Source of the DNA: a virus
Virus record (IMG/VR): IMGVR_UViG_3300005663_000101
Span: 1 to 41,132 of that record
Reading direction: 5' to 3' (one strand)
DNA length: 41,132 nucleotides
Made by a program: the position numbers and the translations under genes. Under the pieces are notes generated by a model. It was given only the letters and a program-made list of their open reading frames with translations, searched no databases and was not told the origin of the DNA. How positions within the stretch are numbered: position 1 is the stretch's first letter; each line of letters begins with the position of its first letter. Below are positions 1 through 41,132 of the stretch, piece by piece.

Positions 1-154
1 ATGACATCCAAGATGATCTAAAAACCAAATCTAATTCCCTTGATTGGTAAAATAATAGTATAATTTAAATATATTATTTTTATAAATCTAAAAATAGGTA
101 GGGAAAAATGGCTATTTTCGACACTAACGGAAACGAATTTCAAGTTAAGACATC
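1..154. repeat. Left copy of 154-bp terminal direct repeat
   Basis: These bases are identical to 40979-41132. The copy carries the last 50 bases of the large terminase gene (stop at 48-50), the terminase-portal spacer and the first codons of the portal. Either the contig is a circular or circularly permuted genome closed with a 154-bp overlap, or this is a physical direct terminal repeat. A repeat in the middle of a packaging-gene junction is more typical of an assembly overlap. Confidence 0.95.
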
Positions 155-2333
155 CCAAAAAAGCGAGCATATAAATAATAACGGGTTAGATACTCATATG
201 AGTAAAGTTATCGGCGGTATCGGTACTGATATAGCTGAAAATTTTTATGATGAAGACTTTCTATCGTTATTTAATGACTTCGAATCCAGGGCCGATCAGT
301 TCGAAAAAATGTCTAGAAGCGATCCGGTTATTAAAGGGTTGTTGCGAGCTACTATCAATCCAATTATTTCAGCTTCTTGGAATATAAACTTCGAAGATTC
401 AGAAAATATTACTGACGAACAAAAGAAGCAATTAGACTATATTCGGTTTGTTATATTCGATGATCTTAAATTCTTAGACAAAAAACTTTTTGAAATACTT
501 ACTTTCTTTAAACAGGGTTGGTCAATTTTTGAAAAAGTATTCATTCATCAAAAGACTAAAGAATTTGGGGATATAATATCTATTCGATTACCCATTAGGA
601 TGCAAAAGACAATAGAGACTTTCCTTTTTAGAGATGAAAATCACCCTGATAAAGTCACTCATTTAAGGCAATTATTTTCATCTAACCGATCAGTGAATGC
701 AGATATTCCTATTGAAAAACTAATAGTATTCACTCTTGGACAAGTGGGTAATGACCTAAGTGGGGAATCGATATTAAGAAGTACATACAAACCGTGGAAA
801 CAAAAAGACTTTACAGAGCATATGCAGATGATTGGTATTGAAAGGATGGCTCTTGGAACACCAGTCACAAGCCTTTCTGAGAATTATCAAGAAGATGATT
901 TAACCTCAATAAAAAAACAAGTCAGGAGTTTTATGTCTAACGATAAAGCCGGGCTGTACCTTCCTTTCGGATTTTCATTTAAACTAGAGGAAGGCAAGAT
1001 GAATAACGAAGCTATCCAAAATACGATAGATTCTAAAAATACAGAAATGGCAATCTCAATGTTGGCTCAGTTCCTATTATTAGGCCAACAGAATAGAGGG
1101 GGGGCCTTTTCTCTTGGGCAAGATCAATCAGATTTCTTTTTAAACAGCCTGGAATACTCAGCTTCGATAGTCATCCACAACATGAATCAATTAATTAAAG
1201 AGCTAATTTCTATACAATTTGGTGCCCAAGAGGAATTTCCAGAAATGGAAGTCAAAGGGGTTAACAGTAAGGCCTCAAAAGAGATGGCTGATACCCTAAC
1301 AACCTTAACCGGTATAGGATTATTGAAAGCCGATGACAGAATACAAAAATTCGTACGTGAATTATATAAACTTCCTGAAATAGATGAGGAAGACATTCAA
1401 GAAAGCACGCCGGAATTACCGACGAACCTATCCGAATCAAATAATGACACTATCCAATTGCAAGATTTTGGATTCAAGGAAAATGTTTATGTGAAAGGCA
1501 TCACTGAAAACGAAAATTTCATACAAGATTTTTTCAATGATAAGTATATTCCTGAGACTGAGAAGCTAGAATCTAATATTCAAAAAATATTAAATGATGG
1601 TTACGCAAAAGCAAAAACAAACATGGTGGACGGTACGGAATTCATTTCTTTAAAGGGCAATACTGGCCTTAAGAATGATATAAAATCTAAAGTTAAGGAT
1701 CAGTTTGATAAATTTGAAAAACGTCTTGTTGGTCCTCAGTTCGCCGATAAGATAATGAACGGGGCATTGAAAAATGCTGAGTCTACAATAAAAGATCTAT
1801 CCGAGATTAAATTAGCCTTTGTTAGCCAAGGGGAATTCAATTCCTTTATGGCTGGTCATATATCAAATATCGAGGCCGTATTTTTTAATGAAGAACGTAG
1901 AATCTTGGAAAATATCGAATCAAATTTTGGTAATGGTCTCAGCATCGATGTAATTGAAACCCAGGTAGACAATATTAAATTAAATCGAAACATTTTAAAG
2001 CTATCCGTTGTGGCTCACCCTCGCGCTGTATTTAGAGGTGATGTACTCAGATGGGCCGAATCGAATGATATCACTAATTTTAAAATGTTAATCCCAAGAA
2101 ACGTTAAATTAGACCCAGCGGGTACAACTATTGCATCTGTATTTTTAATAAAGCAGTTGCTGGATTGGGAAGAAAAGAATGCAGATCAACAAAATGGCGG
2201 AGGTGTCGTAGGTGGATTGGGATTGCATCATGGAAGTCAGGAATATTATTTACCAATAGCGGCTAATGAGTTAAATGCAGCACAAGAGTTAAGTACAGAA
2301 CAAAGAAAGAATTTAGAGAAAGTTTCAAAGTGA
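108..2333 (+). CDS. Portal protein, DUF935/Mu gp29-like, with long C-terminal extension
   Basis: Likely forms the dodecameric portal through which DNA is packaged and to which the tail connector attaches. Residues about 60-420 match the DUF935 portal pattern: an early segment with SRSDPVIKGLLRA followed by ISASWNI, and later a DLSGESILRSTYKPWKQK stretch typical of the clip/stem region. Mu gp29 is about 510 aa; this protein is 741 aa. The extra 250 or so C-terminal residues include AHPRAVFRGDVLRWAE and a Gly-rich GGGVVGGLGLHHGSQEYY motif that I cannot assign. Mu-like phages usually have a separate gpF head-morphogenesis gene next; none is present, so the extension may stand in for it (inference). 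Start at 108 follows GGTAGGGAAAA. The stop of the large terminase lies 57 bases upstream. Confidence 0.85.
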   Translation: MAIFDTNGNEFQVKTSQKSEHINNNGLDTHMSKVIGGIGTDIAENFYDEDFLSLFNDFESRADQFEKMSRSDPVIKGLLRATINPIISASWNINFEDSENITDEQKKQLDYIRFVIFDDLKFLDKKLFEILTFFKQGWSIFEKVFIHQKTKEFGDIISIRLPIRMQKTIETFLFRDENHPDKVTHLRQLFSSNRSVNADIPIEKLIVFTLGQVGNDLSGESILRSTYKPWKQKDFTEHMQMIGIERMALGTPVTSLSENYQEDDLTSIKKQVRSFMSNDKAGLYLPFGFSFKLEEGKMNNEAIQNTIDSKNTEMAISMLAQFLLLGQQNRGGAFSLGQDQSDFFLNSLEYSASIVIHNMNQLIKELISIQFGAQEEFPEMEVKGVNSKASKEMADTLTTLTGIGLLKADDRIQKFVRELYKLPEIDEEDIQESTPELPTNLSESNNDTIQLQDFGFKENVYVKGITENENFIQDFFNDKYIPETEKLESNIQKILNDGYAKAKTNMVDGTEFISLKGNTGLKNDIKSKVKDQFDKFEKRLVGPQFADKIMNGALKNAESTIKDLSEIKLAFVSQGEFNSFMAGHISNIEAVFFNEERRILENIESNFGNGLSIDVIETQVDNIKLNRNILKLSVVAHPRAVFRGDVLRWAESNDITNFKMLIPRNVKLDPAGTTIASVFLIKQLLDWEEKNADQQNGGGVVGGLGLHHGSQEYYLPIAANELNAAQELSTEQRKNLEKVSK

Positions 2334-2382
2334 TGTAAAATATTATTATGATATTTTATAAATATAAATATTAGGGGTTATT

Positions 2383-3843
2383 ATGTCATTTAAATTACAA
2401 GACGGTACGGTTATACAGACATTGATTTTGTCAAAAGATACATTTGAGGGGGTTTCCAATGCTAAAGAATGGATCAAAGAAAATGATTTCGTTGACGATA
2501 AAGTTGATGAAACTGAAAATTCTTTTCGATTTCGCCAAAGAGAGCCTAACGAATTTAAAGAAGACGGTTTTGGAGAAGGCGAAAAGTTTAGGACTACTGA
2601 AATAACAGATGGCGTTAGCGCTGTTATTGGGTTCCTGAAAGAACAATCAACACAGATGCAAGAGGTAGAGGCCGACGGTCACATACATAGAGCTGGTGAT
2701 GAATTAACGGGCCCAGCTATCGCTGTAGAGGGGGGTCATTGGCATCAAATCAATGAAGAATTCACTTCTGCTGATAGAAACACGCCGGATCATACGCATA
2801 CGTTACCTAACGGAGAAAGAACTGGTCTTAGAGAACAGCCTGAAAATAATGAAGCAGGTGATGATATTAAAGATAGAGACGAATCCCTACTTGCAGGACA
2901 TTTAGATAATGACAAAGATAAAGACAAGAGGAATAGGAATTTTCATTTCTGCGTTGATTTTACAAATATAAAACTCAATGAAGGGGATTCAAATACAGCG
3001 TGGATTGAAATAATGCATACTATCTCGGGTGCAACTCATGGTGTATTTGGGGAAATAAAAATATCAAAAGAAGATATCGAGCAATACAAAAGGAATTTTG
3101 ACGATGGTATAAGAGGGCAAGAATTGCCAATTGATTTTTTCCATGAATCATTGAAAGAGGCAGCGGGATGGATTAAAGAGTTGGATATACGGGGGAATGG
3201 GGATGAGCTCTGGGCGCTTGCAGAATTCACCCCTAAGGCTGAAAGAATGATCAAGGAAAAAGAGATCAAATTCTTCAGCCCTAATTATAGTGAAAAACAT
3301 TTAACCAAAAAAGGTAAGGTTATTAAGAATGTATTACTTGGTGGTGGTTTAACGAATAGGCCATTCTTGGATCTATCGCCGATAAAACTTTCTGAAAATC
3401 TTATGGTTCATGTTGATGACAATTTAATTGAAAAGGAGAACGAAATGGCAGAAATTAAAAAATTGACTGAAGATATCAGCAAATTAAGTACAGATAATAA
3501 AACATTATCTGAGCAGCTAGTCACTAGCCAAGAGGAAACTAAAAAACTCTCTGAAAAAATTGATTCTCTTGAGAAAGAACAAGAAGATCAGAATTTTGAA
3601 GGTGAGTTTTCAAAGCTTTTAAGTGAAGGCAAAACCTTACCTTCTCTAAAAGAAAAGCTTAAAGATAAGTTTTCTTCTAAAGAACTTAGTGAATTTTACT
3701 CAGAAATGCCCGCTGTTTTGTCTATGAAAGCAATCGGGTCGGAAGAAAATCCAACCACAAAACGATTGGATTCTGCGGAACAATCCATAGTAAATCAAGG
3801 AATTTTTACAGAAGAAGAAATCCTTAAATATAAAACAAAATAG
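2383..3843 (+). CDS. Prohead protease / scaffold precursor, Mu gpI-like
   Basis: Maturation protease of the prohead. Residues about 190-345 carry the phage I-like pattern, including PIDFFHES followed by AAGWIKELDI (about 249-268), FFSPNYSE and a Gly-rich NVLLGGGLTNRPFLDLSPI segment. Residues about 98-150 hold an inserted His-rich stretch with DGHIH, GGHWHQ and DHTHT motifs that could bind metal. After about residue 355 the protein is a charged coiled coil typical of a scaffold. As in Mu I/Z, an in-frame internal start (3445) with its own ribosome site can release the scaffold alone. It lies between portal and decoration/capsid genes, the Mu-family order. RBS AGGGGTTATT precedes the ATG. Confidence 0.85.
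   Translation: MSFKLQDGTVIQTLILSKDTFEGVSNAKEWIKENDFVDDKVDETENSFRFRQREPNEFKEDGFGEGEKFRTTEITDGVSAVIGFLKEQSTQMQEVEADGHIHRAGDELTGPAIAVEGGHWHQINEEFTSADRNTPDHTHTLPNGERTGLREQPENNEAGDDIKDRDESLLAGHLDNDKDKDKRNRNFHFCVDFTNIKLNEGDSNTAWIEIMHTISGATHGVFGEIKISKEDIEQYKRNFDDGIRGQELPIDFFHESLKEAAGWIKELDIRGNGDELWALAEFTPKAERMIKEKEIKFFSPNYSEKHLTKKGKVIKNVLLGGGLTNRPFLDLSPIKLSENLMVHVDDNLIEKENEMAEIKKLTEDISKLSTDNKTLSEQLVTSQEETKKLSEKIDSLEKEQEDQNFEGEFSKLLSEGKTLPSLKEKLKDKFSSKELSEFYSEMPAVLSMKAIGSEENPTTKRLDSAEQSIVNQGIFTEEEILKYKTK
3445..3843 (+). CDS. Nested scaffold protein from internal start (Mu gpZ-like)
   Basis: An ATG in frame with the protease (Met355) is preceded by AAAAGGAGAACGAA, a strong Shine-Dalgarno at normal spacing. 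Translation from it would give a 132-aa, almost wholly helical coiled-coil protein with heptads around KKLTEDISKLSTDN and KKLSEKIDSLEKEQ. In Mu, scaffold gpZ is made in exactly this way from inside gene I (established knowledge). The internal ribosome site is seen; its use is inferred. Confidence 0.7.
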   Translation: MAEIKKLTEDISKLSTDNKTLSEQLVTSQEETKKLSEKIDSLEKEQEDQNFEGEFSKLLSEGKTLPSLKEKLKDKFSSKELSEFYSEMPAVLSMKAIGSEENPTTKRLDSAEQSIVNQGIFTEEEILKYKTK

Positions 3844-3855
3844 GAGGGGTTTAAA

Positions 3856-4296
3856 ATGGCCTTAACAGCAAATAGAGTTAGTAAGTTTTCAGAGAGAAAT
3901 GAACTTGAACGTTTGGAAGTGGACGTTAGTGATCCTGTAATATTTGAAGGAGCTATATTAGCCAGAAACCCAGGGGGAACAGGAAATCTATTACTCGGTG
4001 CCGATACTGCATCATTTGTATTTGCTGGTATCGCATTCGATGAATTCCCAGGGTTTGTACCTCAGGATGTTACAACTATCACAACAGATGACAGGAAAAT
4101 TGATGTAGCCGTACCTGGTAGTGGGCGATCTTTTATTCTCCCTATCGGTTCAACTGTAGATGCTACAGATATTGGCCTGGATGTTTTTATTGTAGATGAT
4201 GAAACGGTTGATTTAGTAGGCGTTACAACTAACGATGTTCGGGTAGGAACTATTGTAAACGTTATAGACGCTAACACAGTAAAAGTTAGAATCTAA
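3856..4296 (+). CDS. Head decoration / capsid cement-like protein
   Basis: A 146-aa protein rich in beta-forming residues, Gly and Asp, without Cys or membrane segments. It sits between the protease/scaffold and the major capsid genes, where Mu-family phages place a small capsid-stabilising protein. The start follows TAGGAGGGGTTTAAA, 12 bases after the protease stop, a strong site that fits high expression. The C-terminal half (VDLVGVTTNDVRVGTIVNVI) resembles the barrel part of cement proteins such as DUF2190 members. Assignment rests mainly on size and position. Confidence 0.6.
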   Translation: MALTANRVSKFSERNELERLEVDVSDPVIFEGAILARNPGGTGNLLLGADTASFVFAGIAFDEFPGFVPQDVTTITTDDRKIDVAVPGSGRSFILPIGSTVDATDIGLDVFIVDDETVDLVGVTTNDVRVGTIVNVIDANTVKVRI

Positions 4297-4314
4297 TAAA
4301 AAGGAGATAAAAAG

Positions 4315-5289
4315 ATGACTGCAACAGCTGAACTAGTAAAGCAATTTAATGTAATTGCTCGCACTACTTTTAATAAAAAGTATGAATCACACAAGCCTAA
4401 ATTTAAAAATTTACTATTTACTTTTGATAGTGGATTAGTAGACTCTAATTTTTTCCCATATTTTGATTTTTTAGATCAAGTTGAGGAGTGGACCGGTACG
4501 AGGATTTACCAAACATTCCCAGAGGGACATCAATTTCGTATTGAAAATAAAAAATTTGATACGGGTATCAAAATTGGAGTTGAAAAGTTTGAAAGGGCTA
4601 GTAATCAAGTCAACAATGCATTAGCACCCTTGAACCCTTATAAAATACGTATTGGTGAGCTTGGTGTAATGGCCGCAGATTTTCCTTCCGTTAGGGCCAT
4701 AGATATGGTAATCGATGGGGATACAAATACTTTTGGAACTACATTCGATGGGCAGAATTTTTTCTCTGCCACTCATGACTATGCGCCGACGGCTGGTTCT
4801 CAAAACAATATCATTGGAGGAACCGGAATTTCACTTTCCCAAATAGAAGCCGATTTAATAAGTGCTAGAAGTCGATTCGCAGGGTTTTCTTATGTCCAAT
4901 CTCCTAACGATAGGGTTCGAGGTTTAAATGAATCAATTGAAGGCATGAAAATGCTTGTAATAGCACCCTCTAATCTAGATGGTCAATTTTACAAATTAAA
5001 GCAAAGTACCTTCTTTAATAATTCAGATAACCCTTCAAGAACTACTTTTGATTTCATGACTTTACCATCTTTGACCGCAGATGATCCAAATGATTGGTAT
5101 GTTGCATTGCTTGATGAAGAAATGATGAAACCTTTCTTGCATCAAGTAGAAAAACCATTTGCAATTGATTTACCAAAAGCAGATGACGAAAGCGTTAGGC
5201 AAAGAGATGAATTTGAATGGGGAATCCGTGGACGAATGAATGTAGCTTATGGGGCTTGGTGGAAAATGATCAAAATTACAAACTCATAA
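4315..5289 (+). CDS. Major capsid protein, Mu gpT-like
   Basis: Main head subunit with the HK97 fold expected for the gpT family. It is 324 aa (Mu gpT is 305 aa). The N-terminal third shows the family signature: an LVKQFNVIARTTFNKKYE helix, then VEEWTGTRIYQTFPEGHQFRIENKKFD. The C-terminus ends in ...MNVAYGAWWKMIK. The start follows AAAAGGAGATAAAAAG, one of the best ribosome sites in the window, and a strong hairpin lies directly after the stop, as expected for the most highly made protein. Confidence 0.88.
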   Translation: MTATAELVKQFNVIARTTFNKKYESHKPKFKNLLFTFDSGLVDSNFFPYFDFLDQVEEWTGTRIYQTFPEGHQFRIENKKFDTGIKIGVEKFERASNQVNNALAPLNPYKIRIGELGVMAADFPSVRAIDMVIDGDTNTFGTTFDGQNFFSATHDYAPTAGSQNNIIGGTGISLSQIEADLISARSRFAGFSYVQSPNDRVRGLNESIEGMKMLVIAPSNLDGQFYKLKQSTFFNNSDNPSRTTFDFMTLPSLTADDPNDWYVALLDEEMMKPFLHQVEKPFAIDLPKADDESVRQRDEFEWGIRGRMNVAYGAWWKMIKITNS

Positions 5290-5305
5290 ACTTTGAGTAG
5301 AAATG

Positions 5306-5328
5306 GGTGGGGACAGTTTGTCCCCACC
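5306..5328 (+). terminator. Strong hairpin after the capsid gene
   Basis: Perfect 10-bp stem (5306-5315 with 5319-5328) and a 3-base loop, GC-rich, starting 17 bases after the capsid stop. No T-run follows, so it is probably an RNA-stabilising or attenuating hairpin rather than a classical intrinsic terminator, lowering expression of the genes downstream of the capsid. Confidence 0.7.
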
Positions 5329-5363
5329 TATAATTGGAATATGGAAGCGAGGAGACTAGGAAA

Positions 5364-5654
5364 ATGATTAAAAAAACAATAGAAGTAGAATCAAGAACAG
5401 GTATAATTTTGAGGAAGAGATCCTTTAAGAAAGGCACTGTTTGTGTACATGAAATTAAAGGGAATGAATTTTACAGATTTAAATCAGGTGGATTCATTAA
5501 AGAATTATCAAAAAAAGAATATCACTATTTAATGGGTCTCTCTAAAAAGGAAGTTCCGAAAGAGACCGAGGAAAAACAACAGCCACAAGAGGCTAAGGAC
5601 ATCGAAGAGCCAAAACCTAAAAAAAAGGGACGGCCTAAAAAAGGGGATAAATAA
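5364..5654 (+). CDS. Small basic protein with AT-hook-like tail
   Basis: A 96-aa protein of unknown role in the head module. I chose ATG 5364, preceded by GCGAGGAGACTAGGAAA, over an upstream TTG at 5334 that has no ribosome site and overlaps the hairpin arm region. The N-terminal part is short and beta-rich; the last 30 residues are highly charged and end in KKKGRPKKGDK, similar to a DNA-binding AT-hook. In other siphoviruses a small protein here is often a head-tail connector or DNA-contacting head protein (inference). Its stop overlaps the next start by one base. Confidence 0.6.
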   Translation: MIKKTIEVESRTGIILRKRSFKKGTVCVHEIKGNEFYRFKSGGFIKELSKKEYHYLMGLSKKEVPKETEEKQQPQEAKDIEEPKPKKKGRPKKGDK

Positions 5655-6031
5655 TGAGTACGCCGTTAGGTATATCAGCTAGCAATGTAGAAAGTACAAT
5701 AGGGGACGCTTCAGGGATTTATAATAATCCTGCATTTGCTGTTACGGATGCAGGCCAAACATTAGACATTTCCACATTAACTCTAAACAATAGCAGTTCT
5801 TTAACTAGACACATTTCATTAATAAATATTGGAGCAAATCCAGTACGTGTTGCATTTGGATCAGACGGAACTGCAATCACATTTGTAGATTTACCTGGTA
5901 ATAGCTGGAATGCTGAGTTATCAGATAGTGCAGGATTATTTAGTCAATTAAGCATAGATGGTAATACAAATAAAATTGGTTTTAGATGTAGCGCTGCTTT
6001 AACAACTACAGTTTATATCCTATTAACATAA
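5654..6031 (+). CDS. Hypothetical beta-rich virion protein
   Basis: A 125-aa protein of Ser/Thr/Asn-rich beta strands (LDISTLTLNNSSS, LTRHISLINIGANPVRVAF), without Cys or charged helices. The composition resembles small beta-sandwich structural proteins on phage heads. It is translationally coupled to the gene before it (TAATG overlap) and precedes a fibre-like gene, so both may form a head appendage. No family recognised. Confidence 0.55.
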   Translation: MSTPLGISASNVESTIGDASGIYNNPAFAVTDAGQTLDISTLTLNNSSSLTRHISLINIGANPVRVAFGSDGTAITFVDLPGNSWNAELSDSAGLFSQLSIDGNTNKIGFRCSAALTTTVYILLT

Positions 6032-6041
6032 GGGGAAAAAA

Positions 6042-7346
6042 ATGACATCACTTTGCGGTTTTAATCCATCAACACCACCGGTCCCAATAGGTCAAAAAGG
6101 GGTAGCCGATGGGGTTGCCACACTTGATAGTGGGGGTAAAATACCTGAATCTCAAATCCCTAGCTCTGTGTTAGGGGCGTTAAAATTTCAAGGCACTTGG
6201 AATGCCAACACAAATACCCCTACACTTGCTTCTGGCGTAGGCGAACAAGGTGATACTTTTATCGTCAGCGAGGCAGGAACAACGCCTTTAGATGGTATTA
6301 CAGATTGGGAAGTCAATGATTTTCCTGTTTTTAATGGAACAGTTTGGTTGAAAATTGATAACAGTGAACTAGTAACCTCTGTTAATGGGCAGACAGGGGC
6401 AGTTTCCCTTAGCTTTTTAAACTTAACGGATACACCTGCAGGCTATGGTAGCGTAGCTGCGTTACCTTTAAAAGTAAATGCGACTACCGATGGAGTAGAA
6501 GTTTCTAGTGTTCTTACACTTCAAAGAATTAATACTCCTTCGGGAAATGACTTCGAATTGTTTGATCAATCAGGTAGCTTAGCTATTCAAGTTCGTTCTT
6601 TAGATGGCAATGTGGGAATTGGAGGGTTCACATCAGATAATAAATTATTCGTTAGTGGTGATGCTCAGATAAAAGCGCAAGCAGCGTTGGATAGTCTTGT
6701 ATTAGGGACATTCGATCAAGCTACACAAACCCCTAAGCTTAGCTTAGGCGCTCAATTAGCCGGTTCTATAGAGGCGTTTGTTGAAAGGGATAATGATGGT
6801 GTTGGAACTACATCGTTACGACTAAAAGGAACGGCGGGGATAACCTTTGATTCCCAAACAAGTTCCGACCCTTTTACTTTTAATACTGGTGCACTTGTTG
6901 TAAATAATGAAATGAAAACTACTGAAAGATGGGTGTTTGAGAAATATTTTGGATGGAATAATGTTCCGGCTAATATCGCCCTTTTTCTATCATTTAATAA
7001 TTCATCTGGATTCCCTAGGGCTTTTACACCAGATAAAAAAGGCAATGTAAATAGATTTAATGTTTCCGTTGAAAATGATGCAGCATATGGGGACTGGACA
7101 ACTGGCACAGTCCAATTTCAATTTAATATAAATAGTGTTGCTCAGCATACAACAGCTACATTTACTAAAGCTCAATACGATGCGGCAGCTACTGGCATTT
7201 TAGGTAAAAATATAAAAGTAACTGGCTTGGATGTAGATTTTTTAGTTGAGGATGAAGTATCTTTTCAGGTTATAACAAGCGCAACATTTAATGGTATTGG
7301 CATTGATCTACACGTAATGCTATTTGGATTTTATGACAATACGTAA
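6042..7346 (+). CDS. Fibre-like virion protein within the head module
   Basis: A 434-aa protein with fibre-type sequence. Its N-terminus has the pattern GVATLDSGGKIPESQIPSS, found in many phage tail and head fibres just before the shaft, then VNGQTGAVSLSFLNLTDTP, another common fibre linker. The C-terminal 130 residues (from about ERWVFEKYFGW) look like a compact beta domain that could be the receptor-binding or trimerising tip. It lies between capsid and connector genes rather than beside the tail fibre locus at 17.6-19.3 kb, so a head fibre (as in phi29-type heads) is a reasonable inference. RBS AAGGGGAAAAAA. Confidence 0.6.
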   Translation: MTSLCGFNPSTPPVPIGQKGVADGVATLDSGGKIPESQIPSSVLGALKFQGTWNANTNTPTLASGVGEQGDTFIVSEAGTTPLDGITDWEVNDFPVFNGTVWLKIDNSELVTSVNGQTGAVSLSFLNLTDTPAGYGSVAALPLKVNATTDGVEVSSVLTLQRINTPSGNDFELFDQSGSLAIQVRSLDGNVGIGGFTSDNKLFVSGDAQIKAQAALDSLVLGTFDQATQTPKLSLGAQLAGSIEAFVERDNDGVGTTSLRLKGTAGITFDSQTSSDPFTFNTGALVVNNEMKTTERWVFEKYFGWNNVPANIALFLSFNNSSGFPRAFTPDKKGNVNRFNVSVENDAAYGDWTTGTVQFQFNINSVAQHTTATFTKAQYDAAATGILGKNIKVTGLDVDFLVEDEVSFQVITSATFNGIGIDLHVMLFGFYDNT

Positions 7347-7361
7347 AGGAGATATTCAACA

Positions 7362-7787
7362 ATGGCCTACGCTAGCGTTTCTGATGTTCAAGCCTATTTT
7401 GCAGATGTTGATTTTGGTAGTTCAGGCGCGGTAATAACCACGGCTGAAATTGACCAATGGTTAATTGAAGATAATAATTTTATAAACGGAAAATTAGAAA
7501 AGACAATAGATGTCTCTACTGTTACTAGCGCCGGATTACAAATACTAAAAACAATAAATGCAAAGTTAACAGCCCATAGGGTTGATGGTGCCAACCCATA
7601 TTTCAATTCAAGAACAAAAGACGAGAAAAGTAATACTCGTAATCTTAGAAAACAGGCTATGGATGACCTAAGCTTAATTGAGAATAGGGATGTTCAAATC
7701 ACGCCGTCATTCAAAGGGACCATAACTTCATTATTCGTTAATGATCCACCCCCACCTAAAGAGTGGACTAAAACCACAATTATCTAA
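7362..7787 (+). CDS. Mu gp36-like (DUF1320) head-tail connector protein
   Basis: A 141-aa protein with the gp36-family layout: an N-terminal ASVSDVQAYFADVDF segment, a helical region with TAEIDQWLIEDNNFINGKLEK, then KLTAHRVDGANPY and a conserved Lys/Arg-rich helix before a short tail. The family acts as a head completion or adaptor protein at the portal exit. It overlaps the next gene by one base (TAATG), as usual in connector modules. Confidence 0.75.
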   Translation: MAYASVSDVQAYFADVDFGSSGAVITTAEIDQWLIEDNNFINGKLEKTIDVSTVTSAGLQILKTINAKLTAHRVDGANPYFNSRTKDEKSNTRNLRKQAMDDLSLIENRDVQITPSFKGTITSLFVNDPPPPKEWTKTTII

Positions 7788-8362
7788 TGAGTGCAGGCTT
7801 CTTTTCCACTAAATTAGATAGACAGAGTAAGAAATTAATTGACGGCTTAGCATCTAAAGAAGTTTTAAAGCTCAAAAAAACTATCTCTGATATTGGTAAA
7901 AATTACAGACGCAATAGAAGTAAGATGTTTTCGGGGGCACAAAAACGTGACCAAAATTTAGCCTGGAAGCCACTAAATCCATTAACTATAGAATTTAAAA
8001 AAAGAAAGTTTGGTTCTAACAAAGGTACATTAATAGGCTCAGGGAGACTTGCTCGTAGTATAATTAGGGAAGGATCAGAGGGGAACATATCAAAAGTTTC
8101 TGATTTTGAAGGTGAATTTGGGACTAATGTATTTTATGCTAAATTCCATTTCACGGGTCTACCTAATAGACGGGTAAAATCAGCAAGACAGAGTGCGTTT
8201 CTTAGAGCTAACTTAGGATTGTTTAAAAAAGTAGGGGATAAAATTCCACTTCCAAAAAGGGATCCTATATCGCCTAATAAATCTGAAAGAAAGACTTATG
8301 GAGAGATATTAAAGCAAGGCATTATTAGAAATTTAAAAGCGATAGGCATTGAGGTAACATAA
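7787..8362 (+). CDS. Mu gpG-like virion morphogenesis / tail completion protein
   Basis: A 191-aa basic protein resembling the phage virion morphogenesis (gpG/tail completion) family. An N-terminal helix with KKTISDIGKNYRRNRSKMF is followed by the family pattern of a W-K-P-L core (AWKPLNPLTIEFKKRK), SGRLARSI, a GTNVFYAKFHFTG segment and a final helical part. Homologues close the head-tail interface. Start and stop overlap both neighbours by one base, so the three connector genes are tightly coupled. Confidence 0.75.
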   Translation: MSAGFFSTKLDRQSKKLIDGLASKEVLKLKKTISDIGKNYRRNRSKMFSGAQKRDQNLAWKPLNPLTIEFKKRKFGSNKGTLIGSGRLARSIIREGSEGNISKVSDFEGEFGTNVFYAKFHFTGLPNRRVKSARQSAFLRANLGLFKKVGDKIPLPKRDPISPNKSERKTYGEILKQGIIRNLKAIGIEVT

Positions 8363-8841
8363 TGACAATAATAAGAGATTCAGAAGATTTATTATTAACC
8401 ACCAGAGATCTTTTAAAAGACCATATCAATACATTCATTACTAAAATCAACACAGAGAAGGGTGATACATTATTAGACCCTTTCAGTGATAACGAGTTCT
8501 TTTTCTTTTTCAGAGGTAAACCCAATCTAAAAAAGATGATCTATATTTTCAATGGAGACGTCAATATCAATTCTAATAGGGGCGGCCTTGCCCAGATATC
8601 AGATATATTCTGTTGGATAGTTATAAACCAACAATTGAATGATGATTCATTCTTTAAATCTCTCAGATATATGAGAGCAATACAAGATACATTGAATTCT
8701 AGAATTCTAATGGATATCGAAAACACCTCTAGCGATATCACTCTAGAACAAATAGCACCTTTTGATATAGAACAGAAAGACAAGTTCCCTTCAACAATCG
8801 TTTCTGGCGTTAGATTTTCAATAGATATTGCAATTAGTTAA
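8362..8841 (+). CDS. Probable tail terminator / minor tail protein
   Basis: A 159-aa protein with no strong signature. It occupies the slot used by Mu gp37 and by tail terminators of siphoviruses, directly after the gpG-like gene and before the tail tube. The alternating alpha/beta pattern, a strand-rich central part (KKMIYIFNGDVNIN, FCWIVINQ) and a C-terminal strand (GVRFSIDIAIS) fit the small tail-terminator fold. Function inferred from position. Confidence 0.5.
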   Translation: MTIIRDSEDLLLTTRDLLKDHINTFITKINTEKGDTLLDPFSDNEFFFFFRGKPNLKKMIYIFNGDVNINSNRGGLAQISDIFCWIVINQQLNDDSFFKSLRYMRAIQDTLNSRILMDIENTSSDITLEQIAPFDIEQKDKFPSTIVSGVRFSIDIAIS

Positions 8842-8847
8842 TATTTT

Positions 8848-8876
8848 TTTATAAAATTAGATTGTAATGGTATAAT
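8848..8876 (+). promoter_or_regulatory. Sigma70-like promoter before the tail genes
   Basis: TTTATA at 8848-8853, 17 bases, then TATAAT at 8871-8876 preceded by TGG, an extended -10 (TGnTATAAT). It lies in the only sizeable gap of the structural operon, upstream of the genes starting at 8909. A second late promoter here would boost the tail tube gene. Confidence 0.65.
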
Positions 8877-8908
8877 TAAAATGAATTTTCATAAGAAAAG
8901 AGGAAGCT

Positions 8909-9208
8909 ATGACGGATAAATCAAATATCAGCGATATACAAATAGTTAACGATGTTTTGTCTGCAAAAAAGGTAAAGTATGAGGGTAAAGATACTTTAAA
9001 TAGCACAATAAGCCTAGGGAGGGGAGATCTAAATTCTAAAAAACGCAGATTTAAAGTTACTAATTTATCAGGTAAGAAATTGTTGATTGATAAATGTGCT
9101 TGGTATTCAAGTTCGAATCAAATCACAATTAAGAAGGGAACTTTGTGGGAGGATATTCCACAAGGAGTAAAAAGTAAGATTTCATTTAGTGAAAAAGATT
9201 TTAAATAG
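8909..9208 (+). CDS. Hypothetical protein upstream of the tail tube
   Basis: A 99-aa basic protein with a beta-rich second half (KRRFKVTNLSGKKLLIDKCAW). RBS AAAAGAGGAAGCT. It is the first gene behind the promoter at 8848-8876 and ends 12 bases before the tail tube gene. No family recognised; a small virion or tail-assembly protein is possible. Confidence 0.55.
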   Translation: MTDKSNISDIQIVNDVLSAKKVKYEGKDTLNSTISLGRGDLNSKKRRFKVTNLSGKKLLIDKCAWYSSSNQITIKKGTLWEDIPQGVKSKISFSEKDFK

Positions 9209-9220
9209 GAGGAAAATTTA

Positions 9221-10093
9221 ATGGCAATTCAAGCAACTAGAAATCCATTTGGTATCAAATACGCTATCGCATATGATAGATGTTCATTTAAACCATTTGG
9301 ATTGTGGAGAGTTATAGGGGAAATGAATTTAGATCGGTCTATTGATAACGTACCAAATACAGGGGGGCACATTAGTGGTGCCTGGGATAGTGAATTTGGA
9401 CAACCAGAAAATAGTATCGCATTAACGGTTCGTGAGTTGCCATTCTTTGCGTTTACTGTACTAGAAGGTGCAACAACTAATGAAATCGTGCCAGAGGCAA
9501 CGGGTAGTGTCGGAGCGTTAACAAATAAACAAGGGACATCTGTTTTTGATGCAACTACCGGTATCGATTCAATTGCTGCCAAGGTCGGAGTAGAGCAAAA
9601 TATAAAAGCGATTAGATATATTTTTGTTGCTACCGGTCCTGCCACTGTAGATATTCATTTACATGGTGATGGTACCCCATTTGAAACAATTGAAGGCGTC
9701 GTAGCTTCAAATATAACCGTTCCTAGCACAGGCGGGACCGTTGATGTTGATTCATTAGGGATTACAATTACTGGCGGGTCTGGCACGATTGCTTTTGTAA
9801 CGGATGATACCGCATCTTCTGATACTAGACCAATACATCAAGGGTTTGGTATAACCCCGGTCGGTTCTGAGGGAGACACTCCAACTTCGTTTGGCCTATT
9901 AGGTGTTTATCCTAAAAAGTCTGATGGAATGCAATTCTGGATTGATTTTCCAAATGTAGTGGGTAGTGGATTACCAATAGGGGCAACCACACGGGAATGG
10001 TCTGAGTCTTCAATCACATTAACGCCATTAATTGATACGGCGACTGACAGATTGTATACATTCTTTAGCAAATTACCAGATGTAATCTGCTAA
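9221..10093 (+). CDS. Major tail (tube) protein
   Basis: A 290-aa protein with a tube-like beta layout. It lies between the tail terminator and the chaperone/tape-measure genes, where siphoviruses encode the tube subunit. It has an acidic, Gly/Thr-rich composition with an Ig-like middle part (VDIHLHGDGTPF, ITVPSTGGTVDVDSLGITI) and ends RLYTFFSKLPDVIC. The start follows TAGGAGGAAAATTTA, a strong site. No sheath gene is found in the window, so the tail is non-contractile. Confidence 0.7.
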   Translation: MAIQATRNPFGIKYAIAYDRCSFKPFGLWRVIGEMNLDRSIDNVPNTGGHISGAWDSEFGQPENSIALTVRELPFFAFTVLEGATTNEIVPEATGSVGALTNKQGTSVFDATTGIDSIAAKVGVEQNIKAIRYIFVATGPATVDIHLHGDGTPFETIEGVVASNITVPSTGGTVDVDSLGITITGGSGTIAFVTDDTASSDTRPIHQGFGITPVGSEGDTPTSFGLLGVYPKKSDGMQFWIDFPNVVGSGLPIGATTREWSESSITLTPLIDTATDRLYTFFSKLPDVIC

Positions 10094-10122
10094 TTAAAAA
10101 AAAAGGAAGCGAGGAAGCGGCG

Positions 10123-10434
10123 ATGAAATTAGAACAAAAGAATCAAATTGGTATTATAAATAATGCATTAAGTTGCGTAAACATAGAAGTTGGGGGTAAA
10201 TCATATATCCCCAACTTCACATTAGCAACGGCTATGATTTTAGAAGAGCGAGATATTGATGTTTTTAAGAATAGTAATATTTTGGAGAGCCCTAAGGGGA
10301 TAGCGAACGTAATACACGCGAGCTTGCCAATTAAGATTCAAAAAGATATCGATATTTTGGAACTAGCAATTCAAATTGACCTCTCTATGATGTTAAATGT
10401 GGCAGAAGCTATCAAGCCTAAAGCCTCAGAATAA
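10123..10434 (+). CDS. Tail assembly chaperone, first copy (gpG-type)
   Basis: A 103-aa protein directly between the tail tube and tape measure, the invariant place of tail assembly chaperones. These coat the tape measure during tail growth and are not in the virion. A strong purine-rich ribosome site (AAGGAAGCGAGGAAGCGG) precedes the ATG. Residues about 23-95 align with the N-terminal part of the next ORF (shared pattern: a Gly followed by an I/YP-type strand, AMIL, then ANVIHASLP against PKIIHACLP), so the two are tandem copies. The reading frames overlap for 38 bases. Confidence 0.7.
   Translation: MKLEQKNQIGIINNALSCVNIEVGGKSYIPNFTLATAMILEERDIDVFKNSNILESPKGIANVIHASLPIKIQKDIDILELAIQIDLSMMLNVAEAIKPKASE
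10397..10434 (+). other. Frame overlap where a chaperone frameshift must occur
   Basis: This is the only interval open in both chaperone frames: frame 2 has TAA at 10394-10396 just before it and frame 1 stops at 10432-10434. Any G-GT type fusion must slip here, by +1 or -2. Reading in frame 1 the codons are AAG CCT AAA GCC TCA GAA TAA, with no X-XXY-YYZ heptamer. A six-A run begins at the stop but lies too late to help frame 1. Confidence 0.5.
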
Positions 10435-11086
10435 AAAACAAACTCAGATTATTGTGATTGAATGGGAATATCTAGATGAAACTCTTGGTTTTCATAGTAT
10501 ATTTTTAAGTGGGACAAGGTTCCCAATAAAATATACTATAGGGGCTATGATATTGTTAGGTAGACAAGGGCTAGATTTGTCTATTGATTTAACCTGGAAT
10601 ATCCCTACAAATTTACCAAAAATAATACACGCCTGCCTACCTATGGACTCCCGAAAAAGTATTTCATTCATTGAGTTAGCAGAGAAAATAAGTACAGACG
10701 ATATACCTATATTATCAAATCACCTTAGAAGCATTATAGGTACAAATTCAAAAAATATTGAATCAGATAAACAAGGGAAAAGTACCGGCATAAAAGAGAT
10801 TTTAACTTATATGAAGGTGAATTTCTCATTGTCTGACAAACAAATATTGGAAATGACTATACAAGAGATCCTTGATTTTATAGAATTAAAAAACAATCAA
10901 GATGTGGGTTTCTTAAAAAACATAACTTCCTTTTTAGCCCCTGTGATATTAGCCCCGTGCTCTAAAAATCCTAACAGTGTTAATGATCATCTAAGAAAAA
11001 TACAAAATATCAATAATTCTACGGACGACATAGAGTATAATGATAAGGAGTTAGACGAGTTAGAAAAAAAGTTTAAGGGTATTTAA
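10397..11086 (+). CDS. Tail assembly chaperone, second copy (gpT-type, other frame)
   Basis: A 229-aa frame in +1 (equivalent to -2) relative to the preceding ORF. Its ATG at 10397 has no ribosome site and sits inside the upstream gene. The homologous domain begins near residue 15 and is followed by a 120-residue helical extension with a Lys/Asp-rich end. Expression is probably by ribosomal frameshift within 10397-10434 or by translational coupling. Siphoviruses usually make a G-GT fusion by -1 slip, and Mu by -2. I see no standard slippery heptamer here. It overlaps the tape-measure start by one base (TAATG). Confidence 0.65.
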   Translation: MWQKLSSLKPQNKKQTQIIVIEWEYLDETLGFHSIFLSGTRFPIKYTIGAMILLGRQGLDLSIDLTWNIPTNLPKIIHACLPMDSRKSISFIELAEKISTDDIPILSNHLRSIIGTNSKNIESDKQGKSTGIKEILTYMKVNFSLSDKQILEMTIQEILDFIELKNNQDVGFLKNITSFLAPVILAPCSKNPNSVNDHLRKIQNINNSTDDIEYNDKELDELEKKFKGI

Positions 11087-13932
11087 TGGCTAATGACATT
11101 GCATTTAAAGTTACAATTGATCCAAAGCAAGCACAAACAGCCCTGGTCAGCCTTCAAAAGAATTTAAAATCAATTGGTGAGGGATTCACAAGATTTGGCA
11201 GGCAATCAGCGGTGGCCTTTGCCGGTTTTGCCGCTGTAATTGGAGGGGTAACCTTTGCTTTTGCTAACTTTGAGAGCCAATTAATAGACATCCAACGAAC
11301 TACAGGTATAACAGGGGATGAATTAAAAGATTTAGGTAGTGAAATATTAGAATTATCTAAAAATAGCGATAGAAGTGCTATCGAATTAGGTAAGATTGCC
11401 GCTGCTGCTGGCCAATTAGGTATCCAAGGTTCACAAAATATACTTACATTCACTAAAACAGTTGCCCAAGTTTCAACCGCCTTAGGGTTTGCCGCTGAAT
11501 TTACGGCAACAGCTCTTGCAAGGATATCCAAAGCCTTTGATATCCCTATAGATGACGTGGAGCGTTTAAGTTCATCGATAAATGAACTTTCACAAACAAC
11601 CAGTGCAAGCGCTGAAGAAATTGTCATAGCGATTCAAAATGTGGCGCCGGTGTTAGGTCGATTAGCATTCTCTGAAGAGCAAATAGCTGGGTTAACTGCT
11701 ACATTTATTGAACTCACGGGAAGTGGTGAGAGAGCGGCGGTAGCCTTGAGTCGATTCTTTTCGCAAGCTTCGGATAACTTCGATAAACTTGCTGAGGTAA
11801 CAGGGTTAAGCCAAGACAGTTTAAAGGAATTATTTGATACAGATCCCACAAAATTCTTTTTATCAATTCAAAAAGGGTTTGCAGGCGTTGAAAGTAACGC
11901 ATTAAGAACAGCTAAAGCACAAGAGATTTTTGGGATTCAGGGAGCCAGGGCGGTTCTTGCCAACAATGAACAGATTGAAAGGCTGGTAAAAAATCTTAAC
12001 GATTCGGAAAAAGCCTTTAATGAAAATGTTTCAATTCAAGAAGAATTTGAAGCAACAAGCAAAAAATTACTATTCCAGCTTGGCCGGTTAAGGAATATAT
12101 TCCAAATACTATTTATTGATTTAGGGCAAAGATTAGCGCCAACCATACGTACAATTATAGATGGGTTAACCAACTTAGCCTTAAAATTTGAAGCGCTCCC
12201 GGACCCTATAAAAGATTCCTTAGCCAATGCATTGTTATTAGGTGCGGCACTTACCGGTATGTTTGCTATATTAGGATTTGGAATAGGATTCATCTTAAAG
12301 GCAGCCAGTAATTTTATAGCTTTAGGTAGAGTTCTAGTAAAAGTAGCGCCATCATTCAAAAAGATCGCGTTAGGTATCAGAGGGATCTCTTTAGCTTTAC
12401 TAGCCAACCCAATAGGATTGATTATTGGTGCAATTGCTTTAGCTATAGGTGTCTTACTTTTCGCATTCAGAAATAATTTTGGTGGAATTTTAGATATATT
12501 AAAAATCTTTGTGGATCAATGGCTAGCAGCGTTTCAATTCGTTAGAACTGTTGTTGGTCTTGTAGCCAATGTATTAAGAGATAAGTTAGGTGGGGCCTTT
12601 AGATTCATAACGAATCTATCCAGGGCTGTCATAAAAAGAGTAATAGAAAATTTCACAATATTTTTTAATGTCTTAATTAAAGGTGCGAACTTAGCTTTCA
12701 AACCAATTTCACGTCTATTCGGTGTAGTTAAAATATTTTTCAATGGGATTATCAACGTTGTTGGTATAGCTATAGATAAATTAGGATCCTTTTTTAAAAC
12801 CTTTGTTAAATTAGCGGCGGCGGTTATTGGATTTGATCTAAATGCTCTTAAAAGCGCCATCAAGGAATTCACTGATACTAGTGAAGATAATGCAGACAGG
12901 CTTAAGGATGTGTGGAAAGAAACACAAGACGCCAATACGGAAGCCTCAAGAAAAGCAAATAAAGATATCTTAAAAGATAATCAAGACTTAGCCAAACAAT
13001 TAACAGCGCCTGGCCTTCCACCTATACCAGGTCTCCCGACTGCACCAGGTGCCCCAGGGGTAACCATTCCAGATGTCCCAGGACCTAAATTTGTTGATAC
13101 AGAGGCAGAGAAACGAAAACAAGCATTAATACAAGCCGCTCAGGATAGAATTGCAGGCGTTCAAAAAGAAGGTCAAGAAATCTTTACTATCAGGCAAGAG
13201 CAATCAATTTTAGAATTACAGTCATTGCAAGGGACTCTAAGCAGACGTGAAGAGTTGGAGCTTGAACAATTTCAAGCAAGAAGAGATCTTTTGTTGGAGC
13301 AAGGCAGTTTAGATAAGGAAACTGTAGAGCTATTAAAGCAAGAAGAGCAAACTATCAGAGATCGTTTTAATAGGCTTCAATTAGAGCGTGAAAAACAGCT
13401 TCAAATTCAAAGACAGAAATTACAAATAAGTGATCTAACTACCCTTAAAGGTTTTCTTGGTGAAGTAGGGGTAGCCTTCAAAGAGGCCGCTTTAGTCCTG
13501 AAAGGGATTAGGTTGGGGGAAGCTATAGTTAGTGTAGCCACAGGCATTGCCAATGCGTTAGCGGGGCCCTTCCCTGTTAATATTGCTAACGCTGCTATTG
13601 TTGGTGCTCAGGGCGCCGCTCAGATAGCTACAATACAGGCTCAACAATTCCAGGTTGGGGCTGTGAATATACCAGCTCAAATACCTGCAATTCTAGATCC
13701 TGGTGAAATGGTTATTACTAGATCGATTGCTCAGGGTATTAGGGGTGGGGACTTAACATTAGGTGGACCTGGTGGCGGCCAACAGGAAGGGACAACTAAT
13801 AATTTTAATATTAACTTTGATGGGGCGCAATTTTTAGGGATAGATGAAAGTGCCGTGGATCAAATTGAGGAACTATTGATTGCTAAACGTGAAGTTATTG
13901 GCAGCGCATTAGTTCCAGGAATAGGGGTTTAA
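11086..13932 (+). CDS. Tape measure protein (TP901-type)
   Basis: Sets tail length and is ejected with DNA. The 948 residues would correspond to a tail of roughly 140 nm at about 1.5 angstrom per residue (inference). The N-terminal 300 residues carry the TP901 tape-measure pattern, with FESQLIDIQRTTGITGDELK, AGQLGIQG and EEIVIAIQNVAPVL. Membrane-type segments lie at about 380-410, 433-462 and 550-580. A Pro-rich hinge (about 640-668) precedes a long coiled coil (about 675-800). The C-terminus holds the common PAILDPGEMVITRSIAQGI motif, then a Gly-rich stretch. The start overlaps the chaperone stop by one base. Confidence 0.92.
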   Translation: MANDIAFKVTIDPKQAQTALVSLQKNLKSIGEGFTRFGRQSAVAFAGFAAVIGGVTFAFANFESQLIDIQRTTGITGDELKDLGSEILELSKNSDRSAIELGKIAAAAGQLGIQGSQNILTFTKTVAQVSTALGFAAEFTATALARISKAFDIPIDDVERLSSSINELSQTTSASAEEIVIAIQNVAPVLGRLAFSEEQIAGLTATFIELTGSGERAAVALSRFFSQASDNFDKLAEVTGLSQDSLKELFDTDPTKFFLSIQKGFAGVESNALRTAKAQEIFGIQGARAVLANNEQIERLVKNLNDSEKAFNENVSIQEEFEATSKKLLFQLGRLRNIFQILFIDLGQRLAPTIRTIIDGLTNLALKFEALPDPIKDSLANALLLGAALTGMFAILGFGIGFILKAASNFIALGRVLVKVAPSFKKIALGIRGISLALLANPIGLIIGAIALAIGVLLFAFRNNFGGILDILKIFVDQWLAAFQFVRTVVGLVANVLRDKLGGAFRFITNLSRAVIKRVIENFTIFFNVLIKGANLAFKPISRLFGVVKIFFNGIINVVGIAIDKLGSFFKTFVKLAAAVIGFDLNALKSAIKEFTDTSEDNADRLKDVWKETQDANTEASRKANKDILKDNQDLAKQLTAPGLPPIPGLPTAPGAPGVTIPDVPGPKFVDTEAEKRKQALIQAAQDRIAGVQKEGQEIFTIRQEQSILELQSLQGTLSRREELELEQFQARRDLLLEQGSLDKETVELLKQEEQTIRDRFNRLQLEREKQLQIQRQKLQISDLTTLKGFLGEVGVAFKEAALVLKGIRLGEAIVSVATGIANALAGPFPVNIANAAIVGAQGAAQIATIQAQQFQVGAVNIPAQIPAILDPGEMVITRSIAQGIRGGDLTLGGPGGGQQEGTTNNFNINFDGAQFLGIDESAVDQIEELLIAKREVIGSALVPGIGV

Positions 13933-13933
13933 T

Positions 13934-15466
13934 ATGAGCTTAAATACTAGCTTAGGTGAGGGATTTAAATTCTTTCGAAGAAATTTTACTGATATTACAA
14001 GGACTGAAATATCGGAGGCTGTAGCTACTATTGATAATAATTCAGCTAATCTTGATTTAATGCTTAATCGGAATGAATTCGATAGGTGGGAATCAATTGG
14101 TGCTAATGATGACCAGGTAAAGGTTACATTTGATGTGGATTTTAATGTAGACAGGAATCTAACAGACTTCTTTCTTATAGATACCAATCTAACCAGCTTT
14201 GAATTACAGAGATTTGATACAGGGCTAGGTGAGTTTGTTACATTTTTCAATGAAAACAAGAATTTCTTTATGAACTTTAATGGCAGTGATGAATTTATAA
14301 ATGCCGCAGACGATGCAACTTTAGATATCACAGATGATTTGACTGTAAGTGTCTGGGTTAACGCGGCCGCAGGCTCATCACAATCCATAATTGGTAAATA
14401 TGATACAAATTCTCAACGTTCTTGGCTTATAACAACAGCTAGTAGTACGAAAGCTAGGGTAATTATATCCGATGACGGAATCGGTGGGCCTCCATTAAGT
14501 TCGAATTTAAAAGATTACACCACAAGTATAGATGTTCTTGATAACACTTGGCATCATATTGCATTCACATTTGAAACAGGGGTATTAAAAATATATGTCG
14601 ATGGAGTTGAAGATACATCGGTGACAAAAACCTCAGATGGTCCAATAACTTCTATCTTTAGTAGTACTACAGATGTAACAATGGCAACTCGTCTAGCTAC
14701 AGGTGTCGGGGGGCAATTCTTGACCGGAAGCATAGACGAGGCTGCCATATGGGATACTACCGTACTTACCGCCTCAGAGATAGCAGAAATATATAATAAC
14801 GGACAACCCACAGACCTTTCAGAGCATAGCCAGGCGGTAAATCTAGTATCTTGGTGGCAGATGGGCGATAGGGACGTGCCGCCAACCGTTACGGATAGAA
14901 TTGGTAGCAATGATGGAAATATGAATAATATGGACGCTACAAATATTGCCGCGTCACCTATTGGAGCTCAAGGAAACCAAGACAGTTTCTTTACGGCCTC
15001 ATTTACTGGGGTTACAACCGAACAATTCAAACTGATTATGTATAAGACTCAAACTCCCAATGAAGAAAAAAGAATCAATGAGCTTATTATTACAGAACTT
15101 ATAGGTCAATTTGAGTTCAGACCTTTTGCCCAGCCTCGGCACGATGGGAATGTAGTAGAAAATAAGATGATTAATGGCCGATCAAAGTTTGTCTATAATC
15201 TAGTTCAGCATAATTTTAATCTGACATTAACAAGTCACACAAGCATACCTGATAGACAGTTAATCCAAACCCTCATAGATCTGAATGATTCCTTTATCTT
15301 TTGGCCTTCTGGTGGTGATGAGACGCAGTTTTCATTTGCAGATGAGGGATATAGGCTCGAAGATATATTCTTAGTTTCTATGGCTAATTTCCCTAGTCCT
15401 TTCTATACAAGGAATTACTATAGGGCTGGGACTAATTTACAGATTCTTTTAAAAGAGGTGTCATAG
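13934..15466 (+). CDS. Distal-tail-like protein with inserted LamG domain
   Basis: A 510-aa baseplate protein following the tape measure. Residues about 60-112 (LTDFFLIDTNLTSFELQRFD) and about 355-390 (QFKLIMYKTQTPNEEKRINELIITE) look like the two halves of one discoidin/galactose-binding-type fold. Between them (about 115-345) sits a complete concanavalin/LamG_3 domain: FMNFNGSDEFINAADDATLD, DLTVSVWVNA, NTWHHIAFTFE, LKIYVDGVED and GSIDEAAIWDTTVLTASEI. The last 120 residues resemble a Dit-type domain. Such carbohydrate-binding insertions in tail tips are thought to grip host glycans. Start two bases after the tape-measure stop. Confidence 0.75.
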   Translation: MSLNTSLGEGFKFFRRNFTDITRTEISEAVATIDNNSANLDLMLNRNEFDRWESIGANDDQVKVTFDVDFNVDRNLTDFFLIDTNLTSFELQRFDTGLGEFVTFFNENKNFFMNFNGSDEFINAADDATLDITDDLTVSVWVNAAAGSSQSIIGKYDTNSQRSWLITTASSTKARVIISDDGIGGPPLSSNLKDYTTSIDVLDNTWHHIAFTFETGVLKIYVDGVEDTSVTKTSDGPITSIFSSTTDVTMATRLATGVGGQFLTGSIDEAAIWDTTVLTASEIAEIYNNGQPTDLSEHSQAVNLVSWWQMGDRDVPPTVTDRIGSNDGNMNNMDATNIAASPIGAQGNQDSFFTASFTGVTTEQFKLIMYKTQTPNEEKRINELIITELIGQFEFRPFAQPRHDGNVVENKMINGRSKFVYNLVQHNFNLTLTSHTSIPDRQLIQTLIDLNDSFIFWPSGGDETQFSFADEGYRLEDIFLVSMANFPSPFYTRNYYRAGTNLQILLKEVS

Positions 15467-15468
15467 CC

Positions 15469-16725
15469 TTGGTTGCATTAACCCCAGTCGCTAAACATTC
15501 TAATAATCCGTTCCAATTCAAAGTCCTTAAAGTTGAACTTGCTACTAGACGGACAAATAATACATTAGATCCATTTGTTGATATTACGCGCTTTGTAAAG
15601 AAGGGCGGAATAAGCCGTTTGAGTAAGTCTATAGATTCAAATGACTTTGATATTGGATTTTTTGAACAATCAAATTTAACACTCACCCTAGATAATTCTC
15701 AAGGTCAATTTATGAAAGGGAGAGGTTTTTTTGTAAACAAGATCATAGATAGGTCTAGAGTGAAGGTGGTGGCCGGATTTAGGAACATAGACGATGGCAC
15801 TATCGATTCCGAAACTACATTTGAGGGGATATTGTCCGCTGAGACGGCCAACGCTTCCCTTAGATCTGAGACTATAACCTATAAGATATTAAGTTTCAGT
15901 TCATTGATTACAAGATTAAGAAGCAGATCCGCCGCAGTTGATGACGGTATGGACTTCAGGACTGCTATATTCAACCTATTAAATATTAATGAAATCAAAA
16001 CCTATATCACGGTCGATATAAACAATATAAACCCTAAATTCAACGGCACGGTTGATAGTGGTGTCTTTTTTGAGGGTAAACAGTTAGATGAATCTATAAA
16101 TAAACTCTTGTTAGCCTCCAATTCTGTATTAAAAATAAAAAACAACACTATTTTCATACAGGATAGGGAACAATCTGTAGATGTTAAGTTTGAATACTTC
16201 GGCAAGGGAGGCACTAGACCGGCTAATATAATAGATATTAGCAACTATAATGAAGGGGACAAAAGAATCATCACTCGTGTCCAATTTGAGGGTGATCTAG
16301 GGGTGTTTGATTCCCCCGACTTTATTATTGATAAGTTCGGGGCTAAATTAAAACGTGTTGATATAGGATTTATTACCAATACGATTAAAAAGTTTGGTAT
16401 CTCGCAAGATATACTAGGAGAGTTCCAATTCCCGAAAACTGAGTTTCAAATCACAGGCCCTTATTTAGGCGAACAGGTCGATTTATTAGATTTAATAACA
16501 GTAGATAACCCAGGGTATGATTTTAATACAAACGTGGCCCTGTATGACTCCCCTGATTCGGAATATGACACTGATGACGTATACGCTAGTAGTAATACAG
16601 GTTTGATAATTGATAAGAATCTGGGGTTTAAAGTCTTGAAAGTAGAACATGATTTTGCGAGGTATCAAACTAAATTAAAAGTGAGAAGGATTGGTAGCAA
16701 GGAATTTGATGGTCAGTTAAGTTAG
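15469..16725 (+). CDS. Baseplate hub / tail-associated protein
   Basis: A 418-aa protein after the Dit-like gene, where siphoviruses encode the hub (gp27/Tal-type). It begins with a beta domain (LKVELATRRTNN, VDITRFVKKGGISRLS, NLTLTLDNSQGQF) typical of hub N-termini and a middle segment with FFEGKQLDESINKLLLASNSVLKI. It ends in a beta domain repeating the FKVLKVEHDF pattern. The start is TTG at 15469, with AAAGAGGTG eight bases upstream; no in-frame ATG is near. There is no obvious lytic domain. Its end overlaps the convergent minus-strand gene by four bases. Confidence 0.65.
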   Translation: MVALTPVAKHSNNPFQFKVLKVELATRRTNNTLDPFVDITRFVKKGGISRLSKSIDSNDFDIGFFEQSNLTLTLDNSQGQFMKGRGFFVNKIIDRSRVKVVAGFRNIDDGTIDSETTFEGILSAETANASLRSETITYKILSFSSLITRLRSRSAAVDDGMDFRTAIFNLLNINEIKTYITVDINNINPKFNGTVDSGVFFEGKQLDESINKLLLASNSVLKIKNNTIFIQDREQSVDVKFEYFGKGGTRPANIIDISNYNEGDKRIITRVQFEGDLGVFDSPDFIIDKFGAKLKRVDIGFITNTIKKFGISQDILGEFQFPKTEFQITGPYLGEQVDLLDLITVDNPGYDFNTNVALYDSPDSEYDTDDVYASSNTGLIIDKNLGFKVLKVEHDFARYQTKLKVRRIGSKEFDGQLS

Positions 16726-16991
16726 CGGTTTTCTTTCTTGTCTCTATATTTACGAAACTCGACCTTAACAGTATCCAATTTTTGAAAATTCATTATATTT
16801 TTATCAATGAAGGATTCAATGTACGGGATTAAGGACTTCATATTTGAAAATTCTTTTCTAACTTCATCTATCTGCACATCAAAATACCCATTAAAAACCT
16901 CCATTAGAATATCAATATCCCTTATTCTTTGGTCTAAATCAATTAATTTCTGGTCAATCTCAACCAATTTTATATCAATAGTGGCGTTCAT
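16722..16991 (-). CDS. Small coiled-coil protein
   Basis: An 89-aa almost wholly helical protein with heptads (KLVEIDQKLIDLDQRIRDID) and a basic end (KYRDKKENR). Last gene of the minus-strand fibre operon, converging on the hub gene with a four-base overlap. The start lies one base past the neighbour's stop. It could work with the upstream membrane protein in lysis or be a fibre accessory; no family recognised. Confidence 0.55.
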   Translation of the reverse strand: MNATIDIKLVEIDQKLIDLDQRIRDIDILMEVFNGYFDVQIDEVRKEFSNMKSLIPYIESFIDKNIMNFQKLDTVKVEFRKYRDKKENR

Positions 16992-17324
16992 TTAGATAAC
17001 TTTCCCAGTAGCTAAAGCGAAGATTTGCTTTCTCAACTCTTCAAATTGTTTACCGATATGGATTTTGAATTTATCATCGATACTAACTTCGAATTTTTCT
17101 AGACTTTTGTCTATAGCTTTTTCTATGGATTCTATTTGTTCATCTATGTCTTTTTTAGTGTAAACGGACTCTTTGAATTTCCTGAAATCTTTTGAAATTT
17201 CTTTTTTTCTTTTAAAAATATAGCCAGTCCAAAAGAGATTACCAATAACTAACGAGCCAAAAATTGTCATTGGTGTAGAATTAAGTATGAAGTCTACTAT
17301 ACCTGTAATGCTCTTTATCATCAT
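16992..17324 (-). CDS. Membrane-anchored coiled-coil protein
   Basis: A 110-aa protein with one hydrophobic segment near the N-terminus (about residues 18-37, IFGSLVIGNLFWTGYIF) followed by a Lys/Glu-rich coiled coil. This topology resembles inner-membrane spanin subunits or small phage holin-like proteins, but no motif decides. It lies in the fibre operon next to the coiled-coil gene. No clear ribosome site precedes ATGATG, so translation may be coupled to the gene upstream. Confidence 0.55.
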   Translation of the reverse strand: MMIKSITGIVDFILNSTPMTIFGSLVIGNLFWTGYIFKRKKEISKDFRKFKESVYTKKDIDEQIESIEKAIDKSLEKFEVSIDDKFKIHIGKQFEELRKQIFALATGKVI

Positions 17325-17327
17325 CGT

Positions 17328-17651
17328 TTAGGTGAGCGTTTCCAGGGATACCTTTCTTGAATTCAGTATTGTTAATTGAGAAGCAAATACAGAAAATTGA
17401 GTCGTGAAGCTTAATTCATTGGCTTTATCTTTTTGTAGTTCTAATAAAACAATTTGGGTTTCAATATTTCTTAATTCATCATTACGAGACTGATTAAAAT
17501 CATACCCAGGGTTAGGAACCCAAGCACTATTTGCATACCACTCTTTAATCTTTTTATCTTCTACAAAGCTACATAAGCCTTCATTTGGTCCTTCCACTAT
17601 GATCCCAGGCTTATAATTAACAATTGTATTATCAAATAATTTTACATCCAT
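17328..17651 (-). CDS. Possible tail fibre assembly chaperone
   Basis: A 107-aa protein directly downstream of the fibre gene. The N-terminal half has aromatic strand-like motifs (WYANSAWVPNPGYDF); the C-terminal half is one long helix with regularly spaced hydrophobics (ELRNIETQIVLLELQKDKA). This shape is like that of fibre-assembly proteins, which fold the fibre C-terminus. I chose ATG 17651, one base after the fibre stop; another ATG at 17669 would overlap the fibre gene by 17 bases. Function inferred from position and shape. Confidence 0.5.
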   Translation of the reverse strand: MDVKLFDNTIVNYKPGIIVEGPNEGLCSFVEDKKIKEWYANSAWVPNPGYDFNQSRNDELRNIETQIVLLELQKDKANELSFTTQFSVFASQLTILNSRKVSLETLT

Positions 17652-17652
17652 T

Positions 17653-19275
17653 TTATTGCCTATAGTCATAGCCTACAGCGGCTAAAAATGCTTCGCTCAC
17701 CATTGATTTAAGCGCTAAGATCGTTCCGTTTTGTATTAACATATTAGCAGAGATACCGGTTTCTTGGGTGAACCCAGATGTTGATTGAACAGCATATACT
17801 AGCATTCCACTTGTAGCGGTAAAAGCCCGGATGACAAAAAATACTTCTTGGATATTTGGATTTTGTGCCGTAGCAACAAACCTACATATCCAATTGTTTA
17901 TAGGGGCCGGGATCGTATTGAAATCATTCAACGTTAATGAGGTGGATAAACCTGTTGATTCCTGTGCGTTATGGTAATGATACTGTCCCTTTTGATAATC
18001 GAATTTTAAAATATTACTAGCCCCATCATTAAAGACGGTTACTCCGGTCCATCGCCAATATCTGAATGGATGATAGTACCCTTCTTTCTTATCTGGCAAC
18101 CTAGGCGGTTTATCTGAGAAGAAATAATTTAAATCTGAATCGACATAAATATAATATAAAGTATTGGCCGTCTCACTTACACCCGACTCTAAATCAACAC
18201 TCAATTGGATTTCCCTTCCGAAATGATTTTCCATTGTAAAGAGTTGTCCAGCAACGGAAACGTCCTTAGCATTAATCCTGACGGTATCGTCATCAACAAA
18301 AAAAGCATCTAAGTCTAAATTAGAAGCCCAAGCTAAGTCAAAATCGTTAGCCTCAACAGCGACTACCTGGGTGTCATCCACTATGGCGATGCCTATAAAA
18401 TGAATATCTTTGTTCTCAAATAGAGATCCATTGAATCTTTGCCAACGTTTTGAGTCTGTATTGAAATAGATATCACCTAAAGAAGGGGAACCTGGATCAA
18501 ATGATTGAAACTCAGGGGGTCTAGTAGGTGCGAAAACAGTGGTTAAATCAGCATCTAAGAAGATGTAACTTGTTCTGAGTAATGTGATTACATCATTATT
18601 GGCCATTTCTTCACGTTCAGAGCCGCCTATTCCTCTCTTAAACGCATACAATCGACTATTGGTATTATCTATTAGTGCAAGAAAGAATTCTGGTCCTGCG
18701 CCGTGTTGAAATGCCTGTATGGTTCCATCTAAACCTGTTATTTCAAGCCCCGCAGTATCATAATTAATAAACGTAGACCCGAATTCACCCTCAGTTTCAG
18801 TGAATTTTTGATTGGCATACGCTGCATCACTAACAAGTGCGGTATTATTAGCAGCCGGAGCAGTTAAAAGCCCAGTAACAAGGATATCACTCTCTAGAAT
18901 TACAGTTTCTTTATTGATTACAAGTTCTAAGTTTGGATTAGCCCCCCCCGCTTTAATATTTATATTTGTACTAGAAGCTACAACCTCTAAAAAGTCAGGG
19001 AATCCATCTAACGTTGCTTTCCCCGCCTGTATTTGATGGTTTAAACTTTGAAAGTTAGTTAAGTCTAAGACCTCACCCTTACGAATTATATTGCCTAAGA
19101 TGCGAAGGTTTTGAAATTCGCCACCTTCGGTTCCCAAGTCGCCCTCACCGGGAGCTGAAACCCCAAGTGAATTACGACAAGTTATATCTTCAACAAAAGC
19201 ATCTTTATACTGATTGACGTCATCTGAGATTATCTTATTCCCAGGGGCCTTTGTTACTAATGTGTTGGTACTCAT
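17653..19275 (-). CDS. Tail fibre / receptor-binding protein
   Basis: A 540-aa fibre-type protein on the strand opposite to the tail module. The N-terminus (KIISDDVNQYKDAFVEDI) may attach to the baseplate. Then come shaft-like repeats (FPDFLEVVASSTNINIKAGG), a common fibre segment GSPSLGDIYFNTDSKRWQRFNGS, and a C-terminal region with YHYHNAQES and a hydrophobic tail that may be the receptor-binding tip. A run of eight G (18942-18949) lies near codon 109. No Shine-Dalgarno precedes the ATG, but a TAAAAT hexamer is placed six bases before it, which would make the mRNA leaderless if used. Confidence 0.7.
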   Translation of the reverse strand: MSTNTLVTKAPGNKIISDDVNQYKDAFVEDITCRNSLGVSAPGEGDLGTEGGEFQNLRILGNIIRKGEVLDLTNFQSLNHQIQAGKATLDGFPDFLEVVASSTNINIKAGGANPNLELVINKETVILESDILVTGLLTAPAANNTALVSDAAYANQKFTETEGEFGSTFINYDTAGLEITGLDGTIQAFQHGAGPEFFLALIDNTNSRLYAFKRGIGGSEREEMANNDVITLLRTSYIFLDADLTTVFAPTRPPEFQSFDPGSPSLGDIYFNTDSKRWQRFNGSLFENKDIHFIGIAIVDDTQVVAVEANDFDLAWASNLDLDAFFVDDDTVRINAKDVSVAGQLFTMENHFGREIQLSVDLESGVSETANTLYYIYVDSDLNYFFSDKPPRLPDKKEGYYHPFRYWRWTGVTVFNDGASNILKFDYQKGQYHYHNAQESTGLSTSLTLNDFNTIPAPINNWICRFVATAQNPNIQEVFFVIRAFTATSGMLVYAVQSTSGFTQETGISANMLIQNGTILALKSMVSEAFLAAVGYDYRQ

Positions 19276-19315
19276 AACTACATTTTAGTACATCGAACTA
19301 GTAAAAGAAAATGTT

Positions 19316-19801
19316 TTAATAGAAATTATCTAAAAAATATTCCTGTGTTTGTATCCCATCCACAATTAATCTAACTACAGAGCCTATGTTTTTACCTAAA
19401 ACATCTCTATTAACATTCATAGCAAATTCATTTTTATCATTTACAGTTTGATTGCCCATATACATCCGATATGTTCCGTTAACCTCTACAAGGAATTCAT
19501 GATACGGACCTATACTAATGTTGTCCCCAACTAAAATCCTTATTTCATTCATTAGATGGTGATTGTGTACATAGAATTCAATGTAATCAGTGGATTGATC
19601 ACCCCCAAAGACTATTTTAGTTATGACAGTGTCGAATCTGTACTGGCCTGGCTCATATGGGAATGTAGGCTGTGTAAATGCTACCTGTGAGCTTGTTAGG
19701 TTGTATGATCTAGATAGATTAGTATCTATTGATCGGATTATTCCTGAACAGGATACTAGGAATATGGTTAATAAGATTGGTATTGATTTATAAATGTTCA
19801 T
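19316..19801 (-). CDS. Phage-encoded lipoprotein
   Basis: A 161-aa protein with a lipoprotein signal: Lys near the N-terminus, a hydrophobic core (IPILLTIFL) and lipobox LVSC with Cys at residue 18 followed by Ser-Gly. The mature part is beta-rich with aromatic residues. After cleavage by signal peptidase II it would be anchored to a membrane. Phage lipoproteins often block superinfection by masking a receptor (T5 Llp is a known case) or act as outer-membrane spanins. Here it sits immediately upstream of the fibre gene, which favours a receptor-related role (inference). The start overlaps the upstream stop by one base. Confidence 0.65.
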   Translation of the reverse strand: MNIYKSIPILLTIFLVSCSGIIRSIDTNLSRSYNLTSSQVAFTQPTFPYEPGQYRFDTVITKIVFGGDQSTDYIEFYVHNHHLMNEIRILVGDNISIGPYHEFLVEVNGTYRMYMGNQTVNDKNEFAMNVNRDVLGKNIGSVVRLIVDGIQTQEYFLDNFY

Positions 19802-20007
19802 TAATTAACTCCTTTTATTGTTACATTCACACATATCATATTTGATTTACTTCGCAAGATTCGAACTTCTACAAGGTGATTGAATACTTCCTTTGGAATT
19901 TTATCTGTTATGCATTTACACAGTTCAATTTGTATATCCCGCTTAAGACATATTTTACAATTGGGATCCGATTGTAAAATATGTTTGTCCAGCTTCTTCC
20001 CAATCAC
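19801..20007 (-). CDS. Small Cys-rich protein, GTG start
   Basis: A 68-aa frame with CKICLKRDIQIELCKC, a possible zinc site, and a basic C-terminal strand region. The GTG start has no ribosome site and lies inside a short upstream ORF (19955-20044) that has a perfect ribosome site, so translation is probably coupled. Function unknown. Confidence 0.5.
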   Translation of the reverse strand: MIGKKLDKHILQSDPNCKICLKRDIQIELCKCITDKIPKEVFNHLVEVRILRSKSNMICVNVTIKGVN

Positions 20008-20044
20008 TAATATTTGATTCTGTTCTATTTAGTGCGTATTTGAT
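19955..20044 (-). CDS. 29-codon ORF with ribosome site but ATC start
   Basis: The consensus TTGGAGGTGAGGC cassette, which elsewhere here is followed by ATG, is followed by ATC at 20044. The frame then reads IKYALNRTESNISDWEEAG and onward to a stop at 19955. The peptide looks protein-like (N-glycan-like residues aside). Either ATC is a rare start or an ATG was lost by mutation. It overlaps the GTG of the next ORF. Confidence 0.35.
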   Translation of the reverse strand: MKYALNRTESNISDWEEAGQTYFTIGSQL

Positions 20045-20058
20045 GCCTCACCTCCAAT

Positions 20059-20259
20059 TTAGTATGTAGTTGTTTTAAAATACCTCTCCAAAGCATCTAG
20101 TAAGTTATTTATTTTTTTAGAATCATTATCCCTGACGACTTTACCTTGTTCACTTGTAAAAATAGCTTCAATCGCGCCATTGATATCTCTTTGAATCCCG
20201 AGTAATCCATCATCCCAATTGTCCCCATACTCATCTATAGCGCCTTCAATACTTAACAT
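20059..20259 (-). CDS. Hypothetical acidic protein
   Basis: A 66-aa acidic protein (EYGDNWDDGLLGIQRDINGAI) with a helical C-terminal half. Strong ribosome site TTGGAGGATAAAA. Part of the leftward operon from the promoter at 21021-21049. No family recognised. Confidence 0.6.
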   Translation of the reverse strand: MLSIEGAIDEYGDNWDDGLLGIQRDINGAIEAIFTSEQGKVVRDNDSKKINNLLDALERYFKTTTY

Positions 20260-20272
20260 TTTTATCCTCCAA

Positions 20273-20482
20273 TTATTTTAAAAATTCTACACCGTAATTG
20301 CCTACCCTCAATACTTTCCTGATTCCATTTCTCTCACTAAATAAAGGCGGGTTCTTTTTCTTATTAACAATTGCCAGACCTTTACCAAATATTCGAAACC
20401 AAAAACCGCCATCATAAAAAGCTAATGTAATAATCTTAAAATCTATTTGTATGATATCGTGCCATTTGTGAAAAAACTTCAT
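20273..20482 (-). CDS. Conserved small phage protein (GGFWFRIFG type)
   Basis: A 69-aa protein with YDGGFWFRIFGKGLAI, then a PPLFSERNGIRK motif and a hydrophobic end. I recognise this layout from other phages, where the function is unknown. Ribosome site TTGGAGGTGAGAAA. One of several short genes in the leftward early operon. Confidence 0.65.
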   Translation of the reverse strand: MKFFHKWHDIIQIDFKIITLAFYDGGFWFRIFGKGLAIVNKKKNPPLFSERNGIRKVLRVGNYGVEFLK

Positions 20483-20507
20483 TTTCTCACCTCCAATTTA
20501 CTTTTTA

Positions 20508-20699
20508 TCACTTAATAGTAGAGACTTCTATATCATTTACTTTTTGTATCATTTGAAGTTTTTGATCTTCTGTAAGATATCTAGATTCCGACAAGCCGTA
20601 GGTTATATCTAACCAGCGAATAAATTTTTCATTGTGTCTTTTTTCTATATCAGCTTCTGGTACCCTGCTGATAAATATTTTATTACCTTCTTCCTTCAT
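20508..20699 (-). CDS. Hypothetical protein
   Basis: A 63-aa charged, helical protein with one aromatic patch ([14 protein letters not shown]). Ribosome site AAAGGAGGTGAGAG directly before the ATG. No family recognised; early leftward operon member. Confidence 0.6.
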
Positions 20700-20711
20700 C
20701 TCTCACCTCCT

Positions 20712-20990
20712 TTAACGGTATAGATATATGTAACTCAATATATGACCCTTTATTTTTGTGAATCTATCCATACTGGGTATATAGATTAAGTGGTCGTTAG
20801 TATTAAAATAACCACGCCAAGAATCTATCTCAACTACCATTGGCACGGAACCGTAACGTTCTATATTCACCTTAGAATCACTTTTTAACTTCTGTACGAA
20901 ATATTTTATATCTTCATTGTCATTATCTATTGGAGAAATACTATAAATTTCCTCAGGAAACTTGACCATTTTAAATTCTTCTATATCCAT
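20712..20990 (-). CDS. First gene of the leftward early operon, unknown
   Basis: A 92-aa acidic protein. I chose ATG 20990, preceded by TTGGAGGCGATTTT, over a longer frame to 21074 that would start inside the operator. The leader from the promoter at 21021-21049 is about 24 bases. Contains a beta-rich segment (VVEIDSWRGYFNTNDHLIYI). Under control of the operator at 21041-21075. Function unknown. Confidence 0.65.
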   Translation of the reverse strand: MDIEEFKMVKFPEEIYSISPIDNDNEDIKYFVQKLKSDSKVNIERYGSVPMVVEIDSWRGYFNTNDHLIYIPSMDRFTKIKGHILSYIYLYR

Positions 20991-21020
20991 AAAATCGCCT
21001 CCAATCAAATTTATAAACTT

Positions 21021-21049
21021 ATAATAACATCGCCGTGCCCATTGGTCAA
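21021..21049 (-). promoter_or_regulatory. Leftward early promoter
   Basis: On the minus strand TTGACC (21044-21049), 17 bases, then TATTAT (21021-21026): an excellent sigma70 match. The -35 box is inside the left arm of the 12-bp inverted repeat 21041-21075, so a bound regulator would block it. Drives the genes at 20990 and lower. Confidence 0.75.
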
Positions 21050-21075
21050 CATCTTGACCCACAATGTTGACCAAT
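21041..21075. promoter_or_regulatory. Switch operator: 12-bp inverted repeat with three half-sites
   Basis: Arms ATTGGTCAACAT (21041-21052) and ATGTTGACCAAT (21064-21075) are perfect reverse complements around an 11-base centre. A third TTGACC lies in the centre (21054-21059), forming with the left arm a tight GGTCAA-4-TTGACC palindrome. Each outer half-site doubles as the -35 box of one of two divergent promoters. Probable binding site of the XRE regulator encoded at 21104. Confidence 0.75.
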
Positions 21076-21095
21076 CATAATAACCTTAGTATAAT
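21067..21095 (+). promoter_or_regulatory. Rightward regulator promoter, leaderless output
   Basis: TTGACC (21067-21072), 17 bases, then TATAAT (21090-21095). Transcription should begin near 21102, two bases before the ATG at 21104, so the regulator mRNA would be leaderless, as lambda cI mRNA is from PRM. The -35 is part of the operator's right arm. Confidence 0.75.
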
Positions 21096-21103
21096 TTATG
21101 CAT

Positions 21104-21310
21104 ATGTTTAAACATAAGAAGCTTAGGGAATTAAGACATGAAATGAGTATAAGCCACGAAAGGTTGGCGCGTGATCTATATAAAGCCACTGGGTATGGTG
21201 TCTGTAAGAGCTCATTAATTAACTGGGAGAAGTCCACGATTCCAAATGCAGAAGGGCTATATGCCTTATCCTTATTCTATAAGAAAGCGATGACGTATTT
21301 TTTTAAATAG
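21104..21310 (+). CDS. XRE-family (Cro/CI-like) regulator
   Basis: A 68-aa protein that is essentially one helix-turn-helix domain: LRELRHEMSISHERLARDL, then the recognition region GVCKSSLINWEKSTIPN and a C-terminal hydrophobic helix. The size is Cro-like, with no cleavable or oligomerising domain. ATG 21104 is chosen because of the -10 box at 21090-21095; an earlier ATG at 21098 would lie upstream of the predicted RNA start. Probably binds the overlapping operator and controls both promoters. This is the main early switch visible in the window. Confidence 0.75.
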   Translation: MFKHKKLRELRHEMSISHERLARDLYKATGYGVCKSSLINWEKSTIPNAEGLYALSLFYKKAMTYFFK

Positions 21311-21410
21311 GATTTCCCATATGATAAGCTGGAATTATGAATAACAATAAATCTAGATTTAAATTAATAACAGATTCGCCGTATAAACCGGCGGGGAAAA
21401 GGGAACCGAG

Positions 21411-21611
21411 ATGGATTACTTCTTTGTTGAGGAATATGATGACCCACAAGATGCGCCAGAAATGGAGTCGTGCGGTGTATTTATGGGAGCCCTTAGGGAG
21501 AAAATACTTGAAAAGTCAAAAACGCAATCAATAGATTCTATCTGTGAGCCTATCGATTTAGCCTTTAATAATCCAAAATTTACTGTGAGATATTTGTATT
21601 TCAGGAATTAA
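21411..21611 (+). CDS. Hypothetical acidic protein downstream of the regulator
   Basis: A 66-aa protein starting MDYFFVEEYDDPQDAPEME, acidic at first and mixed later. A competing frame (21337-21534, start MNNNKSRFKLITDSPYK) overlaps it. I prefer this one for its composition and for tight linkage to the next gene (zero-base gap), but the N-terminal 25 residues of the other could also be translated. Ribosome sites of both are weak. Confidence 0.45.
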   Translation: MDYFFVEEYDDPQDAPEMESCGVFMGALREKILEKSKTQSIDSICEPIDLAFNNPKFTVRYLYFRN

Positions 21612-21839
21612 ATGATGAAAAAGAAAATTGATACCGCAGTATATAAATTCTCGATAGATGATAAGGATTATAGGGCCTGGTCTGTAAATTCCGGTATATC
21701 TCAAATAGAGGTGTGTGTGAACAACCAGTGGGAATTACTTTCGTCTTCTAATGGTAATTATACAAAGATCCTTCAGGAATGCGAATACAGAGCAAAGCGG
21801 GCCTTATCATTGAAGGGCAATGAAACGATACCCTTTTAA
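21612..21839 (+). CDS. Hypothetical protein
   Basis: A 75-aa mixed alpha/beta protein (KFSIDDKDYRAWSVNSGISQIEV) starting directly after the preceding stop, with CAGGAATTAA before ATGATG. Last gene of the short rightward operon; two hairpins follow. Function unknown. Confidence 0.5.
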   Translation: MMKKKIDTAVYKFSIDDKDYRAWSVNSGISQIEVCVNNQWELLSSSNGNYTKILQECEYRAKRALSLKGNETIPF

Positions 21840-21903
21840 TGTGGCGAATAATTTTGTTTCCAGATATTTAAATGTTACTATTTTAATATCCAGATACTCA
21901 CTT

Positions 21904-21935
21904 AGAGATTATGTACGCCTTCATCCATAATCTCT
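21904..21935. terminator. Hairpin between converging operons (first)
   Basis: Perfect 10-bp stem (21904-21913 with 21926-21935) and a 12-base loop, followed by TTATT on the plus strand. Together with the hairpin at 21941-21972 it separates the rightward regulator operon from the leftward operon ending at 21997. Confidence 0.6.
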
Positions 21936-21940
21936 TTATT

Positions 21941-21972
21941 GCCTGTACCGTTTCACACTTTGCGGTACAGGC
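21941..21972. terminator. Hairpin between converging operons (second)
   Basis: Perfect 10-bp GC-rich stem (21941-21950 with 21963-21972) and a 12-base loop. It has the same stem and loop lengths as the hairpin six bases upstream. No T-run. Likely a bidirectional terminator pair, though a protein-binding role is possible. Confidence 0.6.
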
Positions 21973-21996
21973 TGCCTCAGCTCACTAAAATCCCAA

Positions 21997-22344
21997 TTAA
22001 ACCTTATTATTTTTACCTGCCACATCCCTATTAAAACGTATATCTGTTACTTTTGAGGCTAAGTCATCATATAAATCACCGCACTCGATAAATTTATCGA
22101 GTAATTGTTGCTCATTAACGCTTAGCATTGGATACAGACCCTCTATGTAAGAGTTGGGGGGACGTTTTTGGAGTAAATTACATTGATCCTCCGCATAGTT
22201 AATTAAATCTTTGATTGTGTTTTTCATTTGGGTCTTTCTCGTTTGTTTAAGCCAAGAAAGAAAGCTCTCAGGATTTTCCGTTATAAGACGATCTTGACTT
22301 ATAAAATCTACAATTTCTTGTATTTTATCTTCTGCCTCACTCAC
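21997..22344 (-). CDS. Hypothetical protein, GTG start
   Basis: A 115-aa charged, mainly helical protein. GTG 22344 is chosen because AAGGAGG lies six bases upstream; the longer frame to 22392 reads through the upstream gene. It overlaps that gene by eight bases. Last gene of the leftward replication operon. Function unknown. Confidence 0.6.
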   Translation of the reverse strand: MSEAEDKIQEIVDFISQDRLITENPESFLSWLKQTRKTQMKNTIKDLINYAEDQCNLLQKRPPNSYIEGLYPMLSVNEQQLLDKFIECGDLYDDLASKVTDIRFNRDVAGKNNKV

Positions 22345-22579
22345 TTTGAACCTCCTTTTTAAATAATTCCTCTGGCAACCCGTTAGCTGCATCTTGTGTG
22401 AATTCTTGAATTACCCCATTTAAATCTGTGTAGTGAAATGTTATATCGTAATCATATAATGTTACCTCTTCAGACAGCATTGAGATATCCCCAACTTTTA
22501 TTATCTGTAGACTTGATAATAAATACTGATAAACATCCCCAATTTTATACTTATTTTGGAGCTCATTAAATAGATTCAT
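22337..22579 (-). CDS. Hypothetical protein
   Basis: An 80-aa protein with KIGDVYQYLLSSLQIIKVGDI, then a beta segment, VTLYDYDITFHYTDLNGV. The first part resembles small barrel-like phage proteins that begin with a KxGD turn. Ribosome site GCAGGTGTGAG. Function unknown. Confidence 0.55.
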   Translation of the reverse strand: MNLFNELQNKYKIGDVYQYLLSSLQIIKVGDISMLSEEVTLYDYDITFHYTDLNGVIQEFTQDAANGLPEELFKKEVQSE

Positions 22580-22614
22580 CTCACACCTGCCGTATATTCA
22601 GAAATCTTAGCATT

Positions 22615-22938
22615 CTAAACTTCGTGAGTGCCTGCAACACCTCGTCTTTCCCTGTCCTTCATTCTCTTATCAAGCCAAAGTAAAGCTTCATCTAGTTTGG
22701 TTATCGCCATACTGTTTTCCCTGCCTTTGAATTTTGATTCGTTATAATGTTCAATCCTGAATTTCGCAGCTTTGATTACATCCTCAACCAAAGCACCATT
22801 TGGTTCCAATCTATCTTTACCCCTATTTAAAGGGCCATCTTGCCATCTGATATAAATACCCATCCCGTCTACGAAACCACCTGTAGGGTTACCGTCTTCA
22901 TCTGTAGAATTCTCAAATTTAAATCCATTACTTGCCAT
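22615..22938 (-). CDS. Acb2-like protein, candidate anti-CBASS nucleotide sponge
   Basis: A 107-aa protein with GMGIYIRWQDGPLNRG, then NGALVEDVIKAAKFRIEHY and the C-terminal helix SMAITKLDEALLWLDKRMKDRERRGVAGTHEV in consecutive pieces. The A-x-TKL-x-EAL-x-WL helix is the pattern I associate with the Acb2/Tad1 hairpin family of phage proteins. Members of that family sequester cyclic di- and trinucleotides and so silence CBASS and Thoeris-type defence (established for the family). The call is from motif memory only. It lies among early genes, suiting early anti-defence expression. Confidence 0.5.
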   Translation of the reverse strand: MASNGFKFENSTDEDGNPTGGFVDGMGIYIRWQDGPLNRGKDRLEPNGALVEDVIKAAKFRIEHYNESKFKGRENSMAITKLDEALLWLDKRMKDRERRGVAGTHEV

Positions 22939-22952
22939 AATTAACTCCTCGA

Positions 22953-23111
22953 TTAGTTACTCTGAAAAAGTTCATCTAGCTCTTCCTTGAGATCCGCCCA
23001 CCTTTGACCAGTGTTAGTTTTCTCTTCTCCTTCGTTATCCAAATTCAAAACGTCTTTGGCTATAGAGCCAGGGGTTTTTATAACTTCCCCTAAAATTCCA
23101 AAAATACTCAT
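22953..23111 (-). CDS. Small hypothetical protein (52 aa)
   Basis: A 52-aa ORF beginning MSIFGILGEVIKTPGSIAKD, then an acidic helical tail (RWADLKEELDELFQSN). It has the GGAGGTGTGAG ribosome site and an ATGA overlap with the replication gene stop (23108-23110). The N-terminal stretch is mildly amphipathic. Function unknown. Confidence 0.6.
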   Translation of the reverse strand: MSIFGILGEVIKTPGSIAKDVLNLDNEGEEKTNTGQRWADLKEELDELFQSN

Positions 23112-24064
23112 CTCACACCTCCAATATATTCAGATATTTTAGCATTCATCGCTATTTCGTACAGGAACGGGATATTCATAGACCTAGGCGTCTCCTCTTG
23201 TATTTTAAGGTGGAACTTCTCTATAAGAACTGGGTTAGTTTTCTTAAACACGTCCATTTTGATCTTGGTTCCATCGTTCAATTTTTTAATGGCCCTGTCA
23301 TCCCTTAACATTTGTTGCGTTTTCTCGTTAGTAGGATACCTCAAATTAATCACCTCTCCTTTTTTTGTCTTATATTTCCACTCGCCATTATCCGTGAGAG
23401 CCCCATACAAGAGCGCGGCGGGCGTTGTTCTTATCTTATCAAGGGTGTAGCACCCTTCAAGTCTAGTAATTCGATCCTGAACCATGGTCACACCGTATCG
23501 CTTAATCATCTTGTACAGGGTGCTTTTAGGCATCTTGCTAAATGGGGAGTCTTTTTTAAATTTAAAATTAGAAACGTCGTCTGGCTTTATCGTTTCCCCG
23601 ACATTAGGAAAACGATCATGACGACTTTTTCTTAACTTATTGTTATTAAGAATAATACTATATATAGGGGGATTTACTTTTACTACACTAGGTGTAGTGT
23701 TTGCTTTCTTTTGAGATGGGGAGGAGGGTATGGTTTTCTCTGTCTTATTCTCGTTCTCAATGATGCCCATATAGATACCATAGGTTAGCCTGTACCTGCT
23801 CCTACCTACCCTAACTATCAAACCCTTATCCGTGAGTTCCGAGAGACACCTAGAGACCGTTTGGTAAGAACCAAACCCGCAGCCTTTTAGTATCTGATCG
23901 TATGTGGCCCTAGAGTTGGATGAGTCATAGTCTAAACGTGACCCTAGAAATGAGTAAGCTAATCTTGATTTAGGGGAGGTATTTTTAGAGGAAAGGTGCT
24001 CATAGGTATTGTTTTTGACCTTAGAGTATGGCGTTAGACATGTATTTTGGGTATAATTATTCAT
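23108..24064 (-). CDS. Probable replication initiator, winged-helix
   Basis: A 318-aa basic protein. The N-terminal 120 residues form a helix-turn-helix or winged-helix: SSKNTSPKSRLAYSFLGSRL, TYDQILKGCGFGSYQTVSRCL, DKGLIVRVGRSRYRL. This resembles replication initiators (lambda O or RepA-type) that bind origin repeats. The rest is Lys-rich with no helicase or polymerase motifs. No other replication gene is present, so the phage must borrow the host replisome. Ribosome site AAAAGGAAATTGTT. It is the largest gene of the leftward operon. Confidence 0.6.
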   Translation of the reverse strand: MNNYTQNTCLTPYSKVKNNTYEHLSSKNTSPKSRLAYSFLGSRLDYDSSNSRATYDQILKGCGFGSYQTVSRCLSELTDKGLIVRVGRSRYRLTYGIYMGIIENENKTEKTIPSSPSQKKANTTPSVVKVNPPIYSIILNNNKLRKSRHDRFPNVGETIKPDDVSNFKFKKDSPFSKMPKSTLYKMIKRYGVTMVQDRITRLEGCYTLDKIRTTPAALLYGALTDNGEWKYKTKKGEVINLRYPTNEKTQQMLRDDRAIKKLNDGTKIKMDVFKKTNPVLIEKFHLKIQEETPRSMNIPFLYEIAMNAKISEYIGGVR

Positions 24065-24128
24065 AACAATTTCCTTTTGAAGGCCCCTAAACTTTTTGCG
24101 AGTGTGGGGCTTTCATATTTTTTAGATT

Positions 24129-24165
24129 ACCCGGTGCTTAGATATCCTTACGAATACGCCCGGGT
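24129..24165. promoter_or_regulatory. Leader hairpin upstream of the replication gene
   Basis: ACCCGG (24129-24134) pairs with CCGGGT (24160-24165) over a 25-base loop. A second short GCCCC/GGGGC pair lies at 24083-24087 with 24106-24110, just before the initiator gene. This 130-base gap between 24065 and 24193 contains nothing else I recognise. It may be an mRNA leader or part of an origin. Confidence 0.35.
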
Positions 24166-24193
24166 GTGTTGATTAGATTATAGTACAGATCTT

Positions 24194-24424
24194 CTAACAT
24201 ACAAAATCAAAGAGACTGTTAAATTTTAATGCCTTCTTCACTGTCATCCGTCCTAGAATTTTTTCTTTTTGCCTCTTATAGTTTCGTTCGAGCCTATCCA
24301 TATGATAAGCCAAACCCATACGTTTATCCTTCATTAAGGATAAAAAAGCCTGGTCGGTTCTTATTTCTAAGAGCTCTAACAATTTCCCTTTTGGTAGATT
24401 TTCATATTCTTTTTTGCTGATCAT
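24194..24424 (-). CDS. Hypothetical helical protein
   Basis: A 76-aa Lys-rich helical protein (KGKLLELLEIRTDQAFLSLM, NYKRQKEKILGRMT). Ribosome site AAAGGAGGTAGAAAATAG. Function unknown; leftward operon. Confidence 0.55.
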   Translation of the reverse strand: MISKKEYENLPKGKLLELLEIRTDQAFLSLMKDKRMGLAYHMDRLERNYKRQKEKILGRMTVKKALKFNSLFDFVC

Positions 24425-24443
24425 ATCTATTTTCTACCTCCTT

Positions 24444-24749
24444 TTATTCCCACAAAGATTTTCCATCACACATATGTATCTCAGGGGTCCACATAGGAAT
24501 CCCTAGGGTCAACTTATATCCATTTTTGTGACAAACAATGGCATCTTTTTCAATGAGTTCTATCATGTATTTATTGATTTTCTTATTTGAAAGCCCAGTT
24601 TTTTCCTTAAGGGCGGTAATGATATCTTCAGAGTCATATTTCAACAACACATCAGCAAGATAAATATAGAAAGTGCCAGCATCAAAAGAAATATTGAGCT
24701 CTTCAAGTTTCTTTATAAATTTGTCAGCTTGGATCATCATTTTTTTCAT
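24444..24749 (-). CDS. Hypothetical winged-helix-like protein
   Basis: A 101-aa protein. ATG 24749 is preceded by GGGAGGCGGGAAA; the longer frame to 24836 would overlap the upstream gene. It contains KYDSEDIITALKEKTGLSNKKINKYMIELIEKDAI, then a hairpin-like GYKLTLG, a typical small winged-helix shape. It may regulate transcription; function unproven. Confidence 0.55.
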   Translation of the reverse strand: MKKMMIQADKFIKKLEELNISFDAGTFYIYLADVLLKYDSEDIITALKEKTGLSNKKINKYMIELIEKDAIVCHKNGYKLTLGIPMWTPEIHMCDGKSLWE

Positions 24750-24789
24750 TTTCCCGCCTCCCAATTGTATAGATTTTTGATATCCAAAA

Positions 24790-25017
24790 TCAACCCCAGA
24801 AAGGCATTGTGGTAAAATCAAAAATTTGTTCATCACAATCTATCGTCTCTACTGAAAAATCAGGCCCAGATTTCAAGTCGCGAATATCGAAAGGTGGGTG
24901 ATCTGATGTTTCATACTGCATTATCAGGTCTTTGGCCCTAGTCCAATCCTTTGCAAATACGGTAATTCCACCCTGAGGGGCACTGTATGAACCTATACTT
25001 ACTATAAAAACTTTCAC
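24790..25017 (-). CDS. Hypothetical protein, GTG start
   Basis: A 75-aa alpha/beta protein (MKVFIVSIGSYSAPQGGITVFAKDW, then an acidic region ending TTMPFWG). The GTG start follows TTTGGAGGCGGAAAA. Function unknown. Confidence 0.55.
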   Translation of the reverse strand: MKVFIVSIGSYSAPQGGITVFAKDWTRAKDLIMQYETSDHPPFDIRDLKSGPDFSVETIDCDEQIFDFTTMPFWG

Positions 25018-25032
25018 TTTTCCGCCTCCAAA

Positions 25033-25275
25033 TTATTTAAGCCCCATTACAACCGCATTGAAATGCATTGTATTTCCACAGTTAAGACAAACCATTAATA
25101 GCTCAGGAACTTTCCCAGGGTCACTGGGGGCCCAAGACCATACTAAATTGTCTTTTATGGTCCACTCATTCTTATTGCAAAAACCGCATTCTCTATTTAT
25201 TCCTTTGCCTTGCAACCAGTCCTCTATTTTATTTAGATGCTCTTCTGAGAGATGACTTTCGTATTTATTTGACAT
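25033..25275 (-). CDS. Zinc-ribbon protein
   Basis: An 80-aa protein with two CxxC knuckles, CGFC (about 31-34) and CLNC (about 63-66), separated by a beta segment with WTIKDNLVWSW. It ends in TMHFNAV. A classical zinc-ribbon shape found in many small phage proteins. Overlaps the upstream gene by 11 bases. Function unknown. Confidence 0.65.
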   Translation of the reverse strand: MSNKYESHLSEEHLNKIEDWLQGKGINRECGFCNKNEWTIKDNLVWSWAPSDPGKVPELLMVCLNCGNTMHFNAVVMGLK

Positions 25276-25441
25276 CTTTTAATCCCTCAGTTCTAATCAT
25301 ATCGGCTATGGTCTCAGTAACAATCATTTCCCCACTATCCACTATTGACTCTTCATTGCGTTTAATTGATCTGTTTTTAGTAAAAAAAACAATGAAAAAT
25401 TTAACTGCCCTACATAACCAAAAATAAATATATTTTTTCAC
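25265..25441 (-). CDS. Small membrane protein next to the endolysin
   Basis: A 58-aa ORF with a GTG start after TTTGGAGGCGGAGAA. A hydrophobic segment (YIYFWLCRAVKFFIVFF) at residues 4-20 is followed by a charged tail. Small single-span proteins beside an endolysin are often holins, antiholins or spanin parts, but no motif decides. It starts 31 bases after the peptidase stop. Confidence 0.5.
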   Translation of the reverse strand: MKKYIYFWLCRAVKFFIVFFTKNRSIKRNEESIVDSGEMIVTETIADMIRTEGLKDVK

Positions 25442-25471
25442 TTCTCCGCCTCCAAATTATATAGATTTTCT

Positions 25472-25984
25472 TTAAAAGAAAGGGACCTCTAAAAGAGTAT
25501 GCTTACCCGTCGCCCTCACATCACAATGGGTCCAGGTATCAGTGCCTAGCTCAATCGTACTTAGACCTCGAACTTTAAAAGATCTAAAGCTTTCCTTAAT
25601 ATCAATCCTAAACTCTTCAGGTGTCATACCTGCTATTTTATAGTCGCAAGCCCTCCCAAATTTATGTTGAGATAAAGTAGCCCCTACAGGGTCAGGTATG
25701 GATTTGATTTCTTCTAAACATGGTTTGCAAACTATGTCTTTAAAGTCGGATTCTTTTATTTTATAGGTTGGGGGCCTAAATCCAGAAAACGAGTAAAACC
25801 CTCCACTTTTCCAGTTATTTATTGTTACGGCTAAATCGTAACGATTTCTTATGTACTGAGATAGTGCGATTATTTTGGGGTCTAATATCCCTATAAGAAC
25901 ATTCTTGGAACATTTTTCATAGGTCTCCTTGTCAAAGAATTCCCACAGCCAGAAATTGTCACTTACTTTAATATCTTGCTTCAT
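25472..25984 (-). CDS. Peptidase M15-type endolysin
   Basis: A 170-aa zinc peptidase that would cleave peptidoglycan peptide bonds. The M15 signature is complete: S105-Q-H107-K-F-G-R-A-C-D114 (SxHxxGxAxD type) and WTH153-C-D155-V-R, giving the His/Asp/His zinc ligands. An upstream FSGFRPP motif matches the family's substrate-side SGYR-type segment. No signal peptide, so it depends on a holin. The candidate three-TM holin lies 11 kb away at 36631. Ribosome site AAGAGGAGTGCTTAA. Confidence 0.8.
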   Translation of the reverse strand: MKQDIKVSDNFWLWEFFDKETYEKCSKNVLIGILDPKIIALSQYIRNRYDLAVTINNWKSGGFYSFSGFRPPTYKIKESDFKDIVCKPCLEEIKSIPDPVGATLSQHKFGRACDYKIAGMTPEEFRIDIKESFRSFKVRGLSTIELGTDTWTHCDVRATGKHTLLEVPFF

Positions 25985-26096
25985 TTAAGCACTCCTCTTT
26001 AACTGTATTATGAATTACTCTTTTTATTAGTTTGGATTGCAAAAAATACCCACCACTAGCCAGTACTATTATTACAATGCTTCCAATAAGTATCAT
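25968..26096 (-). CDS. Tiny single-span membrane protein
   Basis: A 42-aa ORF with a strongly hydrophobic N-terminus (MILIGSIVIIVLASGGYFL) and a basic, charged tail. It overlaps the endolysin start by 17 bases. The ribosome site is weak (CGGA). Could be a holin or spanin accessory; existence is uncertain. Confidence 0.4.
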   Translation of the reverse strand: MILIGSIVIIVLASGGYFLQSKLIKRVIHNTVKEECLNEARY

Positions 26097-26110
26097 TCCG
26101 ATATCATATA

Positions 26111-26377
26111 TTAGGCCCTCATAATATATGATAACTCACCCTTTCTTTTTATGTCTTTAATAAACTCCCCATCCATTATTTCTGTGAATGAGTACCCCTT
26201 GATCAATAAATGCCTCAGTGCGTGAAGGCCGTAAATTTTAAGTTGTTTTTCGCTGGGTCCTGAACGCGTTATGATTGAAATATCAGTAATCAAATTTTCA
26301 GTTTTAATATATGTTTCTAATGACCTTCTGGGAAGCCTGAAGCACGCACATAAAAGCCCTTTTATATATTTTTTCAT
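26111..26377 (-). CDS. Hypothetical protein
   Basis: An 88-aa basic, mostly helical protein (ALRHLLIKGYSFTEIMDGEFI). Ribosome site AAGGAGTGTTTA. A run of nine C (26394-26402, G on the coding strand) lies just upstream. Function unknown. Confidence 0.55.
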   Translation of the reverse strand: MKKYIKGLLCACFRLPRRSLETYIKTENLITDISIITRSGPSEKQLKIYGLHALRHLLIKGYSFTEIMDGEFIKDIKRKGELSYIMRA

Positions 26378-26415
26378 TAAACACTCCTTCTTGCCCCCCC
26401 CCTGATTATTACAAA

Positions 26416-26691
26416 CTAACTATCAGCAACCAAATCAGTTATAGATATACCCTCATATCTCTCGGAATTGGTTATTTCACATTGGTCAAAGTCGCCTTCG
26501 AATAATGAACCATCGCCTATTATATTGGAGCAATCCCCAGTTAACCTAGACCCATCACCTGTCAACCGAGAACAATCGCCCCTCAATCCAGAATAATCAC
26601 CTATTAAACTCGAATGTTTCCCAGGGATTTTTCTTCCATCAATAAAATGGTATAAAAATATATTCTCTATATTCCTTAAGTTTTTCTTCAT
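26416..26691 (-). CDS. Protein with tandem 7-residue GD repeats
   Basis: A 91-aa protein whose middle part (about residues 26-68) is a run of six seven-residue units of the form S-x-L-x-G-D-C/G/Y, for example SRLTGDG and SRLTGDC. It ends in the tail CEITNSERYEGISI. Similar GDCSGL repeat proteins occur in other phages without a known role. The regular spacing suggests a small beta-solenoid. First gene of the leftward operon behind the promoter at 26781-26809. Confidence 0.65.
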   Translation of the reverse strand: MKKNLRNIENIFLYHFIDGRKIPGKHSSLIGDYSGLRGDCSRLTGDGSRLTGDCSNIIGDGSLFEGDFDQCEITNSERYEGISITDLVADS

Positions 26692-26780
26692 CTCTAGCCT
26701 CCAGATTTTTCGATATCCTCCCCCTTCAATTCATCGGGCATATTAAACACTTTCGAATGCCCGTTCACACCTCCATAATC

Positions 26781-26809
26781 AATATATTATATTACAATAT
26801 CATTGTCAA
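26781..26809 (-). promoter_or_regulatory. Leftward promoter of the replication/lysis operon
   Basis: On the minus strand a perfect TTGACA (26804-26809), 17 bases, TATATT (26781-26786). Divergent from the promoter at 26845-26873; the two start sites are about 100 bases apart. The 210-base gap 26692-26901 also holds a possible 24-codon leader ORF (GTG after GGAGGTGTGAACGGG-type sequence), which I do not call. Confidence 0.75.
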
Positions 26810-26844
26810 CAAAAAAATATTCTTAGTATAAATAAAATAAAGGG

Positions 26845-26873
26845 TTGTAATAACGTTGTAACATTGGTATGAT
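26845..26873 (+). promoter_or_regulatory. Rightward early promoter with repeated GTTGTAA
   Basis: TTGTAA (26845-26850), 17 bases, TATGAT (26868-26873) with an upstream TGG (extended -10). GTTGTAA occurs twice, 11 bases apart (26844-26850 and 26855-26861), about one helical turn, as expected for a ribbon-helix-helix operator. Drives the gene at 26902 and the early rightward genes. Confidence 0.7.
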
Positions 26874-26901
26874 GTATTTATCAACTTAAGGAAAGGAAAA
26901 C

Positions 26902-27075
26902 ATGAGAGAATATAAAGATGCTAGGATGACCATATTAATGACGCAGTCAGATAAGAACACTTTTAATAAGTGTTGTGAGGCAAACGGTGAAACAATGTCG
27001 AGAATACTTATTGATTTCATTAGGGGATATATTAAGCAGAATAAATACAAACTTATTGGAGGTGAACAAAACTAA
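26902..27075 (+). CDS. Ribbon-helix-helix regulator
   Basis: A 57-aa protein with the RHH pattern: a beta strand (RMTILMTQ), helix (SDKNTFNKCCEANG) and second helix (ETMSRILIDFIRGYI). Such Arc/MetJ-type proteins bind DNA as dimers through the strand. It lies directly behind the promoter with two GTTGTAA repeats, so autoregulation is likely. Ribosome site AAGGAAAGGAAAAC. A strong terminator follows. Confidence 0.65.
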   Translation: MREYKDARMTILMTQSDKNTFNKCCEANGETMSRILIDFIRGYIKQNKYKLIGGEQN

Positions 27076-27088
27076 CTTATAATAAAAA

Positions 27089-27118
27089 CAAAAGCGGCCA
27101 CGCAAATGACCGCTTTTG
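27089..27118. terminator. Bidirectional terminator after the RHH gene
   Basis: CAAAAGCGG (27089-27097) pairs perfectly with CCGCTTTTG (27110-27118) over a 12-base loop, with A-rich sequence before and TTTT inside the second arm. It would attenuate transcription into the genes that follow. Confidence 0.7.
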
Positions 27119-27144
27119 ATACCTATGAACCTGGAGGGTTCCAA

Positions 27145-27378
27145 ATGATTAAAACAAAAATATTGAGTTTCTTCAACTTAGATGGAAATAACGACCTAAA
27201 TAAACTAACTGACATTGCATTGATTGGTGTTAGTAAACCCCAGAGAAAGTATTTTCTTAAAAAGATTAAGCTATCGGTTAAATCAAACCCAGATAAATTA
27301 AAAAGTATTCTATTGAACGTATCACAAAACAAGGCCTCAATTGATTACCTAGCAGGCTTTATAAGCGCAAGGGTATGA
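27145..27378 (+). CDS. Hypothetical basic protein
   Basis: A 77-aa basic helical protein (KTKILSFFNLDG, KPQRKYFLKKIKLSVKSN). ATG 27145 is chosen for its CTGGAGGGTTCCAA site; an ATG at 27106 lies within the terminator. First of a string of short genes leading to the recombination genes. Function unknown. Confidence 0.55.
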   Translation: MIKTKILSFFNLDGNNDLNKLTDIALIGVSKPQRKYFLKKIKLSVKSNPDKLKSILLNVSQNKASIDYLAGFISARV

Positions 27379-27380
27379 AG

Positions 27381-27551
27381 ATGAGTTTAATACAGTTAAG
27401 GCGATTAACGTCTGAAATCAAAGATGATCTAGGTGATTTAGGAAACTTACTAGAAAAAGCTTACAGCAATACAGAAGAAATCAATATCTTTGCTACTCAA
27501 TTAAATAAAACCCTGTCTAGAATTTCTGACATTACAGAGCGGGAATTATAA
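27381..27551 (+). CDS. Small helical protein
   Basis: A 56-aa helical protein (LIQLRRLTSEIKDDLGDLGN). ATG 27381 lies two bases past the preceding stop (another ATG, 27375, would overlap it). The stop overlaps the next start by one base. Function unknown. Confidence 0.5.
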   Translation: MSLIQLRRLTSEIKDDLGDLGNLLEKAYSNTEEINIFATQLNKTLSRISDITEREL

Positions 27552-27697
27552 TGGATAAGAACGTAGCGGTTACTACTGATGATTTCTGGGGGTTCTTAGC
27601 TGGACCTGAGAATGATTTTAAAAATGTCTTCAAAGAAGATTTATCAAAAATGGATATGGAAGAGCAAATTTTAGTGTATGAGAGATTCGGATATTAG
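27551..27697 (+). CDS. Small acidic protein
   Basis: A 48-aa acidic ORF (TTDDFWGFLAGPENDF, ending YERFGY), translationally coupled by a TAATG overlap to the gene before. Composition and overlap suggest it is real. Function unknown. Confidence 0.5.
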   Translation: MDKNVAVTTDDFWGFLAGPENDFKNVFKEDLSKMDMEEQILVYERFGY

Positions 27698-27706
27698 GAG
27701 GAAATT

Positions 27707-27958
27707 ATGAAGTTTTTAAATATAGATATCGAGGGTGATACATACAAAATCTTATCAGGAGCTGATTTCACAACAAGGCTAATAGGAATAGAAAATATTC
27801 AAGAAGAAATCCTATCTTTGATTCAAGCAAAAGATACAATTCGGGAGTTTAATATGGAGGAGTTGGGGGGTGGTCTTGATCGTAGGTTAAAAGATTCCTT
27901 ATTCCAGATGAGCGCAAAGCTTAAGCTTTTAGGAGAAGATTATGTACAGATTCCCTGA
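27707..27958 (+). CDS. Hypothetical protein upstream of the annealing protein
   Basis: An 83-aa alpha/beta protein with a Gly-rich turn (MEELGGGLDRRLK). Ribosome site TAGGAGGAAATT. Overlaps the start of the Rad52-like gene by 17 bases, so they are probably co-translated and may interact. Function unknown. Confidence 0.55.
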   Translation: MKFLNIDIEGDTYKILSGADFTTRLIGIENIQEEILSLIQAKDTIREFNMEELGGGLDRRLKDSLFQMSAKLKLLGEDYVQIP

Positions 27959-28865
27959 AGAAGGAACGGTTGAATACGACTTTCAAAAGCCATTTAGAGA
28001 GGAGGAAATAGGGTGGAGGCCTCAATCCACGGGGGTAAAGCGTGATAAGGATGGGGAAGACAAGCCCTGGGTTATGTGTTTGGCCTACGTGCAGGCTAGA
28101 TCCGTTCAGAGCAGATTAGAAGAGGTTCTTGGTTTCGATGGATGGGAGACGGAATATAGGAATGTACCAGGCGGAGTTATGTGTAAATTAACTTCGCATA
28201 AGGATGGCCGAACCGCATCGAAAGAAGATGGCTCCCCCGATGAATCTGATATAGAGCCATTTAAAAGTGCAATAACGGGATCATTTAAACGTGTGGCGTC
28301 TTCAGGATTTGGTATAGGCAGGTATTTATACTCCCTAGATACGGCCTTTGCCTCTCAGTGCTCTTTTTCATCACAGTCGGGATATGAATTCCATAAGGGT
28401 AAACCTGGGGAGAAGAGCATTTGGTGGCTACCTCCAAAGCTTCCGTCTTGGGCAATCCCACAAAGCTTCCGTGGGGGGTCCAACTGTACGATAAATTCGG
28501 ACAGTTCAAAACCAAAGGATTATCAGATGAAGCCAGCGGCATACTGCGAGGACTGCAAGGCTGGTATAACGGATAAAGTTAAAAGCTACAGCCTAGAGAA
28601 GCACAAGAAAATACTCTGTATGAACTGTCAGAAAAAAGAGACGTCAGTCCCGTACTCAGGGGCAATAAAGACATTGCCTAAGAAAGGTGTCAACAAAAAC
28701 GAATGTGTTGACTGTAAGGAGGTTGTGACGGACGACGTGAGAGATACTAGCCTCATTCATTACAAAGGAGTCTTTTGTTATGATTGCCAGGAAAAAAAAC
28801 CTCTTAGACAGGTAATCCAACAATGGGAGCTTGAACCAAAAGAAAACCCAGTGTATCCGGTTTAA
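27942..28865 (+). CDS. Rad52/22-type single-strand annealing protein with two zinc ribbons
   Basis: A 307-aa protein. Residues about 10-150 match the Rad52/22 family: EEEIGWRPQSTG, CLAYVQARSVQSRLEEVLGFDGWET, KSAITGSFKRVASSGFGIGRYLY. It would anneal complementary single strands during phage recombination and concatemer formation. The second half carries two CxxC-n-CxxC units, CEDC...CMNC (about 200-229) and CVDC...CYDC (about 255-279), which is unusual for the family and could bind DNA or a partner. Its ATG lies within the preceding gene, with AGGAGAAGATT before it. RusA lies downstream, a common pairing. Confidence 0.75.
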   Translation: MYRFPEEGTVEYDFQKPFREEEIGWRPQSTGVKRDKDGEDKPWVMCLAYVQARSVQSRLEEVLGFDGWETEYRNVPGGVMCKLTSHKDGRTASKEDGSPDESDIEPFKSAITGSFKRVASSGFGIGRYLYSLDTAFASQCSFSSQSGYEFHKGKPGEKSIWWLPPKLPSWAIPQSFRGGSNCTINSDSSKPKDYQMKPAAYCEDCKAGITDKVKSYSLEKHKKILCMNCQKKETSVPYSGAIKTLPKKGVNKNECVDCKEVVTDDVRDTSLIHYKGVFCYDCQEKKPLRQVIQQWELEPKENPVYPV

Positions 28866-28884
28866 ATATTAAGGAGTTTAAAAC

Positions 28885-29148
28885 ATGAGTAACGATAAAT
28901 TAAAGACTTTCATAGAAAGTAAACTTATGGATGAGCTGATAGAACAGGGGGTTGCTGATTGGGAGAAAGTAAAGGAGCTTGAAGAGGAAATGGACATTCG
29001 TAACAGAAAATTAATCTCAGGAGAAGAGTTCTATGCAGGAGGCTATAACGACGCCGAATGGCCACCGAGGGTTTCAAGGGAGTTCGTGGCGTGGAACTCC
29101 CCATCACATACAACTAGAAGGGACTGTTTAAATGGGTACTTTCAATAG
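28885..29148 (+). CDS. Hypothetical acidic protein
   Basis: An 87-aa protein, acidic and helical in its first half and then with aromatic residues (AGGYNDAEWPPRVSREFVAW). Ribosome site AAGGAGTTTAAAAC. Its 3' end carries the first copy of the 29-bp repeat. Function unknown. Confidence 0.55.
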   Translation: MSNDKLKTFIESKLMDELIEQGVADWEKVKELEEEMDIRNRKLISGEEFYAGGYNDAEWPPRVSREFVAWNSPSHTTRRDCLNGYFQ

Positions 29149-29155
29149 GAGGAAA
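29127..29155 (+). repeat. 29-bp direct repeat, copy 1, with ribosome site
   Basis: Identical to 29343-29371. Contains the end of the preceding gene and an AATAGGAGGAAA ribosome site for the gene starting at 29159. Repeat copies in front of two consecutive genes point to a recent duplication of an initiation cassette. Confidence 0.85.
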
Positions 29156-29158
29156 GAG

Positions 29159-29347
29159 ATGGGAGAAGATATTTTTGTTCAGGATGATTATAATAGAGCA
29201 TTTATTATACCTAAAGAAAAAATACATGATTGGGTTTATAAACATTATAAAAATGACGATAAACCAGATTGGGCCACATATGTGGGTGACGGGTGGATAG
29301 ATGGGATAGAGAACCTACAAATAGGAGCAGGGTTTCGTATGCTTTAA
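29159..29347 (+). CDS. Hypothetical protein between the 29-bp repeats
   Basis: A 62-aa protein with EKIHDWVYKHYKNDDKPDW. ATG 29159 is chosen because AATAGGAGGAAAGAG precedes it; a longer frame from 29132 begins inside the repeat. The gene is flanked by the two copies of the repeat, so it could have been inserted or duplicated as a unit. Function unknown. Confidence 0.55.
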   Translation: MGEDIFVQDDYNRAFIIPKEKIHDWVYKHYKNDDKPDWATYVGDGWIDGIENLQIGAGFRML

Positions 29348-29371
29348 ATGGGTACTTTCAATAGGAGGAAA
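29343..29371 (+). repeat. 29-bp direct repeat, copy 2, with ribosome site
   Basis: Second copy of 29127-29155, now supplying the ribosome site of the RusA gene at 29373. Confidence 0.85.
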
Positions 29372-29372
29372 T

Positions 29373-29732
29373 ATGCTTGTCTTTAAAAACGAAAAAGAAT
29401 TCAGGGAAACACTCAAACAAAATAACGTTCTTAGTTCCAGTAGTCGTTCCCGCAGTAAGGACAACTCAATCGATGCGGCGTACACATCGGCAGTACAAAC
29501 GCTATGGGATCTTAAAGACAGTGATTGCACTTTATTATTTGGAGGCGCTGTCAAAATATCACTCGCAGTCGTCGGGGGCACCAGAGCCGACATGGATAAC
29601 CTGGGTAAGGCAGTTGCAGACTCGTTACAGGGATTGGCTTATTCAAACGATAGCGCCGTCACGATCTGCAAATATGACCTTTATAGTAGTACAGGTAGAG
29701 GATGTCACGGAGTTACAAAGGAAAAGAAATGA
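29373..29732 (+). CDS. rusA: RusA-like Holliday junction resolvase
   Basis: A 119-aa endonuclease that would cut four-way junctions arising in replication and recombination. The RusA signature is clear: a VVGG turn, then R-A-D73-M-D75-N-L-G-K79-x3-D83 and GLAYSND93, giving the family's acidic active-site residues and Lys. E. coli RusA is 120 aa. Start ATG 29373 is two bases after the repeat's GGAGGAAA. Partner of the Rad52-like protein. A longer overlapping frame (29377-29802) is its shadow. Confidence 0.8.
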   Translation: MLVFKNEKEFRETLKQNNVLSSSSRSRSKDNSIDAAYTSAVQTLWDLKDSDCTLLFGGAVKISLAVVGGTRADMDNLGKAVADSLQGLAYSNDSAVTICKYDLYSSTGRGCHGVTKEKK

Positions 29733-29776
29733 ACTATCTAAAATTTTATTACAAAAATTCAAAAAAGGGGAATTAG

Positions 29777-29878
29777 ATGTCGAAAGGGATTTTACAGTTT
29801 GATTTACCAGAGGAAAAAGATGAATTTCAAGCAGCTTCAAACGCAAGTAAAACACGGGTCCAGTCTTATTTGTGGTGA
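29777..29878 (+). pseudogene. Truncated FDLPEE-type phage protein (N-terminal part)
   Basis: A 33-codon ORF with a good site (AAGGGGAATTAG) beginning MSKGILQFDLPEEKDEFQAA. I know this beginning from phage proteins of roughly 70-110 aa; here it stops at 33. The overlapping frame 29820-29954 supplies a plausible C-terminal half, so a frameshift may have split one gene. Confidence 0.4.
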
Positions 29879-29954
29879 TGAATTTAAAAATGTAGACGAT
29901 CTTTGTTGGAAGTTAAGAGAGGCTATTGCTAAACATTTGCATGACGAGTATTGA
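29820..29954 (+). CDS. Small ORF overlapping the truncated gene
   Basis: A 44-aa frame (ending CWKLREAIAKHLHDEY) with its own site AGAGGAAAAAG before ATG 29820. Either an independent small gene or the frameshifted 3' half of the FDLPEE-type gene. Function unknown. Confidence 0.4.
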   Translation: MNFKQLQTQVKHGSSLICGDEFKNVDDLCWKLREAIAKHLHDEY

Positions 29955-30126
29955 AATGATGTTTTATGAGGAAGCTTATGGTGAAGAGATTCCAGAATCT
30001 ATACTAGATCCTATTGAAGATAACTTTAGAGAGAAAGCGATAGCTTTAAAAAAAGAAGATACCTATTTCCATTTCAAGGCTTTTATGGACACTATAGCGG
30101 TAACATTCTTGGTGGGTAACAATTAA
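29941..30126 (+). CDS. Hypothetical acidic protein
   Basis: A 61-aa acidic helical protein (FYEEAYGEEIPESILDPIED). ATG 29941 is chosen over an upstream TTG at 29926; no strong ribosome site is present, so coupling to the overlapping ORF is likely. Function unknown. Confidence 0.45.
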   Translation: MTSIEMMFYEEAYGEEIPESILDPIEDNFREKAIALKKEDTYFHFKAFMDTIAVTFLVGNN

Positions 30127-30132
30127 GGGGAA

Positions 30133-30540
30133 ATGATGAATAAATTAAAATTTAGAGCTCACATTAAACATTTGGATCTAACCTGGTATGTGGATAGGAT
30201 CAATTTTGATACCCAGGAAGTGGTTTTTATTTACCAAACTTATTTTACCCAAGGTGGTGAATACATATTCAAATTTGGCGAGGTAGAGATTATGCAATTT
30301 ATTGGTCTAAAAGATAAAGATGATATTGAAATCTATGAGGGGGATATCATAAGGACGCAAATAAAAATAGATGGGAATGATACTTTTGAAATCAAATATG
30401 AGGAAAGTGTGGGTATGTTTATTGGAAAGCCACATAAAAGGGATGGTGAGGCGTTTATGTTTTCTATGATGAAGGCGGGACTCCCGAGGCCTAAAAATAT
30501 CCAAATAGAGATAATAGGGGATATATATAGTCAAGATTGA
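30133..30540 (+). CDS. YopX-family protein
   Basis: A 135-aa protein with the YopX layout: KLKFRAHIKHLDLTWY, then MQFIGLKDKDDIEIYEGDII and a C-terminal IIGDIY. The QFxGLKDKxxxEIYEGD motif is diagnostic. The family is common in phages and prophages; its function is unknown. Ribosome site TTAAGGGGAA. Confidence 0.7.
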   Translation: MMNKLKFRAHIKHLDLTWYVDRINFDTQEVVFIYQTYFTQGGEYIFKFGEVEIMQFIGLKDKDDIEIYEGDIIRTQIKIDGNDTFEIKYEESVGMFIGKPHKRDGEAFMFSMMKAGLPRPKNIQIEIIGDIYSQD

Positions 30541-30561
30541 GATAAAATACTAAATTTAAGC

Positions 30562-30590
30562 TTGACGAATATAATCAGTGATGATATTGT
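30562..30590 (+). promoter_or_regulatory. Internal early promoter
   Basis: TTGACG (30562-30567), 17 bases, TATTGT (30585-30590), in a 70-base gap before the gene at 30624. Likely start of a separate transcript for the small-gene region. Confidence 0.6.
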
Positions 30591-30623
30591 TAATCTATCA
30601 AATCAACAATGGAGGAATTTAAA

Positions 30624-30884
30624 ATGATAATAACTATACCAGCTGATTATGAAGGCGTGACAGAGGAAACCACGGCAGAGCACCTTGGGAATTTTGAGAA
30701 ATTACTGACATTAGCCTTGGAAAAAGAATATGGCGATGACATTGTGATTAATTTCAGAGAAGGCGCTCTTGAAACTGAAATAAAAGACCACGAATTTAAA
30801 GATGACCTTAGTTATGATGATTCAATTGGAGACATAAACTATATTATAGCCAAAATATGGGATGAGGGGTCTTGGGCGGCATGA
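30624..30884 (+). CDS. Hypothetical acidic protein
   Basis: An 86-aa acidic protein starting MIITIPADYEGVTEETTAEH. ATG 30624 is preceded by ATGGAGGAATTTAAA; the frame from 30609 begins within the ribosome site. It overlaps the next gene by ATGA. Function unknown. Confidence 0.55.
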   Translation: MIITIPADYEGVTEETTAEHLGNFEKLLTLALEKEYGDDIVINFREGALETEIKDHEFKDDLSYDDSIGDINYIIAKIWDEGSWAA

Positions 30885-31096
30885 AATACAAATATAACAA
30901 GAATGAAATAAACAATTTATATTCACAAATAAACCCAAAAACAGACAAGGCGTACACATCAAGGGAAATAGTGGAAATTCTCGGGTATGGGAATGCCAGT
31001 GGAATGACTTGTTGGTTGCATCGCCAAAAAAACAGATTAGTTTCCTTGTGGTTAAAAGAAGATGAGGTTGATTTGATAAATAAAATACTTAGATAA
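30881..31096 (+). CDS. Hypothetical protein with HTH-like segment
   Basis: A 71-aa basic protein. TSREIVEILGYGNASGMTCWLHR looks like a small helix-turn-helix of MerR/excisionase shape. ATG 30881 overlaps the upstream stop (ATGA). The structured RNA candidate begins 15 bases after its stop. Function unknown. Confidence 0.5.
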   Translation: MKYKYNKNEINNLYSQINPKTDKAYTSREIVEILGYGNASGMTCWLHRQKNRLVSLWLKEDEVDLINKILR

Positions 31097-31110
31097 AAAG
31101 TAAATTGAAA

Positions 31111-31197
31111 GCAGTGACCCGCGAGACCCGGAACCTCTAAGCTTAGCCAACCGCTGGAAGGGAACGAAAAGAGAAGTCAAGACGGACTTACCACTGC
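31111..31197 (+). ncRNA. Structured RNA candidate of unknown class
   Basis: An 87-base GC-rich segment in AT-rich surroundings and without an ORF. Closing stem GCAGTG (31111-31116) with CACTGC (31192-31197). Inside are CTCT/AGAG (31135-31138 with 31170-31173), CCA/TGG (31147-31149 with 31155-31157) and AAGTC/GACTT (31174-31178 with 31185-31189, six-base loop). Unpaired regions are purine-rich. It is followed by the ribosome site of the gene at 31232. I compared it from memory with hammerhead, twister, hairpin and group I cores; none fits. Confidence 0.5.
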
Positions 31198-31231
31198 ATT
31201 TATATTATACCCTAATAATTGGAGGTGAGAG

Positions 31232-31510
31232 ATGGGAAGGCCAAAGCTAAAATGTGGTTGCGTTCCTGATGCGTCGGGGTACGGGTGGTGTAGGGAATGC
31301 GAGAGGGCGTTGGGAATAAAAGTATGGAAGAATTTATCACAAGAAAAAAAGGAATACGATCGTATGGTTGATCCTAATGGGAGCGAGGAATTCGATAGAT
31401 GCGAGATTGCGGGGGACGGCTGCTGTTCTTGCCATATAAACCCACCATGTTCTTTTTGTATGGCAAAAGAGTTAGGGGTTAATCAATTGGAGGCGAGAGA
31501 TGAAGGTTGA
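31232..31510 (+). CDS. Cys-rich zinc-binding-like protein
   Basis: A 92-aa protein with about ten Cys: CGC near residue 8, CREC near 20, and CCSCHINPPCSFC near 64-76. Likely binds one or two zinc ions. Ribosome site TTGGAGGTGAGAG. The N-terminus GRPKLK is basic. Overlaps the next start by 11 bases. Function unknown. Confidence 0.6.
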   Translation: MGRPKLKCGCVPDASGYGWCRECERALGIKVWKNLSQEKKEYDRMVDPNGSEEFDRCEIAGDGCCSCHINPPCSFCMAKELGVNQLEARDEG

Positions 31511-31691
31511 AGATAACGAAAGTTTTTTGAGGGGTGTTCTTTTTGCATTTGATATTGTAGCTGATTTTTCTGAATTTGCTGTATGTAGAAGAATCATTTC
31601 TGATGTGGGGCATGACAAACTAAAAGAAGTTGCGGAGAAACAGGGAAATAAAGAGATTTTGGAACTAATAGAATACGTTGGCGTCGAATAA
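31500..31691 (+). CDS. Hypothetical helical protein
   Basis: A 63-aa helical protein (SFLRGVLFAFDIVADFSEFAV, KLKEVAEKQGNKEIL). Ribosome site TTGGAGGCGAGAG lies inside the preceding gene. Function unknown. Confidence 0.55.
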   Translation: MKVEDNESFLRGVLFAFDIVADFSEFAVCRRIISDVGHDKLKEVAEKQGNKEILELIEYVGVE

Positions 31692-31696
31692 TATCT

Positions 31697-31709
31697 ATTA
31701 TGTAAAGTA
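31697..31709 (+). repeat. ATTATGTAAAGTA repeat, copy 1
   Basis: First of three exact 13-base copies (others 33406-33418, 33643-33655). The first two are followed within 12 bases by a GGAGGTG ribosome site. May be a regulator-binding or RNA element. Confidence 0.65.
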
Positions 31710-31727
31710 GATTGGAGGTGCTTAGTA

Positions 31728-31901
31728 ATGCTAAATAAATCGAATAAAGCGATAGCTATTCTTGGATTCGACATCTTCAGATTCGGAGACGACAAGTTAT
31801 TTGTTAAGCGTAATACCGGAGAGTCTCAAGGAGAGGGGACGGAAGTTGATGAAAAGAAGTTTAGTGAGCACATAAACAAGTACTATGAGGAGAATTTTTA
31901 A
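31728..31901 (+). CDS. Small hypothetical protein (57 aa)
   Basis: A 57-aa mixed protein (KAIAILGFDIFRFGDDKLFVKR, then an acidic helix). Ribosome site TTGGAGGTGCTTAGTA. The N-terminal part resembles a small beta hairpin. Function unknown. Confidence 0.5.
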   Translation: MLNKSNKAIAILGFDIFRFGDDKLFVKRNTGESQGEGTEVDEKKFSEHINKYYEENF

Positions 31902-31937
31902 TAAATCCTAGTAAGCAGATTTAATAAATAAGACAAA

Positions 31938-31971
31938 ATTAATCTCCCCACGTGTTGTGCTGTAGATTAAT
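31938..31971 (+). terminator. Hairpin in the small-gene operon
   Basis: ATTAATCT (31938-31945) pairs with AGATTAAT (31964-31971) over an 18-base GC-rich loop. Lies in the 110-base gap before the gene at 32011. No T-run; may be an attenuator or processing site. Confidence 0.4.
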
Positions 31972-32010
31972 AAATATCAAAGTTTTGTAAAATAAATAGG
32001 AGGCTAGAGA

Positions 32011-32166
32011 ATGGATGGTTTAGTGATAAAGGGATTAAATAGCCGTTTGGATAGGATGGTTGAGCAGACTACAGAACCAGAACCCCACGTGATTTCGGCA
32101 GGTAATTACAATTGGGATGATACGAGTCCCGGCGGAGTGTCGGCTGGGGATGCCGGTAGGGATTAA
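32011..32166 (+). CDS. Small hypothetical protein (51 aa)
   Basis: A 51-aa ORF (LVIKGLNSRLDRMVEQ, then a Gly/Ser/Asp-rich flexible tail). Ribosome site TAGGAGGCTAGAGA. Function unknown. Confidence 0.5.
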   Translation: MDGLVIKGLNSRLDRMVEQTTEPEPHVISAGNYNWDDTSPGGVSAGDAGRD

Positions 32167-32183
32167 TTGGAGGTGAAAAACAA

Positions 32184-32627
32184 ATGAAGAGAGATGAAAA
32201 AACAACACAGAAAATCATTATAATTTCCGTTTTGGTTTTTACACTATTTATCTTCTTGACGACCGCCTATTTGCCTGAGAAAAGAGATTATTCGCCTAAA
32301 ATAGAAATAAAAACGGCCAATATAATTTCGTTGACGGATCGTACAGATAAAATAAACCGTTCACTAGGTCCGTTTATTTTGTTTGTAGGCTCGTATATCT
32401 ATAAAGGCACAACGGAGGAATACTACCTTTTTTATGAGGAAATTAATCACGGGTACTATAAAAAGAAAAAGTTGCCAGTATACAGCACTATAATAAAAAA
32501 GGGTGACGACGTGTACCCTCATTATGAGACTAAAACCACGTGGGAAGGGAACGAAGTCTTTAGCTGGAGGAGTGATATACATACGTTGTTTGTGCCGGGG
32601 GGGACAATAGTTAGAAGTGTAAAGTAG
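32184..32627 (+). CDS. Membrane-anchored protein
   Basis: A 147-aa protein with a basic N-terminus and one membrane segment (IIIISVLVFTLFIFLTTAYL, residues 11-30), then a soluble beta-rich domain (SYIYKGTTEEYYLFYEE, ending VPGGTIVRSVK). An N-in topology puts the domain outside the cytoplasm. Similar small membrane proteins are frequent in early phage regions. Ribosome site TTGGAGGTGAAAAACAA. Function unknown. Confidence 0.6.
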   Translation: MKRDEKTTQKIIIISVLVFTLFIFLTTAYLPEKRDYSPKIEIKTANIISLTDRTDKINRSLGPFILFVGSYIYKGTTEEYYLFYEEINHGYYKKKKLPVYSTIIKKGDDVYPHYETKTTWEGNEVFSWRSDIHTLFVPGGTIVRSVK

Positions 32628-32694
32628 CATTAGGATTAACATGAAAGGGCGTTATTAACGTTTATTGTGGGATTAATTAATTTGGAGGTGAGGT

Positions 32695-33027
32695 ATGGAA
32701 ATTACAAATAGGGGGTTTAGTCTTATGAAATTCAAAGATGTAAACAGGGAGGACTTCTCATTACAAGAAAGCAGTCTAGCAACAGATGATTGTGTTTGGC
32801 TGGGTATAGATAAACCTAGTGTTTCTATCAATAAATGGGAAGCCGATTTAATCGGGATAAAATACGACGAAAATGGTGGGGGTCCTAATAGTTTTGTGAA
32901 TTATAAATTACCCGAAACCGCGTTTATTTCGTCTAGAATGCATTTAAACAGAGAGCAAGTGTCTGAATTATTACCGCACTTAAAAAGGTTTGTTGATACG
33001 GGGGGGATAGTAAAAGAGTTCAATTGA
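32695..33027 (+). CDS. Conserved phage protein (SSLATDDCVWLGID type)
   Basis: A 110-aa protein with FSLQESSLATDDCVWLGID, RMHLNREQVSELLPHLKRF and a final VDTGGIV. I recognise this layout from many phages; its function is unknown. Ribosome site TTGGAGGTGAGGT. Confidence 0.7.
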   Translation: MEITNRGFSLMKFKDVNREDFSLQESSLATDDCVWLGIDKPSVSINKWEADLIGIKYDENGGGPNSFVNYKLPETAFISSRMHLNREQVSELLPHLKRFVDTGGIVKEFN

Positions 33028-33065
33028 TTAGATAAAAGCGTTTTGAATAGTTTGGAGGCGAGAGA

Positions 33066-33392
33066 ATGAAAGAGATAGGCATAAATGAGACCGCATTAGC
33101 AATATTGGCTAATTATCATAGTTTTTGCAAGCAGAATGAAGTTGAATATGGGAAAATTGTCGTTTCAAATTTTGATTATGGCAGGAAAGATTGCGGATGT
33201 AGAATCAGAATATTTTTAGATGGGAATACGCTTGAAATGGATTGTTATGAGGATAAAAACATTTCTTTTGACTTTATTTGTGATGGCGAAGGAGCAAATA
33301 GAGGGGAAATAGTTAGCTTGAAAAGTTTAATCGATGTTTTTGAAGACCTTTTTATTGATTATAAAAAGTTTTGGACTGAAATACCAGGGTAG
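33066..33392 (+). CDS. Hypothetical protein
   Basis: A 108-aa alpha/beta protein with a short Cys pair (DCGCRIRI) and acidic C-terminal half. Ribosome site TTGGAGGCGAGAG. Function unknown. Confidence 0.55.
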   Translation: MKEIGINETALAILANYHSFCKQNEVEYGKIVVSNFDYGRKDCGCRIRIFLDGNTLEMDCYEDKNISFDFICDGEGANRGEIVSLKSLIDVFEDLFIDYKKFWTEIPG

Positions 33393-33405
33393 TAACGTAA
33401 CATTC

Positions 33406-33418
33406 ATTATGTAAAGTA
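33406..33418 (+). repeat. ATTATGTAAAGTA repeat, copy 2
   Basis: Exact 13-base copy. With copy 3 the match extends to 16 bases (CATTATGTAAAGTAAA, 33405-33420 and 33642-33657). Followed by TAGGAGGTG, the ribosome site of the gene at 33435. Confidence 0.65.
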
Positions 33419-33434
33419 AATAGGAGGTGAGAAG

Positions 33435-33635
33435 ATGAGCGATAACAAAGAAAAATTAAATGACAGGGAGAAATTGTTTATATTGGAATCTATAACTAGA
33501 TTTTACAATTCCCTCGGCAATCCAAATAAAGAAGCCCAAAACATTTTTGATTCTTTAAATACAAAGTTAAGAACAGAAAATATTGAAAAATTGATTCAAG
33601 ATTCGGCACCAACAACTCAATTTCTATTAGGTTAA
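33435..33635 (+). CDS. Hypothetical helical protein
   Basis: A 66-aa charged helical protein (DREKLFILESITRFYNSLGN). Ribosome site TAGGAGGTGAGAAG. Function unknown. Confidence 0.55.
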   Translation: MSDNKEKLNDREKLFILESITRFYNSLGNPNKEAQNIFDSLNTKLRTENIEKLIQDSAPTTQFLLG

Positions 33636-33642
33636 AATAACC

Positions 33643-33655
33643 ATTATGTAAAGTA
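33643..33655 (+). repeat. ATTATGTAAAGTA repeat, copy 3
   Basis: Third exact copy, here without a ribosome site and instead 11 bases before the inverted repeat at 33666-33694. Confidence 0.65.
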
Positions 33656-33665
33656 AACCCATTTT

Positions 33666-33694
33666 TTTACACATATAATAAGAATGTGTGTAAA
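33666..33694. promoter_or_regulatory. Inverted repeat around a TATAAT box
   Basis: TTTACACA (33666-33673) and TGTGTAAA (33687-33694) are perfect reverse complements around a 13-base centre that contains TATAAT (33674-33679). No good -35 is present at the proper distance, so this may be an activator-dependent promoter or operator for the gene at 33728. Confidence 0.5.
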
Positions 33695-33727
33695 GTTTGA
33701 TCATTTTTATACATAAGAGGAGAAAAC

Positions 33728-33970
33728 ATGTCGGATAAGAAAAAAACATTCCCATATACAAAATTTGGGCAAACTTTAGAAGTGGAAATCGCAACAGTGA
33801 CCGGAGGGAGGTTAGATAATCCCCCTAAGGGTAGTTGGGATTATGAAGTGTGGATAGAAAGCGCTGAAGACTGGTACATATTTGGCACTAAAAAGTATGT
33901 AAATTTTACAATTAGAATAGTGAATAAGGGAATGTGGTTTAAAGCTAAGGAGCGTATCGGTATTAACTAA
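33728..33970 (+). CDS. Hypothetical protein
   Basis: An 80-aa beta-rich protein with aromatic residues (WDYEVWIESAEDWYIFG). Ribosome site AAGAGGAGAAAAC. Followed by a strong hairpin, so it closes the small-gene operon. Function unknown. Confidence 0.55.
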   Translation: MSDKKKTFPYTKFGQTLEVEIATVTGGRLDNPPKGSWDYEVWIESAEDWYIFGTKKYVNFTIRIVNKGMWFKAKERIGIN

Positions 33971-33997
33971 CCATATGGGGGACGTGACCCATATGGT
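33970..33997 (+). terminator. Hairpin closing the small-gene operon
   Basis: Perfect 10-bp stem (33970-33979 with 33988-33997) and an eight-base loop, starting at the stop codon of the preceding gene. No T-run. Forms the left border of the esterase island. Confidence 0.6.
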
Positions 33998-34068
33998 ATA
34001 AAACTGTGAGATTTTTAAATTTGTAATATACTTTAGGTAGACGAATTCTATTTAGAAAGGGGTTTAAA

Positions 34069-34359
34069 TTGGACATAATCAAAGAAAACATTTTAGTTTT
34101 GAAGATAGTTAACAATGAGAAAGCAAGTAATGACTCTATTATAGGGGCTATAAAAGGGGGATTATCATCGTCTCATAGATTTACCGATGAATTTCCGGAA
34201 TGTAAGGGTGCTTTTCTTCTCGCTTATAATAGTGTTGCAGATAAGGATAAAGATAGATTGAACTTATTGAAAGTTGTTAGCGGCGATCAATTAGTCGATA
34301 TTACCGACGAACTATACGAAGAGAAAAAAGATTTAGTTTGGAGTGTTTTCAAAGATTAG
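34069..34359 (+). CDS. Paralogue A flanking the esterase gene
   Basis: A 96-aa protein of unknown function, TTG start after AAAGGGGTTTAAA. It aligns end to end with the gene at 35896: an IIKENILVLKI start, a middle helix ending in a Gly, the FLLAYNSVADKDKD segment, then LLKVVSGDQLVDITDELYEE against LLKVMDNEELTEISNEQYQE. The pair lies on both sides of the esterase lipoprotein, about 1.5 kb apart. Confidence 0.65.
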   Translation: MDIIKENILVLKIVNNEKASNDSIIGAIKGGLSSSHRFTDEFPECKGAFLLAYNSVADKDKDRLNLLKVVSGDQLVDITDELYEEKKDLVWSVFKD

Positions 34360-34374
34360 GTAAAATTAAACTAA

Positions 34375-34521
34375 TGTAGGAATTGTACAAGCCTGTTAAC
34401 ACTAATATGCGCGTTGGCTTTTGGTGGGAATCCGAATCTACATTATTTACGGCCCCAGCGTAGGCTTCACGCCTGCGTCCTGATGATCTATATGGCTTAG
34501 TGGGGCCGGTCCGAACTCCGT
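34375..34521 (+). ncRNA. Folded leader RNA before the esterase gene
   Basis: Two modules without an ORF. Module 1: TGTAG (34375-34379) with CTACA (34438-34442), enclosing AAGCC/GGCTT (34389-34393 with 34416-34420). Module 2: an eight-base perfect stem, 34450-34457 with 34501-34508 (CGGCCCCA with TGGGGCCG), enclosing an eight-pair hairpin, 34458-34465 with 34471-34478. ACGG (34449-34452) can alternatively pair with CCGT (34518-34521), next to the weak ribosome site, so a switch between folds could control translation. No known class recognised. Confidence 0.5.
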
Positions 34522-34528
34522 GGAAGTG

Positions 34529-35353
34529 ATGAATATTAAATTAATCCTTATCTTAGTCATATTATTAACCGCTTGCGCCCCTATTAATAATTCAATCTCA
34601 TTAGAGATCAAACAACCTCCTACAAAAATATTCATTCTAGCTGGTCAATCAAATATGGTTGGTAGAGCTGGGTTAATTGAAGATGATTTTAATTATTTCA
34701 ATGAAAACATTCTAGTTTTTGGGAATGATTATCAATTAAAGATAGCTTATGAGCCTATAGATAATGGTGATGGGCAGATTGATATAGCATCATATGACAA
34801 ACGTCCCCAATTTGGCCCTTCAATGCCATTTGGGATAGCTATGAGTACTTATCTAAACCAAAAGGTCATACTAGTCCCCTGTGCGTTAGGTGGATCGTCT
34901 ATATCTCAATGGGAGAGACCTAAAAACCCGTTGGATACGTACACATTGTATGGATCTTTAGTAAATAGAGCATTGATAGCAAAACAAATGAGTAATGGGA
35001 TCATAGCGGGTGTAATTTGGTTTCAGGGTGAGAAGGACGCCGTTAGTTATTTAGACACGCATTCTAATTACTTAAATCTATTCATTAAATTCGCAACAAA
35101 TATCAGAATAGATTTAAGAGATAGCCAGATGCCGTTTATTTATGCCCAGTTAGGGCCACAAGATAATAATGAACTGTTTACGTACTGGGATGATATAAAA
35201 GCGCAACAGGAGCAAGCCCAATATCTAATCTCTAATTCAAAGATGATTAAAACCGATGATCTAACCATATTTGATTATGTTCATTTCACGCATAGAAGCT
35301 ATGAACTTATAGGGCAAAGATTCGCTGAGGCCTTTATTAAAGTTGATATATAA
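34529..35353 (+). CDS. SGNH-type esterase lipoprotein (sialate O-acetylesterase-like)
   Basis: A 274-aa protein. Its signal ends in lipobox LLTAC (Cys16 from ATG 34529), so it should be membrane-anchored and face outwards. The SGNH/carbohydrate esterase blocks are present: FILAGQSNMVGR (nucleophile Ser), GGSSISQW (oxyanion Gly), VIWFQGEKDA and the C-terminal DYVHFTHRSY (Asp/His). The family removes acetyl groups from sugars, so it may change host surface glycans or LPS. No good ribosome site precedes the ATG (a GTG lies at 34520), in line with control by the leader RNA. Sits alone in an island between hairpins: a cargo-like gene. Confidence 0.75.
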   Translation: MNIKLILILVILLTACAPINNSISLEIKQPPTKIFILAGQSNMVGRAGLIEDDFNYFNENILVFGNDYQLKIAYEPIDNGDGQIDIASYDKRPQFGPSMPFGIAMSTYLNQKVILVPCALGGSSISQWERPKNPLDTYTLYGSLVNRALIAKQMSNGIIAGVIWFQGEKDAVSYLDTHSNYLNLFIKFATNIRIDLRDSQMPFIYAQLGPQDNNELFTYWDDIKAQQEQAQYLISNSKMIKTDDLTIFDYVHFTHRSYELIGQRFAEAFIKVDI

Positions 35354-35360
35354 TATATAT

Positions 35361-35411
35361 CAATGGGAACCGGGAATCCCGGGCGATCGCCAATGCAACC
35401 GGTAATCCCGG
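35361..35411. repeat. GC-rich repeat element centred on GCGATCGC
   Basis: Two imperfect direct copies, 35361-35382 and 35391-35411 (CAATG, then A-ACCGG-x-AATCCCGG), are separated exactly by the palindrome GCGATCGC (35383-35390). Each copy itself contains the near-palindrome ACCGGGAATCCCGG. The element lies eight bases after the esterase stop in very AT-rich DNA. It could be a recombination, partition or protein-binding site, or the remnant of a mobile element. No family recognised. Confidence 0.65.
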
Positions 35412-35431
35412 AAAATAAAGGAAGTATATTA

Positions 35432-35584
35432 ATGAATCACGTTTCGCCGAAAAATTTACTTGAATCAGTACATAATCACATAAAAGATATGGAGGAATGC
35501 ACACCATTAGACTATGAAACATCCGATGATGATGATGATGTATGCAATAGCCTGTTGGAATTATGTTGTAAATACATTTTTTGA
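35432..35584 (+). CDS. Small acidic protein
   Basis: A 50-aa protein with a DDDDD run and two terminal Cys. ATG 35432 has the site AAAGGAAGTATATT; a longer frame would begin within the repeat element. Function unknown. Confidence 0.45.
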   Translation: MNHVSPKNLLESVHNHIKDMEECTPLDYETSDDDDDVCNSLLELCCKYIF

Positions 35585-35607
35585 ATTAGGGGTTAAATAC
35601 ATTTGAT

Positions 35608-35811
35608 ATGGATATTGAATTTAAAATAGGCGATAGAATCGAACACTCTGAAAGTACTGGACTGTTTGGAATCATTAGAAATATAGACGAAAACTTAATG
35701 GGCTATGAAACATATTTCATTCAATGGCAGAATGGTTACTATATGAAATATCAGTGGACCAACCGCATAAAGCATCGTGTATCTAAAGAAATGGCTAATC
35801 AATTTTTGTAA
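35608..35811 (+). CDS. Hypothetical small barrel-like protein
   Basis: A 67-aa basic protein. FKIGDRIEHSESTGLFGIIRNID and YFIQWQNGYYMKYQW resemble small SH3-like barrel proteins of phages. No ribosome site directly before the ATG; GGGGTT lies about 14 bases upstream. Function unknown. Confidence 0.5.
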   Translation: MDIEFKIGDRIEHSESTGLFGIIRNIDENLMGYETYFIQWQNGYYMKYQWTNRIKHRVSKEMANQFL

Positions 35812-35895
35812 AATCCTGATTATTAACCCGAAAATATAAAAATCCCTCAAAAAAGACTGTGTAAACCTGTAAAGTACAAAAAAAGGAATGAATTA

Positions 35896-36186
35896 ATGTA
35901 TGTTTTCAAAGATAATATGCTAGCTATTAAGATGGAGTATGGAAATCCTAAAATTAATAAACCGATACTGAAAGCTCTGAGAGATGGAAGGGCTAAATAC
36001 TATGTGCCTTTTGGAGCGAAGATAGAAAATAAATATGTATTGTTAATTGGGTACAAAAATATAGCTGATAAGAAGAAGGATATCCCAGAACTCTTAAAAG
36101 TAATGGATAATGAGGAACTAACTGAGATATCAAACGAGCAATACCAAGAGTTCAAATTACTTCCTTGGACCAACCTGGATATTTAA
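35896..36186 (+). CDS. Paralogue B flanking the esterase gene
   Basis: A 96-aa protein, the same length as the gene at 34069 and similar along its length (see that entry); shared ADKxKD and LLKV motifs are the most obvious. Ribosome site AAAAAGGAATGAATTA. Function unknown. The duplication around the esterase suggests insertion between a duplicated pair or a replicated cargo unit. Confidence 0.65.
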   Translation: MYVFKDNMLAIKMEYGNPKINKPILKALRDGRAKYYVPFGAKIENKYVLLIGYKNIADKKKDIPELLKVMDNEELTEISNEQYQEFKLLPWTNLDI

Positions 36187-36232
36187 CTAATGTTTATTTG
36201 ATGATCAATTGAAAATTCTAGAAAATGAAGAT

Positions 36233-36263
36233 ATAGTCAAATTACAATATGAGGTTTGACTAT
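36233..36263 (+). terminator. Hairpin at the end of the esterase island
   Basis: ATAGTCAAA (36233-36241) pairs perfectly with TTTGACTAT (36255-36263) over a 13-base loop. Just upstream of the intrinsic terminator at 36270-36302. Confidence 0.55.
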
Positions 36264-36269
36264 CTTATT

Positions 36270-36302
36270 GCCCTTGAGAATTGCCGTTCTTGAGGGCTTT
36301 TT
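36270..36302 (+). terminator. Intrinsic terminator
   Basis: Eleven-pair stem (two G-T pairs) between 36270-36280 and 36287-36297, followed by five T. Classical rho-independent form ending the rightward transcript; right border of the esterase island. Confidence 0.85.
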
Positions 36303-36342
36303 CATTTAATATCTTATTTGATGGTTATTTGATAGCAATCAT

Positions 36343-36543
36343 TTAAAGAATAGACATTGAACTTGGATCGCAAGTAGAGCAATAAAAACCAGGCTCTTCA
36401 ACTTTGAACATTAATTCAGCTGATTTTTTAGATTTATATGTATGCTGTTCAATGAATTTCATAAATACTTGATTGAAAAAGCTATGACAGCCCATACACT
36501 GTTCTTGAGCTATAAGGTCACTGCTATCATAATACGGATTCAT
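36343..36543 (-). CDS. Small zinc-ribbon-like protein
   Basis: A 66-aa protein with CMGC (about 16-19) and CSTC (about 55-58) knuckles around a helical middle part. Likely one zinc ribbon. Site GGGGATAAAA before the ATG. Downstream partner of the holin gene on this strand. Function unknown. Confidence 0.55.
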   Translation of the reverse strand: MNPYYDSSDLIAQEQCMGCHSFFNQVFMKFIEQHTYKSKKSAELMFKVEEPGFYCSTCDPSSMSIL

Positions 36544-36630
36544 TTTTATCCCCTTGCATGCCGGGGGGCTGGAAGCGACTTTGAACCCCCGACATATTAC
36601 TAGCGTATCAAACTAATATAATAAACAAAG

Positions 36631-37053
36631 TTATTTTTTCATTACTGCAAATACCTTCTCAATTGAACGACCACCAAAATAGAAGATCACCACGGTCATC
36701 ATCACGTCTTTATGTAGACCGGTGAACTCGATGTCTGGAAAATTAAAAGAGGGGCTAATCATCGTCCAGGTATAGATAACTAGACAGACGATGGACCATA
36801 GGGGTCTATGAAACGCAGCAAGGAACGCTGTGAAGGCCGTACCATTCTTTAGCTCTTCTTTTGCTAGGGCTCTTGCTGAAGCTCGATCTTCTATTTCCTT
36901 TTCCATTTTCTTGAAATCAATACTAAGAAGCTCTGTATTGATGCTCCGTTCTAATTTTAACTTTTCCTGTTCACTCATTTTTTCTGGGCCTATAAAATTG
37001 CTCACCGCTCTCATTGCTATATCGGCTATTGGACCTATTAAAGTATTTAACAT
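36631..37053 (-). CDS. Three-TM holin-like protein
   Basis: A 140-aa protein of the holin_3TM type: an amphipathic N-terminal helix, a charged DRASARALAKEELKNG segment, then AFLAAFHRPLWSIVCLVIYTW and VMMTVVIFYFGGRSIEK. The HRP motif and the GGRSIEK end are the pattern I know from this family. It would permeabilise the inner membrane so that the endolysin (25472-25984) reaches the wall. Unusual distance of 11 kb between holin and endolysin. Ribosome site AAGGAGTTTAAAT. Confidence 0.7.
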   Translation of the reverse strand: MLNTLIGPIADIAMRAVSNFIGPEKMSEQEKLKLERSINTELLSIDFKKMEKEIEDRASARALAKEELKNGTAFTAFLAAFHRPLWSIVCLVIYTWTMISPSFNFPDIEFTGLHKDVMMTVVIFYFGGRSIEKVFAVMKK

Positions 37054-37064
37054 ATTTAAACTCC

Positions 37065-37092
37065 TTGATTAATATATTTACTATGCTAGAAT
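37065..37092 (+). promoter_or_regulatory. Promoter of the packaging operon
   Basis: TTGATT (37065-37070), 16 bases, TAGAAT (37087-37092) with TGC directly upstream (extended -10). Start near 37099, nine bases before the ATG at 37108. Drives the dead recombinase gene and perhaps the methyltransferase and terminase genes. Confidence 0.6.
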
Positions 37093-37107
37093 ACCCGTCG
37101 GTGAGTT

Positions 37108-37851
37108 ATGATATACGGATATTCTACATACATTAAAGCAGATTTCGAGTTACAATCTCAAACGGAAGTTTTGAATAGGTACGGTTGCGCCAAGATATTA
37201 TTGGACCAATTTGTAGGCGATAAAAAAAATCATAAGAATTTGAAGGAACTTATGGGTAAAATGATTCCAGGCGATGAATTAATAATCTATAAATTGAGTA
37301 ATTCAGGACTTAATATTAATCAGCTTTGCTATTTGGTTAAGCATCTGAGGAAAAACGGTATCCATTTCCGAAGTATCTTAGATGGTGTCGATACAAAATC
37401 AGAAAATGGAACTTATTTTTTAAATTTTATAGAATCTATATCAGACTTAGAGAAAACAGAGAAAATTACAGAGAAGACTATGGAGAAAAATCCTGCTATT
37501 GAACCTAAGATTATTGCCGATTCTAAAAAATCAAAACGAGGGAGAAAGCCTAAGTTCTCATATGCCCAGATAATGGATATAAAATCCCAGCATCTTAGGA
37601 AAGTGCCTATTAAACACATAGCAAAAGAATATAATGTTACCATCGCCACTATTTGGAACTACATTAAAAAATCTTACGGTGAAGATTTTCGGTACGTCCC
37701 CGAGAAGGATTCAGAGAAAGTTAACGCGAATAATGTTAATTTTGAAGATATTGCTTTCAAAGACTTCAAGATAGTTAGGACTAAAAAGAAGCAAAATACA
37801 TATAGCGGAGAGGCTATGACCGTTAATAAAGGGCAAATGTGTTTAGTTTGA
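37108..37851 (+). CDS. Serine-recombinase-fold protein lacking catalytic residues
   Basis: A 247-aa protein. Residues 1-130 align without gaps to Hin/resolvase catalytic domains (for instance GY at 4-5, QSQTEVL, GCAKILLDQF, PGDELIIYKL, IHFRSILDGVDT). The nucleophile region GYxRVST is GYSTYIK, so the catalytic Ser is Ile and the Arg before it is Thr. The conserved LDRLGRS reads LSNSGLN, losing Asp and both Arg. The C-terminus keeps a basic hinge (SKRGRKPKF) and a Hin-like helix-turn-helix (IAKEYNVTIATIWNYIKK). It cannot cut DNA by the known mechanism, so a DNA-binding or regulatory role is likely. Placed before the methyltransferase and terminase genes. Confidence 0.75.
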   Translation: MIYGYSTYIKADFELQSQTEVLNRYGCAKILLDQFVGDKKNHKNLKELMGKMIPGDELIIYKLSNSGLNINQLCYLVKHLRKNGIHFRSILDGVDTKSENGTYFLNFIESISDLEKTEKITEKTMEKNPAIEPKIIADSKKSKRGRKPKFSYAQIMDIKSQHLRKVPIKHIAKEYNVTIATIWNYIKKSYGEDFRYVPEKDSEKVNANNVNFEDIAFKDFKIVRTKKKQNTYSGEAMTVNKGQMCLV

Positions 37852-37911
37852 TATAATTATCTGTATTCTACCTACCGACACCTTGTCTTTAGGTATAAAT
37901 CAGGAGAAATT

Positions 37912-39141
37912 ATGCCAGAAATAATATGGAAAACTGAAAAAAGAAAGATATCAGATTTAGTAGAATTTAAAAATAACCCCCGAAAACTTTCCGAAAAACA
38001 AGCTGAAGATCTCAAGAAAAGTCTGAAAAAATTTGGGCTTGCTGAAATACCAGCTATAAATACAAATAATACAATTCTTGCTGGTCACCAAAGAATAAAA
38101 ATTCTATCACAACTAAAGGGTCCCCAATATGAAATTGATGTTCGCATTCCTAGCAGGGAATTAACTGATAAGGAATCTGAAGAATATGTGATTCGGTCTA
38201 ATCAAAATACCGGGGAATGGGATCGCGACATTCTCAAAGATATGTTTGATATGGAAGATCTTTGTGATTGGGGATTTGATGAAGATGATCTAACTATACT
38301 GGATGAAGAATTTGAGGGTACCGAGGGGGATGATGATGTAGGTGAGGCGCCAGAGGAACCCGTTACCAAAATAGGGGATATGTACCATCTAGGTGAACAT
38401 AAACTTTTATGTGGTGATAGCGCGTTTATAGATGATGTACAGAAGGTGATGGAGGGCCAACTCGCAGATATGTTATTTACAGACCCTCCTTATGGGGTTT
38501 CGTATGAAGGGGCTGCTTATGACGGGAAAAGAAAAAAAAGATCAAAGATTGAATCCGATGATTTGAATGAAGAAGATTTAAAAAATAAAGTCAAAGAATG
38601 GTTTTACAATGCCTCTACAGTATTAAGAGGTGGGGCGTATACCCTATCAACAGTTCCTGCCGGGCCTCTACATTTAATATTTACAGAGGTCTTCAAAGAA
38701 TTAGGATGGTTAAGACAGGTTCTTATCTGGAATAAACAAGCGATGGTTATTGGGAGGTCGGAATATCACTACAAACATGAACCCATTCTTTTTGGGTGGG
38801 TCCCTGGTAAGCGTTTGAACTGTCCGGATAGAACAAAAACCAGTGTATGGGATTTTAACCGCCCTACGCGTAGCGACCTTCACCCGACAATGAAACCCGT
38901 TGAAATGTGGATGTACGGGATTAAAAATCATACAAAAAAAGGTGATTTATTGTACGAACCTTTTGTGGGGTCAGGCACCACCTTAATTGCGTGTGAAAAA
39001 ATGGGTAGAAAATGCTTTGGTTTAGAAATTGACCCAAGATATTGTGACGTGATCGTGAAGCGGTATGTGGATTTCTGTAAAAAAAATAAAAAAGAACATT
39101 CTGTTATGAGAAATGGAGAAATTTGCAATTTCTTTGATTAG
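37912..39141 (+). CDS. ParB-like domain fused to DNA adenine methyltransferase
   Basis: A 409-aa fusion. Residues about 1-110 are ParB/Srx-like: NPRKLSEKQAEDLKKSLKKFG and TILAGHQRIKIL. Residues about 155-400 are an N6/N4 methyltransferase with TDPPYG (about 190-195, motif IV) before FVGSGTT (about 350-356, motif I), the order of the beta class. HPTMKPVEMW is also typical. It would methylate a specific site on phage DNA, perhaps guided by the ParB domain, for protection from restriction or to mark packaging. No partner endonuclease is encoded. Ribosome site CAGGAGAAATT. Confidence 0.85.
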   Translation: MPEIIWKTEKRKISDLVEFKNNPRKLSEKQAEDLKKSLKKFGLAEIPAINTNNTILAGHQRIKILSQLKGPQYEIDVRIPSRELTDKESEEYVIRSNQNTGEWDRDILKDMFDMEDLCDWGFDEDDLTILDEEFEGTEGDDDVGEAPEEPVTKIGDMYHLGEHKLLCGDSAFIDDVQKVMEGQLADMLFTDPPYGVSYEGAAYDGKRKKRSKIESDDLNEEDLKNKVKEWFYNASTVLRGGAYTLSTVPAGPLHLIFTEVFKELGWLRQVLIWNKQAMVIGRSEYHYKHEPILFGWVPGKRLNCPDRTKTSVWDFNRPTRSDLHPTMKPVEMWMYGIKNHTKKGDLLYEPFVGSGTTLIACEKMGRKCFGLEIDPRYCDVIVKRYVDFCKKNKKEHSVMRNGEICNFFD

Positions 39142-39158
39142 TACTTATTATATTAATT

Positions 39159-39605
39159 ATGATTAATACTGAAAAACAGCGCATTAACAGCAATGGAAAC
39201 AGCAATGGAAACAGCAGAAACAATGTTGTAGGGCGCCCTTTTTCAAAAGGGATATCAGGCAATCCAAATGGACGGCCTAAAAAGGAAAAAACATTTTCCG
39301 ATACTGCCGCGCAATTATTAGCCTCTTCTAATATACAAATAAAATATGAGATAAATGGCCGTGAAAAAGAAATAAACCTTAAATCAGATAAAAATATATA
39401 TTGGGGACTCGTTTCAGCTCTTATTTTACAAGGTCTAAAGGGGGATGTGCGAGCGATAAAAGAACTGATCGATAGAACAGAGGGTAAGGCCGTGCAAAAA
39501 TTAGATATTGAGGGTAGCCTAGAGACAAATATCCCTGATTTATCGCATTTAGGCAGGGGAGACTTAGAGAAATTATATGCAAATCTCTCAGAGGGGAATT
39601 CTTGA
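39159..39605 (+). CDS. Probable small terminase (DUF5681-type)
   Basis: A 148-aa protein with a GISGNPNGRPKKEKT motif (about 31-45), characteristic of DUF5681 proteins that lie beside large terminases. An Asn/Gly/Ser repeat at the N-terminus (NSNGNSNGNS) is disordered. The helical core with LQGLKGDVRAIKELIDRTEG fits DNA-binding small terminases. No ribosome site precedes the ATG. Overlaps the large terminase by 29 bases. Would recognise phage DNA for packaging. Confidence 0.65.
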   Translation: MINTEKQRINSNGNSNGNSRNNVVGRPFSKGISGNPNGRPKKEKTFSDTAAQLLASSNIQIKYEINGREKEINLKSDKNIYWGLVSALILQGLKGDVRAIKELIDRTEGKAVQKLDIEGSLETNIPDLSHLGRGDLEKLYANLSEGNS

Positions 39606-41028
39606 TGCAACTGAAAAGGCCTTGTGCGAAAAATCTTTTTACCATTTCTTTAAAATAGGTTGGAAATCTGTTGATTCGGATGAATTTGTTGATGATTGGC
39701 ACATTAAAGTTTTGTGCGACTCGTTGCAATCTATTTTTGAGGGAAAAGTAACTCGGTTAATTATCAATATCCCACCACGATGCAGTAAATCCACAATAAC
39801 ATGTGTTTTTTTTCCTGTTTGGTGTTGGATAAAACGACCACAAATGAAATTCCTAACCGGTTCACATACTAGAGATTTATCTACCCGGGACACAGTTAAA
39901 TCTAGATATTTGATGCAATCGCCGTGGTTTTGTAATTTATGGGGTAACGCATTCAAATTATCTAGCGACCAAAATCAAAAAACATATTATACAAATACAG
40001 ATATGGGGGCAAGATATTGCTATAGCGTAGGTGGGGGCATTACAGGTACGGGTGCTGATATCATATTGTTAGATGATCCTATTGATTCTCAGGGCGCAAA
40101 CTCGCAAAAAATACGTGAGGGTGTCAATTTATGGTTTGATGAGGCATTATCAACAAGGCTCAATAGTCAGAAATCGGGATGTATCATCTTGATAATGCAA
40201 AGATTGCATTCGAATGATTTGACCGGTTATTTACTATCGAAAAGCAAAGAATGGGAACATATATGCTTACCTATGCGGTTCGAATCTAAAAGCCCCTATG
40301 ATAAACGAAAGAAGATAGGTCAAATATTATCCAAAAGATTCCCGGAAAAATATTTAAAAAAATATGAAAAAAGAGTAGGTCGGTATGTCGTAGCCTCTCA
40401 ACTTCAACAGAGGCCATCACCTAGAGAGGGGGGCATAGTGAAATCCGATTGGATTGATAAATATTCGGTACTACCAAGCAAGGTGTTGTCTTATGAGTGG
40501 TCTTGGGACAGTGCAATAAAAACCGGGAAAAATAATGATTATACGGTAGGTACATATTGGGCAGAATGTGATAGTGGGTATTATTTAGTTGATATGTTTA
40601 GGAAGAAAGTCGAATACCCAGAATTTAAGAAAAGGTTAGAATCTCTATATTACAAACATGTATCAAATGCAATTTTGGTAGAAGATAAGTCATCTGGCCA
40701 GCAAATAATACAAGAATACAAAAGAAGAACACGCTTACCCATAATAGGGATGATGCCTGGCAGAGATATGCTTTCTTCTAAAGAAGAGCGATTGATACAG
40801 GTATCAGATTTATTTGAATCTGGGGTGGTTAAATTCCCAGAAAAGGCCCCTTGGCTTGAAGACGTAATCGATGAATTAACAAATTTCCCAAACGCCCAAC
40901 ATGACGATATTGTGGATAGTATTTCGCAGTATCTATCAAGAAGGATAAGGAAGATGAGAAACTCAAAGCCATTAGGAGATGACATCCAAGATGATCTAAA
41001 AACCAAATCTAATTCCCTTGATTGGTAA
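39577..41028 (+). CDS. terL: Terminase large subunit
   Basis: A 483-aa packaging motor. ATPase: LIINIPPRCSKST (Walker A variant, about 61-74) and ADIILLDDP (Walker B, about 159-167). The nuclease domain has SWDSAIKTGKNNDYT (about 307-321), LVEDKSSGQQI (about 366) and HDDIVDS (about 441-447), whose Asp residues bind metal. The start overlaps the small terminase. The end coincides with the right terminal repeat, and the same 50 bases are found at 1-50. It belongs to the family often found with DUF935 portals; no Mu-type cos or pac site could be recognised. Confidence 0.9.
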   Translation: MQISQRGILDATEKALCEKSFYHFFKIGWKSVDSDEFVDDWHIKVLCDSLQSIFEGKVTRLIINIPPRCSKSTITCVFFPVWCWIKRPQMKFLTGSHTRDLSTRDTVKSRYLMQSPWFCNLWGNAFKLSSDQNQKTYYTNTDMGARYCYSVGGGITGTGADIILLDDPIDSQGANSQKIREGVNLWFDEALSTRLNSQKSGCIILIMQRLHSNDLTGYLLSKSKEWEHICLPMRFESKSPYDKRKKIGQILSKRFPEKYLKKYEKRVGRYVVASQLQQRPSPREGGIVKSDWIDKYSVLPSKVLSYEWSWDSAIKTGKNNDYTVGTYWAECDSGYYLVDMFRKKVEYPEFKKRLESLYYKHVSNAILVEDKSSGQQIIQEYKRRTRLPIIGMMPGRDMLSSKEERLIQVSDLFESGVVKFPEKAPWLEDVIDELTNFPNAQHDDIVDSISQYLSRRIRKMRNSKPLGDDIQDDLKTKSNSLDW

Positions 41029-41132
41029 AATAATAGTATAATTTAAATATATTATTTTTATAAATCTAAAAATAGGTAGGGAAAAATGGCTATTTTCGAC
41101 ACTAACGGAAACGAATTTCAAGTTAAGACATC
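40979..41132. repeat. Right copy of 154-bp terminal direct repeat
   Basis: Identical to 1-154. Includes the end of terL, the spacer and the first 15-16 codons of the portal (start at 41086), which are therefore a partial duplicate, not a second gene. Confidence 0.95.

Follow-up and report, generated by a model that had tools for sequence, protein, structure and literature searches.

We have found that a phage genome carries, just ahead of its packaging genes, a gene for a small serine recombinase (P0001) whose active site, judged from its sequence, has been erased. We propose that this protein may well be domesticated, a non-cutting, dimeric and sequence-specific DNA-binding protein that regulates the late gene unit, its own gene or the neighbouring holin gene. 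The window analyzed, i.e., the whole stretch of 41,132 nucleotides, has identical ends of 154 bp (1–154 and 40979–41132), indicating a complete circular or terminally redundant phage genome of about 40,978 bp. The features discussed are listed in Table 1.

Table 1. Coordinates of P0001, its domains and the surrounding features in the window.
Feature	Coordinates	Strand	Evidence
Holin-like gene, divergent from P0001	36631..37053	-	phrog_3427 holin 6.9e-6; PF11351 under cut-off
54-bp gap separating P0001 (+) from the divergent holin-like gene (-), candidate autoregulatory region	37054..37107	.	Promoter-like TTGATT-16-TAGAAT 37065-37092; TAGAATAC 37087; GTCGGT 37097
P0001, small serine recombinase of 247 aa, DNA-invertase type, lacking all the catalytic residues tested and predicted to bind DNA	37108..37851	+	Profile, alignment, AlphaFold, Foldseek
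P0001 resolvase-fold domain, residues 1-127, including long helix E (99-127)	37108..37488	+	pLDDT 76-96 in blocks 1-120; Foldseek; alignments
P0001 C-terminal DNA-binding part (predicted), basic GRKPK arm and HTH, residues ~142-191	37531..37680	+	HTH_7 sub-gathering; AlphaFold
P0001 C-terminal extension, ~57 residues (190-247), low-confidence/disordered	37675..37848	+	Alignment, AlphaFold
60-bp gap between P0001 and methyltransferase, candidate operator	37852..37911	.	Dyad 37870-37894; reverse-complement TAGAATAC 37863, GTCGGT 37874
ParB-like + N6/N4 DNA methyltransferase (MTase), second gene of unit	37912..39141	+	PF01555 4e-26; phrog_498 2.6e-109; phrog_620
DUF5681 protein, TerS candidate, 29-bp overlap with TerL	39159..39605	+	PF18932 4e-13; TerS position in relatives
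Terminase large subunit (TerL)	39577..41028	+	phrog_38 1.7e-95; PF17289

Identity and fold of P0001

The reading frame runs from an ATG at 37108 to a stop codon at 37849–37851 and had been recognized as a serine recombinase in the original prediction, with the right coordinates. Its homology is far above chance, with matches to the Pfam Resolvase family PF00239 (2.5e-14, residues 12–126) and to PHROG 125, annotated as 'DNA invertase' (4.3e-23, residues 1–213). Compared with relatives of solved structure, the best match was Gin (1.6e-18) followed by the gamma-delta resolvase (4.9e-10), which places P0001 with the invertases among the small serine recombinases.

An AlphaFold model was obtained from an alignment of 35 sequences (A4, P0001 plus 34 others), with a mean pLDDT of 75 and 101 residues above 90. 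Its catalytic domain superimposed on the gamma-delta resolvase with a TM score of 0.83–0.86 at about 2 Å in Foldseek, and all the Foldseek matches below 1e-3 were serine recombinases, so that the recombinase fold has indeed been kept, as predicted. The same applies to the C-terminal helix-turn-helix (HTH), which was modeled as three helices (152–163, 168–174 and 179–190) with pLDDT of 93–94, the HTH_7 profile matching at E = 0.0017, under the Pfam gathering cut-off. The linker (128–143) and the tail (206–247) are disordered in the model. The alignment to Hin and resolvase, described before as gapless, does not remain so over the whole protein, since about 7 residues have been inserted after helix E and before the HTH, besides the C-terminal extension, for which no homology was found.

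Loss of the active site

Using the gamma-delta numbering, the alignments gave the replacements R8 to T7, S10 to I9, R45 to H42, D67 to S64, R68 to N65 and R71 to L68, i.e., the six tested positions have all been lost. Five of these (Ile9, Thr7, Ser64, Asn65 and Leu68) had been named in the original prediction, all of them correctly, and Arg45 to His42 is an additional one. The Asp equivalent to D36 of gamma-delta is retained as D33. In place of the Ser10 nucleophile, Ser in 34/34 aligned relatives, P0001 has Ile9. Thus, of the features that define a small serine recombinase, P0001 has the resolvase fold and the C-terminal HTH and lacks Ser10, Arg8, Arg45, Arg68, Arg71 and Asp67. In A4, conservation of each of the six catalytic columns among the remaining 34 sequences is 97% or higher. 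P0001 retains none of these columns versus 25 of the 38 comparison columns with a conservation of 85% or more (Fisher p = 0.004), which indicates that the loss is specific to the active site.

Genomic context

The profile matches bear out the neighbourhood originally described, a ParB-methyltransferase and terminase genes with P0001 heading the packaging unit. The gene opens an unbroken plus-strand unit of about 20 kb that continues from the methyltransferase, TerS candidate and TerL across the join of the genome to portal, protease, major capsid protein (MCP) and tail genes, ending at 16.7 kb. No second serine recombinase was found in the genome (P0001 matched itself alone) and there were no integrase family matches among the ORFs scanned. 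In the TerL-anchored loci of related phages we found no P0001 homologue, and the locus with the best synteny (L247) has the series MTase-TerS-TerL without it. P0001 is thus an accessory gene added before a common packaging module. The gene preceding the MTase/TerS in other phages gave a weak positional hint, since in one phage it is annotated as antitermination protein Q, unconfirmed by Pfam, and other phages differ.

Elsewhere in the genome, positions 34520–35353 code for a secreted-looking carbohydrate esterase of the SASA type (sialic-acid acetylesterase family; PF03629, 2e-46) with a lipoprotein-like signal, and 27942–28865 for a Rad52/Erf-like protein for single-strand annealing, the C-terminal region of which has repeated CxxC (DksA-like zinc finger). 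There is also a 22-bp inverted repeat (16506–16527/17493–17514) with 21/22 matches; the genome has no other as good, and none turned up in 60 simulated genomes. The repeat encodes NPGYDFN in frame in two convergent genes of the tail region, 15469–16725 (+) and 17328–17669 (-), and the sequence from 16506 to 17514 could be an invertible segment that swaps C-termini, or a recombination scar. A motif found by eye joining 37093 to the repeat at 16.5/17.5 kb was devised after looking, and its p-value was discarded.

Relatives of P0001

At least 219 distinct relatives were scored among the matches listed, with identities to P0001 of 35.1% or less. All six catalytic positions were kept in 192 of them, five in 23, four in 3 and three in 1, so that 215 of the 219 keep at least five. 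The four lowest-scoring relatives listed seemed to have lost the Ser; in three (L164, L362 and L318) this was a gap artefact, the Ser being present on reading by eye, and only L354 truly lacks it. No close relatives of P0001 were found among the matches listed in the alignment-based scans, nor in exact-peptide scans with P0001, TerL and the MTase. We also searched 2.9 million viral contigs at the DNA level with Asp67 replaced: the pattern GD-EL-IV-YKL retrieved three unrelated proteins and no recombinase, and GDTLVVWKL gave no match. These searches support, short of proof, that active-site loss of this type is rare in the collections searched. P0001 therefore stands on a long branch of its own, and the matches listed contain no clade in which the loss could be tested. 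Homologues with an intact active site had been put forward as evidence against the prediction; nearly the whole family is intact, and this has no bearing on a protein that lacks close relatives in the collections searched.

Decay or constraint

P0001 could be a decaying remnant, a jobless invertase that is drifting and not yet broken, the former substrate of which could be the 22-bp inverted repeat. This would account for the disappearance of all the catalytic residues, and the unique repeat that links two convergent tail-region genes in frame speaks in its favour. So does the very long branch of P0001, 1.41 substitutions per site once the active-site columns were removed (median for its relatives 0.20, longest 0.82), which also fits relaxed constraint. 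However, P0001 has lost 19 of 44 conserved positions, and random hits giving such losses would be expected to bring along about 139 missense changes and 9–11 stops, when neither stops nor frameshifts were seen (P ~1e-4 to 2e-5 for the stops, a rough estimate because some of the divergence is older than the functional loss). The stop-free frame of 247 codons thus argues against decay, as do the 25 of 38 other conserved positions retained and a plausible ribosome-binding site (GGTGAG) before the ATG. The codon usage resembles that of the neighbouring phage genes, a weak test as shifted frames score nearly equal. Besides, the cognate crossover site (hix-like dyad with a ACCNNGGT core), searched as AACCNNGGTT, had no match in the window. 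We consider decay of P0001 unlikely.

A putative regulatory role

A retained protein that binds DNA is the best-supported reading (fold kept, active site lost, no stops), in line with the recruitment suggested in the original prediction; the dedicated role named there, be it regulation, packaging-site recognition or something novel, is one that we infer. P0001 would derive from a DNA invertase of a phage or plasmid, having lost the ability to cleave strands while retaining the C-terminal HTH and a resolvase fold suited to dimerisation. Two copies joined through helix E would then present a pair of HTHs and bind without cutting to short operator-like sites in the gaps at both sides of the gene, controlling the packaging, head and tail unit, the P0001 gene or the divergent gene for the holin. 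The position at the head of the unit favours regulation without proving it. Resolvases still able to cut also repress their own genes or operon, so that loss of catalysis would leave a ready-made repressor.

Both gaps contain candidate operators. The words TAGAATAC and GTCGGT, found 4 and 7 times respectively in the 41 kb, appear together, no more than about 12 bp apart, on either side of P0001, in the plus strand at 37087/37097 and in the minus strand at 37863/37874. The second gap, the leader of the methyltransferase, has an imperfect 25-bp dyad (ACCTACCGACACCTTGTCTTTAGGT, 9/11 pairs) that might serve as an operator or fold into an RNA hairpin; the whole genome has 22 dyads this good. The promoter-like sites around the first gap were not above those of shuffled sequence, Rfam gave no match and a genome-wide repeat search for a P0001 binding element returned the short flanking motifs and no convincing repeat. 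Hence these shared words and the dyad are leads only, not statistically established.

P0001 might instead mark the pac or cos DNA together with the terminase, also without cutting. It shares a unit with TerS and TerL. This role is weakened by the separate TerS candidate located directly before TerL and overlapping it, as in related phages; P0001 itself had no TerS family match in Pfam or PHROG. Furthermore, the module of L247 indicates that related phages package their DNA without P0001, so we regard this alternative as improbable. Still harder to sustain is that P0001 acts as a dominant-negative inhibitor, pairing with active serine recombinases from its host or from competing phages or plasmids, or occupying their sites, and so blocking recombination. 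The predicted dimer-forming catalytic domain and the HTH would allow it, but the identity of about 30% to any active partner among the listed relatives makes heterodimers or common sites doubtful, and the location in a late unit does not point to such a role. Finally, the conserved arginines of serine recombinases position the scissile phosphate, and it is very improbable that P0001 still recombines with another residue as nucleophile, in spite of the retained D33 and the nearby S6 and T7, because R8, R45, R68 and R71 are also missing.

A recombinase without the catalytic Ser in Enterococcaceae

The search with P0001 also led to L354 (1468–2052, minus strand), a Ser-less serine recombinase gene from a Bacilli genome. 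Its orthologues (L383–L412) are located between rpiA and gpmA in 30/30 genomes, as a core 'recombinase family protein' of Enterococcaceae, and the E. faecalis orthologue (WP_002356188.1, L413 4001–4576) adjoins the rpsL-rpsG-fusA genes. Ser10 is Thr in 30/30, D67 is His in 27/30 and Arg71 is Lys in 21/30, with a median dN/dS of 0.07 over 49 usable pairs. These data indicate that small serine recombinases without the Ser can persist under purifying selection, which sets a precedent for P0001. The gene is apparently a domesticated serine recombinase and its product is likely dead, although the Thr might in principle still serve as nucleophile. Like P0001 it is a small serine recombinase devoid of the catalytic Ser; unlike P0001 it is a chromosomal core gene that keeps R8 and, in 27/30, R68. 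P0001 clustered with this family in a first comparison, but the grouping vanished once the active-site columns were removed, and the two losses look independent.

It is conceivable, if somewhat short of an even prospect, that serine recombinases became non-cutting DNA-binding regulators more than once, as P0001 and the Enterococcaceae gene would exemplify, a counterpart of the phage repressor MrpR that went unrecognized because the annotation reads 'recombinase family protein'. If true, annotations as 'invertase' or 'recombinase' need a check of the active site, and the control of phage late genes gains an unexpected type of regulator. The Enterococcaceae gene makes the idea of domestication testable in a tractable organism.

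Comparison with known systems

The gamma-delta/Tn3 resolvases provide the best fold matches to P0001 in the PDB, but their active site is lost in it and the sequence similarity is lower than to Gin (5e-10 versus 1.6e-18). With Gin, Hin and Pin (PF00239 plus HTH_7, PHROG 125) P0001 shares fold, domain order, long helix E and HTH at about 26–34% identity. It differs from them in being devoid of the Ser nucleophile, the four tested arginines and the Asp of DRLGR, in the linker insertion and the 57-aa tail, and in that there is no invertible segment beside the gene. A literature search retrieved no dead serine recombinase serving as a DNA-binding protein. The closest parallel is MrpR (YopR) of phage SPbeta, a DNA-binding master repressor with a tyrosine-recombinase fold and its catalytic residues lost (PMC10516654). 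The function of MrpR is proven and that of P0001 inferred, and the folds are those of tyrosine and serine recombinases, respectively. In both cases, nevertheless, a phage recombinase fold has been left with its catalytic residues gone, accompanied in P0001 by a predicted DNA-binding role.
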